Source: Glaciozyma antarctica PI12 | Lineage: Eukaryota > Basidiomycota > Microbotryomycetes > Kriegeriales > Camptobasidiaceae | Assembly: GCA_002917775.1 (NCBI GenBank) | Contig: KZ627157.1 | Location: 616,079-680,078 of the forward strand | Direction of reading: 5' to 3' | DNA length: 64,000 nucleotides | Program-made: the position numbers and the translations under genes | Shown here: in pieces, positions 1 to 64,000 of the stretch | How the letters are laid out: the number at the start of each line of letters is the position of its first letter | Position numbering within the stretch: position 1 is the first letter of the stretch | The notes under the pieces: model-generated | What the model was told of the DNA's origin: nothing | What the model saw: the letters and a program-made list of their open reading frames with translations, nothing else | The model's database searches: none

Positions 1-1150
1 GCAGGCTGCGTGAGTCCTTTCGCGCCCGCCAGGAGCAGGACCTTGAGCTAACCCTCCGTCGCAGAGCGCAAGGAGTCACCAAGATTGTCGAGTTCGAGAT
101 GAAGCACAACCTCCCGACCTGGACTCGTCGAGTGCGGGACAAAGGGTTCCGCTCGCTTCGGGTACACTGTGGCATGTACGAGGAGCATATCAACGACGCG
201 GTTTCGGCGGGCCTGAAGAGCGGGGACGAGATTCCTGGTGGACTCGGCCTCCTCACCGTCGGTCCTTACAAGATCATCACGGTGCGCCTTCTATTCGCTC
301 CCTCAGCGCGACGCGACTGACGTTTCGCTGGACAGGACGGCTCTCTCGGAACTCGCACTGCTTACTGCCACGCGCCGTACCCAGACACTGAAGATTACGG
401 TCTCTGGATCTACCCCGAGTGCGTCACATCCCTTCCAGGCTTCGTGTCATCAGAGCTGATGGAGCATCGCAGCAAAACCTTGCGCGAGATGGCCACCTTC
501 GCCACTTCGCACAACTTCACCCTCGCAGTCCACGGCATCGGAGACAAGGCAAACTCGCTCGTCCTAGAGACTTTCGCGGCTCTCGATCCTCCTCCTCTCG
601 CCGGATCCTCGATCGAGCACGCTCAGCTCCTCTCCTGGTCGGACCTCCCCCTCTTCAAATCGCTCAACCTCGTCGCCTCAGTCCAGCCCGAGCACCTCAA
701 CGACGACAAGGAGCTCGCCGATCGTTTTTGGGCTGGACGAACCGAGCGTGCCTTCGCCTACCAGAGTCTGCTCGACCAAGGCATTCCGCTCGTTCTCGGA
801 TCGGACGCTCCAGTCGCTCCACTCGAGCCGTGGGGAGCTATGGCAGCTGCTATCTCCCGCGAGCGAGCAGGAGAGGAGGATACGGGAGCGTGGCATCCAG
901 AGCAGCGCATCTCCAAGCTGGCGGCGTACGAGGCTTCGACGGGAGGACGAGCGGGGATCGCCGTGGGGGACGTCGCCGACCTGTGTATCACGAAGGTACG
1001 TCGATATCTACATCGCTGTCGCCTGAGCTGACTTTGGTCCTTCACTCCAGCGTGATCCGCTTGATCCCACCGTCGGCGCGAAGGAGCTGCGAGGAATGGA
1101 GGTCGTCGGGACGATGGTTGGGGGGGAACTGGACCTATAGAGCTCTGTGA
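1..1150 (+). CDS. Amidohydrolase 3 (YtcJ-like) family protein, 3' part
   Basis: This is the C-terminal part of a metal-dependent amidohydrolase; the start lies left of the window. Exons read 1-281, 336-995 and 1051-1150 and join in frame, with branch sites CTGAC before both acceptors. Family hallmarks seen in order are DGSLGTRTA, the metal-site stretch VHGIGDKA, IEHAQLL and the late SDAPVAPLEPWG motif that carries the conserved Asp. The order and spacing fit the Amidohydrolase_3 (PF07969) group of fungal and bacterial YtcJ-like enzymes, which hydrolyse amide bonds; the actual substrate is not known for most members. The end (GGNWTYRAL then TGA) is a normal family C-terminus, so the gene looks intact on this side. 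There is no sign of an operon-like partner. The family call is firm; the reaction is inferred only. Confidence 0.85.
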
Positions 1151-1376
1151 CGCGTCGTATTTATCGCGTAGATATGCTATGAACTCAGCTCTGAGAGAGG
1201 AAGGAAGGGAAGGCGAGTTGAGTTGCGAAGGTCAGGAGCTGCAGAGAGGAGGTCCCTCCCACCGAACGCGCGCCTGCTCTCCTCTTACAAGTCGTCGACA
1301 AGTTGCACAAGTTGTCTCCTTCTCACTCACGTCTCCGTAGTCTGCCTCAATCGCAGCTACAGAGCACTCTCTTGAG

Positions 1377-3931
<2,555 letters not shown>

Positions 3932-4500
3932 AGGAGCTCATCGTCTCAACGACCTTTCCCATGTTCACCATCTTCCCCGCGACCCTCCTTTCTATCTTCG
4001 CTATTCCCCTCCCTCGCATTCGCTTTGCAATGTTCCCTTGCACTCTATTCTCCTTTGGCAATTGATTTCCTTGCCCGCTTTGCTGAACAGGTTCAAGATC
4101 GAGAGCAGCACTATAGGTCAAGGAGGAGGGGGAGTGCCCAAGTTCCAAACTTCGATTGTTTTCGCTCCTCCCGCTTCTCTCCCTCCCTCGATCCTTCCGC
4201 TGATTCAAGTCTCGCTCACCTTCTTTTTACATTGGACTCCGCAGGCGAGGAAGGACGGGGAGAACCGAAGTGGCGTACCTAGCTCGGTCTCGAAAGCTCG
4301 GTCTGTCCAAGTTTAGCTACTCTTCCTGCCGGTGTGCATGCTGATCTCCGCTCCTTGCGAGAGTTCGGCATGAGCGTCGAGGTAAAAAGCGTTCAGTGAA
4401 TTGCTCTCCTTCTCCTGCATCATCCTTCCACGCCACTGCAAGCTCCTCTCGCTCCCCGCCACTCCAGCCTTCCCTTCCACCCCTTCCTTCTCGCCAAATC
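3932..4500. other. Intergenic: kinase 3' UTR and MARVEL gene promoter/leader
   Basis: 569 bases with no convincing gene. The sequence becomes pyrimidine-rich towards 4440-4500, as expected for a leader before the ATG at 4501. Several short open frames occur but none shows codon bias or a recognisable motif. Confidence 0.5.
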
Positions 4501-5329
4501 ATGTGTACGCACCTCTTCAGTCATCTGCTGAGCTACTGCGTCTAACTGTGTCTAACGAGCGTTTTCTTCAGCCGAAGCACCCGTCGTCAACGACAAGCTC
4601 GCACCTCCGACCGTGCCTTCCAACAGCTGGGTCTCCTCCCCGCGTTCCTACCTCTACGCCGTCACATTTTTCCTCATCGGAGCTCTCAGTACGATATTTT
4701 GAGGTTGTGGGAGTGTGGGACACCAGCTGATGCAGCTCTCTCAACAGGTGTTGCGGAGATTGGTCTTGTTTCGCAACAACTTCAGAATGGAGGAAACTTG
4801 GTGACCAGGTACCCGAGTGCCGAGTGGAAGCACATCATTGGGTAGGTCTAGCACTTGATATAGTGGGCACTAAGCTAACAGAGCCGTCGCAGACTCTTTT
4901 TGTTCAACGGCATATTTTCTCTCTTGCTCGCTCTTGCCAGCAAAGTCGCACCTTTCTATGGTGCGTGCCTCGTACCACCTCGAGCGCTTCATAAGCTAAT
5001 GATTAACAGTCGCCGCCTTCTTCCTGTTCTGCAGCTCCACAATCTGGGCGACAGGCGCCGGAATCGCAAACCAAATCTCTCCCTTCCGCGCCGGAAACTG
5101 CAGCAACGATGTTGCGGCGCCGTACGATCGTTTCGCGGATCAATGCTCTCGATTCGTTGCTATTGAGGCTCTGGCTTGGGTTATTTGTGAGTCTGGGAGG
5201 TGGAGCGAGAGAGGGCCGAAGCTGACCTGGTTGTTCGCAGGGATCCTTACGCTGGGAATTTGCGTGTCGGTCGTTCTTGAGGGGACGTTGAGGAAGGAGA
5301 GGAAGGTTGGAAGCTTCTACGGTGCTTGA
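4501..5329 (+). CDS. MARVEL-domain-like four-span membrane protein
   Basis: The start was chosen at the ATG of 4501 because ATGT|intron 4505-4571|CCGAAGC gives MSEAPVVNDK and keeps one frame through all exons. This four-base first coding exon would be missed by simple ORF calling. Four hydrophobic stretches follow: YLYAVTFFLIGALS, LFLFNGIFSLLLAL, VAAFFLFCSSTIWATGAG and a last one around WILTLGICVSVVLEG. A loop with two Cys (GNCSNDV and DQCSRF) lies between the third and fourth. The length of about 190 residues and the four-span layout fit the MARVEL group of fungal plasma-membrane proteins, which organise membrane domains; the molecular role here is not known. It ends with KVGSFYGA and TGA. 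About six exons, all with good splice signals. The gene model is strong and the family call moderate. Confidence 0.72.
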
Positions 5330-5504
5330 TTAGACCCTCGTAGTCTCTACAATAGAAACTCTTAATTCTCCCCCTTTGAAACCACCGTACGAAGTAGCAG
5401 CCGGGAGTAGCAGGCCTTAGGCGGGGCTGCCGACGGAGCCGAGCGATTCCTCTCCTCCGTCCCCAGCTCCCGAATCAACAAGTCAAGGCGGACTCCGTCT
5501 CGAG

Positions 5505-8500
5505 ATGGTCAGTTTAGCTTCGAGATTGACAAGGCGTAGACCAGAAGGGGGCAACAGCTGACTTGAAACGCTCAGGACAACACGACTCTCGAAGACGAGC
5601 GGGCCCTCAAGCTCCCCTCGCTCGCAACAACTCTCAATCCGCCTTACCCAGCACCCTTTCCAGCCTACATTCAGAGCCCTGCGACCGGCGTACCGCCTTA
5701 CCCTCAGACCGCCCTTCCCCCCTTCTACGCCTCAGCCCCTCAGTCCCAGTCTCAGTTCAGCGCGACACCAGCTTATGCCTCTGGCTCCGCAATGCCTTCG
5801 TACTACCACAACAGCTTCCCTCCACCTCTCAACTCGCCCGTCTATCCCAGCATAAACGGTTCGACTAGTACGACGGCGCTCGCATCTCCCATGGCGGCCC
5901 AACCCGGTCCATCCTCCCTCGCCGTCTCGACTTCTGAGGCGCCTCCGGTCAAGAAGCCTGCCAAGAAGCGCAAGCCGACAGCGCCGGGTGCGGAGGAAGA
6001 GGGTGAGGAGGGAGACGAGGCAAAGAAGAAGCGGATCAAGACGCCTCGAGCTTGTGAGCCATCCCCGCCTTCTCAGCGGCCTCTCTGCGTTGGGTGCTGA
6101 CGCGGTTGTTGCTCTTCGCAGGTGACGGATGCAGGGGCAAGAAGATCGTTAGCCTTTCCTATTCACGCGCCTGCCTTCCCAGCTGACGACCGCGCGTTCA
6201 AAGAGGTGTGATGCGATCGCAGAGTCGGACCCTCCCTCTTGTGTTCACTGCCGTTCGCGTGGGATCGAATGCACTTGGGTCAGTCTTCGTGCTCTCCACG
6301 CCCTTCCAGACCAGTCGAAAGCTAATCCCGCTCGTCGCAGTTCCTCCCCATCGCCGAAACGCGTTTCAAGCGCCAGAAGCCTCTCTCGGAACAAGAAGCT
6401 GCGAAGGCCCTCCTCCCCGCCTCCCTCGCCCTCTCCACCCGCCCACCAGCTCCCAATCAAGCAGCTCCCTCTCCTCCCTTCTACTCGGCAGCAGTACCCA
6501 CCACCTACCACCTCGACCACCGCGTCTCCACCTCGAACGCCTCCTCTCCCGACTACTCGAGCGGCGCGTTCGGACAAAAGAAGGAGCCACGAATCATCGG
6601 TGCGTTTATCCTACTCACTAGGAGCGATACGTTTGTTGACTTTCTGCGAACGCAGGTCCCACATCCATCTCCCACCTCAGTGCGCTATTTACGAACTAGC
6701 GTCGACCGACTCCTCCAGAGCTAACTTCCATTGCAGTGCACTCCACTTCGACCTTCCCAACTGATCGCATGGTTCCCGTCAACTCGAAGTGGGCGCAAAC
6801 TTTAATGGTCGACGAAACGGGCGACGGCTACATTCGCGTCGTTTCAGAAGGCGACGACGAGCCAGGGGAGCTTGGGTCCAGCATGACCGCCGTACAAGGA
6901 ATCGACCGAGGCGACGCAGAGAAGCTCCTCAATTACTACTTCGCGACGCACGCTTCGCACTTCCCCATCGTCTCCAAGGCCGACTTTCTCAGCTCCGAGA
7001 TCAAGCCTCTCCTATTCAACGCGCTGTGCGGTGCGGCGTTCCTCCTTCATGCCCATCGCTCGAATACAACTGACGCCTCGACGACTCTACAGGTGTCAGC
7101 GCCCTCTCTCACCACGTCGCTCCCTCCATTCTTCGAACGATCAAGGGCACGATTCGGGCGACACTGCGCGAGGAGGACATTCTCAACAACTCGTCCATCT
7201 CCAACATTCAAGCCCTCCTCGTGTACGCCTACTCACTCGAACTGGAGAAGACGGCTGCGGGGAGCAAGACGTGGAACCTCCTGGGGTTGGCGATTCGCAT
7301 GGCGCAGGATTTGGGATTGCATAGGAAGTTGGGGAGCGAGAGGAAGGAGCAGAGCGAGGCGGATCATGCGGAGTTGAGGAGGAGGGTGTGGGGAGGATGC
7401 TTGATTGCGGATAGGTGGATTTCGGCGATTGTGAGTTCTGTTTCGGTGTAGGAGGGAGCGAAAGCGCTGACGACTTCGGGGACGCAGTACGGTCAGCCGA
7501 TGATGATCAACTTGGAGGACTGCGACTGCTTGCTGCCTTCAGCGTTCGACATTCGTCCGAATGCAGAGTTCGATTCAGAGCGAAGGCCGTACCTCTTCAA
7601 CAGCACGCTCATCTCGCTCTCCATTCTTTTGGGCCGGATTCTCAGGATGGTGTACTCTCCCAGTACGTGCTTTCGACTGTCGAGTAGCTGGACGATGGCT
7701 GACGTTCGTTTGCGAGCAGCTGGGGTGATGACTCTCTCGAGCGCCGACGCGAATCAGCTCATCTCGGATCTGGACTCGTGCGTTCCGTCCCTCGCCTTGC
7801 CACATCTTGCAGAGCTGACGTCGTCACTTCCACAGCTGGACGACCACTCTTCCGGAAGAGCTCAAGTTTCAAGGCCCGATCAAATCGTCCTCCGCCGCTG
7901 GTCAGTCCACCTTCGCCTTTCGTAACGCCTTCCTGCTGACGAACCCGCCACGCAGGCTTCCTTCACCTCCTCTATATTCCCGTTCGATTCCTCGTCACTC
8001 GTCCCTTCATGCGCATCTCGTTCCAGCTCCCCGAACGCTTCGCCAACATCAGCGTCGGGATCGAGCAGTGGTCGACGATGGAGACTGAGGCGCGCGAGGC
8101 GATCGAGTGGGTCGACAAGAACGAGTCGTGCCTCGAGGGATGGTTCGTCGGGCTTTATGCGTTCTTTACGTGCTGCTTAGTCCAGGTGAGTCGCTTCCTT
8201 CGACTCGACTTCAGGCGGAGAAGCTGACGAGCTTCGCAGTACCACTCTCATATTCGACGCCGCGATGCACGATCACTAGGGACGCTTCGTTTGGCTCGAG
8301 ATACGCTCAAGGTGCGCTCGTTCCGTCCTGCTTCTCGAGGAGCTCAGCTGACTCCCCTCGTCTCCAGCGTCTCGTCGTCACGGACGGAGAGTGCCACCTT
8401 CGCGCCAAGCTCGCTGAGATCGTCCACTTGCTCTACCACACCGCCTGCTCGGTCGCCAAATGGGCGCCTGAAGCTGCTGAGGGCATCTCCCCCGCTGCGA

Positions 8501-9062
8501 ACGGCACGACCGCTGTCACGACACTCAACCCCACGCCGGGAGTGCGCCAGAGGTGCGTCCTTCCCGCCCTCGTTTTCGTCGAGAACACCTCTGACCTCTC
8601 TCGCATCGCAGGGAGCAAGACTGGAACATGAAGTACCGCAAGGACGGCGCTGCCGCCGCGTACTTTGTCACGGAGAAGAGCGAAAGCCCGCACGACCCAC
8701 CAAACGGCATGGTTCGCTCCCTCGCCTCCCCCTCCCTCAATGCCCTCCCCTCCCCCTCCGTCTACTCGACCTCGCTCCGCTCGACGCACGTCGCCGGCGA
8801 GCCCGAACCAGAACCCGAGCAGAGCTTCTCCCTCCCTTCGCCCGTCCCTCCCGCGTCGGAATCGGGCGCGTTCCCCGATACGCTCAATTTCAACCCAACC
8901 CTCAACAGTAGTGATACGGCGGCGTTTGATGGGTTTGGGATTGGGAACGGAGGGGAGGGTGGTCCGGTGTTGTTTCCGCCTGAAGCGATTTTCGATTGGG
9001 AGCAGTGGAGCTCGTTCTTTTCTGGAGTTCCGGGAGGGGGGACGACGCCGAACGGGCTGTAG
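5505..9062 (+). CDS. Zn2Cys6 fungal transcription factor
   Basis: Binuclear zinc cluster regulator. The ATG at 5505 is split directly from exon 2 by an intron (5508-5575), giving [13 protein letters not shown] and a Pro/Tyr-rich lead. A basic stretch ([10 protein letters not shown] and [10 protein letters not shown]) precedes the zinc cluster [16 protein letters not shown], then GIECTW, which supplies the six cysteines across three exons. It is followed by [12 protein letters not shown]. The central region contains the fungal-specific regulatory domain: [46 protein letters not shown] and [13 protein letters not shown]. The C-terminal 170 residues are Ser/Pro/Glu-rich and end in [13 protein letters not shown], a likely activation region. 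About a dozen introns. The DNA target and regulated pathway cannot be read from sequence; no obvious target cluster surrounds it. Confidence 0.9.
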
Positions 9063-9313
9063 GCGTTTTTGATAGGGTCAATTCATCATATGTGTTGTGC
9101 GAATGCGTGGGCGATTGAGAAAGGAGAGGGAGGGAGCGCTTGCGACTGCGATTTGCGAGCTCGCTGGGTGGCTCGCTACTCTCCTCCGCTGCCGTTTCTC
9201 TCGTCTGCGATGGATGAGAGGAGTCTCGCATAGCTCACGTAGGCCTTGGAGAGGACACGAACACGTCCAAGCTCAAGCAACTGATTTCAAGACGATCCTC
9301 GCAGCTCCCCCCA

Positions 9314-11400
9314 TCACATCCTCGGCGTCCTCATCAAATTTCCTCCTCCACCATCGGGGAACGCCACAGTCCATTCCTCCGGCGGTCCATCGTAGTTGAT
9401 CTTCGCAGTCTCGCTCAACGTGATCTTTCCTCCGGCCCTCGAGAACTCCCAAGTCCACTCGACCTCCTCCGTCGCGTTCCAGACGACCTTCTCCAGCTTT
9501 GGCGCGAGCTTGGCGATACGACGGAACTTCTTCTCGTAGAGCAGCTTGACGGCTGCGATATACTCCTCTGCAGAGATTGAGCAAGGTTACTCAAGGTCGA
9601 GAGCACGAGCGAGGAAGGAACGCACGAATCCTCTTGAGGATCTCGCCTGCGATCGAGTTCCCCGCTCCGACGACAGAGATGATGCGGAAATCGCCTCGCT
9701 CCTCCGACCTGATCGTCTTGCCGTCCGCCATGGGGAGGGAGTCGAGCGCGGTTGGGCCCAGGGATGGTCGAAGGAGAACTCTCGGAGCTCCGGGAATCCC
9801 TTCGCGATCGCTTTGATGAAGTCGTCCTGTTGCGGGCGTGACATCAGCATTAAACGAGGAAGCGAAGGGAGATCGAGTTCACCATAGGATCAGCCCAGGT
9901 CTGACAGTCGAGCGAGAGGGTCTCGACCAGGGGGCACGCGGCGAAGACGTCCCGCAGGTGCTTGATCCTGAACTTGCCGTAGATATGGAGCTGGAGGCGT
10001 CGCAGGATTGCTCCGTTGATTCCCGGTGCGAAAACGATCGGTATCTCGGTGAGGGCGAGGCCGGCGAGTTCGAGGCTGGGGAAGAACCGAGGTTCAGCAG
10101 AGCGTGGCGAGAGTAGTGCCGCGCTTACTCTTGGACGGGAGAATTTCCGAAGTACGCTCGCACAGCAGGAGCATTCGAAAATCCGTTGGGGGAGAGGTAG
10201 TGGCTTGAGGATGGAGAGCCGAAAAATCAATAACTGCGTGCGACGAAGGGAGTCGGCTCACAAGCTATTGAGGTGTTCGAGCGACGCTGCAGGAATAGCC
10301 AGTGGAACGCGTCGGTAATGAAGGAGGCAAAGGTGCTGGATGTTCGGCGCGATCGTCGCGAGGTTCTTTAGGGCCGGACCGCCGGCGTCGATGGATCGTC
10401 CGTTGAGTCGCACGAGAGCTGGGAATGTCGCCGTACCTCCGACGAGAGGCTTTACGTGCGCGCAAATCTCCTCGAACCAAGTGCCGTCGTCGGTGCCCTG
10501 CACCGAAAGGACCGACAACGTCGACTGCGACGTGGTCAAAAAAGGCGCGAGCAACTCGGCGAGAGCGCGAGACTTCGTCTTGGGAGGAGTTGGTGGAGTT
10601 CGAGTCGACTCCGCTTGAGGCGTGTCGATATTCGTGAACTGAAGGAGCTCTGGAATGCCGCAGGGCTGGGTTGCTGAGTCGATTTGGATCTGAGCCAGCG
10701 CGTGGATCTTTGCGAAGGCTGGGAGGGACTCGATGGCGAAGCTGGGGAGGGAGAGCCCGTCGAGGTCTGGAAGTTTGCAGAGAGCTTTGGCGGTGGCGGT
10801 GGTGACCGGATCTCTGCACTGGTGCTGATAGAGAACAAGACCGCGCATCCCCTGCGAGTGCTCGTCGGCTGGCAAGAAGCAGCCCAATTGACTGGTCTCG
10901 CACTGCAATGCACTCTGCAATCGGAGCGACGGACTCAGGCAGAAATTCCAGGACGCATACGTGCCTGCGAGCTGGTTCAGCAGCTCCCCTCGCTTCACGC
11001 CCGAACTTCCGGCGTACCTGACTTGGAGCAGAATCCCGCTCCCGTTCTTCGCAAGATCACGGAGCTTCTTGGCGTGGATAGACGTGACCTCTTGCTCGCC
11101 GAGCAGGAGGCACCTCCAGAGGACCGATCCGAGCTTCTGTCGAATGGCGCTGGAGGTTGAGCCGCGGTTAATGAGATCGGGGCCTGGGAGGTGGAAGACG
11201 AAGTGGGGTGCTGCGTGGCTGGCCTCCCTCTCACAGACAGCAGGGGCGAGGAAGAAGGCGATGTACAGCAGGCTAAGGGGGACGAGAGAGGGTCAGCTCG
11301 ATGGCTTCGAGCGGGCGGCGTCGCGCGGGCTAGGAGGGTGCAATGGCTGAAGGGAGATAACGTACCAGTGCTCTGGAAGCGTCTCAAGCTTCGGCGCCAT
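9314..11400 (-). CDS. F-box/leucine-rich-type protein, copy A
   Basis: Minus-strand gene starting at ATG 11400 (MAPKLETLPEHW) with an intron right after the first twelve codons. The joined text LPEHCLLYIAFFL fits a short F-box, the segment that binds Skp1 in SCF ubiquitin ligases. Further on come HLPGPDLINRG, VLWRCLLLGE and a long run of Leu-rich segments (ALCKLPDLDGLSLPSFAIES, LRRLQLHIYGKF, ACPLVETLSLD). The C-terminus is KLAPKLEKVVWNATEEVEW and MRTPRM. It is a clear paralogue of the next gene upstream on the same strand (11582-13737): the two share block after block in the same order. About seven exons. A role as substrate adaptor is inferred from the F-box-like start and Leu-rich body; the substrate is unknown. 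Confidence 0.65.
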
Positions 11401-11581
11401 GTCGAATAAGCTCTAGCGATTGAGGGGGAGAGAGAAGAGAAGGGCCTGCGGAACAAAGCGGAAGACTTTTCTCGTCGAGGGGACCGTGCCAGCAAGTCCG
11501 CGGAGATGCCCTCGCTGAGCTTGCATCTGTTCTTTCTCAAGGAAACGACAGCCCATTCAAGCACGGAACTACGATCCGTAT

Positions 11582-13737
11582 TTAGTGCAGGTGAACGGCG
11601 GAAGGCCTCGTCAAAATCCCTCCTCCGCCCTCAGGGAACGTCGGCTGGCACTGGCTCCATCCCAGCTCGAGATGAATCTCCGCTTCCTCCTCGAGGACCA
11701 CCTTCCCTCCCCTACTAGCTACCTTCCAAACCCACTCGATCTCCCGAGTCGCAAGCCAGACCACCTTCTCCAGCTTCGGCGCGAGCTTGGCGAAGCGACG
11801 GAACTTCTTCTTGTAGAGTGGCTTGACGGCGGCGATGTCCTCGGCTGCGAGAAGGAAGAGTATAAGAAAGAAGTGGCTTAAGCGAGCGGAGAGATTACAC
11901 GTACAGATCCTCTTGAAAATCTCATCCGCGATAGAGCTCCCTTCGTCGACGACCGAGATGATTGCAAAGTCGCCGTTGGCCTCCGACCTGATCGTTTCGT
12001 CGTCGGGGAAGGGACACGCGAATCCGCGAGAGCGGGCGCAAGGATGATCGAAGGTGAAGTTGCGGAGGTGAGGGAATTTCTGCGAGATGGTGATGAGAGA
12101 GCCGCTCTGGAGCCGTGGCAAGTCAGTCGAAAGAAACACGCAGAGCTCGCGGTTGGAAATGGGCACCATGTTGCCGTACCACTTGTCGGATTTGAGAGAA
12201 AGGTCCTCGACGAGCGGGCACGAAGCAGCGATCGTCTGGAGGTTGTTGATTGCGAAGGTCCCGACGAAACGAAGCTGAAGTCGTCGCAGGCTGCTGCTCT
12301 TGAATCCTGGTGCAAATACGGCAGCGATGTGAGCTGGATTGAGGCCGTTGAGCTCGAGACTGTAACGGGGGGAAGCGAGAGAGTCGACGTTAGCGAGGAT
12401 ACCGAATCAAGGTCGAAAAAGCCGCACTCCTGCAGTTGCCCTCTTGCGATGAACCTGCGCACGTTGTCGCTCACGTCGAGCCCGTCGTCAAAGATGTAGT
12501 GACTGCACTACGTCAGCGTGTGCACAGCAAGGATAGAGAACGAACTCACAAGCTTTCGAGGTGGCTGAACGGTGTCGCCGGAACTTCGATGGCCTCCCCG
12601 AGACTAGCGACGCACAGATGCGTGATCTTGGGGGACGTCTTGACAAGTTCTCCGAAGGCAGGCTTGTTGAGATCGACTACGCGCGCAATAAAGCGCTCCA
12701 ATGCTGGGAATTCGGGACACCCGTCTTCCGCGTCCGTTTCGCCGCGTCCTCCGACCAGTCTCGCGAGTAGCGAGAAAGTCGACCAGAAGATCCCTTCGTA
12801 CGGCTTGATGGTTTCCGCGCAGACTTGCTCCCACCAACTGCCGTCCTCCGCATCTCGCACGGCGAGGACGCGCAGCGTTCGGTGCGAAGTCCGAAATATC
12901 GGTGCGAGGCCTTTGACGAGGGCGCGCGTCTGCTCCTTCTTCGTCGCCGGGCGATACTCTCCAACGCTCATCTTTCGCGGCCCTGGGGCGACGGTGATGG
13001 GAGCGTAAGGGAGGAGAGCGGGAATGATAGGCGGTACGGATTCGGCTTCGATGTAAAGCTGGGCGAGGGGGTGGATTTCGGCGAAGGAAGGCAAGGATTC
13101 GACGGCGAAAGTGTTGAGGAAGAGCGTGTCGAGGTGCGGGAGAGCGCAGAGAGCCTTCGCAGCCGCCAGAGTGACGGGGCTGGCGCTGCCGTGGCTGTAG
13201 ATCTCAAGGTTTCGCATTCTCTGCGTAATTTTAATGAGCTAAGTTCCATTAAACGGACGGAAGAGCGAGCTCGCACCGAGAGACTGCTAGCTAGCGGTTC
13301 GACGGCTTCGGGCAGGAAGTCGAGCATCTCGACGTGCCTGCGACGTCCCTCTCAGCTCCTCGCCTCTGCACCAAGTAGAAGCACAAGCACCTGACTTCCA
13401 GAAAGATCTCGTCTGTCACGTTCTCCAGCAGAAGCCCAATCTCCGCAGCGTAGCTCTCCAGCTCGCTCGCTCGCCCGAGCCTGATGCACCTCCAGAGGAC
13501 CGGTCCCAGCGCGCGACGGACGTAGCGGCAGCTCGATCCAAGACTGATTAGATCCTCTCCTGGGAGGTGGAAAGCGCAGCTGGCGGGGAGGTGAACATTG
13601 TCGAACTCGAGCCGGGGTTGGAGGAAGGATCCGATGCGCATGAGAATTCGAGGGAGGAGATTCAGCGGGGAATCGAGGGTACGTACGTGCCAGAGGTATT
13701 ACCAGTGGCCTGGAAGTGAGGCGAGAGTAGCTGGCAT
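11582..13737 (-). CDS. F-box/leucine-rich-type protein, copy B (start uncertain)
   Basis: Paralogue of the gene at 9314-11400. Shared blocks include HLPGEDLISLG, VLWRCIRLGRAS, ALCALPHLDTLFLNTFAVES, LRRLQLRFVGTF, SCPLVEDLSLK, TFDHPCARS and KLAPKLEKVVWLATREIEW; it ends EGGGGILTRPSAVHLH. The ATG at 13737 (MPATLASLPGHW) matches the first exon of copy A, and the following intron donor is in the same place. In this copy, however, the expected acceptor before ILMRIGSFLQP is absent: a branch-like CTGAAT and a pyrimidine tract are present but no AG. A shorter start at 13641 (MRIGSFLQPRLEF) would lose the front of the F-box. The body from the HLPGEDL block onward is open and well spliced. Function as in copy A, by inference only. 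Confidence 0.6.
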
Positions 13738-13882
13738 CGCTGGGAGAGAGCAGGAGGCGAACCCCGGAGGGCCGAGTTCTGAGAGTTGGCGTGCTACGCT
13801 CTTTTTCTGCTGGCGACGAACCAACAGCTCCGGACAGAGACGCCCCGCAGCACGGCTATTCTCTGGCTCTGCAAAGAGCGAA

Positions 13883-15780
13883 CTAGCTGCAGTCTTTCAA
13901 CTCGCGGTGCGGCTGCTCGCTCTCTTCTCCCAGTCGTCTCTCCCGCCCGTAACGACTCGAAAGAGTGGAATGGGGACCGGATCTGGATACAGGTATTGCT
14001 TGGAAAGGTTTAAAGCTGGAGAGAGGAGAGAGAGGAACGAGGTAGCGGGGTGGGTGGCAAGATACTTTTGACGGGAAGGGTGCGAAGTGCGGCGGCTGGG
14101 GTGTACAATGAGGGAGAAGTGCGCGCATAGGAGAAGCTGGGAGAGACGGAGATGTTGTAGCTACGGCGAGGGTCCCAAGAGCACTGTGTGCATGATCTGC
14201 CAGGCCCTCGTCAGCAATCATCCTCGCCAAAATGCCACATGAACGTACGTCGGCGACAGACATGTCCATGGTGTCAAACTCCTTCCGTCGACCGTTCGTG
14301 TAGTCGACTCGGATCGAAGGTTTGGCGGCGTGCGAAGATTGGATTGACGGCCAGGGCGTCGTGCGAAGGCGATTGACGAGGTCCGAGGAGGGCGAGCCAG
14401 ACGGACAAGATGGAATGCGATTCGTAGGAGCTTCGAGGCTCAGCGTCGCGATTGGATGCGAATGAGAGCTGAAGGAGGGAGTTGAAGGCGTTGCCGGTGC
14501 CGGCGGAGCCATCGTCCTCGGATCCCACGCCCTCGCCTTCCCGAGCTCGAGCGCGCGAAGCCCCAAAAGGAACTTGTTGGCAGCGCTCGAACTCTCCTCT
14601 CCCGCTTGCATCTGGACGAGAATGCTCGAGACTGATTCCCAGGGACCGAGAGGGGTCGGAGGGAGGTTGCGAGAGTTGAGAACGAGAGCCGAAGTGTTGC
14701 TGAAGGGAAATCGAAGGGAGGGAAGCGAATCCGAGTCGGGTAGGGTGAAGGACAGGTTGACTGTCGTCGAGCGTCCTCGCCGTTTCGGGGACGAACCCTT
14801 CCCTTCGACGGCCTTTTCCAGCGATCCTGAGCGTTCCTCGGCTGGCGACCCTCCTGAATCACTCGTGCGTCGTCCACAATCAAAGTAGGACCCATGATCC
14901 GCTTTTGGGAGATTCTTGGGAGGAATGGCGGGCGAGACGAGGGGTGAAATGTCGTGGAGGGGTGAGGAATGACGGCGCGTGAAGCTGGGCAAGTTGAGGT
15001 GAGCGAGGGCGACGTTGACGAGGGTGTCGGACGCCAGAGACGATGATCTCGAGTGCCCTCGACTGTTGCGTCGTTCGGAGAGGGATTCCTTCTGAGAGCG
15101 GAAGGTGGAGGTCGGAGAGGAGGGCGTCGAGCTGCTGACTGGACTCGTCGGCGACGAGACTGCGTTGACTCCGACACTGCAGAAATGCAAACGCTGTCAG
15201 CTACGATCCCCTGCCGAGCTCGAACAGGAAAAACTCACCTCGCACCAGCCTTGGTCGCACCGATGAGTTTCCTCGTTAATCCCTCGGAGCTCGTCCTCTT
15301 CCCAGCGGCCGACCTGGACCTCCGCAAAGACCTCGTCGAGACCGAGAGCAAGCTCGCAGACGATTTGCGCCGGGAGGTATCGAAGGGAGGGAGGAGGAGG
15401 TCGGCCTCAGGATGTCCGGGGTCGAAGTTGAGGCCGAAGTTGAACGCTGGAACGTGGGAGTGGAGGCTGTCGAGGAAGGAGTGAGAGTCGTCTGGTGGTG
15501 GGTAGGAAGGAGAAAGTGGAGGAGCCGAGTGAGGAGGAGCCGAGTGAGGAGGATCCGAGGACGTCCTACGTCCCCCAAGGCGTTGCTGAAGGTCGTCCTC
15601 GTCCGCCTGCTCCCCCTCCCAAAATGCGTCCCTCGGCGAGTTCTCCATAACCCGAAGAAGCTGGTAACGGTCGTCCGCTGATTTGCGCCGCTGGAAGGAT
15701 GGAAAGGCCGACATGTGAGATTGAGAAGGTTGAGAATGGGCGGAGCTCCGGCGGCGAGGAGAGAGGGTGAGCCGACGCAT
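13883..15780 (-). CDS. Ser-rich protein of unknown function
   Basis: Start ATG at 15780 (MRRLTLSPRRRSSAHS); one clear intron near 15175-15238 joins KAGA to SVGVNAVSS in frame. The protein of about 610 residues is rich in Ser, Pro and Arg with many RRxS/T-type sites (RRKSADD, SRRKSSASL, RRNSRGHSRSSS), which suggests a phosphorylated, mostly disordered protein. A short tandem repeat (DPPHSAPPHSAPP) lies near residue 80. The middle has a more ordered part around TVNLSFTLPDSDSLPSLRF and SALVLNSRNLPPTPLGPWE, and a later block VRSCGILARMIADEGLADH. No known domain was recognised. The last 80 residues are of poor quality by eye and could be read-through of a missed intron. It is flanked by the F-box pair and cullin-3, all on the minus strand. 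Confidence 0.6.
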
Positions 15781-16267
15781 GGCCGACAGTGGCGGGAAAA
15801 GACTGCTGGCGGTAAGGGGTTAAGGTCGAGAGAGGCTTTGGTCGTGAAGGTGGGACGAAACAGGTCGTTCGTTCGAAAGGCGGAGTAGCGAGCTTCAGCG
15901 TGGGACGCTGCTGTCGTATCCCACTGAGGCGAAATTGAGGCGGCGTTCGAGGGAGTCGGAGCCTGAGTAGCTCAGGAGGTGAACGGAGGAGCGGTCCTCC
16001 CTCCAGCACTGAGACAACCGAAGTCAGCGACGCCTTCCTCCTCCCTCCCAGGTGACTCTCCCACTGCCTTCTCACCACCCTGTCAAATCCTCTCAAGCGC
16101 TAAAGCCGAGAGAGTCGATCCGCTGGGACGGGCGCTGTACCAGCCTTCTCAAAGGACCCCTCGCCGAGGACCCAATCCCGAGCAGAAGTCCGCGCCGAAT
16201 CTCGATCCAACGAACAGACAGAGAACAAAGCAATGCGATGCAGCGAAAAACAAAAGGCCCAACTAGA
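15781..16267. other. Intergenic: promoter/leader of the Ser-rich gene and cullin 3' UTR
   Basis: 487 bases without a supported gene. Open frames in this stretch lack the codon bias of neighbours. Nothing else recognised. Confidence 0.45.
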
Positions 16268-19200
16268 CTACGCCTGAATGAGGAGACAACGGTCAGCTGC
16301 TGGGCGCTCGAGAGAGAGAAAGGAGACGGACCATGTACTTGAGCGTCTTGCGATCGTGCTCGTCCCGCTCAAGATACTCCTTCTCAATCATCCGCTCGAT
16401 CGCCTGCTTGATCGCAGAAGGCTTGGGGTGGAAGCGCGCTGCCAGCTGCTTGATGACCTCGTTGACGAGCTCCGTATGCCCGAGCGTCTTGCGATCCTTC
16501 ATAATCCTCACGATGCAAGCCTGCCGTCCTCGTCAGCTCGAGCCAAGATCGCAAGAACGAGCGAAATACGTACCTCGCAAAGCTGATCGCGCCCCTTGGT
16601 GACCTTCTCGCCCGTCTCCTTGCTCTCCTCGGCCGTCTCGACCTTGTTCGCGACCGTCTGAATCTTGATCTTGGCGAGCGCGCACGAGAAGCCCGAGTTA
16701 AACGAGAACTGGTCCGACTCGTCGACTTCGCGACCTTTGGGCGACTTGGTGAGGACCTTGTACTTGGCGCACGCGAGCGTCTGCAGCGTTCGACCGAGCT
16801 CGCTTCGAGCCATCCCGGTGGCTTTGGCGATATCCTGCGAAGCGTCAATCAGTGGGAGAGCTTGCGAGAGCGAGGAGAGAACGCACCGAGTAGGAAAGCA
16901 TCTCGTCCTCGGCGAGCCCCTCAAAGAGTGCGAGAACGACCATCGCATGCGTCGAGATCGTAAGCTCGTGCGAGCGATCCCTAAACCTGGCCTTGACCTC
17001 GACGCTTCCATGCTCGGAGCGGAACGTGAGGATCCGGCCTGAATGCTTCGTGTCGTAGAACGTGCGGAACGCGTCGATGCCCTTGAGGAGGACCGCGGGG
17101 AGGATGCAAGCGGCGTCCCTGTTCGTGATCGGCCAGAAGTTGGACCCGCAGACGATCGTTGACATCTCGAAAGGCGCCTTCTGCGAGCGAGAAGCAAAAC
17201 TCAGCACGCGCACGACGAGCAAGGATGGAAGAGAAGACGCACGACGAGCTGCCGCTCCTGATACCGCTTGTACTCGGCGAGCGTGTCCTCCGAGATCTTG
17301 ACATCCTTCATCATACCCTCCGCCGCCTTGGTGAACCCCGCACCCGCCTCGATCTTGAACTTGGCGAGCATGTTCCGCTCCGCGTCGTCCGAGACGGACC
17401 GACTCGAGATGAGGCGCTTGGCGAGGTGACCGTTGTAGTACCGTTCGAAGGCGTCCTTCTCGATGAGGAAGCGGAAGAGGGCGATCGTCTTGTTGAGAAC
17501 GACGTCGACTTCGTCCTCCGACTTCTGCGACGACGAGGCGTTTAGTGCGCGTCGAATGGAGGAGAGAAGGATAGGCTCACCCCCTTGAGTCCCTTGCGCA
17601 GGTTCTCGTCGACGAAAAGCGAGATGTACTCGGGTGACTTGAGGTTCTTGTTCACAAAGACGGTGAACGCCTGCGCACCCGACATCAGCTTCTCCTCAAA
17701 TCCAGTCCCGCCAAAGCGGAACGCACATCATTAATACTCTTCTCAAACGCCTTATCCGCTCCAAACGCTTCCACCAACAGCGTATCAAACTTGTCCTTCA
17801 AATCGAGCACGCTCTGCACCCACGCCAGCGCCGCCTTCGTCCTCGCCCCACCCTGCTCCCCAGCAACCTTCTTCCCCTCCCTCGCCTTCCCCTTCGCCTT
17901 CAAATCCACCTCCAAATCCTACTCGGGCACCACCAACAGCCCCTCATTCACCTGCTGCCCGACGCGCACGATCCACGCTGAGATCCCCGCTTGAAGCGCC
18001 ATGTGGCCCGTGGGGACGCGGCCGAAGAGGGTGTACAGACGCTCTAGGTCGGCGATACGAGAGTCCTGGATGAGCGTCGAGAGGCCCGAAGCGGGGTGGT
18101 CGAGGATCGCGGAGAGATGCGAGGTGATGAGGGTTTTTTCCTTGATCTTGATGAGGATGATTTCGGTCGAGGGGGCGAGGTAGGTTTGGGCGCGGTTCGC
18201 TTCTTCTGCTAAGCGCTTGTCGATCTGCGGAATGGGGTTAGCGAGCGTCGAGGGGAGCGAGAAAGAGCCGGCGTACCTTCTGGAGGAACGTTGGCGCATC
18301 GCATTCGAGCAGTAGAGCTGCACTTTCGCGCGCGTAGAACTCCTCCGACTGCTTGAGGAACACCTTCTCAAAGCTCGTGCGGTACGGACTTTCCTGCTCC
18401 CCCGGCGTTCCATCTCCCATGACCGACCTTCCCCTCCCACTCCCTCCTCCCGACCCAACTCCCAATACCGGAGTCCCCGATCCTGTTCCGGAAGACGCAG
18501 TGATAGGAAGTGGGATCGCTCCTTCGTCAGTGAGCTCCGAGAGGATCTCGACGACGCTTTGGATCGAATGTCGGCTGACAACTTCTCCTGAGCGTTCGAT
18601 GCGGATGACGGAGAGGAGGGTGGTGATGAGGTGGTGTGCGACGGTCGAGGGGTTCGCAGTAGGGAGAGGTAGGCGAGGAGGAGCGACGGAGTGGCGCGAG
18701 GAGGTGGTGGGTTTGAGTTTTGGTGTAGAGTCGGTGGAGAAAAGGACGACGTGGTGAAAGAATAGGGAGAGGCCGAGGTCCCAGACGGACGGTAGGGAGG
18801 AGGAGCCGGTGTAGACCTTGTCCTGTGCGTCGGGTTAGCTTGACGATGGAATATAGGGCAGGGGCTCAGCATACCATGTACTTGAGCACGTCGCGCAGCT
18901 TGCTCATGCACGCCATGTGGTCGTCCCAGACATCCCGTAGTCGATCCAGGAAGAGCTGTCCCGCCGCCGCTGCCGTCACGTTCTCACTCCCACTCTGAGC
19001 CGCTCCTCTGCCAGACGCCAGAGCCGAAGGCGGGAAGACGGGGACGATTCGGTCTGCAGCCTCCTTTTCCAAGTGCTGGGAGATGAGCTCGGCGACCTTG
19101 TTGTAGAGCGTGTGGCCTTGCTTGTGGAGGACCTGCAGGGCGCGTCAGGAGGCAGCGCAGACGGGAGGACTGGGCGGACTAACGAGGTTGTAGGCGTGCC

Positions 19201-19427
19201 GGTACTGCTCTTCAAAGGACAGCTGCGAGGCGTTGTGCTGCTGGATCTGCTCGATTGCAAGCGAGAGGCGAACGAGCATGTCGCCAGAGAGCTCACCGTG
19301 CTGCGTTGGTCAACAAACGTCTTCAGCTCCTCCAACCCTCGTTCAGTGCAGGGACGCGGCTCACCTTCCGAGGTACCTTGACCTTGCCTGCGCCTTTCAG
19401 AATCGGGCGGCGGGCAGAGGTTGACAT
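16268..19427 (-). CDS. cul3: Cullin-3, scaffold of BTB-type ubiquitin ligases
   Basis: Start ATG at 19427: MSTSARRPILKGAGKVKVPRK then HGELSGDMLVRLSLAIEQIQ, followed by the cullin N-terminal text QLSFEEQYRHAYNLVLHKQG. The core includes YLAPSTEIILIKIKEK, FGADKAFEKSINDAFTVFVN, LFRFLIEKDAFERYYNGHLA and KRLISSRSVSDDAERNML. The cullin homology region follows (STIVCGSNFWPI, ATGMARSELGRTLQTLA). The neddylation segment VRIMKDRKTLGH contains the expected lysine, and the end is YLERDEHDRKTLKYMA. Cullin-3 binds BTB adaptors at its N-terminus and Rbx1 at its C-terminus. About ten exons, total near 800 residues, longer than usual because of a Ser/Gly-rich insert (GVGSGGGSGRGRS). An in-frame TAG lies at 17919-17921 inside a Lys-rich loop; an unseen intron is the likely explanation (see findings). 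Confidence 0.93.
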
Positions 19428-19727
19428 CGCGGGTTGCTTCGATGGGAAAGGAGAGTCTGCTCGGAGGGAGAAGGTGGAAGAGGAGGGGCTGTCAGCCCTG
19501 GTGGAGGGTCGAGTGCGCGCGCGTCGGGGTTTGCTCGAGGAGCGGATGCGTTCCAAGCACGAAGGGGGCGTTGGTGGCGGAGGAAGACGAGGAACCGACG
19601 CCGACCAAACCTCGCGCTCCCGTCAGGCGCTTTACGACGGCGCTCCTGTCTTCTGCACCTTCTTTCAACGCACCAGCCTACAAGAAGAGCACTATTTACA
19701 GCACTGAATATGGACATGCACCGCGAT

Positions 19728-20764
19728 CTAATCGTGAAAGTCCGAAACTCCCTTCGCCAAAGCCGCCTTCACTGCTTCCTCGATGGGGGTCTCCCCCTGC
19801 ATCAAATCCAGAGTCAAGCCCGCCGCACTCGGTTCATCCAAAAGTGCCACCAGCGTCGCTGCGACGTCCTCGCGCTGCGTTTAAAGTCAGCGAGCTGCCG
19901 AGCGAGCCAGAGGGAAAGGAACGAACGTGGACTGAGCCCGTGTGCGTCTCTCCGAGGGAGACTAATCCGGTTCCTGGTCCATCGGCGAGGTTTCCAGGGC
20001 GGAGGATGGTCCATTGGAAGGCGGTGCGCTGGACGAGGTTGCGGTCCGCTTCGAGCTTCCAGCTGCGGAGGAGTCAGCGAGGGTTGCGCAGGTCTTGCGG
20101 GCTGGAGAACGCACTCGTAGTACGTGCCAATCGCTTCATGAGCTTTCTTGGAGCTCTCCATGTCGGCAGCCGTCTGCAACGAAAGACAGTCAGCACTTGT
20201 AGCGAGACAGGCATCGCGTCGGATTGAGAACGCACGTAATGAGCCGGTGCAGGCTTCTTGAGATCACGCGTGTCCCATGCCGAGACGAGCAGAAGCGCTG
20301 GCTTGTCGCCCTGGACTTGCTCAATCGCGTCAAAGACCTAGCAGAACGCCCTCATCAGCTTCGGTCCTCGTCGTCATCCTTCAGGACGCCAGACGCGAGA
20401 CTCACCTTGACCGCTCCCTCGTAATCTACTGCCTTGGTCCTCTCTGCGCCTCCTTTCCCTCCCGCTCCAGCCGCGAAGAGCACCGTCCTAGCCCCCTCGA
20501 ACGCCTCGGCGAGCTGATTGACGGTCGCTTGCTCGAGGGAGAGGAGTTCGGGAACGGCGCCGTGAGCGGTGATATCCTTGAAGTGATCCTTTGAGCGAAC
20601 GATTGAGTGGACAGAGTGGGTTGCTGAAGCCAGGCGGGCAAAGTGGAGGGCGACCTGCGGGCAGGAAGGAGTCAGCCGGGGTGACGTTGGAGCTTCCGTT
20701 CAGAGAGAGAGAGACTCGCCTTGCCGTGGCCTCCTACGACTACGACTCGAGATAGGGAGGACAT
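19728..20764 (-). CDS. Atypical short-chain dehydrogenase (NAD(P)-binding)
   Basis: Protein of about 235 residues with a Rossmann start SRVVVVGGHGKVALHFARLA (GxxGxxA/G nucleotide-binding motif at about residues 10-20). FEGARTVLFAAGAGGKGG, a central VSAWDT, an SSKKAHEA lysine and RTAFQWTILRPGNLADGPGT follow. This order fits the atypical SDR/NmrA-like NAD(P)H-binding group (yeast YMR090W type), cytosolic proteins of unsettled substrate. Six exons. The first intron (20655-20719) has a GC donor (AAG|GCGAGT) instead of GT: using it is the only way to keep the Rossmann motif in one frame. Stop at 19728. It diverges from the Zn2Cys6 gene across a 220-base gap, so the two may share a promoter. The family call is firm; the reaction is unknown. 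Confidence 0.82.
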
Positions 20765-20984
20765 GGCTCGTTGTGCTGGTGCTGAGGCTGTAGGAGGATA
20801 AGCGCTAAGCTCCAAGATGGACAGTCCGAGACGCAACTCCGAGATTTGGATCTTCTCCCCTCCGAGGACAACGGTCTGGCCCCGGCAGCGACGAACTGCC
20901 TTTAGAGGCGCCCCACGAATCAGCAGACCTCTCTTGCTCGAGTCTTCTTCTGCCACTCTCCCAGTTACACCGTTCCCTCACCCG
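20765..20984. promoter_or_regulatory. Divergent promoter region, dehydrogenase / Zn2Cys6 factor
   Basis: 220 bases between two divergently transcribed start codons. No TATA box or named operator was recognised; assigned by position only. Confidence 0.4.
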
Positions 20985-23900
20985 ATGCCGCCAAAGAAGT
21001 TTGACGATCAAACAGTCGGAGGCAGCGACGACGACTCGTTCGAGTCGGAGGAGGATCAAGGCGCAAAGGGGAAGAAGGGCAAGGACAAGCAGGTTCGTCG
21101 ACGGTCGAGCAAAGCCTGTAAGTGCCTCCCCTTGTGGCGTTGAGGAGGCTAAGTCACAGTCGAGCGGGGTTGCTGACCTCCCCCACTTCCCCTCAGGTGA
21201 CAAGTGAGTGCCCGTTCTTGAGCCGCGGTCGCTCGACCAGTGCACCCCCAGCACGCCTTTGAGCATTACTGACTCTTCCCCTCTTCCCCGAGCTGCCGCA
21301 AGTCCAAGTACGTCCTTCTCGAGAGCGCTGTGTGCTCGGGTAATGTGTTGACCCCACTTGCTGCCTCAGATGCAAATGCGCTCGTATCATGGATCCTGGG
21401 ACGAACCAGCCAGTTGGTCCTTGCCAGAACTGTCTTACGGTCGGCGCAGAGTGCACCTACCTGGGTGCCAGCAGGAAGAGGTGCGTTTTGAGGTCCACCT
21501 CCCTGAGCTGGGAGGGAACGCGTTTGGCTACGCCGAGCTGATGTTTTTCTCTCGCAGGGGACCTCCCAAAGGGTGAGCTGGCACGGGCGGCGCTTGAAGA
21601 AGGTGAAGAAGGTCTGACGATACGCGTGTTGCAGCTACATCGAGGCCATCGAGTCGAGGCTGCACAGGATGGAGGCGCTCTTGGGAGGTCTACTGGTCAA
21701 CGAAGATCCTCGCGCTGCGGCTCTCCTTGGCGAGCTCATAGGTGCGCTGCTGCGTTCTAACCATATCTTTTAAGAGGCTGGAAGCTAACCTCGTTCTGCA
21801 GGCGACGACGACGCTCGCGAAGTCCTTACCAAGGACCTCCGCGCTGCCTCTGTTGTGGGCCCTACGTCCAAGCCCCGCAAGTCTTGGAAGAAGGCGGATG
21901 AGGGTAGCATGCCCACCCCTGGTCCTTCTCGCCCGCAGGTCTCTCGCGGCTTGCACGACGCACGACGTTCTCGCCGACAGCGCCCCTCCTCTCGGCTCGA
22001 CACCTCGACCCTGGTTCACGGACGAGGACCTGAGCTTCCCGACTGGCCTGCAGGGAATCGTAGGCCTCGACAACCCGGGCGCGATGCCAGAAATGAACTT
22101 CGGATCGTCGAGCAACGCCCTCGGCTTCGACGCAACTGGAGCTGCCTACCGCGGCGGACGACCAGATTCCGACGAGGAGTCTCGCGCTTCCCCCTCCGTC
22201 TTCCATGGCATCGACATCCCCGTCCCTTCCACTTCCCTCTCCAACGTCACCGGTCTCGGAACGATGAACCCCCGACACGCGAGCGGCGGCTCAGGATCCG
22301 TCAACCTTTCGCTCCCGCAGCACGCCTCTCTCATCAACGACGCGCCAGCCGGCTCCCCGCGCCAGCGACGTCGACTCAACAACCAGTCCCCGACGATCGG
22401 CACGACGAACCTCTTTGGCGTAGGCCCCAACCCCGTGCCTGGCGCGTTTGGCTTCGGCGTACGAATCTCTCTCTCACCCTCCGCATTCTCCGCATGGACT
22501 GACGAAGGAATGCAGACGCACGTCAAGCAAGGCCTTGGACCCGCTTCGATCAACCACACCGGTCAAGCTTCGTACTCGCTCTCGGTGGACGCGGAGCTCA
22601 GTCCAGCAGTCGACGACGAAGCGGCTGGAATGACGGAGTTGGCGGATGTGGTGGGGCAGCTGAGCCTGAACGAGAATGCCGAGGTGCGGTACCATGGACG
22701 GTGAGTCGCATTCCGAGATCGAGGGAGGAGGGGGGAGCTGATGCGCTTGGGTGGCGCAGATCGAGCGGATTGTACCTCATTTCGAAGAGTGCGAGGTACA
22801 AGGACTTTTTCTGGCAGTTCCCCAGCGCGGGCGTCTGGCCTCCTACCGACGGACGAGTCGTGCGTTCTCGCTCCCCTACCGCGCTCGAAGATCTCGCTCA
22901 CACGTACTCTGTCAACAGCTCAAGACGGAGAACGAGATCCTCCAGATCGCCGAAGCCGAGGACCCTCTACCAGATCGCCACACGCAGCAGCACGAGCATG
23001 ATCTCTACTGGACCTACGTCCACCCCCACTTCCCCATCGTGCGCCTCCTTGCTTCACGACGCAAACCAGTAGCTAACGACCGCTTCGTGCAGCTCTACAA
23101 AGTCTCCTTCATGCGCCAGTACCGCCACTCGATGTCGAACCCCAACTCGACCGAGCCTTCGACCCCCGCAGGCAGCGGAAAAGTTCCCATGGTCCTCCTC
23201 CTCTCCATGTTCGCCCTCGCAGCCCGGTACTCGGATCTTGATCCCCCAAGGTCGGACGGCAAGTACTGGACCGGTTCGTGATTTCGCTAGCCGAGGAGAG
23301 ATGGGAGCTGAGAAGTGGTGCGCAGCGGGACAGGATTACCTCGATAAGGCGAAGAGGGTGTTGAACTATGATTATGGGTCTAGCAAGCTCGTGAGCGTGC
23401 AGGCGTTGTTGTTGATGGCGTACCGTGAGATTGGGACGGGAGGGATGTCGGCGAGTTGGCTCTTTACCGGAATGGGTTCGTCCATTCCTAGATTCGAGCG
23501 CTGGCGCGGTGCTGACCTGTACTTCGTTTAGCGATTCGCATGGCGCAAGATTTGGGTCTCTTCCGAGACGTCGAGAAGTGGTGCGTGACTTCGCAGCCGT
23601 CTCGCTCGTGAGCCACACTAACGACCCACGCAGGTTCCTCCCCGTCCAGCGCTTCTCGCACGAGGAGAAGCAGACTCGCAAGCGCGTCTGGTGGGGCTGC
23701 ATCATTCTCGACCGCTACACGGCCTCCTACATCGGACGACCAGGGACGATCCACGAGCGCGATTACGATACGTCGTTCCCCTCCGAGGACGAGCCCGACG
23801 AGCACGAGCAGTGGCGTCCTCTGCGACCGGATGGGACCGATTGGAGCGTGCCTCCCAAGGCGGACATGGACGACCCGCAGGTGTCACTGGCGCGCTACCC

Positions 23901-25686
23901 TCCGACTAAGGCGTACACTCTCAGCTGCTTCAACGCCGCTGGAGCTCTCGCAGTCATTATCAACCGAGTGCGCTTCTCTCTCCGCTTTTTCACCGGAGCG
24001 TTACTGACATGCGCGCAGATCATCGCCAACATCTACGCTATCCGCACCCGAGTTCTCGGCCAGAGCAGCGAGACGCTCCTCTCTCTCCTCGACCAGAGCC
24101 TCGCGAGCTGGTACCTCGCTCTCCCACCGCACCTCGCCTACAACCCCGCCGCGAAAAAAGTTCCGCCACCACATGTGCGTTCCTCCTTCTGGGGGCTTAA
24201 GGAGTTTTCGAGCTGATCATTTCTGCGCGCGGTTTAGATCCTCTCGCTGCATCTTCAGTTCTACTCGGCTTTGATCCTCCTGCATCGCCCTTTGTGCGTT
24301 CTCTACCATCCGCCGCGGGGGTGCGTCGCTTACGAAACCTTTCGACGCAGCATTCCGGGCCAAAACAGCCAGAGTTCTCCCAACTGCTTCCCTTCGCACT
24401 CGATCTGCACGACCTCGGCTACCGCGATCAGCAAGTGAGTCAATCAGTGCCTACGCCTGCTGGGCTGTGTTGACGACTCGGCGCGCAGGATCGTCGCTGT
24501 CTTCACGAAGACGTTCACGCTTCGCCAGTGCCCTCCCTTCCTCACCTACCCCATCTTCAGCGCTGCTGTCATTTGTGTGCGTCTCACGTTTGTTCTTTGC
24601 CGTCGCATTCGCTCACGCTCGTGCATTAGGTCTACAACGCCGGATTCGACGATACGTTGGCACGGTCTGCGAAGATCCACCTCGCTCAGTGCATGGCGGC
24701 TTTGAAGGACATGGAGGTGCGCTTCGATCGCTGCTCGCCGTGCTGGAGTGATGGCTCATCGTCGACTCGCGCAGGTCATCTGGGGAAGTGCGATTCGGCA
24801 GTGGGAGCTGCTGCACGGTCTCGTCGATCTTCGCGACGCAGATCTGGGCGCCGAGCTTCAGGCCATGGACGAGGACGGCCTGCGAGGCGTCAAGCGACAA
24901 GCCGAATCCCCGTCCGAATCCACCCCTCTGCACCCCAGCACCTTCTCCGGCATCCCTCCGACCAACTTCCACACTCGACCTCTCGGACGTCAGGCGACGC
25001 AGACGGGAGCGGCGAAGACGAGGAGGAGGAGCACGAGCGCGACGAACAGGGTCAAGACGGAGCCTCGACCTTCGAACCTCTCTGGCTCGCCCACGATCCC
25101 CGAAATCTTCCCCCTCGCTCCTCCGCAGATGCCACCTCCGCTCCTTCCGCAGCAGCAGGAGCAGCAGGGCATGTTCAGTCACTCGGTGCCGTCGGCGATG
25201 GGCCACGAGGGAGCGCATCAGACGTACGAATTCTTGGGCGCCAATGGTCCTGCGCTCGACCTCTCCCAGTTCAGGAGTCCGCCGGGGACTAGTGGGGGCG
25301 TTACCAACTTCAGCGACCTGTGCGTGCTTCTCTCTTTGCTCGTCGTTCGTGTGCGAGATGCTGACGTGTTCTTTCGTCGCGTAGCCTCAACTCGTTCCTC
25401 TCTCCGACTGAGGCGGCGGCCGACTCGTCGTTCCGAGGTCTCGACCCGATGCAGCTCGACCCGACGACGCATGGAGGAGGGATGGACACGAACGCCTTCT
25501 TTGGCTTTCCGATGGGAGCAGAGATTACCGAGGATTGGTGCGTCGTATCCTGCTTCGTGCTGCTCGGATGTGCGCTAACATTCTCTTCGTAGGGCGACGT
25601 ACCTTCCTCAGGCGTTCTTCTCTCCCGACCACGCTGGTGTTCAGTCGTCCATGTCGCCGGAGAGCGAGCTGAACCACCCTTCGTAA
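20985..25686 (+). CDS. Zn2Cys6 fungal transcription factor (second)
   Basis: Zinc cluster regulator of roughly 1000 residues. Start MPPKKFDDQTVGGSDDDS, acidic then Lys/Arg-rich, then the zinc cluster assembled over four exons: A-C-D-N-C-R-K-S-K-C-K-C-A-R-I, followed by GPCQNCLTVGAECTYLG. Exons 21197-21203 (7 nt) and 21293-21307 (15 nt) lie inside it. A coiled-coil type dimer segment follows (YIEAIESRLHRMEALL). The regulatory domain includes RYHGRSSGLYLISKSARYKD, DLYWTYVHPHFPI, LLLSMFALAARYSDL, RKRVWWGCIILDRYTASYIG, ILLHRPFIPGQ and the late ATAISKIVAVFTKTF. The tail is Gln/Pro/Ser-rich (LLPQQQEQQ). More than fifteen introns. Between about 21866 and 21940 the frame changes; a weak intron (for example 21881-21938) is needed. 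Target genes cannot be inferred. Confidence 0.88.
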
Positions 25687-26035
25687 GGGAACCGACGACC
25701 CCCTTCCTCCCCTTGCTTTCCGTACCGCTGTGGTTCTGTATACTTTGCTGTTATTCGAAGCTTTGATCTGTCGACAAGAGCGCGCGCCGAACGAGGGTGG
25801 AAGTATGCGGATGACGGGGAGAGGGAGCGCGTTGTTGCTGCGAGATTAGCTTAGCGCGCTGAGTCGGTTCGTGTGCTCTTCCCGTGTTGGAGTCCTCCAG
25901 GTAGCTTGCTCCTCTGCTTCCTCCAACAGCTACTCGCATTCTTTCTCCAGTCTCTCGTCCACCACCGCCAACTGCCGGCGACTCTCTCCCTCTCCTCACA
26001 CTCTACGGCTCCGGAAGCCCCTTTGTCGCGCAGTC
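25687..26035. promoter_or_regulatory. Intergenic: 3' UTR and aspartic protease promoter
   Basis: 349 bases without a gene. The part from about 25905 to 26035 is strongly pyrimidine-rich, typical of a leader upstream of the ATG at 26036. No specific operator recognised. Confidence 0.4.
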
Positions 26036-27976
26036 ATGCTTTCCTCCGTCCTTCTCCTCGCGCTCTCTTTCGCTACTATCCTCGTCGACGCGTCTACAGG
26101 CTTTCAACGCGTTCCTCTTCATCATCGCTCCCTCAAGAACTCCGACGGCGTCGTCGACTGGACGAAACTCGTTCGACAGCAGGGGAAGATCGCAGGTCGG
26201 TATCACGGGTCGGCAGAGCTCGTTAAACGGGCGGAAGCGATTCATGAAGAGCGCACGTTCTTCAGCTCCTTGCTGGAAGAGGTCTCTGGTGGAACGGTGC
26301 CGGAGATCTTCGCTGGCATCACGCACCGAGGCATCTTCGCCGCACCATCTGCCCTCCCTTCCTCCTCTCCTTCTTCGGCGTCCTCTTCTTCCTCTACCTC
26401 CTCGGCCTCGGAAGCAGAGCCCAGCAACACTAGACCTACGGAAGGAATCACGACGGTCAAGCTGACCGACCATATCAGTGAGTTCCTTCCTCCCTTCGCT
26501 CCGCAACGAAGCTAACGGCTTCTCTAGTCGATGCGTCCGACAACGAATTCTTCGGCGTGGTTTCGTTCGGAACGCCTGCGCAGGACGCTGAGGTTATCTT
26601 CGATACGTGAGTTTCTGAACTCGCCTAGCGAGATGCTGGACTGATCCTTCGCACAGAGGATCGAGCGATCTTGTGAGGAGTTCCTCGGGGTTTGGAATGG
26701 ATCTGCTAGCTGACTTTGCTCTCGCAGTGGGTAGTATCGTCGGCGTGCAAGTTCCACTGCCCCACAAGCCCGCTAGTGGAGGTCTTCTCGCCGAACGCCT
26801 CGACTTCTTACACCTCGAGCGGAGAGGACTTCTCGATTATATACGGTGAGTTGCGACGCCTCTCCCCTCAAAATCGTTCTAACACAGGAGTTATAGGCAG
26901 TGGTTACGTCTCCGGTACGTACGCGACGGACGTCGTTTCAATCGGCGGGATCACAGGCGAGTCGCTCCTTCCAGCTGCCTTCCCCCCGTCGCTGATCTCG
27001 CCTCTCCCAGTTCCCGAGCAGAGCTTTGCTATCGTGGATACGCTTTCGGCCGACTGGAGTGCTCAGGTGGCCTCAGGAATCCTCGGTCTCGCAGTACGTT
27101 CTCCTCGCCCTTCGCATTCGACCTCGAACTGACGGACTCCGGCAGTTCCCCTTCCTTTCCAGCTCTCAGGCGCTTCCTTTCTTCCAGAATGCTCAGGCGC
27201 AAGGCTCGCTCGCATCTCCCGTTCTTGGATTCGCCTTTGGACGAGCAGCGGAGAACGACCACGGGCTTTCGCAAGTCTCCATTGGTGGAATCGACAGCTC
27301 CAAGTTCAAAGGCGACATCACGTACCTTCCTCTCAAGGTGAGCGCCTATGTTCCCGAACAGGATACGTAGCTGACTCTGTCCCTATCGCGTAAAGTCTGC
27401 ATCGTACTGGGAGGTAGATTACAAGGGATTCGGAACGACGAACGGCACCACCACTCCTTCTGACTCCTCCGCCGTGATTGACACCGGTTCGTCCCCGTTG
27501 CTCTCATTTGTACCATGCGCTGATTATGGCTTCAGGAACGACGCTCATCGCTCTTCCTTTCGCGGAAGCTGCCGCCCTCTTTGACAAGTGAGTCTTCGCC
27601 ACCTCGCTCGCTCCCTCGTCGACTGATTTTGCCTTCGCAGGATCGAGGAAGCGACCGAAATCGAGGGCGAGCCTGGCTTCTATCAGTTCCCCTGCAACTC
27701 GACGCTCGAGATCAGCGTGGAGTTCACCGGCATCTCCGTTCCCATCACAGCAAGCGATATGAACCTTGGACTGGTCAGCCCTGGATCGTCCTTCTGCGTC
27801 GCGGGAATTATGGGTTCCCAGCTCTCCCTCAATATCTTTGGCCTCACGTTCCTTAAGAAGTACGTCGTCCTTTGCGTTCGCATCGTCGGGTGGCTGATCC
27901 TTCCCTTTGCAGCGTCTACTCGATATTTGATGCGTCAGGAGCGGGAAGGATTGGCTTTGCGACGCCGTCGTTTTGA
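26036..27976 (+). CDS. Secreted pepsin-type aspartic protease (family A1)
   Basis: Start MLSSVLLLALSFATILVDAS is a clear signal peptide. A propeptide with a Ser-rich spacer (PSSSPSSASSSSSTSSAS, about residues 100-120) follows. The mature enzyme begins near DASDNEFFGVVSFGTPAQDA. The two catalytic aspartates are seen in VIFDTGSSDLWV and AVIDTGTTLIALP, both at the usual spacing. Other family marks are SGILGLA, GLSQVSIGGID and the C-terminal FLKNVYSIFDASGAGRIGFA. Nine or ten exons, all joining in frame; intron 26607-26655 falls within the first active-site motif. It is likely secreted or vacuolar/cell-wall and degrades proteins at acid pH. No GPI signal is seen at the C-terminus (ATPSF). The Ser-rich spacer is unusual for a propeptide and may mark a processing region. 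Confidence 0.93.
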
Positions 27977-28139
27977 GTTTTGAAACATGTAGTGAACACA
28001 GACACTTTTTCGTTCGACGAGGAGGGCGTAAGCAGAGAGAGAAGGATACTTGAACAAGTCCGAGGAGATCGCAGAACGCGGCGGAAATCGCTTTCGACTC
28101 TTCCCCTCTCTCTCCTCCTCCTCTCTCCAGCGCACAACA

Positions 28140-30475
28140 ATGATCGAATCGACACTCGTCTGCTCTTTCGTCACTCGCGGGGAAAAGGCCGTTGGAGGAC
28201 AAGGACTCGAAATCCTACGCTTCACGCCTGGCAAGCAGCGCGCGCAGCGGCCAGATCCGTAAGTACCTTCCCCGACGTCTTTCAAACCCACCAGCTGATG
28301 CCCTCACTACGATAGTCGAGCGCTGACTCACATCCTCGTCGAGACGGTCAACGGGAAGGAATCCACTCTGGACGCCTCCAAGAAGTCGATCGCGGGGAAC
28401 CTCCTCATCAACGCGAGCAAGGACCTGCAGCTCGTACGACGTGGAAAGCGGCTTCCCTGGGAGCCGAATCTCTACATCGAAGCCTTTGTCTGGAGGACGA
28501 CGCCGGCGTACGAGAACGGGCTCGCCTTTGCCTTCGAGCAGCAGCAAGGGACGCAGGTCCCGCTTGCTCCTGAGAAGCTTGCGGCGCTGGAGGCGGATTT
28601 GGCGTACTTCTATCTTGTCGAGACGAGGCTTGGTCAGGAGTACCATACCTGGGAGTCGTTTGCGGCCTTTGATGACCCGACGACGATGCCGGTGAGTCGC
28701 GGAGCGAGTTTGTTTCCTACCTTCTCGCTGACGGCTTAAATCTTTCGCAGGAAGAGTTCGTATCGACGGCGTACTATTCTTCAATCCTTCCTCCCGTCCT
28801 CGACCTAGGCCTCGCCGAAATCGCGGCGACCCCCGTTCTTTCGTCCTCGGAGCTCGCGGACGTCGCCCTCGATATTCTCTTCGAGCTCATCGCGCACAAG
28901 ATTGGTCGCAAAACGTTCAAGTTCTGGCCTCCTGGTGTACAGATTGATTCCTCGACGAAGCAGCTCCCTGACAGCGTTCTCGTTTACCGGTGCGGTCTTT
29001 CGCTGGCGGCGTCGTGGCGCTCGTTGCTGATCAAGATCGCTCGCAGGACGTACACCTATCTCCTCGACGTGGTATGTTCTACGTGATAAGATTCGTTGGA
29101 TAAGCCAGCTCACTGCGTGCTCATCCCAGGTTGCCTTTTTCCTTCGCAAGAGTCGACCCGCTCACGCCACAACTATTTCCTCGGTTCTCCTGCGAGCTCT
29201 CCAGCCCGTTCAAGCCCTCATGTCGACAGCCATCACAATCGACGAATTTGAGCGGAAGGCACTCCACTTCATCTCTCGCGAAGTCGCTCGCTCGAAGCTC
29301 GCGCAAAGCACACTGGAGAAGCTGACGATCAGCAAGCTCCTCGAGGTTCCTGTGGAGAAGTTTAAGAAGGGAATGGTTCCAGGTGAGGAGTTTGTTCTAG
29401 TGATCCTGATGCGCCTTGCTAACGTCCTTGCGCAGAGAAACGAGCGTTCCTCCACATCATCACGCTCGGCACATCGCCCCTCGTTTTTGGCGTCCTTCGC
29501 TCGCTCATCCACTACCTCCTCACCGTCACCGCCCACCCCTACTCGACTCTCCATCCAGGCGTCAACACCATGTCGAAAGAGCAAGAAGCCGAATACCTCG
29601 CTCGTCCCGACCACCTTCGCCTCACCATTTCCGAAACTCGCCCCTCCTGCGACGGGGTCGCTCTCGCCCAAACCCTACACGAAGTCGTCGAGGAGTCCTC
29701 CGGCCGCGCAAAGCAGCTGAGGGAGATGACGAGGTCGTACTCTGATCCCCATCGTATCAACCTCGCCGCATCGGCGTCCGGAGTCCAGATGCCTTCGGGG
29801 CTGCAAGAGCGTCTTCGTCGAGGAATGGCTTCGAGACTCACAGGGGACGACCCGTCGTACGGAACGCTCGGAGAACTCCTTCGAGCAGCGGATGCCAAGA
29901 CGGGAGGATCGGACGCGACGAAGGTGGAGATTGAGGTCGTGCCTGATCTCGCTCTCGCCTCCGTCCTTCGCGCCGCAAAACCAGCCGCGATTATCCTCCT
30001 CGCGGCTGCGTCAGTCCTCACTGGCGATGCGGACGTCGTCGCCAAGACCGGATCGTTCTTCCTCGCGTTCTACGGCAAGGAAGTCAGGGCGAAGGTCTAC
30101 GTCCTCGCTGCGACCGAGGCGATCGAGAGCAGGTCAACTCGCCCTGAGATGCCGTTGGGGAACGGGGCGGACGTGGTAGAGGGATGGAAAGCGTCGACGG
30201 CGGGAGCTGGAGGTGCGAAAGGGATGGAGGCATTCGCGAAAAAGGCGATGGACAAGAAGGTTGCGACGGTCAAGATCCTGGATCCCCTCACCGAGATCGT
30301 CCCTGCGAAGCTCATCGACTTGTGGATCAGTGAGTCCTCTCTCCCTTTTCGCATTCGCCGCTGGCTTCCTCTCTCCACGTTCGCAGCAGAAGCAGGCCCC
30401 CTCAATCCAGCCGGCATCGCTCAGCTCAGCAAGGAGCGCGGAGTGGCGGAGGAGCAGCTGTACGGAAAGTCGTAG
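28140..30475 (+). CDS. Large protein with a possible eIF-2B/NagB-like C-terminal domain
   Basis: Start chosen at ATG 28140 (MIESTLVCSFVTRGEKAVGG); the intron 28261-28317 joins RPDP to RALTHILVETVNG in frame. About 700 residues in seven exons. The first 350 residues show no domain I recognise (NLYIEAFVWRTTPAYENG, WESFAAFDDP). The C-terminal 300 residues have the order seen in the alpha/beta/delta family of eIF-2B-like proteins: SRPSCDG-like start (ETRPSCDGVALA), then VVPDLALASVLRAAKPAAII, LLAAASVLTGDADVVAKTGS, FFLAFYGKEVRAKVYVLAAT and a late DPLTEIVPAKLIDLWI. That fold is used by eIF2B regulatory subunits and sugar-phosphate isomerases. Here the similarity is by eye and divergent, so it may be a non-catalytic relative. 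Codon use is like the neighbours, and the gene looks intact. Confidence 0.55.
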
Positions 30476-30567
30476 AATCGATTGCGAGGTTTGCAAATAC
30501 GCGTGTGCTGCTTAGCGAGCGAGTCTAGACAACAAACAATCGAGGGAATCAAGAACGCCACCCCCAG

Positions 30568-33442
30568 CTAAACCCTCCCCAACGTCGGCAGGTACCTCAA
30601 ATCCTTCGCCTCCCCCTCCGCATCCAACGAAAGCACCCTTGAGCGCCTCGAGACCGGCTGCGTTCTCTGAGCCTGCGCCACAGGCGGCGGCTTGAGCAAC
30701 TTCGCGCCATTATTCCCACTCGACTTCGGCTTCATCCTCCTCAGCCGATCCCTCAATTTCCCCAACAAACGTCCGTCCTCCCTTCGACTATTCTCCCGCG
30801 CGAGAGAGGTCTCGGTGTGCTCCGTCGCGAGGCAGGAGATGGACTGGGCGAGGTGGCGGAGGGCGTGGTACGAGGGTGCGGCGTCTTTGGAGGGTTGAGT
30901 GGAGAGGGCGATTCCTGCGAGGTGCCGGAGGGTGTAGAGGGATATGGCGATGGAGGAAAGGCGCGTGGGGAGAACGAGGTGGTCGGGGAGGTCGAAGAGG
31001 GTCGGTGATGAGGCGGCACGGGATTTGCCTTTGCCGATGACGGGGGCGGTCGACATGCCGAGCTCTTGCGGAAAGGGGGAGGGGGAGTGGTTGGGTGGGA
31101 GAAGAAAGATGGTGAGGCGGAGGACGGTGATCCCTTCGTCGTATTGCCGGAATTCGAGCGAGAGCGAGGCGTCGCAGTGCCGACTCTGCTCCGCCTTGAC
31201 GTCGTCCGTCGATGCTCGCACTGTGGTATCGCCGTACCTACACTCAATATCAGCTTAAGATATCTCCCAAAGCAAAGAAAGGGACTCACCACATCAAGAA
31301 TCTCAGCAACGCTACCCAAGTCCTCGCCTCGACGCTAAACCTTCCCTTCTCCTCTCCCTCGGCCGTCGCAAGCTCGATCTCCTCCAAGAACGGCGCCGTC
31401 GAGTGAAGCCCGTCCATCGCACACGCGTGCTCCTGCGCGCAAGACGCCGGGTATCCGAACCGAACGCCGTCGCCGAACGTCTCGCCTGCTCCATCTGGTT
31501 CGTCGACGAGGGCCGATGAGGTGGGAGGAGAGCTCTGTAGGATCGCGGCTTCTTCAGAGGTGGCGGGATAAGGATAGTCGCTGGTTCTAGGGCCTGGAGG
31601 AGCGATGGAGCGCGTTGAGGGGGTCGAGGAGAGGGAGGTCGTGGTGCCAACCGCGATTCCTTGTTCGCGCTCAGAGGCAAGACGAGCTCTAAGAGCTAGC
31701 GAGGGACCAATTTTGAGAAGCTCTGAGCCCAAGTCGTACGAGTTGGTTGAGGGGAAGGAGGAGGTCGACGTCGCGGGTTCATCGTCGAGCGAGGCGTTCG
31801 ACTGGGTCGGTTCGGTCCGTTCCGAGACGTAGGAAAGTGATCGTCCTGCCAGCGTCGAGACGAAGGGTGGGAAGAAAGCAGCTCCCTCGCTGGAAGCTCC
31901 TGACGTCGAGCGGGTCGAAGGGCCCGACTCCTCCGTCCCCAGCCACTCGTCGGAATGCCCGCCGTTCGAACTTCCTCCAAACGTTCCCGAAGAGACTCGA
32001 CGTCCCGCGCGGTAATCTTCCTCCTCGTCCGCCTCGCTCGAAGACGTCGACGGCTCTCGCGCTGTCCTGAACGACGCGGACGGCGTCAAGAACGGCATTT
32101 CGATTGGAAACCCGCGGGTATCGTCGTATTCAAAGATCTTGGGACGCGAGGGAGCGATAAAGGAAAGGCTGTGGCTGTTCCGGGGGGAGGATGAGGATGG
32201 GGAGGAGGGAACGGGGGGAAGGGAGCGGGTCGGGATGGGAGGAGGCGAAGACGTGTTGGCCGAGTCGGCGAAGAGCTGATGAGTCGGCGAAGAGCTGATC
32301 GGTGTTGTCGACGAAGGGGTAGCTTGAAGTGCGGCTAGGACGAGGAGGAAGTGCCGGTGGCTCCTCGCAATCCTCAACGTACGCAAACTCCGCCTCGATC
32401 GCCCGCCTCGCTTCCTCCTCCTCGAGCGAGATCCGAATCGCCAACTCCAACATCTCCCGCTCCGCGCTATCCTCTCCTCCCGCTCTTCCTGCTCCTGGTG
32501 GTAGCCAGCCGTGCGCTCCTCCTTCCCGCCAAAGCTCCCCCTTCTCGTTCCTAGCCTGGATGATCCATTCGGAGTCGTCGAGGGTCGGAGGAGGAGGTCG
32601 AGGAGGGTGCGAGGAGGAGGTGCGACGGGCTTGAGATTCGAAGAGCGTTTGGCGTCGGGATTCGAGGATCGCTTGGGATAGCTCGGCCTGCTCTTGAGAG
32701 ACTGCGCGGGCGTGCGAAGGCGATGTGGTCGATTTTGTTAATTCGGCCAAGGCGCGACGAAGCTCCGCTTCTTCTTGATTTGACTGCCATATCGCGTTAG
32801 CTGAATCTCCTCAATTCCCACCAAAGGAGAAGCGAACTCACCCTCCTGCTGCTGTCCTCGTTCTCCCTCTCGCTAGCTGCGATAGCCTCCCTCATCGCCT
32901 CCTCCTCCTTGCCAAGAACCTCGGAGCTCCTGCCGTTCGCTCCAACAGGTCCTACGTGTAAGGGATACTTGCTTTGGTCGTGATAAGGCGCTTGGGGATA
33001 GGACTGGACCGTGTCGCGGTAATGAAGGTGCTCGCGCTCGCGAGGGGTGAGGGCGAATTCGTCGGAGGTTGCGGGAGTGGCTTCGTTGTAGTTGGCGCCA
33101 GCACTGAATGACCGATTACGCGTGGAGGTGGGAGCCGGGAAGGCAGGAGTGTCGTTGGAAGAGCGGCGAGGAGAGGACGAAGGATGAGAGGGGTCCGTTC
33201 TCTGAGTCGCGAGCAGCCTTGATCAGCTTGTTCTCCTCAATGCCACTCTTCATCTTACTCACCTTGTTACTCCGCCACGCTCCCAGCTCGTTCTTGGCCA
33301 TCCCGGTGAGATCCTTTGCGATACTCGCAGCACTCGAGCTCCGCGTGCCTGAACCGGCGGCGTCGAGATCAACTGAGCTGCTGGGAGTTCGTCGTGGCTG
33401 TATTTGGTTAGTCGCTCCAAGCTGTTTGCTGAGCGGTACCAT
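30568..33442 (-). CDS. Multi-UIM ubiquitin-binding-type protein, frame broken by a 19-bp duplication
   Basis: Start ATG at 33442 (followed by an optional in-frame intron, 33398-33439). The N-terminal part has a basic Ser-rich lead and then a series of ubiquitin-interacting-motif-like helices: KEEEAMREAIAASERE, NQEEAELRRALAELTKS, QEQAELSQAILESRRQ and EREMLELAIRISLEEEE. These fit the acidic-x-hydrophobic-xx-Ala-xxx-Ser pattern. A Pro/Ser-rich middle follows. Then comes a conserved-looking C-terminal region (DGVRFGYPASCAQEHAC, ARTWVALLRFLMWYGDTTV, SLSLEFRQYDEGITVLRL). The final stop is at 30568. The frame of the UIM part and the frame of the rest are offset exactly by a 19-bp tandem duplication at 32262-32299; removing one copy would give continuous coding. 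As written, the product would shift after VDNTDQLFADSS. Function is inferred from the UIMs only (ubiquitin-dependent trafficking or adaptor role). Confidence 0.65.
32262..32299. repeat. Perfect 19-bp tandem duplication inside the multi-UIM gene
   Basis: The 19-base unit GAGTCGGCGAAGAGCTGAT occurs twice back to back, at 32262-32280 and 32281-32299, with no mismatch. Nineteen is not a multiple of three, and the coding frame on the minus strand changes exactly here. Confidence 0.97.
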
Positions 33443-33635
33443 CTTGTTTATCGAGCCAGCAGAGAGATAGCTTCCTTCAGCTAATGATGGCGCCGAATTA
33501 ATTCTTCGTTGTCTACCTGGCTGGCCGGAGCGCCTGAATTAAATCGGAAGAAAAATGAAAGTTTCAACTCGCGCCGACGGTCGACGCAGACCGCACCAGC
33601 TCCCGCCAGCCAAAACACTCCAGCCACCGATACAA
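33443..33635. promoter_or_regulatory. Divergent promoter region, multi-UIM gene / GAR1
   Basis: 193 bases between two divergent start codons. An AT-richer patch (GAATTAATTCTTCG near 33495, GAATTAAATCGGAAG near 33535) stands out from the GC-rich surroundings. No named element recognised. Confidence 0.4.
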
Positions 33636-34773
33636 ATGAGCTCAAGAGGAGGATTCGCACCACGTGGAGGCAGGGGAGGTGACCGCGGAGGAAGGGGAGG
33701 AGGATTCTCCCGAGGAGGAGACAGAGGTGCGCTTCTTCTTCAGTCTGGCCAGCGACGGTGCTGGGAGGGCACGGGGAGGGAGTGGCCTGTCCACATCGAT
33801 GGCAGAGGTATTTGGGACTTGCCTGGAGGTGGGACGAGCCTGGGAGGGAAGGAGGAGCAGCTGCAGCGAGCCGAAGGAGTCCTTTGCTAACGAGTGTGCT
33901 TTGCGGTTCGCAGGAGGACGCGGTGGAGGATTCAGCTCCAGGGGTGGAAGCCGTGGAGGATTCGGAGGAGGAGGATACAACGATGGGCCCCCTGACGAGG
34001 TTGTCGGTACGCCCGCTCGCCCTCTCCTCACCCCTCCGCAGTGACTTACTCTCGCCTCTCCTCTCTCTCCTCGCACAGAGATCGGAACCTTCATCCACGC
34101 TGTTGAGGGAGAGATGCTTTGCGCTTCCACCATGCCTTCCAAGGTACGCTCCCTCGCTCACTCGAGCTACCCCGCTCGCACAAGCGCGACTCACACTAAC
34201 TCCTCGCTCGCCTCCCCACAGGTCCCCTACTTCAACGCTCCCATCTACCTCCCCACAAAAGCCGCCATCGGCAAAGTTGACGAGATCCTCGGCCCCATCA
34301 GTCCGTCCCCCTCCCCCCTCCCAGTTCGCTCGCACTAACGCCCCCGGCGCAGACGAAGTCTTCTTCACGATCAAGCCCTCGAACGGTATCCTCGCCACCT
34401 CCTTCACCGCCGGCGACAAGGTCTGCATCGGCACTGACAAGCTCCTCCCTATCGAGCGCTTCCTCCCCCAGCCCAAGAGTGCCGTCGTCAAGCGCGGTCG
34501 TGGAGCCCGTGGAGGAGCCGGAGGACGCGGTGGAGGACGTGGTGGAGATCGTGGACGCGGTGGCTTCGGAGCTAGGGGTGGACGCGGTGGAGATCGTGGT
34601 GGACGTGGTGGAAGGTGCGTTTTCGAGTTTGGGAAAGAGGGGGGGAAGATGCTGATGGTTCTGCGAACGGTCGTAGGGGCGCACCAAGGGGATTCTCGTC
34701 GGGTGGTCGTGGAGCTGGTGGGTTCTCGGCGAGGGGATCGGGAGGATTCCGTGGTGGACGTGGACGCGGGTAG
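33636..34773 (+). CDS. GAR1: GAR1, H/ACA snoRNP protein
   Basis: Small nucleolar RNP core protein needed for rRNA pseudouridylation. The N-terminal GAR domain ([19 protein letters not shown] onward) is followed by the conserved central domain: [50 protein letters not shown] and [21 protein letters not shown] second Gly/Arg-rich tail follows, ending [10 protein letters not shown] and TAG at 34773. Both GAR arms and the core are complete. Six exons; the first intron (33727-33913) is 187 nt, clearly longer than the others in this gene. It converges on the Nup37-like gene with about 107 bases between stops. The identification is firm from the core domain. Confidence 0.95.
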
Positions 34774-34880
34774 AGGAGCAGGGAGGACGTGTGCATGTAC
34801 CTGTTTTCATCTCGTGTCGAGGGGTTTCTCTCTGCTCTCGTTCTTTCCCTCTCGGTGCTGGTGCACGGATCTCAACTGAA

Positions 34881-36229
34881 CTAATCAATTGCGTGGAACG
34901 AGACGTCGCGACCGACTACGACGGCGAGGACGTTTCCCGTCGGATGCCACGCGAGATCCTGCGCCTGCAGAGGCGGTTGTGCGATGGGCAAGGACTGAGG
35001 GGCTGTGCGCAACAGCGTCAGCCATGATAGGTGGAGGAGGATGGGAGGGACTCGCCTTGAGGGAACGCCGTCGAGACGATCTTGACCGCTGGCGACGCCT
35101 TGGGATCCGACGACAGGACTGCAAACTGACGAGCGTTCGCAGGATTCCATCTGGCAGCTCATCTATCAGCATCCTCGCTTGGTAGCCACATTCAGAAGAA
35201 ACGCACGCACCGAAACACCTCGCGTCCTCGAGACTTCTCTCCAAACGCCTCACCGTACCTCAACGCTCTCCCGCCATTAATCTGGCGCAGGTCAAACACC
35301 GCCCAACGACCATTTATAGCTGCTCCAACCCTGCTCCACGCCATCAGCGCCTTCCAGCGACGAAGCGACGAAGCGAGAACGAACTCACACATTCCGATCG
35401 CTCGGATTCCACTCTCCACTCGTCGCTCCCCAGTTCCGTCCCGCCATTGACCTCGGCTCTCCCAGCGTCATTAGCACCGAACTACTCTTGCTCCAATCGA
35501 TGATCCGAGAGGTCCCTTTTGCGTCGGTCTTGAGTAGGTGCGATGAGCATATCGGGATTGAACGACACTGATCGCAGAGGGTAGGGATGCGGGATCTGCG
35601 TCCACCATCAGGTCCTCTCCACTCACTCGACGACGAGATGAACGCACCACAGCTACGAGGGTCCCCCCAGCCGCGGTATCCCAGAGCAAGCACTGCCCGT
35701 CGTCCGCCACGCTCGCCAACAGCTGTTCCATCCCCTCCGTCCTGCAGAACTTAACCTTCCACACCCTGCCACCGTGTACCACTCCGAGAGCCCTAATCCT
35801 CGTCCCTCCTTCCTCAGTCCACGAAAGCAGGTGCACTGTCGACGAGCTCGTAGCTACTGCGATTCTGCGAGGGGATTAGCTCGGAGGCGCAGGAGAGGGG
35901 TATACGAACGAAATGTGGGTGGAGTTGCTGCGAGGGGACCAGTCGAGAGCGGTTGTGGGACAGGCGAGGTGCCAGCTCGTGAGAGGCTCGAGGTCCCACC
36001 TCGGTGCCTCGGTGGGGACGATACGGAGGACTTGAATGGATGTGGCACCTCCTAGAGTGGTGCGAGTGGGTTAGCGATGTGGGAGGGCGCAGGGGGGCGT
36101 ACCGATGGCGAGGAGGGACGGGAGGGACGGGGAGAAGGAGATGCGGTGGAGCTGCTCCGAGGCGTGGTAGGCACCGAGCTGGGCTGGCCGGGGTGGTAGA
36201 TGAGAGATGAAGCCGTAGCTTGAGCTCAT
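34881..36229 (-). CDS. NUP37: Nup37-like WD40 nucleoporin
   Basis: WD40-type protein of about 370 residues, start ATG at 36229 (MSSSYGFISHLPPRPAQLG). Segments in order are LHRISFSPSLPSLLAIGT, a WSPRSNSTHIS blade end, VHGGRVWKVKFCRTEG, LLASVADDGQCLLWDT, DAKGTSRIIDW, WNPSDRNVVGAAINGRWAVF, and the final LAWHPTGNVLAVVVGRDV. The pattern ASV-x-DD-x2-C-x2-W, the weak IDW blade, the GA-x-W-x2-FDLR blade and the closing Ser/Ala-WHP blade match the layout of Nup37, a component of the Y-shaped Nup107-Nup160 nuclear pore complex. Other WD40 families (Seh1, Pex7) fit less well. About six exons, all in frame. The WD40 fold is firm; the Nup37 identity is a good inference. Confidence 0.68.
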
Positions 36230-36548
36230 TTTGACTCGGAGAGAAGGGGGAGCGAGTTGAGAGCAAGGGAAGGAGGCGGCGCGATGGAGCTCGTGTTTAT
36301 TTACTTCTCCCTCATCAATTCCTTCTTCCTTCAAACGATACTCTTTGCCTGCCTCACTCGAGCTTTACAACGTCGTATTATTCTCCGTTGAACTCTCTCC
36401 CCAGCCAGTTCCTTCTCCCCCGCACTGACCCCTCCTTCCACAGCAATGCCGACCCGGGCCCTCCTCTCTTCCGCGACCACCAACTCAGTCACTCCTTCGA
36501 AACGCTCTGACAGCACACACGCTAACGCAGCACACCCCACCCTCGGCC

Positions 36549-37228
36549 ATGAAGTTGCTTCTGCTTCGTTACCGCCTCCCTCGTTAGCGGGCCCGTCGTA
36601 GCCGCTTCTCCAACCACCATCTCCTCGCTCCCGAAGCTCACCACCACCTCCAAAATTCCCTCCACGAAGCTCTTCTCCACCTCCAGGACGGCCTCTCGCT
36701 CTTCTTCCAAGACGACCTCGAAGCCCGCGACAAAGACGACCTCGAAGCCCCGTGCGAAAACGACCTCGAAGCCCGCTGCGAAGACGACGAGCGTCGTCTC
36801 GATGACCTTCACCAAAGCCGTTACCAAGACCCGGGACGTCTCTCTCTCTGAGAAAAGCAAAGCTGCTGCTGCTGCGAAAGCGTCGAAAGCTGCTGTTGTA
36901 GCGAAGGCGAAGGCAGCGGCGCTTGCGAAGGCGCGTGCGAAGGAGAAGAACGTGGATGCGCTTGCGAAGGGGAGAAAGTCGACGATGGAGAAGGCCTTTG
37001 TACTCGCGAAGGAAAAGAAGGTGACAGCGCTCGCGAGGAGGGAGAAGGCTGCGGCGCTGGGGCAAAGAAGCTCGCTGCGAAGCGGAAGACGCACTAGGGA
37101 AGCTCGCTCTCGCCGCGAAGGAAAAAGTGCGCACGGTAGTGCTGAGGGAGAAGGAGGCGAGGCATACGTCGTTGACGAAGTTGGCGAGGGGGAGAAAGGG
37201 GAGGAAGGGCAAGTTGAGGATTGCTTGA
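36549..37228 (+). pseudogene. Decayed gene for a secreted-like Lys/Ala/Thr-rich protein
   Basis: ATG 36549 begins MKLLL. One frame over comes FVTASLVSGPVVAASPTT, together the shape of a signal peptide and its cleavage site. This frame continues through a Thr/Ser/Lys-rich part with the TTSKP repeat and then a Lys/Ala-rich part (AAAAKASKAAVVAKAKAAAL, ALAKARAKEKNVDALAKGRK) to about 37060. A third frame then carries the same composition (KLALAAKEKVRTVVLREKEA, SLTKLARGRKGRKGKLRIA) to a TGA at 37226-37228. Two frame offsets of one or two bases separate the three pieces, with no plausible introns, so the gene is either decayed or carries sequencing indels. No family recognised; the composition resembles basic, histone-H1-like or cell-wall-linked proteins. 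It lies between NUP37 and the metallothionein gene. Confidence 0.5.
36709..36780 (+). repeat. 24-bp coding tandem repeat (three units, TTSKP)
   Basis: Three head-to-tail 24-base units (36709-36732, 36733-36756, 36757-36780) beginning AAGACGACCTCGAAGCCC, with a fourth partial unit after. They encode repeats of the form KTTSKPxx. Confidence 0.9.
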
Positions 37229-37577
37229 GGGATTGGGCGCGAGCTTGATTAACGACATTGGAGTTTACTCGGCAGACGTTTATGATTTTTTTTTTTGAGA
37301 GACGCGATCCGGGTTAGTTTCGGGTGGAGGAGGGAGCAAATGCGATTGCAGAGAGAAACAGCATATCTCCCGGACTCCGGAACGCGAGAGCAAGTTCGCA
37401 ACCAGCCTTTCGTTACAGCGAGCTCAAGGTCCAAGCTCGTATGAGTCTGAATGCGAATAATGAACGGGGGTACTGATAGAAGTGGAAGGGGGGACGGGGA
37501 GGAGTCGGGGGGTCTGCGCTCAGCGGGGGTCAGCGCGTCGACGACGGTGAGAACAGCCACAGCCACACTCACCTGCT
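37229..37577. other. Intergenic, downstream of both the decayed gene and the metallothionein
   Basis: 349 bases without a supported gene. A run of ten T lies near 37287-37296. Because the metallothionein gene reads leftward, this is probably its 3' UTR and terminator region. Nothing else seen. Confidence 0.4.
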
Positions 37578-37735
37578 CTACTTCTTATCACCTCCAGACG
37601 TAGTGCTCGAATTACCGCCGCAGGAACATCCACCGGACGAGATGCAGGTGCAGTTTGCTGCGCGGTCGTGGAGGATCAGTGGGTGGCGCTGGGAGGAAGG
37701 TTTGGGGGGATCGTACCTCCACAGTTGCAGGCCAT
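37578..37735 (-). CDS. Metallothionein-like peptide (32 residues, two exons)
   Basis: Start ATG at 37735. Exon 1 (37717-37735) is 19 nt, the intron is 37658-37716 (59 nt, GTACGA donor, GCGCAG acceptor), and exon 2 is 37578-37657 ending in TAG. The spliced product begins MACNCGANCTCISSGGCSCG and ends GGNSSTTSGGDKK: six cysteines in three Cys-x-Cys pairs within the first 20 residues, no aromatic residues, many Gly/Ser/Thr. This is the signature of small copper- or zinc-binding fungal metallothioneins, which buffer metal in the cytosol. The unspliced frame does not give the peptide. The upstream region has an AT-rich patch (CTTTTTATTTGCTG on the minus strand near 37910), but no known metal-response element was confirmed. 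Length and Cys pattern differ from the Neurospora type, so it may be a separate subfamily. Confidence 0.72.
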
Positions 37736-38158
37736 TGTTGTAGATCTGGAGAGTAGTATTGGTGGTGTTGTTGGAGAAGGTGAATTGTAGGAGTGTGCGA
37801 GAGGAGAAGAGAGGAGGGGGAAAGGAGCAAGGCAGTTCTTTCGACACCGCCTCACGCTAGTCACGAAGAGTGGGTCAAGGCCTTTCGCAAGGGTTCAGCA
37901 AATAAAAAGAAGGCGAGTAGGAAGGCACTGGACTGCGCCGGACGCAGTGCTAGACATTGCGACCCTTGAGAAGGGCTTGAGGAGGAAGCGCCGGACTCCG
38001 AATCAAAAACTGGAGGACGCCTTTTTGTCGAGGTACAGCTCCGCCGAGATTGTGAGATCTGTTCGAAGAGGAAGCAACAGCCTGAGCCTCAGAGCTTGCG
38101 AGAGAGAGAGGAGCTCTGGAGCTTTGATCACTTTCTTCCTCTCTTCCCAAACCCTCAG
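37736..38158. other. Intergenic between metallothionein promoter and TatD-like fragment
   Basis: 423 bases with no supported gene. The left part should be the metallothionein promoter (it reads leftward). The right part ends in a pyrimidine tract and CCCTCAG that looks like a splice acceptor for the following fragment, although no matching upstream exons are seen. The 11-mer GGACTCCGAAT at 37991-38001 recurs at 38158-38168. Confidence 0.4.
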
Positions 38159-38400
38159 GACTCCGAATAGTCCTCGAAACCGATGCGCCCTACATGGTTC
38201 CCTCTGTTCTTCCTAACGCCAGTGCGTTGGGGATGAAGAGTGGACAGAAGATGCCGTTCTCACATTCGGGAATGATCCCTTGGACGGCGGGGTTCGTGGC
38301 TGGGCTGCTGAATGAGGGGAGGGAGGGAGGGGAGATGTGGACGACAGAGGATGTGTTGAAGGTTGCGAGGGAGAATGCGAGGTTGTCGTATGGGGTATAG
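38159..38400 (+). pseudogene. TatD-family hydrolase, 3' exon remnant
   Basis: An open stretch starting right after an acceptor-like CCCTCAG reads LRIVLETDAPYMVPSVLP, then KMPFSHSGMIPWTAGFVAGL and the end VLKVARENARLSYGV with TAG at 38398-38400. The ETDAP motif followed by the closing VARENAxxxYGV helix is characteristic of the C-terminus of TatD-type metal-dependent hydrolases/DNases. A full protein needs about 300 more residues upstream (metal-binding HxH, Glu, His), and the 420 bases before it contain nothing like them before the metallothionein gene is reached. It is therefore a truncated gene copy. It is not a stand-alone gene unless an upstream exon lies beyond 37.5 kb, which the opposing gene makes unlikely. 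Confidence 0.6.
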
Positions 38401-38483
38401 AGGAATTGATGGAGCGGACAGAGACTGAGAAAGCTCGCGTTCCAAACACTCGTTCTACGACCCCCAGCTCCTCCTTCGCCAAA

Positions 38484-40362
38484 TCAGTCCGTCGCGGAGC
38501 CGAAGATTGCGTCTGAGAGAAAGAGTCAGTGAACGTTCGGCAGCGAGTCGAGGGCGACGTACATCTCCGTGCGATCGAAGGTCCCACCTCGTCGTCTACG
38601 AAGGAAAAATCAGCACTCAGCTTTCAAGCGAGAAACGTATAAGCGCACAATCAGCCTTGGTGCTGCGAAAGAAGTGATCAGCTTTGCACACACGCAGACT
38701 CCAGCGAACAAACTCACTGGCAGTACCCCGCGAACTCGGGCGTCGAAGCCAACAGCGATCCTCCGAACCAAACCGCGTACCGCTGCCTCTTGTGCGAAAC
38801 GACGTTAACGTTGACTCCAGTAGACTGCGAAGGAGAAATATGAGTATGCGGGCAGTCAAAAGTCGGAGAGACGACGTACGCGCATGAGTCCACCGCTGAG
38901 AGCCTCGCTCGTCTGAATGCGCGTATCGACGATATGCTTGAGATCGCGCTGCAGACGTCGACCGAAGTGGTCAAACATGGTCGAGCCTCCCGAAAGAACG
39001 ATGTTCTGCATTTCTCGTGCGTCAGCGAACTCCTGCGCAGACGGGAGGACGGGGAACGAACGTTGTAGAGCCCACGACGGACGTCGATAGGACTGGTTTG
39101 AATCACGTTGTCGACGACTTCGGGGAGGGGAGTGAGGAAGTCGGATGAGGCGATCTCGGGGTTGAAAAAGATCTCGGGCGCGAGGAAGCGCTCGTATCCC
39201 ACGTCGACCTTGTACTTCTGCTCGGCGAGATCTCAGTACTGCCCTCCCCTGACCTCGGAAACTCAACGCACCTTGCCCGTAACTGAGTGCTCGCCCTCGT
39301 ACACACCAAAGAACTTCTCGGGCTCCTTGTCGTACTTGCCAAACTCCTTGACCATGTCTCCGCAGACATAACTGTAGTCCTCCTTGATCTTCTCCGCAAC
39401 GCGAAGCGAGTCCTCGGGAGGGATCGAGTTCTCTCCTCGGTCTCGGAGGAGCTGCTGAACGAAGGAGGAGATGTCGCGACCGGCGATGGGGATATGGCGG
39501 ATCGAGGAGCCGATAACGTAGCCCTCAGCCTGCGAGTCGCCGCTTCATCAGCCTCCGCCCCTCCAAGCGGCAGACAAAAGAACGCACGACAGGGATAACG
39601 TGGGTAACTCCGTCTCCAGAGTCGATAACGGTCCCCGTGAGAGTGCGGTCGGTGACCTTGGCGCTGCTCCAGCTTGCGGCGAGAGCGAGGACGGCCTGGA
39701 CGGCAATGTAGAGACCTTGCACGTTGAACGACTCGAACATGATCTCGGCGGTGGCTTCTCGGTTCTCGGGAGGGTTGAGAGGGGGCTCCGTCTGCGTTCG
39801 TGGCCGGTGTCAGCTCCTCCCCTCCTCAATGTACGCACGACGCCGAGGCGAACGTACGAGCAGGAAGTAGTGATCCTCTGGCTCCGCCCTTAGGTACTTG
39901 AAGATGCTCTGCTCCCAGTACCTCTCCATCTGGTCCCAGTCCTCAATCTGTCCATGCTTGATCGGGTAGTTGACGGCGTACGTCTTGTTGTTGGCGATCG
40001 CCTCGTCGCCGATGAAGAAGTCGAGGTCCTCAATTCCTCGCTTGGAAGCAAGGTGGCTGGAGCCTAGGCCAGAGGGCTTGGAGGGGACGGAAGGGGCGCG
40101 AGAGGTGGAGGAGCCGGCGGGGGCGGAGCGCGTGGCGATGCAGGTTGGGAAGACGAAGGACGGGTCCGAATTGCCGGCGAATCTGCAGAGTGGTAAGAGC
40201 GTGAGTGTGAGTGCCAGGACGAAGAGACAGCGGGCAACGACTTACCCCAGTTTGGAGTAGCCAGTTCCGTTGTCCATCACGATGGCTGGTGGGGGGAGAG
40301 GTCAGCTCCGCTCCTTCTCCCAGCTAGGCAGAGCACGTACGGGCCAAACGAGTTCCCGACAT
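38484..40362 (-). CDS. ARP3: Actin-related protein 3 (Arp2/3 complex)
   Basis: Arp3, one of the two actin-related subunits of the Arp2/3 complex that nucleates branched actin at endocytic patches. Start ATG at 40362 (MSGTRLAP), intron, then [20 protein letters not shown]. Family text in order includes [136 protein letters not shown] and the end [15 protein letters not shown]. The ATP-binding DNGTGY and DSGDGVTH loops are intact. About nine exons, including a 14-nt exon at 38649-38662. Near-full identity of blocks with Arp3 (and not actin or Arp2) makes this call secure. It diverges from SHR3. Confidence 0.97.
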
Positions 40363-40610
40363 CTTGAAGGGCTGTTCGAGTGGAGGGAAAGGTGAGAGGG
40401 AGCCTGGAGAGCTGGGGTGATGACGAGATGGGGGAGTGCGAGGTTGGGATGGATTGCTCCTGTTGGTAAGGTCGGTTCCTCCTCGGTTGGTGTCCTTGCG
40501 TTAGGCTGAACCGTAGGGCGTTCTTGTAGCGAGTTTGAGAGTGAAGTGGGGAGAGGTCAAAGTGAGAGCTGCGAGGGCAGCTTGGCAGTCCTCTCCCCTC
40601 GACCGCAATC
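40363..40610. promoter_or_regulatory. Divergent promoter region, ARP3 / SHR3
   Basis: 248 bases between the two start codons; both genes are likely driven from here. No specific element recognised. Confidence 0.45.
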
Positions 40611-41453
40611 ATGGCTTCTCAGTTCTCCTCTGTCCTGACCGGAGTGACCATCATCTCCTCGAGCCTGCTTCTGGGAGCTGTGAGTCCCGCTGTGGAGCTC
40701 CTCTCGTCCTCGGCTGACGCTCTCGCAGTTCTACACCCACTGGAGTGCGTCCAGCTTCTCCCCTCTCCCAACTCTAGCTAACGACTCCACCCAAAGTCAT
40801 CGACTACTCCACTATCTGGACGCCAGTCGTTCCAGTCCCAGACGAGGTGGTCCGGAAGTCTCTCGGTTAGAGAAGCCCCCTGCGTGTGCTGAGCTCCCTG
40901 CTAACACCTTCCCGTAGCCTACTATGCTCAGGTCTTTCAGGCGCCAGGGTGGTATGCAGCAGCACTCCTTGCCACCCTTAGCGCCGCTCTCCTCGCGACC
41001 CTCATCAAGCTGGCGAGCAATGGACGCAGCGGCATTCTGTTCGACAGCGCGTCCTTCAGTGCGTCGAGAGCTCGAGGAGGACGAGAGGGCGACAGAGGAG
41101 CTAACGAGCTCGTTCTACAGTGCTGCTCCTCTCGGCTCTCGCCGTGTACACGACGAATGTCCGCGCTGCTCTCGACTACCTCCCTCTCGAGCACCTCCCG
41201 AGCTCCCGAACTCCTGGATAAGCGCACACATCACCGAGGCACTCCAGTCCATCGCAGCTTCGCACATGATTATCGCCGCACGTCGTCCTCGCGATTTCTC
41301 TTTCTCGAAGCTCGCTCATCTCTCCCGCTCTCGCAGGTCTCGTTGACCGGTGTTCTCTCGCTCCAAGCGGCGCAGAGCTATTCGAACAAGCCTACAGCGC
41401 CGGTGGAGCTCGTGCGGGGTCCTTCAGTAGCAGTGAGCGCGAAGAAGCCTTGA
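40611..41453 (+). CDS. SHR3: SHR3-type ER packaging chaperone for amino-acid permeases
   Basis: Start MASQFSSVLTGVTIISSSLL at 40611. About 200 residues in six exons, with four hydrophobic segments: VTIISSSLLLGAFYTHW, PGWYAAALLATLSAALLATL, MLLLSALAVYTTNV and IAASHMIIAAVSLTGVLSLQ. The pairing of a first span ending in FYTHWIIDYSTIW with a following polar stretch (TPVVPDEVVRKSL) is the family signature of Shr3. Shr3 is an ER membrane protein that keeps amino-acid permeases from aggregating and lets them leave the ER. The C-terminus (GPSVAVSAKKP) is short and basic, as expected for a cytosolic, COPII-facing tail. Stop at 41453. All introns have normal signals. Confidence 0.85.
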
Positions 41454-41584
41454 TGAAACGAGCAGCACGGGCAACAGGTCGTTGCACCTTCCCCAAGGAG
41501 CATACAAGAGCACGCGAATCCCAGAAATCAAGACCTCATTGAGCAAAACACCATGTACTGTAAAGCCCCCCCTCCTATCCCTCG

Positions 41585-42874
41585 CTACACCCTCCCCTCG
41601 ACATGCGCCCTTGGCTCCAGCGTGACCGTCTCGGAGCTCTCGTCCTCCTGCCTCCTCTGCTGGAACCCCTGCCCCGCTCCAGGCGAACTATCCTCAAACG
41701 GATTCTTGGCGTCCTCTTTCTCCCTCAATCCCGCAGCGTACCCGCTCTCGTACTCCTGGCTCGGATCGTAGCCCGGTGGCTTTCCGGGCGGAGGAGCGTA
41801 CGGAGGGGGGACGAAGTCACCTTGCTGGCCGTAGGGTTGCTGGCCGTAAGGTTGCTGTCCGTACGATTGTTCGCCGTAACCTTGTTGACCGTAAGGCTGC
41901 GAGCTGTTCGGGTAGGGAGCGAGGGGGTAGTTGTGTCCGAAGGCGGCGGAGGGGGCCATTTGGGCGGTTCGGGTGCGCATCGTGGCAGGGTTGATGAGTT
42001 GGTGTAGATATGAGGCATTTAGAGAGACCAGGAAGAACGCTAGTAGGGCGGAGAGGAGGAGGAGACCGACATCTGCGTGCGAAAGAGGGTTAGAGATGCG
42101 GGATGGGCGTGACGAGGGAAACGTACTCCAGTATGTCCCCGAAGACCACGAGCGAGAGCAAGCGGCTGTGGCTGTCTCGAGCGTAAAGTCGCCGAAGCCG
42201 TCGTTCTCAGCCACGAGTTCGTTGGCGCAGGCGTTGATGAGGTCGGTCTGGAGGCAGGTGGAGGTCAGATTGCGCCTCAGGCTGTATTTCTGGAGAGCTT
42301 ACCTTGTCAACAAAGTGTACGATTACTCGGATCAGCTCTGCGGTGACGACGACGAGGGCAGCCATGGCTGAAGCGTAGTAGTACGTTCGAACGAGCTTGA
42401 TCCGCTGCGTGATGACTGCGCAAAGGCCGTAGCCTTCGATGGCGGAGACGCTAAAGTACATAACTGGGAGCAGCGTTAGCCCATCCAAAGAAGCATTCCC
42501 CCCCGTCTGCAACTCACTCGCGAGGATCAAGTAGATGGTGTTGAGTTTAGCGCTATTGAACGCATCCCGCTTGTCCCTTAGGAAGCTGACGCCCACCGCG
42601 ATAGACCAGACTGCAAACGAACGTCAGCTATCCCTCCCCTGCAATCATTCTGTCACCAGCGTTTCTCCGTACAAGCGCCGGGGGGCTGGCTGTACTGAGC
42701 CATCTCTTGCGACACCTGAACGCCCCTCAACCGGCGGCTGGACTCACAGAAACCAAATCCACACAGAATGACGATAATGGGCCGCAGAGACGTGCGGTAA
42801 ACGCGCGTTGGGACACCATACGCCGGGGGTGCGTCGCTGCTTGGTGGCGGCCGGGAATTTGGTCGGGAACTCAT
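41585..42874 (-). CDS. Four-span membrane protein with PPPY / YGQQ-repeat tail
   Basis: Start ATG at 42874 (MSSRPNSRPPPSSDAPPAYG); about 300 residues in six exons. Four hydrophobic segments are seen: LRPIIVILCGFGF running into VWSIAVGVSFL, a second around VMYFSVSAIEGYGLCAVI, a third YYYASAMAALVVVTAELIRV and a fourth VGLLLLSALLAFFLVSLNAS. A long C-terminal tail of about 120 residues follows. It has five near-repeats of the YGQQP type (41821-41895), then FVPPPYAPPP, a PPxY motif of the sort bound by WW domains of Rsp5-type ubiquitin ligases, and KNPFEDSS. The protein family was not recognised. The layout suggests a plasma-membrane or endosomal protein whose level is controlled by ubiquitin, which is an inference. 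Confidence 0.7.
41821..41895 (-). repeat. 15-bp coding tandem repeat (YGQQP/S units)
   Basis: Five degenerate 15-base units in the tail of the four-span membrane protein, each encoding Tyr-Gly-Gln/Glu-Gln and one more residue. An ordinary coding minisatellite. Confidence 0.85.
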
Positions 42875-43286
42875 CAGGAGAGAAGGCGAGGGCGCGGGGG
42901 GAATACGAGGAGAGCTGTAGCAGGAGAGTTGGCTAGTTAGCTGCGCAGACATCTGCAACGGATCTCTGTTGACGACGCAACGCGGAGCTCGACAAGGACA
43001 CTCCAAGCGCAGCACCTTCCGCCTGGCCTGGAGAGGGGCAGTTACGTGTGGAAGAGTACTCACGCGTTTGGGAGTTACGAGGAGCTCGAGTCCTCGACCT
43101 GGGTTGGTGGTGAGGGGTGAAGTGGACGAGGGAGAAGAGCAGAGCAGCCAACAGCGCCCAGGTTGACCTCCTCCACCTTTCGACCGCAGCTCCTCAACTC
43201 CTCAGCTCCCGGCAGCTAAGCGCGTGCTCAAAGCCCACCTTATAGCTCACGACGAGAGGCGAGCCACTTCCCTTCGAAGCGGCACA
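42875..43286. promoter_or_regulatory. Divergent promoter region, four-span protein / NUP188
   Basis: 412 bases between divergent start codons, with no gene supported. No TATA box or named operator recognised. Confidence 0.4.
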
Positions 43287-46200
43287 ATGGCGACGGCGAG
43301 CACCTCCGCGTTGGTCAAGAAGGGAGCAGCGACGAAGAGCCCTCGAATGTGCGTGCTTCCTTATTGACGAGCGAGCAAGCAGCTTACTGGCCGCTCTGTA
43401 GGCTCTGGGCCACGGCGTTAAGAGCTACCACGAGCTCTCCTCCACCACCGGCGTCCTCTCCCCTCACGTCCCCTCACGTTTCCTCACCTCCCACGTCGCC
43501 CAGCTCCAATCCCTCCACGATCCTTTTTCGAGAACCAAGAAATCTTCTGCAGCAATTCAATCTGGCAAGGTCGAGCTAGGCGGAGCCACGGTCGAGCTCA
43601 GCAAGGAGGAGCAAAATGTTGTTCGAGACGTCGCGGACCGATTCGAGTTGGACGAGCTGGAGGCGCTGCTCGCAATCAGGGGACTCAAAAAGGGCAAGGT
43701 GGAGAAGCTGGAGGAGGAGGACTGGGCCGTTGTGACGGCGCACGTCTTTGAGGAGCGGATGGGAGCCATCGGATGCGCCACGCTGTTGTTTCGCTGCAGT
43801 GAGTTCGAAGGAGGGAGTACGAGGTGACTGCAAGCTAATCTGGCGTTCATTCTGCAGGTGAGGATCCCTCCCACCCCTGCCACGAGCTCGCGGCGACCCT
43901 CCTCCCCTCCATCACGACCTCTACCTTCGCTTCGACTCTCCTTCGAGCATTCGCGCACCGGACGACCCTGGCGCTGCCCGAGGCAGTGAGCGCATCATCT
44001 CAGCACTCGGTCTTCTGGGCCAAGCAGCTTGTTCGCGAGCAGAAGGCCCTTCTCGAGGTCCTCTTCCTCTTCTGTAAGTGCTCTCTCGCCTCGCGCGAGC
44101 GTGGCTGACGAACCGCACAACAGACTACTCCTCGCAACCACCTTCCGGACCGGAACTCGTCGCTCTCATCGATACCCTCCGCACGACGCAGTGGGGCCAG
44201 CGGCAGGAGATCTTTGGCTTCTTCGACGTCGAGACGACGGGACTCGTCAAAGAGATTGGCGACCTCCTCGTCATTATCGCCGTCGAGGGGCTCAACCTCG
44301 AAGTCGCCATGGGAGAGGACTACCCCATTCCTTCGCCCTCCGAACCTCTCCTCGAAGCCGACAATGTCTACCACCCGACGCAGCTCCAAGCGATCAACGA
44401 CGCGATTGAGGCCCTCGTCAAGTTCGACAGCGTGCGAGCTGCGCCACTTCTCCTCGGCTGGGCCTTCATCCTCTCCCGAGTGACAAACTCGCTCGTTGAA
44501 CGTGGAGTCCCCGAAGCCTACCACGCTTTCGCCAACAAGTCTCTCCGAGTCGACTCCGGAACCTCCTCCTCTTCCCAGCCCCTCTTCCAACTCTACGCCG
44601 CCCACGCCCTCCTCCCCTCCTCCAGTCTTTTCGAATCACTCCTCGCCGTCCTCCACTCCCCTCTCTTCGGCACCTCCGACCTCGACTCCCCCATCACAAC
44701 TCTCAACGAACCCAACGCAGTCGGCTACATTTCCGTCCTCCGCGCCCTGGTTACCTGCCTTCCCCTCCTCGTCCGCCTCTCCTTCCTCACCTCCGAGCAA
44801 TACGCCTCCCTCGTCGACGTCTTCGCAGCGCTGTACGGTCACCCTGGCGCCGCGCAGCTCTGCGCCCAGTTCTGGGAGGAACGAGGCCTGGAGGCTGGAT
44901 TCGCTAGCGCCGTCGAGAGCGTCGGAGAGGCGGAGATTGTCGAGCTGGCGCGCTCGAGGTTCCCGATCCAGTTCGGCAGCATGGTCAAGATCGTTCGGGC
45001 ACTTTGCCAGGGCGCGACGGGCCTCCTGGCTGCCGAGGGAGAGGGATCGTCGGATGACGAGGAGATCGCGAGTAGGTGCGCGGAATGCGCGTTCGCGTAC
45101 GTCGGGACGCTCGACTCCCTTACGCACGTCGTCGGGCCTACCTCGGCCGTCACGCCACTGCCGTACGAGGTCGTCGGGGATCCCGACCCAGCCAACATCT
45201 CATTCCGCTCGACGAGGCCTATCCCGGTCTCGAAGAGCCTGACGATCCCCGTTGGGACGCACGGAAGGCTCGTGAGCCAGCAAGGACGGAAGCCGGTCGT
45301 CATCTCGTGGGAGCTGGAATGGTCGGGCTGGAGGTTATTCGGAGACGTCCTCGAGGACTTTGCGAACGTGCGGAAGGGAGGAGCGGACGTTTTCGGCGCA
45401 GGAACGGAGATGGGCCTACCTATCGAGTGGGAGGACGAACGCGAGCGCGCAGAGGACGTCACCGCCGTACTCGACATCTTCCGCATCACCCTCACGAACG
45501 ATTCGTCGCTTGGAACCCGTCTCGTCGAGCACATGGCGGAGGCGACGCCGACGGCCGACCGTACTCACTTCGTCGAGGTCCTCTTCCGCATCCTCGAGCT
45601 ATCGCTCTCCGCCCAGCGACAAGCTTCGACGAAGCTCGTCAGCTCCCTCCTCGGCCTCATCTCCGCCCTCCTCCCCTCCTACCCTGGCGTTATCTGGACG
45701 TTCCTCCGCGGGTCCACCCTCCTATTCCCCTCCGCCTCGCCCTCCTCCGCCTGGTCGCAGGACGCCTCTCGCACTTCGATCCTTCAAAACGAGAAGCTCG
45801 CAGGGACCTACCCCGTCACCCTCGCCCTCCTTTCCCTCGTCCGCGCCCTTGTCCTAGAGGACCAGATCTCGTCGTACGCCATCCCCGCCGCATTCGAGGA
45901 AATCAAGCAGGGCGTCCTCGTTAGGGCGCTCAGTTGGGTCCGCGACGAGATCTGGAGCGTCTCGGGGACGTGGAGGTTCGTCAACCTCGCCGAGAAGTAC
46001 GAGATGTCGAAGCGGATGGTGCAGCTGTACAAGCTTGTGCTGGAGGAGGGGGAGCTCGCGCCCAACGTCGACAAGGGACAGTTCGACCCCGTCGTCTCGG
46101 TCGTCGTCGACGCTCTCCTCATCAAGGCGACGGCCACTCAACTCTCGCCTCTCCTCTCCGCTATCGCTGCCGGCCCAGGACCCATCACCATCCTCCGCAA

Positions 46201-49200
46201 GGCCCTTCGTTTCGCCGACGCGCAAGCTTCGGAAGACCTCGTCGAATCGTCTCTCGCCCTCGTCCGCAAACTCCTTCGCCTCCGTCGCCGGATCGTCGGA
46301 TCGACCCCCTCGCTCCTCGAAAGGATCGCTCTCTCGCACAGCGCGCCGCAGGGCCTCGGATCGTCGACGCAGCAGAAGGTCGAAATGCTCGAATGCCTTT
46401 CCAAGTACATCGTCGCGCCCATCGACCCCAAGACGGCGACGCAGGCGGCGAAGGTCCTTACGCTCCTCTGCATTGGATCGGGCGAGTGGCAGCCTCGACC
46501 TCCGAGCCTCATCTCCCTCCTCGGTGGCTCAGAACGGACGGAGACGTTTGTTACGGCGATGCTCGGGGTTGCGTCGGACCCGATGTCGGCGGTGGGCTTG
46601 CAAGTCGCGATTTGGGATCTCGTCAGTCCTCTCTCCACCCTCCGGCGTCCCCTTTCTGACCCTTTAAGCTCGGCAGATGTCCTCGATCGTCGAAGCGCAG
46701 CCGAGTCTGGCGTTGCTCCTTGTTACGGGACGACACTACCCCTTCGACGCCAGCAGCGACGACAAAGGCAAGGCGAAAGCGGCGGACCAGTCTCAGGCCT
46801 TCGACGCAGCCGAGGAGTCCGCCAAAGCTCTCGCTAAGTCGCTCGCTCCTGCCCCCTTCCGACCTCTCCCTCGAACTGCTATTGGCGTCGGCCTGGAGAC
46901 GGTCGGAACGTGGGAGGAGGCGTGGGAGCATCGCCCTTCTCTCCTCGCCGCCGTCCTTCGATTCTTCGACTTTGCCTGGCAGCACCTCGTCGATTATGGA
47001 GCAGCTCTCGACGACTTCCGCACACGGCCAGCACCCTGGGACGCCATCGTCAAGATCGCTTTCGAAGGAGTCGGCGAGCAGCCCACAGACGAGGCAGAAG
47101 TCGCGACGTACTGTCACCGGACGATGGCGAAGGCTCACGCCGTTCGGATTTTAGCTCTCGATACGCAAGTTTCGATGAGTCGACCGGGATCGGAGACCCC
47201 GACGAGCGCGAAGGCCCTCCTCAAGTCGCTGGCGGACAAGAGCAAGCTCACGAACGCTCTGCTCGGCGCCATCTCGACCTCATGCGCGCCCGATCTTCAC
47301 CAAGGGATCTCCGAGTTGATCCAGGAGTCGTTCCCCGAGATCCCCATCGACTCGTTCCGCCTACCTCCCCAAACCCATCCTCTCGACGATGCTCGCGAGT
47401 TCGGCTCCGGGTACCTCTACTCGCTACCCCTCCTTCGCCGGAAGCTCGACGGCTTCATGTCGGAGTCAGACGCGATGATCGGGCACGAGAGTCTCGTCGA
47501 CGTGATCGTTCGGACGGGCGAGCTCAACCTCAACTTTTCGCTCCTCGAGGCGCAGATCTCCAACACGCGGTCGTGGCGCCAACTCCTCGAGATCGTCCTG
47601 CCGTTGCTCCGAAGAGATACGGCGGCTTCGGCGACGGTCCTCGGCGTAGCGTCGCTCGTCGCAGAGGCGGTTGCGAACGAGGATCGCGAGGGACAGATCA
47701 TGACGACCGTTCATGAGGAACGCCTTTCGATCCTCCTCACGATGGTCGAGATTCTTCAAGGCATGTCGTCGCCTCAGGTCAAGGACGACCTCGTTCTTCT
47801 CCTCCAGGACGTCAATCGGATCTTCACCAGCGAAACCCTCCCCCCTCTCGAATCCGTCGCGCGCCGCACCACTCCCCTCTTCCACCGAACCCTCTTCCGC
47901 ATCGCCTACTTTATCTTCCGCAAGCTTAACGTCTACAACGGTGTTGGGCGTGACCTCTTCAAGCCGGATCAGAAGGTCTCGCTCGCGGCGTCGACGGACG
48001 CGATCATGCGCGTTATGCTCAGCGGCACGCGAGACCTCTTCGTCCTCGCCCGCGCGAAAAAGGACGTCGAAATCGCGCAGGACCTCACTCTCGCCGTCGC
48101 CGTCCTATCCCAAATCGTCCACTCGCCCTTCGTCCCTCCTCCCCCCGTCTGGCTCGGCTACTGCCAGTCTGTCGACTTCTTCCGCCGCGCGTTCGACGTC
48201 TTCGTCTACATGGATCAACTCGACGGCCGACCGCTGTACGCCCAACTCGTCCTCGACCTCTGCCTCGCAATGGCTTCGTCGACGCCGCGCGCCGCAGAGC
48301 AGATGGCGCTCGAGGGCCTCATGACCGCCTTGACGAACAACGCTCTTACCGCCTCAGCGGAGGCGGGGTCGATCTCGGTCCTCTCGATGGAGGGCGAGCG
48401 CACGACGCAGCACGAGCTCTGGACGTCGATGCTCGCGCTCGTCGTCTCGCTCGTCTCGGCACTCGGGGATTCGACGCAGTTTGTCGAGCACGAGGTGACG
48501 GGATTCGTGCGGCTGTATGGAGCGCAGATTGCCGTCTCGATGGGGTGGAACGCGGATAGTCCGTTGACGTTCGCGGGGCTCGAGGAGACGCAGAACGCTG
48601 TTGCGCTCATGTATGGACTCGTTCATCGCGCCGGAGGACAATCGCCCGTCACGGCGGTGTTTGCGGAGCAGGCGCTCAACCTCCTCCAGCAAATCGTCTA
48701 CGCCATCCTCCACCCTAATCATCTTTCGACTCTCATCGAACCCGTTACGGCCGAGGAGCGAGCGTGGCTCGACAAGGACCATTCGGAGGCGGAGACGGAT
48801 TTGGCGAGGAGACCGGTGGTGGGGGCTGTGACGATGGCGCTCGTCAAGCTTGCGCGCGTTATCGTGGACAGTTTGCTGGCGTATACGCAGGCGTTCACGG
48901 TTCTCACGAAGGAGAGCAGCGAGTGGAGGAAGGATCGCGCGATCGTCATTCCTGTGCGTCTTTCGCTTTCTCGCTCTCTCTGCTCTCGCTGACTTCGTTC
49001 ATCGCAGACGGCTACCGTCACCTCGAACGAGCGCGCCTCAATCGGAACCCTCTTCGACCTCGCCTCCTTCTCCCTCGACATCCTCCGCCAACCCTCCACC
49101 CCCCTACCACCTTCCGTTCCCACCTCCCCTCTCCCGCCCTACTCCTCCTCAACCATGTACACGACCGTCCAACAAACACTCGAAGCGACCCTCCTCCTCG

Positions 49201-49424
49201 CGGCGACTCAGCTCGCGCTCTGGCTCCAGCAGATCGAGCCGACGAGAGCGGGCGGATTGATGAGGAGGGAGATCACGGGGGAGTTGGCGGGGGATTTGGT
49301 GAGTACATTGGAGAGGACGGCGAACCTTGGTGGGAAGGCGGAGAAGGGGAAGAAGGAGAAGGGGATGTCGATGGAGTTGATTGGGGTGTTGAAGGGGTTT
49401 GTGAAGGACCAGGTGGCCGAGTAG
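43287..49424 (+). CDS. NUP188: Nup188-type scaffold nucleoporin
   Basis: Very large alpha-helical nucleoporin of about 1950 residues in only a handful of exons; exon 44124-46626 alone codes for over 800 residues. N-terminal text is SYHELSSTTGVLSPHV and VVRDVADRFELDELEALL. Then come GQRQEIFGFFDVETTGLVKE and an SH3-like insert typical of Nup188 (SLTIPVGTHGRLVSQQGRKP, then VISWELEWSGWRLFGDVLED). Long Leu-rich helical repeats follow to the end (SMELIGVLKGFVKDQVAE). Nup188 belongs to the inner ring of the nuclear pore and lines the transport channel. The start is at ATG 43287; the first intron boundary is uncertain, because the obvious donor (GTGCGT at 43349) leaves the wrong phase for the next exon. 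Intron 46624-46676 joins WDL to MSSIVEAQPS. The call is firm from the SH3-like segment and size. Confidence 0.88.
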
Positions 49425-49516
49425 ATGGAATTTGGATGGGTGTTGATAAGGACTTGGAGACGCGAGTAGAGATAACACGGCGGGAGGGGCTTGTGAAGCT
49501 TCTAGCTCTATTGCGT

Positions 49517-50308
49517 TTACATGACCTGGTAGGCGTCGTAGATCACTGGGGAGAAATTTGAGAAGGTGAGCTTGCGAAGGTCGGAGGGAGCGAACCGCTG
49601 CTCACCCTGCTTCCCACTTCGAAGCCCACTTCCAACAAACATCGCAGTGTTCAAGTGGCCGTATTTTGACTTGGCATCCACCTATCCTCGACGCCAGCTC
49701 AGCGTCCGCTCGTTCAGCATCGCCTAAACTCCGCGCACTCACCTCCATTTCGATAAAAAGCCGGAAACTGTAGTGCTCGGTAGCTCGGTAGCACGACCGT
49801 AGATCCCACCCTCGCCGCGTCACTCAGCCTCTGCAGAACCTCCTTGGGACCCGTCCTCCATCCGCGAGTGCTGATCTGGATGAATGTCGGCGCGGAGCCG
49901 TCGTCTTCGTGCGTCTTGATGAGGTACCGCGTTGAGAGCTTTGCAGCAAGAGGAGCCGAGGGGTGAGATGCGCTCTGGATGTACTGGCTGTCTGCATCGC
50001 AATCGTAAGCTTAGGGAGAGCGAGAGAGGGAGAGGAGCAAGCGTACCCTGTCCTCCGGGGCTGCGTGTCGGGGGTGCGTCAGCTTGCGAGCTGCTGGAGA
50101 GTAGGAGAATGTCAACTCACACTATCTCTCCCCTGCCAAACGTCCCCGTGAAGCTCCCACCTCTGAACGAGATCCAGTTGTGTTGCCCGGCTCCTGCAGC
50201 ACCCTCGCCGAGCGAGAGCAGAGGTTCGAGGTCGCAGACTAGCCGGAAGGAATGCTGGAGAGTAGGCTGGGGAATAGGGATAGCGTAGGCTGTCGTGTAG
50301 TCCGTCAT
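49517..50308 (-). CDS. DUF3237 family protein
   Basis: Protein of about 200 residues, start ATG at 50308 (MTDYTTAYAIPIPQPTLQHS), stop at 49517. Five or six short exons give, in order, FRLVCDLEPLLSLGEG, WISFRGGSFTGTFGRGEIV, a RYLIKTHEDDGSAPTFIQIS strand, TRGWRTGPKEVLQRL, YSFRLFIEMEVGD and the end LNTAMFVGSGLRSG through FSPVIYDAYQVM. This follows the beta-barrel order of DUF3237 proteins (R-Y-hydrophobic-I-x-T, then G-xR-x-GP, then LN-x-x-x-FVG, then YDxYxV). The biochemical role of the family is not settled. It converges on NUP188 with 92 bases between stops. Gene model good, function unknown. Confidence 0.75.
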
Positions 50309-50698
50309 CTTGGGCGGGGGAAGCTCAAGGAGTCGAGCACCTCGGACCCAATCGGACGAAAGTCGGGGTAATATTTACTAAAATCGCCAAGTGGGGTAGG
50401 CTGCGGGAATTAAATCAGGACGCCCCTGATTGCTCCCCCCTCCCCTCGAGCAGGCCTGCGTGCAGCTGTCCCAGCCGATCCAGCGTAGAGGAAACGACAC
50501 GCCGACGAAGCCTTGAACAGCGACCGCGATCTCAGGAACACTCGCCGCTCGCACAACCTCTTCTCGAGATCTTACCACCGCGTGTCGCTTCGAGCAACAG
50601 CTAGCTGGTAGGGCACAGGAGTAAGTGTAGATAGAGCAGAGCTGACCTTGTGCGTTGATAGAGCAGCTCTCACGAAGAAGCAAAGGCAACGCCCTTCG
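50309..50698. promoter_or_regulatory. Divergent promoter region and 5' UTR intron of the DHHC gene
   Basis: 390 bases between divergent start codons. An AT-rich patch (GTAATATTTACTAAAATC near 50369) is the likely core of one promoter. A short intron (50621-50661, GTAAGT donor, GCTGACC branch, GATAG acceptor) appears to lie in the 5' UTR of the plus-strand gene. No other feature. Confidence 0.45.
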
Positions 50699-52986
50699 AT
50701 GGAAGCTCCCGCACGCACCTCACCATCTCTAAGCTCCCCAAGCCGTCCCTCCCGCGTCTCCATCGGAACTCGGGCGCCCGACACCGCAGGAGACTCTGGG
50801 AACGTCTCGGATGGGAGCTTGAGCGGGACGAGGGACTACTACGGCGTGGCAAGGCGGACCAGCACGGACCGGAGGAGCGTGAACGGAGCTCGAGGGAACG
50901 ACGCAAGTGCAGGCGCTTCGTCGCAAAGCCGGCCAGGATCCTACGGAGCTCGACCCAACTCGAAACTGCCCGGCGTCCTCCCCAGCTCGTCCTTCTTTCA
51001 TCCACGTACCTCTCGCATCCTCGACCCATGCGAACCGCGAAGGACGGGGAACGGCCCACTCATTACGAGGGTTGCGACGGACTACTCGGGACGCGGGGAG
51101 AAGCTTGTGACGAGGAGGTTCAGCGGGCAGGAGGAGGAGGAGGAGGACGAGTCGCGGTCTAGCTTATCGACCGCGCAGCTAAGGACGGCAAGGGAGAGTC
51201 AGGAGACCTTCGCGACTCCCTCCCTGCGAACGTCTTACGATGCAGCAACACATCGACATCCCACTGAACTCCTCGCTCGCGCCCAGTCCTTCGACAACCC
51301 CTCCCTCTCGAGCCACGGACACGGACGGGACTACTCCGCAACGACTCTCGCCCCCCTCCCCTCTCTCGACTCTCAGCACCGAATGACCTCCCACGCCTCT
51401 CGCGAACCTCTCCTAGACTTTCCCACCACAACTCAGGCCTCTCCTGCGCGTCCTAAGCACGCGCACACTCTCTCGGGCGAATCAAGGCGCACGCGCGTTA
51501 GCGTCGAGAGCATCGTTCAGCGCGCGAGGAACTCGATTGCGATGAGCCGGTCAGGAACAGAGGAGAACGTCGAGGCCGTACGAGGAGGGAGGAAAGGAGG
51601 AGTGCAGATCATGGAGAACAGCGGGGAGTACGACCGGTCGACGATGCCAGCGAGTCGAAGCTCGCCGCGGAAGGACGACCCACCTCCCCTTCCTCCTCTT
51701 CGAGCGTCGGTGACGGAAGAGAAGGGACGGAGGATGCGGAACTACGAGCTGCACGAGGGGTCGAACCGGTTCTTCCTCGCTGGCCGAATCCTCAGCTCTA
51801 AGGACAACCCAGCGCCTTTCCTCGTCAGCTTATTCCTCGCATTCCTCCTGCCTATCCTCTTTTTCGTCTTCTCGGGATCGTACCTATGGACGCATCTCGG
51901 CGGAGGAGGCAAGGCGTCCATCTTCGTCTTCCTCTGGATGAGCGCAGTCATGTTGACGAACATGGTGCGTTCCTCTTTCTCCTCCGTTCCGATTTGAGCT
52001 GACGATTCCTCTTCGTTTACAGTGCGTGACGGCGTGGAGAGATCCTGGAATCCTCCCGAGGCATTTGGACCCGGTGCCGGAGCGGGAGTGGGTCGCGGAC
52101 CTGGGAGGGGAGGGCGTAGGAGGCTGGCGAGCGGAGCCCAAGTACGTGAGGATCAAGGAGGGTGTGGTGGCGAGCAAGTGTGAGTCTTTCGTCGCTGCCT
52201 TGGTCGAGTCGTGGCTGACGATTCGTGTGGTCGCAGGGTGCGAGACTTGCGAAACGTGAGCTGGTGTTGTTGACGCGCTCTCCGCTGGATCTGACTTGCT
52301 TTCTAGGTATCGACCGCCTCGGACTTCTCATTGCAGGCTGTGTGATAACTGTGTCCTCCATACGGACCATCACGTTCGTCCTCCGTCGAACTCACTACCC
52401 TCTACCAACTAACACCGTCACTCCCAGTGCTCCTTCCTTAACAACTGCATTGGTCGGCGCTCCTACACTCCCTTCATCGTCTTCCTCATCTCCTCAATCT
52501 TCTGCGCCATCTACGTCGTCGCCTTCTCCGCCTGGCACATCGCAAGCCGGCACGCCGAGTCAGTCGACCCGACTTCGACTGCGTTCGGCGAACCCTGGGT
52601 GACGCGCTGGGATGTCGTAGGAAGCTTTGTGGTCGCTGCCATGTCGTTTGGACTCGTGCTTCCGATCCTGGGGTTGTTCTCGTACCACGCGAGGTTACTG
52701 TGGAGCAACCGCACGACGATCGAGATGGTGCGTTCCTCCTTCTACCGTCCCACCCTCGAGAAACGCTAACTCTCTCACTCATCGGCAGCTACGATCGAAA
52801 GCCGACCGATCAGGCGGGATCAACCCTGCGAACGGGCAGGCGACGGGTAACCTCTACGCGCTCAATTCGCCGTTCGCCAATATCGTCTTCATCCTCTGCA
52901 GGCCTATGATTGTTCCGAGTTGGATTTCGCCACATCGGTACGCGACGAGGGATCCAAGAGAGGTGGAGGGGAAGGAGGGGGTTTGA
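50699..52986 (+). CDS. ERF2: Erf2-type DHHC palmitoyltransferase
   Basis: Protein S-acyltransferase. A disordered Ser/Arg-rich N-terminus of about 370 residues ([20 protein letters not shown] onward) precedes the membrane part. Membrane spans are [57 protein letters not shown] and [20 protein letters not shown]. The Cys-rich domain between spans 2 and 3 reads [31 protein letters not shown] then [12 protein letters not shown], with the catalytic DHHC cysteine split by an intron right after the second His. The DPG motif (DPGILPRHL) and a TTxE-like NRTTIEM segment are present. The layout with YRPPRTSHC and NNCIG matches Erf2, the ER enzyme that palmitoylates Ras. The N-terminal extension is long for yeast Erf2 but usual in basidiomycetes. 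About seven exons. Confidence 0.9.
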
Positions 52987-53521
52987 GGAGGGTGAGTGCG
53001 AGTTCCGCGCGTGAGGAGTTGGGCTGATGGTCTTGGCTTGTAGGGTTTTGGTGGGGATTGGGGTCTCAAGTTAGCTTGCATCGTACTGCAATCGTCGTCA
53101 CTCGTTCTGACTCTGGGTGTGCTTGCGAGAGTTGCGAAACGTGCGCAGGTTCGGCGAGGGGAGTTCTACTCGCGTACTTATGGGAAGAAGCTCTCCTCTC
53201 TGGAGGTGTCTGTTGAGATTCTGTTGCAGCATGAGCGAACGAAGGGCAGCAGCGACCGCGAGAAAGCACTCAGGGACTACTCAGGGCGGGATTTAAGGGC
53301 CGTGAGAAGGTCAGGAGACGAAGCTCCCTCTCTTGCTTTCTTCCACAACCCTCTGCTTCCTGAGCTCTCTCCTCGACGGCAAGCTTCCTACTTCCAGTCG
53401 GTACCGCACCTAGCCCCAGCCTGCTCCGTTCCCACCGCTCCTCACACACCTCGGCGTCGGCTCCAGATCGACTCCCCCACATCTCCGCCACCGCTCCTCT
53501 CTCCTCTCTCTCTCTCGAACC
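52987..53521. promoter_or_regulatory. Intergenic: alpha-glucosidase promoter
   Basis: 535 bases without a supported gene. GGGATTTAAGGGC near 53287 is TATA-like and sits about 230 bases before the ATG at 53522. A CT-rich leader (CTCCTCTCTCCTCTCTCTC type, near 53495-53518) follows. No named regulator site recognised. Confidence 0.4.
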
Positions 53522-55802
53522 ATGAAGCAACCTGTCACCTGGTGGAAAGAGGCGGTCATCTATCAGGTCCAGCTCCTCTCCTACGCTTCCCACCGTGGCA
53601 GAAGCTGACGATCTCCGCGTTTCCTAGATCTATCCCGCCTCCTTCAAGGTTCGTAGCCGCGCTGCTCGCGTCTCTTAGCCTGCTAATGGTTGATTTGTCT
53701 GACAGGACTCCACCGGGACAGGTCAGGGAGACATTCCTGGCATCATTTCGAAGCTGGACCACCTTGCCGACCTGGGCATCGACGTCCTCTGGGTCTGTCC
53801 CTTCTTCAAGAGGTGAGTTCGCTGCGACGGCCTACAGTAACGCGTCTCAATGATCTATACAGTCCCCAACACGATCTTGGATACGACATCTCCGACTACC
53901 AGAGCGTTCACGAACCCTACGGTACTTTGGCCGATGTCGAGGAGCTCATCAAAGGCTGCCATTCGCGCGGAATCAAGATCATCTTCGACCTCGTCGTCAA
54001 GTACGTCTTCTCAAAGCCGCACACCAAGTTCAGCCTTGCTGACGACCCACCTCGCAGCCACACTTCAAATCAGCACGCCTGGTTCGAGGAGAGTCGCTCG
54101 TCAAAGACGAACCCCAAGCGAGATTGGTACCATTGGCGACCTGCGACGATGGTCGATGGCGTTAGGAATCCTCCTTGCAACTGGCGAGGTGCATTCGGCG
54201 GGAGCGTTTGGGAATGGGACGAAGCGACGGAGGAGGTAGGTCGTTTTAAAAAATGCTCGGTCGCTGGGCTGATCTCGCCTCGTTCTTGCAGTACTACCTT
54301 CATTTGTTCGCTCCCGAGCAGCCCGATCTGAACTGGGAGAATCCTGAAGTCCGCCAGGTAGGTCGTAGGTTCGTCGCGCTTCGCAGCCGTCTCGCTAACC
54401 GACTGGCTCTTCGCAGGCGATCTACGCGAATGCCATTCGCTTCTGGCTTGACAAAGGTGAGAAGCTTTGCTTCCATCTCCTTTCTTAATGTCCCTGACCG
54501 CCTTTGCTTCGCAGGAGTCGACGGATTCCGTATTGATACGCAAGCCGTGAATGCTTCTCGCCTCGCTGCGCGAAAGCTGACCTTGCTCCTTGCAGCGTCA
54601 ACATGTACTCCAAGCACGAGTTCAAGGACGTTCCTATCACCGCTCCTGGAGACGAGTGGCAGCCTGCGGGCGAGCGGTTTACCAACGGGCCTCACCTTCA
54701 TGAGTACCTCAAGGAGATGTACGCTGAGACCTTCGCACACTACGAGTACGTTGCATATCCTTGTCAAGGACCTCGAACTGATGTGGTATGACCAGCTGCG
54801 TTACTATCGGCGAGATTCCCTTTACGCCAAAGCTGGACGACATCCTCAAGTTCATCGCAGCCTCGGAGAAGGAGCTGTCCATGGTCATCCAGTTCGACCT
54901 CGCCGACCTCGATCACGGCAGCGGTCGCTTCCCCCTCAACCGAGTCGACTGGACTCTCTCCCAGTTCAAGGAGATCACAACCAAGTCGCAGCGCCTCACG
55001 GAGCCGAAGCACGACGCTTGGGCGACGACGTACCTCGAGAACCACGACCAAGCTCGCTCGGTCACTCGCTACGCTTCCGACAGTCCTCAGCACCGAGTCG
55101 CTTCAGCAAAGATGCTCGCAGTCTACCTCCTCACGCTTTCGGGGACGCCCATCATCTTCGAAGGAGGTTCGTCGACGCTTCTCTCGTCGCGCAGGTACTC
55201 AACCTGACGCAACGTCTCGCTTCGCAGAGGAGATCGGCATGATCAACATGCCCAAGTCCTGGGGTGTCGACGAGGAGTACAAGGACATCAGCACGATCAA
55301 CCTCTGGCGCGACATCAAGCTCGCCTCAATCCGAGAGCCCGAGCTGCTCGAAGTCGGTCGAGGAGGGATCCAGCTCACGGCGCGCGACCATGCCCGCACG
55401 CCGATGCAGTGGGATTCGAATCCTGGAGCGGGCTTCTCGACGAGCGAGAAGACGTGGATGCGCGTGATGGACTCGTCGGTCATCAACGTCGCGGACCAGG
55501 TCGACGACCCTTCGACCGTACTCGGGTTCTACAAGTCGTTGATCGCGCTTCGACGGGCGCATCAGGACGTCTTCGTCTATGGCGAATTCGAGATGCTCGA
55601 TTTCGAGAACGAGGCGACGGTGCAGTTCGTTAAGCGGAGCGGGAACAGGGTCGTCCTCGTCGTCCTCAGCTTCACGGACACCGAGCAGCCGTTCCTGAAG
55701 CCGGGTTCGATCAAGGGAGATGGAAGGCTTCTCCTTTCGTCGGTTGGGGATGGCGATGGCAAGCTCGCTCCTTTCGAGGCTCGAATTTACCTGTTCGAGT
55801 GA
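53522..55802 (+). CDS. GH13 alpha-glucosidase (maltase / oligo-1,6-glucosidase type), intracellular
   Basis: Start MKQPVTWWKEAVIYQIYPAS; there is no signal peptide, so it should be cytosolic and needs a sugar transporter. GH13 motifs in order: DSTGTGQGDIPGIISKLDHL, IIFDLVVNHTS, the nucleophile region VDGFRIDTVNMYSK (Asp), the acid/base region VTIGEIPF (Glu), LENHDQARSVTRYA (third Asp), GTPIIFEGEEIGMINMP, and RTPMQWDSNPGAGFS. These are the marks of maltase/isomaltase enzymes that split terminal glucose from short alpha-glucosides. Length is about 580 residues, typical of the family. About ten exons; intron 54540-54595 uses a GC donor (AC|GCAAGC) and is required to give FRIDTVNMYSK. The end is EARIYLFE. 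No MAL regulator or transporter lies next to it. Confidence 0.93.
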
Positions 55803-56574
55803 GGAGGGAGAGGAGATAGATTTCATGTAAAGCTGTTAATATTCGTCCTGGGACCTCGCTCCCAACTCTCCGGCTTGCTTTGACTTCTGTACCCGCTTCC
55901 AGCGTCTTCGTAATTTCCAAACGGTCGACGTCGTTCCTTGCGAAGCAGAGCGAGGGCCGCATTTTGCGAAGTTCGCCTGCGATGCGCAGAGGAACGCTCT
56001 AGCTCGTCGAGTTAGATCTCTTGCCTCTCCAAATACGGCGTTGGATCTATCACCTCGTCGTAGGCGAGTCTGCGAGAGAACGGTCGGAATTATATCGCTG
56101 GGCTAAGTGCTTATCTGGCAGCTCTGCCAATTTATTTCCCTGCTCCCCTCGCTCGCAGCTCCCTTCTGCGCCTCGTTCGAGCTCAACTCGCCCTAGCTTG
56201 GACTCGCAAGTACAACTTTATCAACGACCATCGTCGAGCCGAGCAACTCAAGCCGAGACGAAGTAGCAAACAGCCGGCAAGTGGTCCTCCTCAGCAACCC
56301 ACTTCGCTCCCTTGTTCTGACCACCCCTTCTACCCTCAGTCAATCCCCAGCTCCAGCCCACTCGCCGTCAAGAACCAGTCGATACTGGATCTATTCGCTC
56401 GTCCAGAAACCGGCTTCACCTCTCGAACGAGCCAACCTCCCTCCTCAATCCCTTCGTAGCCCCGCCCCCTTCTCCTCCTCACCTCCCCCTCCTTTCCCCT
56501 TTCCGGCACGCTCTCCCACCCAAAACTATCTCCACCTCTTCACTACCCAGGCCCCTCTCACCGCCTCCTCCCCC
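55803..56574. promoter_or_regulatory. Intergenic: LAMMER kinase promoter and leader
   Basis: 772 bases without a supported gene. GAATTATATCG near 56088 is TATA-like, about 485 bases before the ATG at 56575. From about 56280 onward the plus strand is very CT-rich, consistent with a long 5' leader. An open frame runs through the leader (56281 onward) but has no ATG before 56575 and poor coding character. Confidence 0.4.
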
Positions 56575-58694
56575 ATGTCGAAAGTGGCCACTCGCCAGAG
56601 CGGCACAACCACCACGACCTCCCGCCGTCCCCGTGCTCCCGCCGCCACCTCCACTTCCAACTACACTTCCCGGCGCGCTCCTCCACCCCCTTATCGCGTC
56701 GAGCAGGTCATGCAAAACGGAGTTGCGACGGAGGTCATTACGATCGAAGACACGCCGCCGCCGGTCGCTGGGTCTTCGGGAGCAGGAGCAGGAGGGACGC
56801 ACGCTTCGACTAGCAGCCGCTACGACAGTCAATCGAACTACGAGCCTCCGTCGAAGAAGCGCAGGAACGACGGCGCGCATGTATCGGACCAGCCCTACGC
56901 GACCTCGTCGAGCTACCGAATGCCGCCGCCCGGAATGAACTACGAGAGCTCGGCGCAGGGCTCAACGAAGACCAAGCGGAAGCACGATGCGTACGATGGG
57001 TTCTCGAACGAGCGGGAGAGTGGGAGTGGACGAGGGGTGAGTGTCGCGCTCGAGGAGGGTGGGAGTGGGCGGCTGACAATCTGCGTCTCGCTACAGGGAC
57101 GGAAGGAACCCAAGGTGCAACAGGAGCTACCTGTCAGCGACAAGGATGGACACTACATTGTGCGCGTGGGCGATGTTCTTGACGATAACTGTAAGTCGTC
57201 TCGTTCTCAGCGGACTTGCGTGAACGAAAGCCGACGCTCGCTCCTTTCCAGATGAGATTGATCGGCTGCTAGGTCAGGGAACGTTCGGCAAGGTCGTTTG
57301 TGCGACGGATCACATTAGCGGGAAGCAAGTGGCGGTCAAAATCATGTACGCTCCCTCTCGCCGTCTCTTCCCGCACGTGCCCTTTACTAACGCTGCCCGC
57401 TCGTCCAGTCGAGCTGTGCCGAAATACCGGGACGCGAGCAAGGTCGAGATCAAGGTCCTACGAAAGTTGGCGGAAGAGGACCCGGACAACCAATAGTGCG
57501 GCGACCCCCCTCAGCGACGCCGTCCAGTTTCGCTGACGAAGCTGCTTCTCCTCAGCCGCTGCATTCACCTTCTCAACACCTTCGACTACCGCGGCCACGT
57601 CTGCATCGTCTCCGAACTCCTCTCCGCCTCCGTCTTCGACTACCTCAAGGAGAACCAGTACCAGCCCTTCCTGTTCAACCACATTCAAGACTTTGCGAGA
57701 CAGCTCCTCGGTAGCGTGTGCTGTGCGTTTCCCACTTTTAGCTCGCGACTTCCACGACGTGCTGACGTTGCGTTCTCGCAGTCCTCCACAAGCACGAGCT
57801 CATCCACACCGACCTCAAGCCGGAAAATATCCTCCTCGAGAACACCGACTCCTACATCGTGCCGGGCAAGGTTCGCTCCGCATCACTCGCAGCTCTCCCT
57901 TTTTCCCCGTCTGACTCTCGTGCCGCAGAAGACAAAGACGAAGAAGATTCTCAAGAGCTCTGCCATTCGGTTGATCGACTTTGGAAGCGCGACGTTCGAG
58001 AAGGAGTACCACGCCAACGTCGTCTCGACTCGGCACTACCGTGCACCGGAGATCATCCTCGGTGCATCTTCCTCGCCGTTCGAGCTTCCTGGTCGACTGC
58101 TGACTTGTTCGCATCTTCAGGCATGAGCTGGTCCTACCCCTGCGACGTCTGGTCCATCGGCTGCATCCTCATCGAGTTCTACACTGGCGAAGCTCTCTTC
58201 CAGACGCACGAGAACGTCGAGCACCTCGCCATGATGCGCCGGGTCTTTGGCGAGATGCCTGATCGGTTCATCGCCGCCGCCAACGAGTGCGTTCTTCCCC
58301 CGTTCATTCTCCCGTCTCGCTCGGTTCTGACGCGAACATCGCTCCCAGGAAACACCCCGAGTGGTTCACCAAGTCCGCGTCTTCGCCCCGAGTCCTCGCC
58401 TTCCCCACCGCCGGGACGACGAAGCAGAGCAAGAAGTTCGTCAGCCAGATGCGTTCACTTCGGGTTAGTCCTATCTCTTCGCCTTGCACGCCCGTCGAGA
58501 TCGACTGACCGCCCCCTCTTTTCTCGCAGGACATGATTCCGAGCGACACGATCGCAGCTCAGCGCTTCCTCGCCCTCCTCGAGACTCTTCTTCGCTGGGA
58601 GCCGTCAAAACGCTCGACTGTCGAGGAGGCCCTTAAGCACCCCTTCTTCTCCATCAAGATTGCCGAGGACCCGGGGTTGCCTGGCGCTCGCTGA
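56575..58694 (+). CDS. KNS1: LAMMER (CLK/Kns1/Lkh1) dual-specificity kinase
   Basis: Start MSKVATRQSGTTTTTSRRPR, with a basic N-terminus (EPPSKKRRNDG, KTKRKHDAYDG) that likely sends it to the nucleus. Kinase domain: YEIDRLLGQGTFGKVVCATD, QVAVKIIRAVPKYRDAS, HKHELIHTDLKPENILLEN (catalytic loop HTDLKPEN, the LAMMER variant of HRDLKPEN), IRLIDFGSATFEKEYHANVV, STRHYRAPEIILGMSWSYP, and the defining LAMMER box as EHLAMMRRVFGEMPDRF. The end is VEEALKHPFFSIKIAEDPG. About nine exons. Such kinases phosphorylate SR splicing factors and link metabolism and stress to splicing and adhesion. The LAMMER box and STRHYRAPE make the family secure. Confidence 0.93.
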
Positions 58695-59622
58695 GGCGTT
58701 CAACGCCGTCGTCTTCCCCCACCCTTTGTTCTCTCACCCCCCCTCCCTCCCTCCGGCGCTTGTCTCCCCTCTCCTCCGCCACCTCCTTTTGTACCGTTCT
58801 GTTTCCCCCCCTCTTGCATGTTACAATCTCCTTCGTCCCCTACGTCCCCCTCCCCTTTCACCTCCCCGTTACACCTTGGGTCCCTACTCGCCTTTCGGAA
58901 TGTCCTCAAAACTCGTGGCTTTTCTCTCGCAATTGTACGCCTTGGATGGAGAGCTTTACAAGAGCTAGCGAGCGCAACTGGAGCACTCACGAAAAACCTC
59001 TGACGAGGGAGAAGCTTTAGTGCGACGGGACGGAGGACAGTGCGGAGCGAGACAGGGGAAAGAACGCGGGCTCGCCTTTCTCTTTCTCTTTCTCCCTCAA
59101 CACCTAGCAAGTCTTGGACAGCTCTTTCCGCCCCTCAAGCCCTCTCAGGACGACTCTCCCAGCAGGCTTGCTCGCAGCTTCGGCTCCGCGCACAGGTGCG
59201 TTCTCCCTTGCTTTCGCGACGCCCGAACGAACGCAGTCGCGTGGTTGTGTCACGTTCGGCTAGGACTTGGAAGGGCGTTCGAACGAGCTTCCTCGCCAAG
59301 GTCTTCGAGCGAGTTCGTGTGCAGAGGGAAGCCTTCTCGGGGTGCGGTTGGGCCTGAGTAGGCGGACGCGCTGGTGCCGCTCTGGGGAAACGCCCGGTGC
59401 ACGCCGAGCCCCATGTCAATGTACTGACTTGAGCTCCTCTTCTCCTTGTACCGATAGCACAGCGTACGGTCATCCAAAGGTCTTGACTGAACCGTCCAAA
59501 CGCGTCTTGCCGTGGGAGAGGTGAGGACGTTCTGGACAGGACGTTCGCGAACCTTGCCTGACCTGCTTTTTCTGTTGCAGCTGCCAGGACGTGACCGGCG
59601 TTGCCTTCCACTTCCTCCGACG
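58695..59622. promoter_or_regulatory. Intergenic: kinase 3' UTR, LIM gene promoter and 5' UTR intron
   Basis: 928 bases without a supported coding gene, the longest gap in the window. A likely 5' UTR intron at 59521-59580 (GTGAGG donor, CCTGACC branch, TGTTGCAG acceptor) sits just before the LIM gene start at 59623. Other splice-like signals near 59200 suggest further leader exons. No TATA box recognised. Confidence 0.45.
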
Positions 59623-61808
59623 ATGGCCGACTACCTCCGCTCGCGCTCGCCAGAGAGCTCCCGCCCCTTCCCTTCCCAATCCTCGTCCTCGTCGCACTAC
59701 CTCCACACCTCCTCTTCCGCCTCCCGCTCCCTCCCACTCCGACAAGCTTCCGCACCGGCCCCCTCTTCCCTCCCCTACTACTCCTCTCCACCCAAGAGCG
59801 ACAACGACATTCGGTGCTCAGATTGCGGCGACTGGGTCGACTTGATGAGGATGGGCGACCACATCTGTCGGCCGACTGGGGGAGCTGGAGGGATTGACAT
59901 GGGAGCGGAGAGGAGGTGCAGGCCTGAGATGAGGGTCGATACGAGCGCTGCTGTGCCGAGATCCGCAGCGTACGGGGCGAGCTTGTCGGCGCGGAGTCCC
60001 AACCCAGGTGCGTCTTCTGTTTTGCTGTTCCAAAGCCATAAGGGAGGCGCGAAGCTGACGCCTGTTCGTGTTCTCCATTCCAAGCCTACCTCGATCCTTC
60101 GTCGCCAAGTCCTTCGCGTCCCACCTCTCCCTCAAACGGTGTCAACGAGCTCTCGCGGTCCGTCTCGAGCCAGTCGTCCACTTCGTCGAACGGAGCAAAG
60201 CTCCCTTTCTTCGAGCGGTACCAGAAGATGGTAGGAGGAACTGGAGGGATGACCATCACTCGAAGCGGGAGCAGCCCCGACAGCCTCGCCGGACGCGCGA
60301 ACGGAAGCTCGCAAGCCTCCCCGCTCACCCCAGCCGGCTTCGCGCCCTGCATCTCGCGCTCCCCCTCCCCTTCCCACTCCGCCTTCCTCTCTTCCAACTT
60401 GTACCCTCGACACGCCGAAAGCGCCAACGACTCCCTTCGTGCCGCCTCCCCTCAGCCTTACATCGGCAGCCACAGATCCACGACCTCTCGCTCCTCGGAC
60501 CGTCCCGACGAGCGAGAAACTTCCGCCTCGTCGATCCTCTCGAGCAGTCCGCCGAGGTCGCGCAAGATCTCGATGGGCGAGCGCGTCCCAGATTCGTTCC
60601 GGTCGTCGTCCTCCTCCTCCTCCTCCTCCTCGACCGCATCGACCCACTACGACAGCCACCGCGCGACGATCACCGCGTCAAGAAGCACACCCGTCAAGCT
60701 CTCCTCGTTCAACTCGTACTCGAAGTCCAGCTCCTCCGCACGTCCTTCGACACCTCCGGACGCGCCGTCGCTCGAGCGGAAAGACAGCGCAGCCGGCCTC
60801 GATGCGTGCCTGGAGGACTTGCGAATGATGACGGAGGACGACGACGGGGGCGCTGCGATGCTGGAAGACTTCTTCGGGCCGAATTCGCGCTCGAACGACG
60901 TCGAGGACGAGGCGACGACTCCCAGACCGCCGACGAGGAATCAGATCCCATACTCGCGTTCGTCGCCTGCGCTCGCTGCGGCCATCCTGCCGACCCCGAG
61001 AGTACGAACAGTGACGGATCCGTCGGTGCCGACGACGAAGGAGTGCACGACGTGCAGGCGGTCTTTCGCGGATTCGGGGATTCAGAAGGCGGGCGACGGG
61101 CAGGTGTTTTGCAGACCTTGTTATGCGGAACGATTCTTGCCCAAGTGCCGCAAGTGCAAGAAGGCGATTGAGGGAGGCGCGGTGACGAGTAGCGATGGGA
61201 AGGTTACGGGCAAGGTGCGTTTCTTGAGCTTCTTTCGCAGTTGGTGCAGTGCTGATGTTTGCGATGGTGCAGTATCACCCTGCGTGCTTCTCGTGCTTCT
61301 CGTGCTCGGCGCCGTTCCCTAACAAAGAGTTCTACGTTTTGTGAGTCGTCGTCCGACGGCCTGTGCGATGGTTCTGCTGGCTGACTCGACGTCCTTTGCA
61401 GCGACCAAAAGCCGTACTGCCAACATCACTACCACGAGCTTAACGGCTCCCTCTGCTCCGACAAGGACTGCGGCGAACCCATCGAAGGACCTTGCGTCAG
61501 TCTTGTCGGAGAGGAGAATGGCGGTGGCGGACGTTGTGCGTTCCCTCTCTACATGCTCTCTCGCTGCAGCTGACGGTATCGCCATCGCAGATCACGTCGA
61601 GCACTTCCGCTGCGCCCACCGCTCGTGCGGCCTCGCTCTCCTCGATCACCACTTTGTCGTCAGCAAGCTTCCCTACTGCGAGCGACACGAAGCCTCGGCG
61701 GAAGCAGCGGCGACTGAGAAGGTCTCGAAGCCAGCGCGCGAAGGAGCTCCAGTCGTTCGTTCGACGATGAAGTCGAGGAAGCGGCAGACGATCATCACCA
61801 AGCGCTGA
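59623..61808 (+). CDS. LIM-domain protein (fungal paxillin-like type)
   Basis: Start MADYLRSRSPESSRPFPSQS. A small Cys/His motif (IRCSDCGDWVDLMRMGDHIC) lies near residue 65. A long Ser/Pro-rich region follows (SPDSLAGRANGSSQASP, SSSSSSSSSSTASTHYDS). An acidic stretch DLRMMTEDDDGGAAMLEDFF precedes the LIM array. LIM domains: first CTTCRRSFADSG then FCRPCYAERFLPKCRKCKKA; second YHPACFSCFSCSAPFPNKEF and YCQHHYHEL; third LCSDKDCGEPIEG, HFRCAHRSCGLALL and YCERHEASAE. LIM domains are protein-docking zinc modules. The Ser-rich lead with C-terminal LIMs matches fungal Pxl1-like proteins of the cell cortex and division site. Six exons; stop at 61808. The LIM array is certain, the Pxl1 relation an inference. 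Confidence 0.88.
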
Positions 61809-62319
61809 GGCTTCCTCGCCCTCGGGCTTTACTTGTTTCCCTACACACTACGTTTCCATACCCTCCCTCGTACTCTTATCTCTACCCTCGAACTTATTTA
61901 GCTCTTCGCATCGCACTCGTCGACGTCCTCCCCCTTCGCACGGCCGTACCTTATTTAATCGCGTCTTTCCTCTTGTATCGTCGTGGCAGGAATACAGTTG
62001 TCTTGCTCGGAGTGTATGGGTGTGAGAGAGAGCGTTTCGGAGAGGAGAATGCCGAACCTCGGAGACGGGAGAAAGGAGGGGGCGGGGAAGGTTGTTTCGG
62101 CTTCGCTCGACTTCCCTTGCGAGATTCGTTCGTACTTTGCTTTGCTCGTACTGAACGCGATGCTCTCCCAGCTCCCCACACTGTCAAGAGCGCCCTCTCA
62201 CCGCGAAGCTACTAGCCAGGTAGGATTGGGTGGAAATTGGATATTCCCCGCCTTGAGGAGCTGGACTACAAAACGGGTTGGTTTCCTAATGCACACTTTG
62301 AATTCAAACACTCGAAACA
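61809..62319. other. Intergenic: LIM gene 3' UTR and MOT1 promoter
   Basis: 511 bases without a supported gene. The first part is an AT-richer 3' UTR (CTTATTTAGCTCTTCG near 61890, CTTATTTAATCG near 61950). Nothing else recognised. Confidence 0.4.
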
Positions 62320-64000
62320 ATGTCGGGAGGAACTCGGTGAGCTTCAGGCTGGGCTGAGGGAAGAGGCTGCTGCTGACTGTTCGTACTCAGCTTGGACAGG
62401 CTAATCGTCCTGCTCGATAATGGATCAACTCCTTCAGTTCGTCTCACAGCAGCGAGACAGCTGGGAGCAATCGCAGGAACTCGAGTCTCCCACCCTTCCA
62501 CCAACACTCACGGCCGCGCCAGCGTATCAGAAGTAAAGCACGAAGAGCTTGTAGGACCGGCCGACACGATCTGGAGAGGCGTCGAGGGAGAATGGAGTGA
62601 GGTCGTCGGTCTCGTCGCGAGGGTGAGCTCCGCCTTTCTCGCGGCCTGTATGCAGCAGGAGCTGACCTCTACACACGCGCCAGGTCCTCCCGCACCTCCG
62701 TTCCCGCTCGTTCGAAACACGCCAAGCAGCAGCGGCCGCCCTCTCCCACATCTCACGCGCCGTAGGCGTCTGGGACCCTTCCTCCACCGCACCCTCCTCC
62801 ACCGACGAAGCAGCGCCTCCACCCCCTTCCTCCGACTCTGCTTCGCTCGACCTCACCGCCTTCAACCTCCGCAAGATCCTCGACGAGGGCTCCCTCCTCC
62901 TCAGCAGCTCCGGAACCGAGTACGCCAAATTATCGAACCTCTCCGCCGAGGAGCTCGCGCGCGCTCAGCAGGACGCACTGGGGAAGCTGGGGCTGGGATT
63001 AGGAGCCGTGGGAGGTGGGACGGAGGATGAGCTGGGACTCGATATGGGAGCTGAGCTCGCGGCCGGCGCGCAGCCTCTAGAGAGCGCGCCGCCGCTCGAG
63101 AGCAATCCGACTGGTCCTCTCGCACTCCCTCCGCCCAAGTTCAAGGTCGAGCCCGGCACCTCTCTTCGGCCGACCAAGGGACTCCCCGGCTCGACCTTCG
63201 TCGCTCCTCTACCCTCCCCACCAATTCCCAGCACTTCGACTCTCCCACCTCCTCCTCCCGTCGTTGAGGCCGAAGCTGAAGACCCCTACGCCGGGCTCTC
63301 AGCTCGGGAACGGAACAAGCTCAAGCGACAGCGGAAGAACGAGGTGAAAGGAAACACTCCATTCGCTCCTCCCGCCAAAGTTCGCGTCGTAGAAGCTGCG
63401 CCCGTCGTAGGACCCAGTGGGACGAGCCTCACGTCTGCAACGGCCGTTCCGGTGAAGGAGGAAGAAGGGGGGAGCGGGGTGAAGGGGGAGGTGGTCGTTA
63501 TTGATCCTGGGGCGAAGGCGAGGGAGGGTGGAGAGGTCAAGGTTGAGGAGGGGGAGACGAGGGAGAAGGCTGCGATGGAGGTTCTGGTTGGCGAGTGGCC
63601 TTGGAGGGGAACGGTGGAGCGATTGGCGGTGGGATTGCTGTCGTGAGTGGGGTCGCAGGCTCGTTTGATAGAGCCGCTGCTGATTGATGAGCTTCGCAGG
63701 GCAAACTGGGAGACTCGACATGGCGCTGCACTCGGACTCAAGGAGATTCTCAGGCTGCAAGGAGGTGGAGGAGGTCAACTCGGTGCGTGCTTGACGCGAC
63801 AGAAAGGAGCTCGCAGACTTCTGACCCACCTCGCTCGCTCGCAGTCGGTCTTTCGCATGAGGAGAACGCACGACGACACACGCAGTGGTGCGACGATCTC
63901 GCCACGAAGCTCCTCTGCGTCTTCGCTCTCGACCGATTTGGCGACTACGTCTCCGACCAGGTTCGTCCTTCATCCCTCGCTCCCAAATCCCTCCTAACGC
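62320..64000 (+). CDS. MOT1: MOT1/BTAF1-type TBP-removing ATPase, N-terminal part
   Basis: Start ATG at 62320: MSGGT, an intron splitting the next Arg codon, then RLDRLIVLLDNGSTPSVRLT and AARQLGAIAG, the conserved N-terminal HEAT repeat of Mot1. Next come VGPADTIWRGVEGEWSEVVG, LPHLRSRSFETRQAAAAALS, a long Pro/Ala/Gly-rich linker with YAGLSARERNKLKRQRKNE, then WPWRGTVERLAVGLLS, RANWETRHGAALGLKEILRL and CDDLATKLLCVFALDRFGDY. Mot1 uses HEAT repeats to grip TBP and a Swi2/Snf2 ATPase (beyond the window) to pull it from DNA. The last coding base is 63960; the window ends inside the following intron. The identification is firm from the N-terminal HEAT blocks. Confidence 0.92.

Follow-up and report, generated by a model that had tools for sequence, protein, structure and literature searches.

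The window analysed here is a stretch of 64,000 nucleotides from Glaciozyma antarctica PI12 (contig KZ627157.1), and all positions given below are counted from its first letter. On its minus strand we model a small gene with three exons and two introns of 59 nt each. The coding part of exon 1 (37717-37735, 19 nt, ATGGCCTGCAACTGTGGAG) begins with the ATG at 37735 and supplies the residues MACNCG plus 1 nt of the next codon. Intron 1 (37658-37716, 59 nt) reads GTACGA...CTGAT...GCGCAG, with a donor that departs from consensus at +6, a CTGAT branch site 22 nt from its end, and a GCAG acceptor. The coding part of exon 2 (37578-37657, 80 nt including the TAG at 37578-37580) completes the split Ala codon and continues with NCTCISSGGCSCGGNSSTTSGGDKK. 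A predicted second intron (37514-37572, 59 nt, GTGAGT...CTGAC...GCAG, with CTGAC 20 nt from its end) begins 5 nt past the stop codon, in the 3' untranslated region (UTR), and implies a presumed third exon, also 3' UTR, at 37249-37513. Ahead of the start lies a presumed 5' leader (37736-37815), which is CT/CA-rich, contains 2 G in 80 nt, and ends in ...CTACAACA ahead of ATGGCC. All of these features are on the minus strand.

When joined, the exons read MACNCGANCTCISSGGCSCGGNSSTTSGGDKK, a peptide of 32 residues. Its Cys residues stand at positions 3, 5, 9, 11, 17, and 19, which gives the spacing CxC-x3-CxC-x5-CxC. With six Cys (19%) arranged in three CxC pairs, and neither an aromatic residue nor a His, this short peptide has the general properties of a metallothionein: low mass, a Cys-rich composition mostly in CxC form, and few or no aromatics. 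A preliminary description of this DNA had claimed a 59-nt intron joining a 19-nt first exon to a second exon, and three CxC pairs within the first 20 residues followed by a tail without aromatics. Both claims were borne out: the join is exact, the Cys fall between residues 3 and 19, and the count of aromatics is zero. The strand, which had not been named, is the minus strand.

It is easy to see how such a gene would be overlooked. Left unspliced, the frame of the ATG reaches a stop after 19 codons, and the frame of exon 2, although open for 92 codons, contains no in-frame ATG; the gene would therefore be missed by any caller that is blind to introns, as had been proposed. The start context is CTACAACAATGGCC, the nearest upstream ATG is at 37957, and no other ATG occurs within 200 nt upstream.

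Some features of the surroundings are recorded here in their own right. On the plus strand, an open frame at 36553-37248 lacks an ATG close to its beginning and encodes KTTSKPA-like Lys/Thr/Ser/Pro repeats, behind which comes a stretch rich in Ala and Lys; read in another frame, this segment gives spurious Cys runs (CCCCESVESCCC). The unspliced open reading frame (ORF) that overlaps the presumed exon 3 had no Pfam match. On the plus strand, 38128-38400 encodes a C-terminal fragment that resembles TatD-type hydrolases; it matches positions 196-252 of PF01026 with an E of 0.0024, which falls short of the curated cut-off. None of the seven plus-strand ORFs just upstream of this fragment has a TatD match, and no intron of the relaxed class described below was found near it on that strand. 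Other TatD matches in the genome lie at G000:C17:90109-90701 and C12:710210-710923, and tblastn found no clear similarity between the fragment and these two loci. It is possibly a remnant, or else part of a gene whose upstream portion is unusual.

As a local standard for splice signals, we used eight introns assembled by hand from an actin-related gene next to the locus. This gene lies on the minus strand with its start near 40362, and we take it to be ARP3; Pfam Actin matches one of its exons with an E of 0.0008, under the curated cut-off. These reference introns are 54-66 nt long, carry CTGAC or CTGAT 19-22 nt from their end in five of the eight cases, and all end in a CAG acceptor. Their donors are GTACGT (three), GTGCGT (two), GTAAGT, GTTCGT, and GTGAGT. 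Intron 1 agrees with them in its length of 59 nt, in its acceptor, and in its CTGAT branch site 22 nt from the end. It is at the donor that the model is weakest. With branch site and acceptor held fixed, donors of the form GTN[AC]GT are enriched in the window (40 versus 7.5 expected), and those of the form GTN[AC]GA are not (6 versus 7.0 expected, with GTACGA itself at 2 versus 1.2). Because GTACGA has an off-consensus A at +6, intron 1 falls in a relaxed class only. That class numbers 113 in the window, compared with 32.4 expected from Markov sequences, so that about 29% of its members would be due to chance. The earlier judgement that both splice sites are good thus holds for the acceptor end, where acceptor and branch site match the local norm, but not for the donor. 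An alternative donor, GTGGAG, 6 nt upstream, keeps the frame at the cost of one Cys, and by inspection it appears worse.

Intron 2, by comparison, is consensus-perfect. The strict class to which it belongs counts 42 introns on the two strands of the window, where 20 first-order Markov sequences would lead one to expect 1.9, and most introns of this class are therefore probably real. From 36000 to 38700, neither strand has another strict-class intron of 45-90 nt. Intron 2 lies on the same strand as the peptide and played no part in the choice of the peptide. We consider that it very probably belongs to the gene, and its class and strand point to a spliced transcript at this locus whose 3' UTR contains an intron. 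The gene had been described as having two exons; the join across 37658-37716 stands, but this second intron had been overlooked. A stop codon so near the last junction is not expected to trigger messenger decay. The leader is also distinctive, as two or fewer G occur in 23 of the 127,840 80-nt segments of the window, some of these overlapping the leader itself. Neither the intron past the stop nor the G-poor leader was used in the preliminary description, and both add support for a gene.

A spliced minus-strand RNA could also be non-coding, or could code for something else, in which case the Cys-rich peptide would be a by-product of the choice of splice pair. The better support for intron 2 than for intron 1, together with the weak intron 1 donor, leans that way, as does an equivocal codon bias. 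Synonymous codon choice in the peptide is intermediate, with an LLR of -0.75 for coding against background, a value reached by 6.7% of background draws, with 2.1% of coding draws as low; the training set comprised 1,897 codons, taken from the actin-related gene and from two of the window's long open frames (within 44078-46837 and 46668-48992). We also considered exon 2 in other frames joined to exon 3. One of these frames is broken by stops, and the remaining one gives a 61-residue Pro/Arg-rich stretch without an ATG and with no Pfam match at E≤1. What such an account would have to treat as an accident is the presence of three CxC pairs. When only introns of the local type were allowed, 346 of 355 gene models from outside the window had no CxC, nine had one, and none had two or more, whereas inside the window 89 of 90 models had no CxC and the single model with three was the candidate. 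We therefore regard a different RNA product as unlikely.

The question of rarity can be put more broadly. We took a census of peptides of at most 60 residues that start with ATG, are unspliced or interrupted by one GT-AG intron of 40-120 nt, and contain at least three CxC, at least six Cys, and at least 15% Cys. In the 64-kb window this census returned one peptide, namely the candidate itself. It returned none in control loci from elsewhere in this genome (222,911 bases, or ~217 kb without overlaps), and 40 Markov sequences, each first-order and 64 kb long, likewise gave none. The control loci excluded L001 and L002, which repeat the window. Since the control DNA amounts to ~1% of the 20-Mb genome, rarity across the whole genome is an extrapolation. 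What the analysis shows directly is the sequence, its reading frames, its intron signals, and its rarity in the sampled DNA.

Searches for relatives were negative throughout. The peptide had no match among Pfam and NCBIfam families or among PDB sequences, in each case at E≤10; peptides so short rarely score in such searches. Among the best candidates of a protein search of the genome, run exon by exon in six frames, there was no second copy. The Neurospora peptide had no match in the genome, a result that is uninformative without a control, and Rfam gave nothing in the window at gathering scores.

It is important to remember that the search behind the preliminary description was unconstrained and that short exons lend themselves to many different joins. 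A lucky splice, picked out of 64 kb with no gene behind it, is thus a fair objection, to which the lack of relatives in the genome, Pfam, NCBIfam, and PDB and the small share of the genome covered by the control DNA lend some weight. Chance is nevertheless a poor explanation, because no peptide comparably rich in Cys turned up in the rest of the window, the ~217 kb of control DNA, or the Markov sequences. The strict-class intron past the stop and the G-poor leader, neither of which entered into the choice, also speak against it, and we hold it to be very improbable.

We also looked upstream for a copper-response element. The fission-yeast Cuf1-type element has the form D(T/A)DDHGCTGD, and one candidate, TATTTGCTGA, lies on the minus strand at 37895-37904, 169 nt upstream of the ATG. 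With one such CuRE-like element found and 0.5 expected, its presence is not beyond chance, and we do not count it as evidence.

A spliced metallothionein-like gene is, in our view, the best reading of the locus, and one that is partly supported by the evidence above. Stated in full, with a probability that we would put at about 0.78, this is a real three-exon gene on the minus strand, with two 59-nt introns, for a 32-residue cytosolic metallothionein peptide that most likely buffers Cu(I). As the best explanation of the sequence data, we infer that the gene is transcribed and translated, that its product stays in the cytosol and binds metal, and that it serves copper tolerance alongside phytochelatins. 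Together, the three CxC pairs would provide six thiolates to enclose a small cluster of soft metal ions, most likely Cu(I). Six Cys within 17 residues, separated mostly by small spacer residues, would suit the wrapping of a Cu(I)-thiolate cluster, and six thiolates suit a Cu4S6 cluster. The peptide might thereby buffer free copper, and perhaps Cd or Ag, cadmium being suggested by the parallel with mushrooms; the Gly/Ser/Thr/Lys tail would form a flexible polar end.

A real, small, Cys-rich peptide could have another main job, such as that of an antioxidant or in copper delivery. Other roles have been assigned to fungal metallothioneins; a review (PMC9036806) places Magnaporthe Mmt1 in the cell walls of infection structures and describes it as able to act as an antioxidant. 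Here, no signal peptide is apparent by eye, and three regular CxC pairs without aromatics would best fit a thiolate cluster, so that we see little likelihood of a different main function. The metallothionein reading remains the one that we prefer.

The genome contains other genes related to metal handling. Two copper-fist transcription-factor loci score over the curated cut-off, L003 (G000:C10:1127225) and L004 (G000:C11:748787), and in the translated stretch at L003 we saw, by eye, no Ace1-like cluster rich in Cys following the DNA-binding part. Phenylalanine ammonia-lyase (PAL) is well known from red yeasts, although the aromatic lyase family PF00221 (PAL/HAL) had no match in the whole genome; either that family escaped the search or the lineage assumed in the preliminary description is wrong. 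A phytochelatin synthase gene is present. According to the accessible sections of PMC4410428, this enzyme occurs within Basidiomycota in Pucciniomycotina and Wallemiomycetes, and not in Agaricomycotina or Ustilaginomycotina. Its presence here thus agrees with the subphylum given in the preliminary description. The order Sporidiobolales, also named there, is not confirmed: the 20-Mb assembly agrees with the 17-26 Mb given for that order in PMC12093110, but the PF00221 match is lacking. The same sections of PMC4410428 suggest that fungi that have lost phytochelatin synthase may control metals otherwise, and name metallothioneins as another class of chelators. A genome with both phytochelatin synthase and a metallothionein, if true, would bear on that idea of replacement.

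In its widest form, the proposal would be that a six-Cys lineage extends across the red yeasts of Pucciniomycotina and has gone unnoticed since gene callers do not pick up exons as short as its own. Such a lineage would have its own spacing, an N-terminal Cys cluster, and an intron right past the stop, and would work beside phytochelatin synthase, both systems being kept though elsewhere they are thought to replace each other. We put this forward tentatively and would sooner wager against it than for it.

The preliminary description held that peptides of this type are poorly catalogued in Pucciniomycotina, and this fits a limited search of the literature, with subscription papers mostly outside it. 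Among the matches listed for red yeasts, metallothionein, and copper, the word metallothionein occurs only in PMC4410428, whose available text, on Sporobolomyces phytochelatin synthase, mentions metallothioneins in general terms only. The portions available of PMC11134681 and PMC6925287 describe no Rhodotorula metallothionein gene, the former recording in R. toruloides an orthologue of the copper regulator CUP2. Neither does the main text of the 2025 Sporidiobolales genome paper (PMC12093110) contain the word metallothionein, nor that of the 2025 metallothionein paper (PMC12508003) any word beginning with Puccini or Rhodotorula. The claim is qualified by the rust Uromyces fabae, in which a review, in the part accessible to us, lists metallothioneins among the genes induced in planta (PMC9465030). 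Those proteins would share with our candidate the placement in Pucciniomycotina.

A small metallothionein in a fungus would come as no surprise to specialists. Metallothionein genes are known to be mis-annotated owing to their short exons (PMC4755600), and for this reason a spliced example is worth annotating in a lineage that has been surveyed so little, where it also offers an inexpensive test.

Comparison with known families is best made by spacing, and the published patterns that follow are quoted from the accessible parts of PMC4755600 and PMC12508003. The Cu-thionein of Neurospora and Agaricus bisporus (Binz-Kagi family 8) is similarly very short and Gly/Ser-rich, with three CxC and no aromatics (Neurospora sequence, PMC4755600). 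Its spacing is CxC-x5-CxC-x3-CxC-x2-C (PMC4755600), that is, x5 then x3 where our peptide has x3 then x5, and the terminal x2-C is absent here. The peptide, with six Cys, accordingly departs from the family 8 pattern X2-[CXC]-X5-[CXC]-X3-[CXC]-X2-C-X3, which has seven.

Mushrooms offer a published parallel. AcMT2 of Agaricus crocodilinus has 32 residues, 7 Cys, and three exons with introns of ~50 bp; sporocarps have yielded it in a Cd complex, and a yeast screen for Cd tolerance recovered its cDNA (PMC12508003). The mushroom heptaCys motif, C-x4-CxC-x2,3-CxC-x4-CxC, is C-terminal (PMC12508003). Our candidate shares with AcMT2 and its agaricomycete relatives the length of 32 residues, the CxC pairs, and an internal x3 that lies within the published x2,3; with AcMT2 it would also share a structure, here predicted, of three exons with introns of ~50-60 bp. 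The two predicted 59-nt introns agree in number and size with the short-exon, ~50-bp-intron structure of AcMT1 and AcMT2. It differs in having six Cys instead of seven (the leading Cys is absent), a last spacing of x5 instead of x4, and an N-terminal Cys cluster with the polar tail behind it, and so lies outside the C-terminal heptaCys motif of agaricomycete AcMT.

The Tremella unit, CxC-x3-CxC-x4-CxC-x2-C (CXCX3CSCPPGXCXCAXCP; PMC4755600), opens with the same CxC-x3-CxC and then has x4 and a seventh Cys, compared with x5 and six Cys here. Tremella TmMT and Cryptococcus CMT1/2 are long tandem arrays of seven-Cys units, whereas the present peptide is a single six-Cys unit. Since its spacing agrees exactly with none of the three, we do not file it in the Neurospora, mushroom, or Tremella families. 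The preliminary description was right that the spacing differs from the Neurospora/Agaricus form, but the difference amounts to a small variant only, because the peptide lies close to both the mushroom heptaCys motif and the Tremella unit, one spacing residue and one lost Cys away from each. The candidate has the look of an ordinary fungal metallothionein, albeit one that is easily passed over, and not of a new kind of system.
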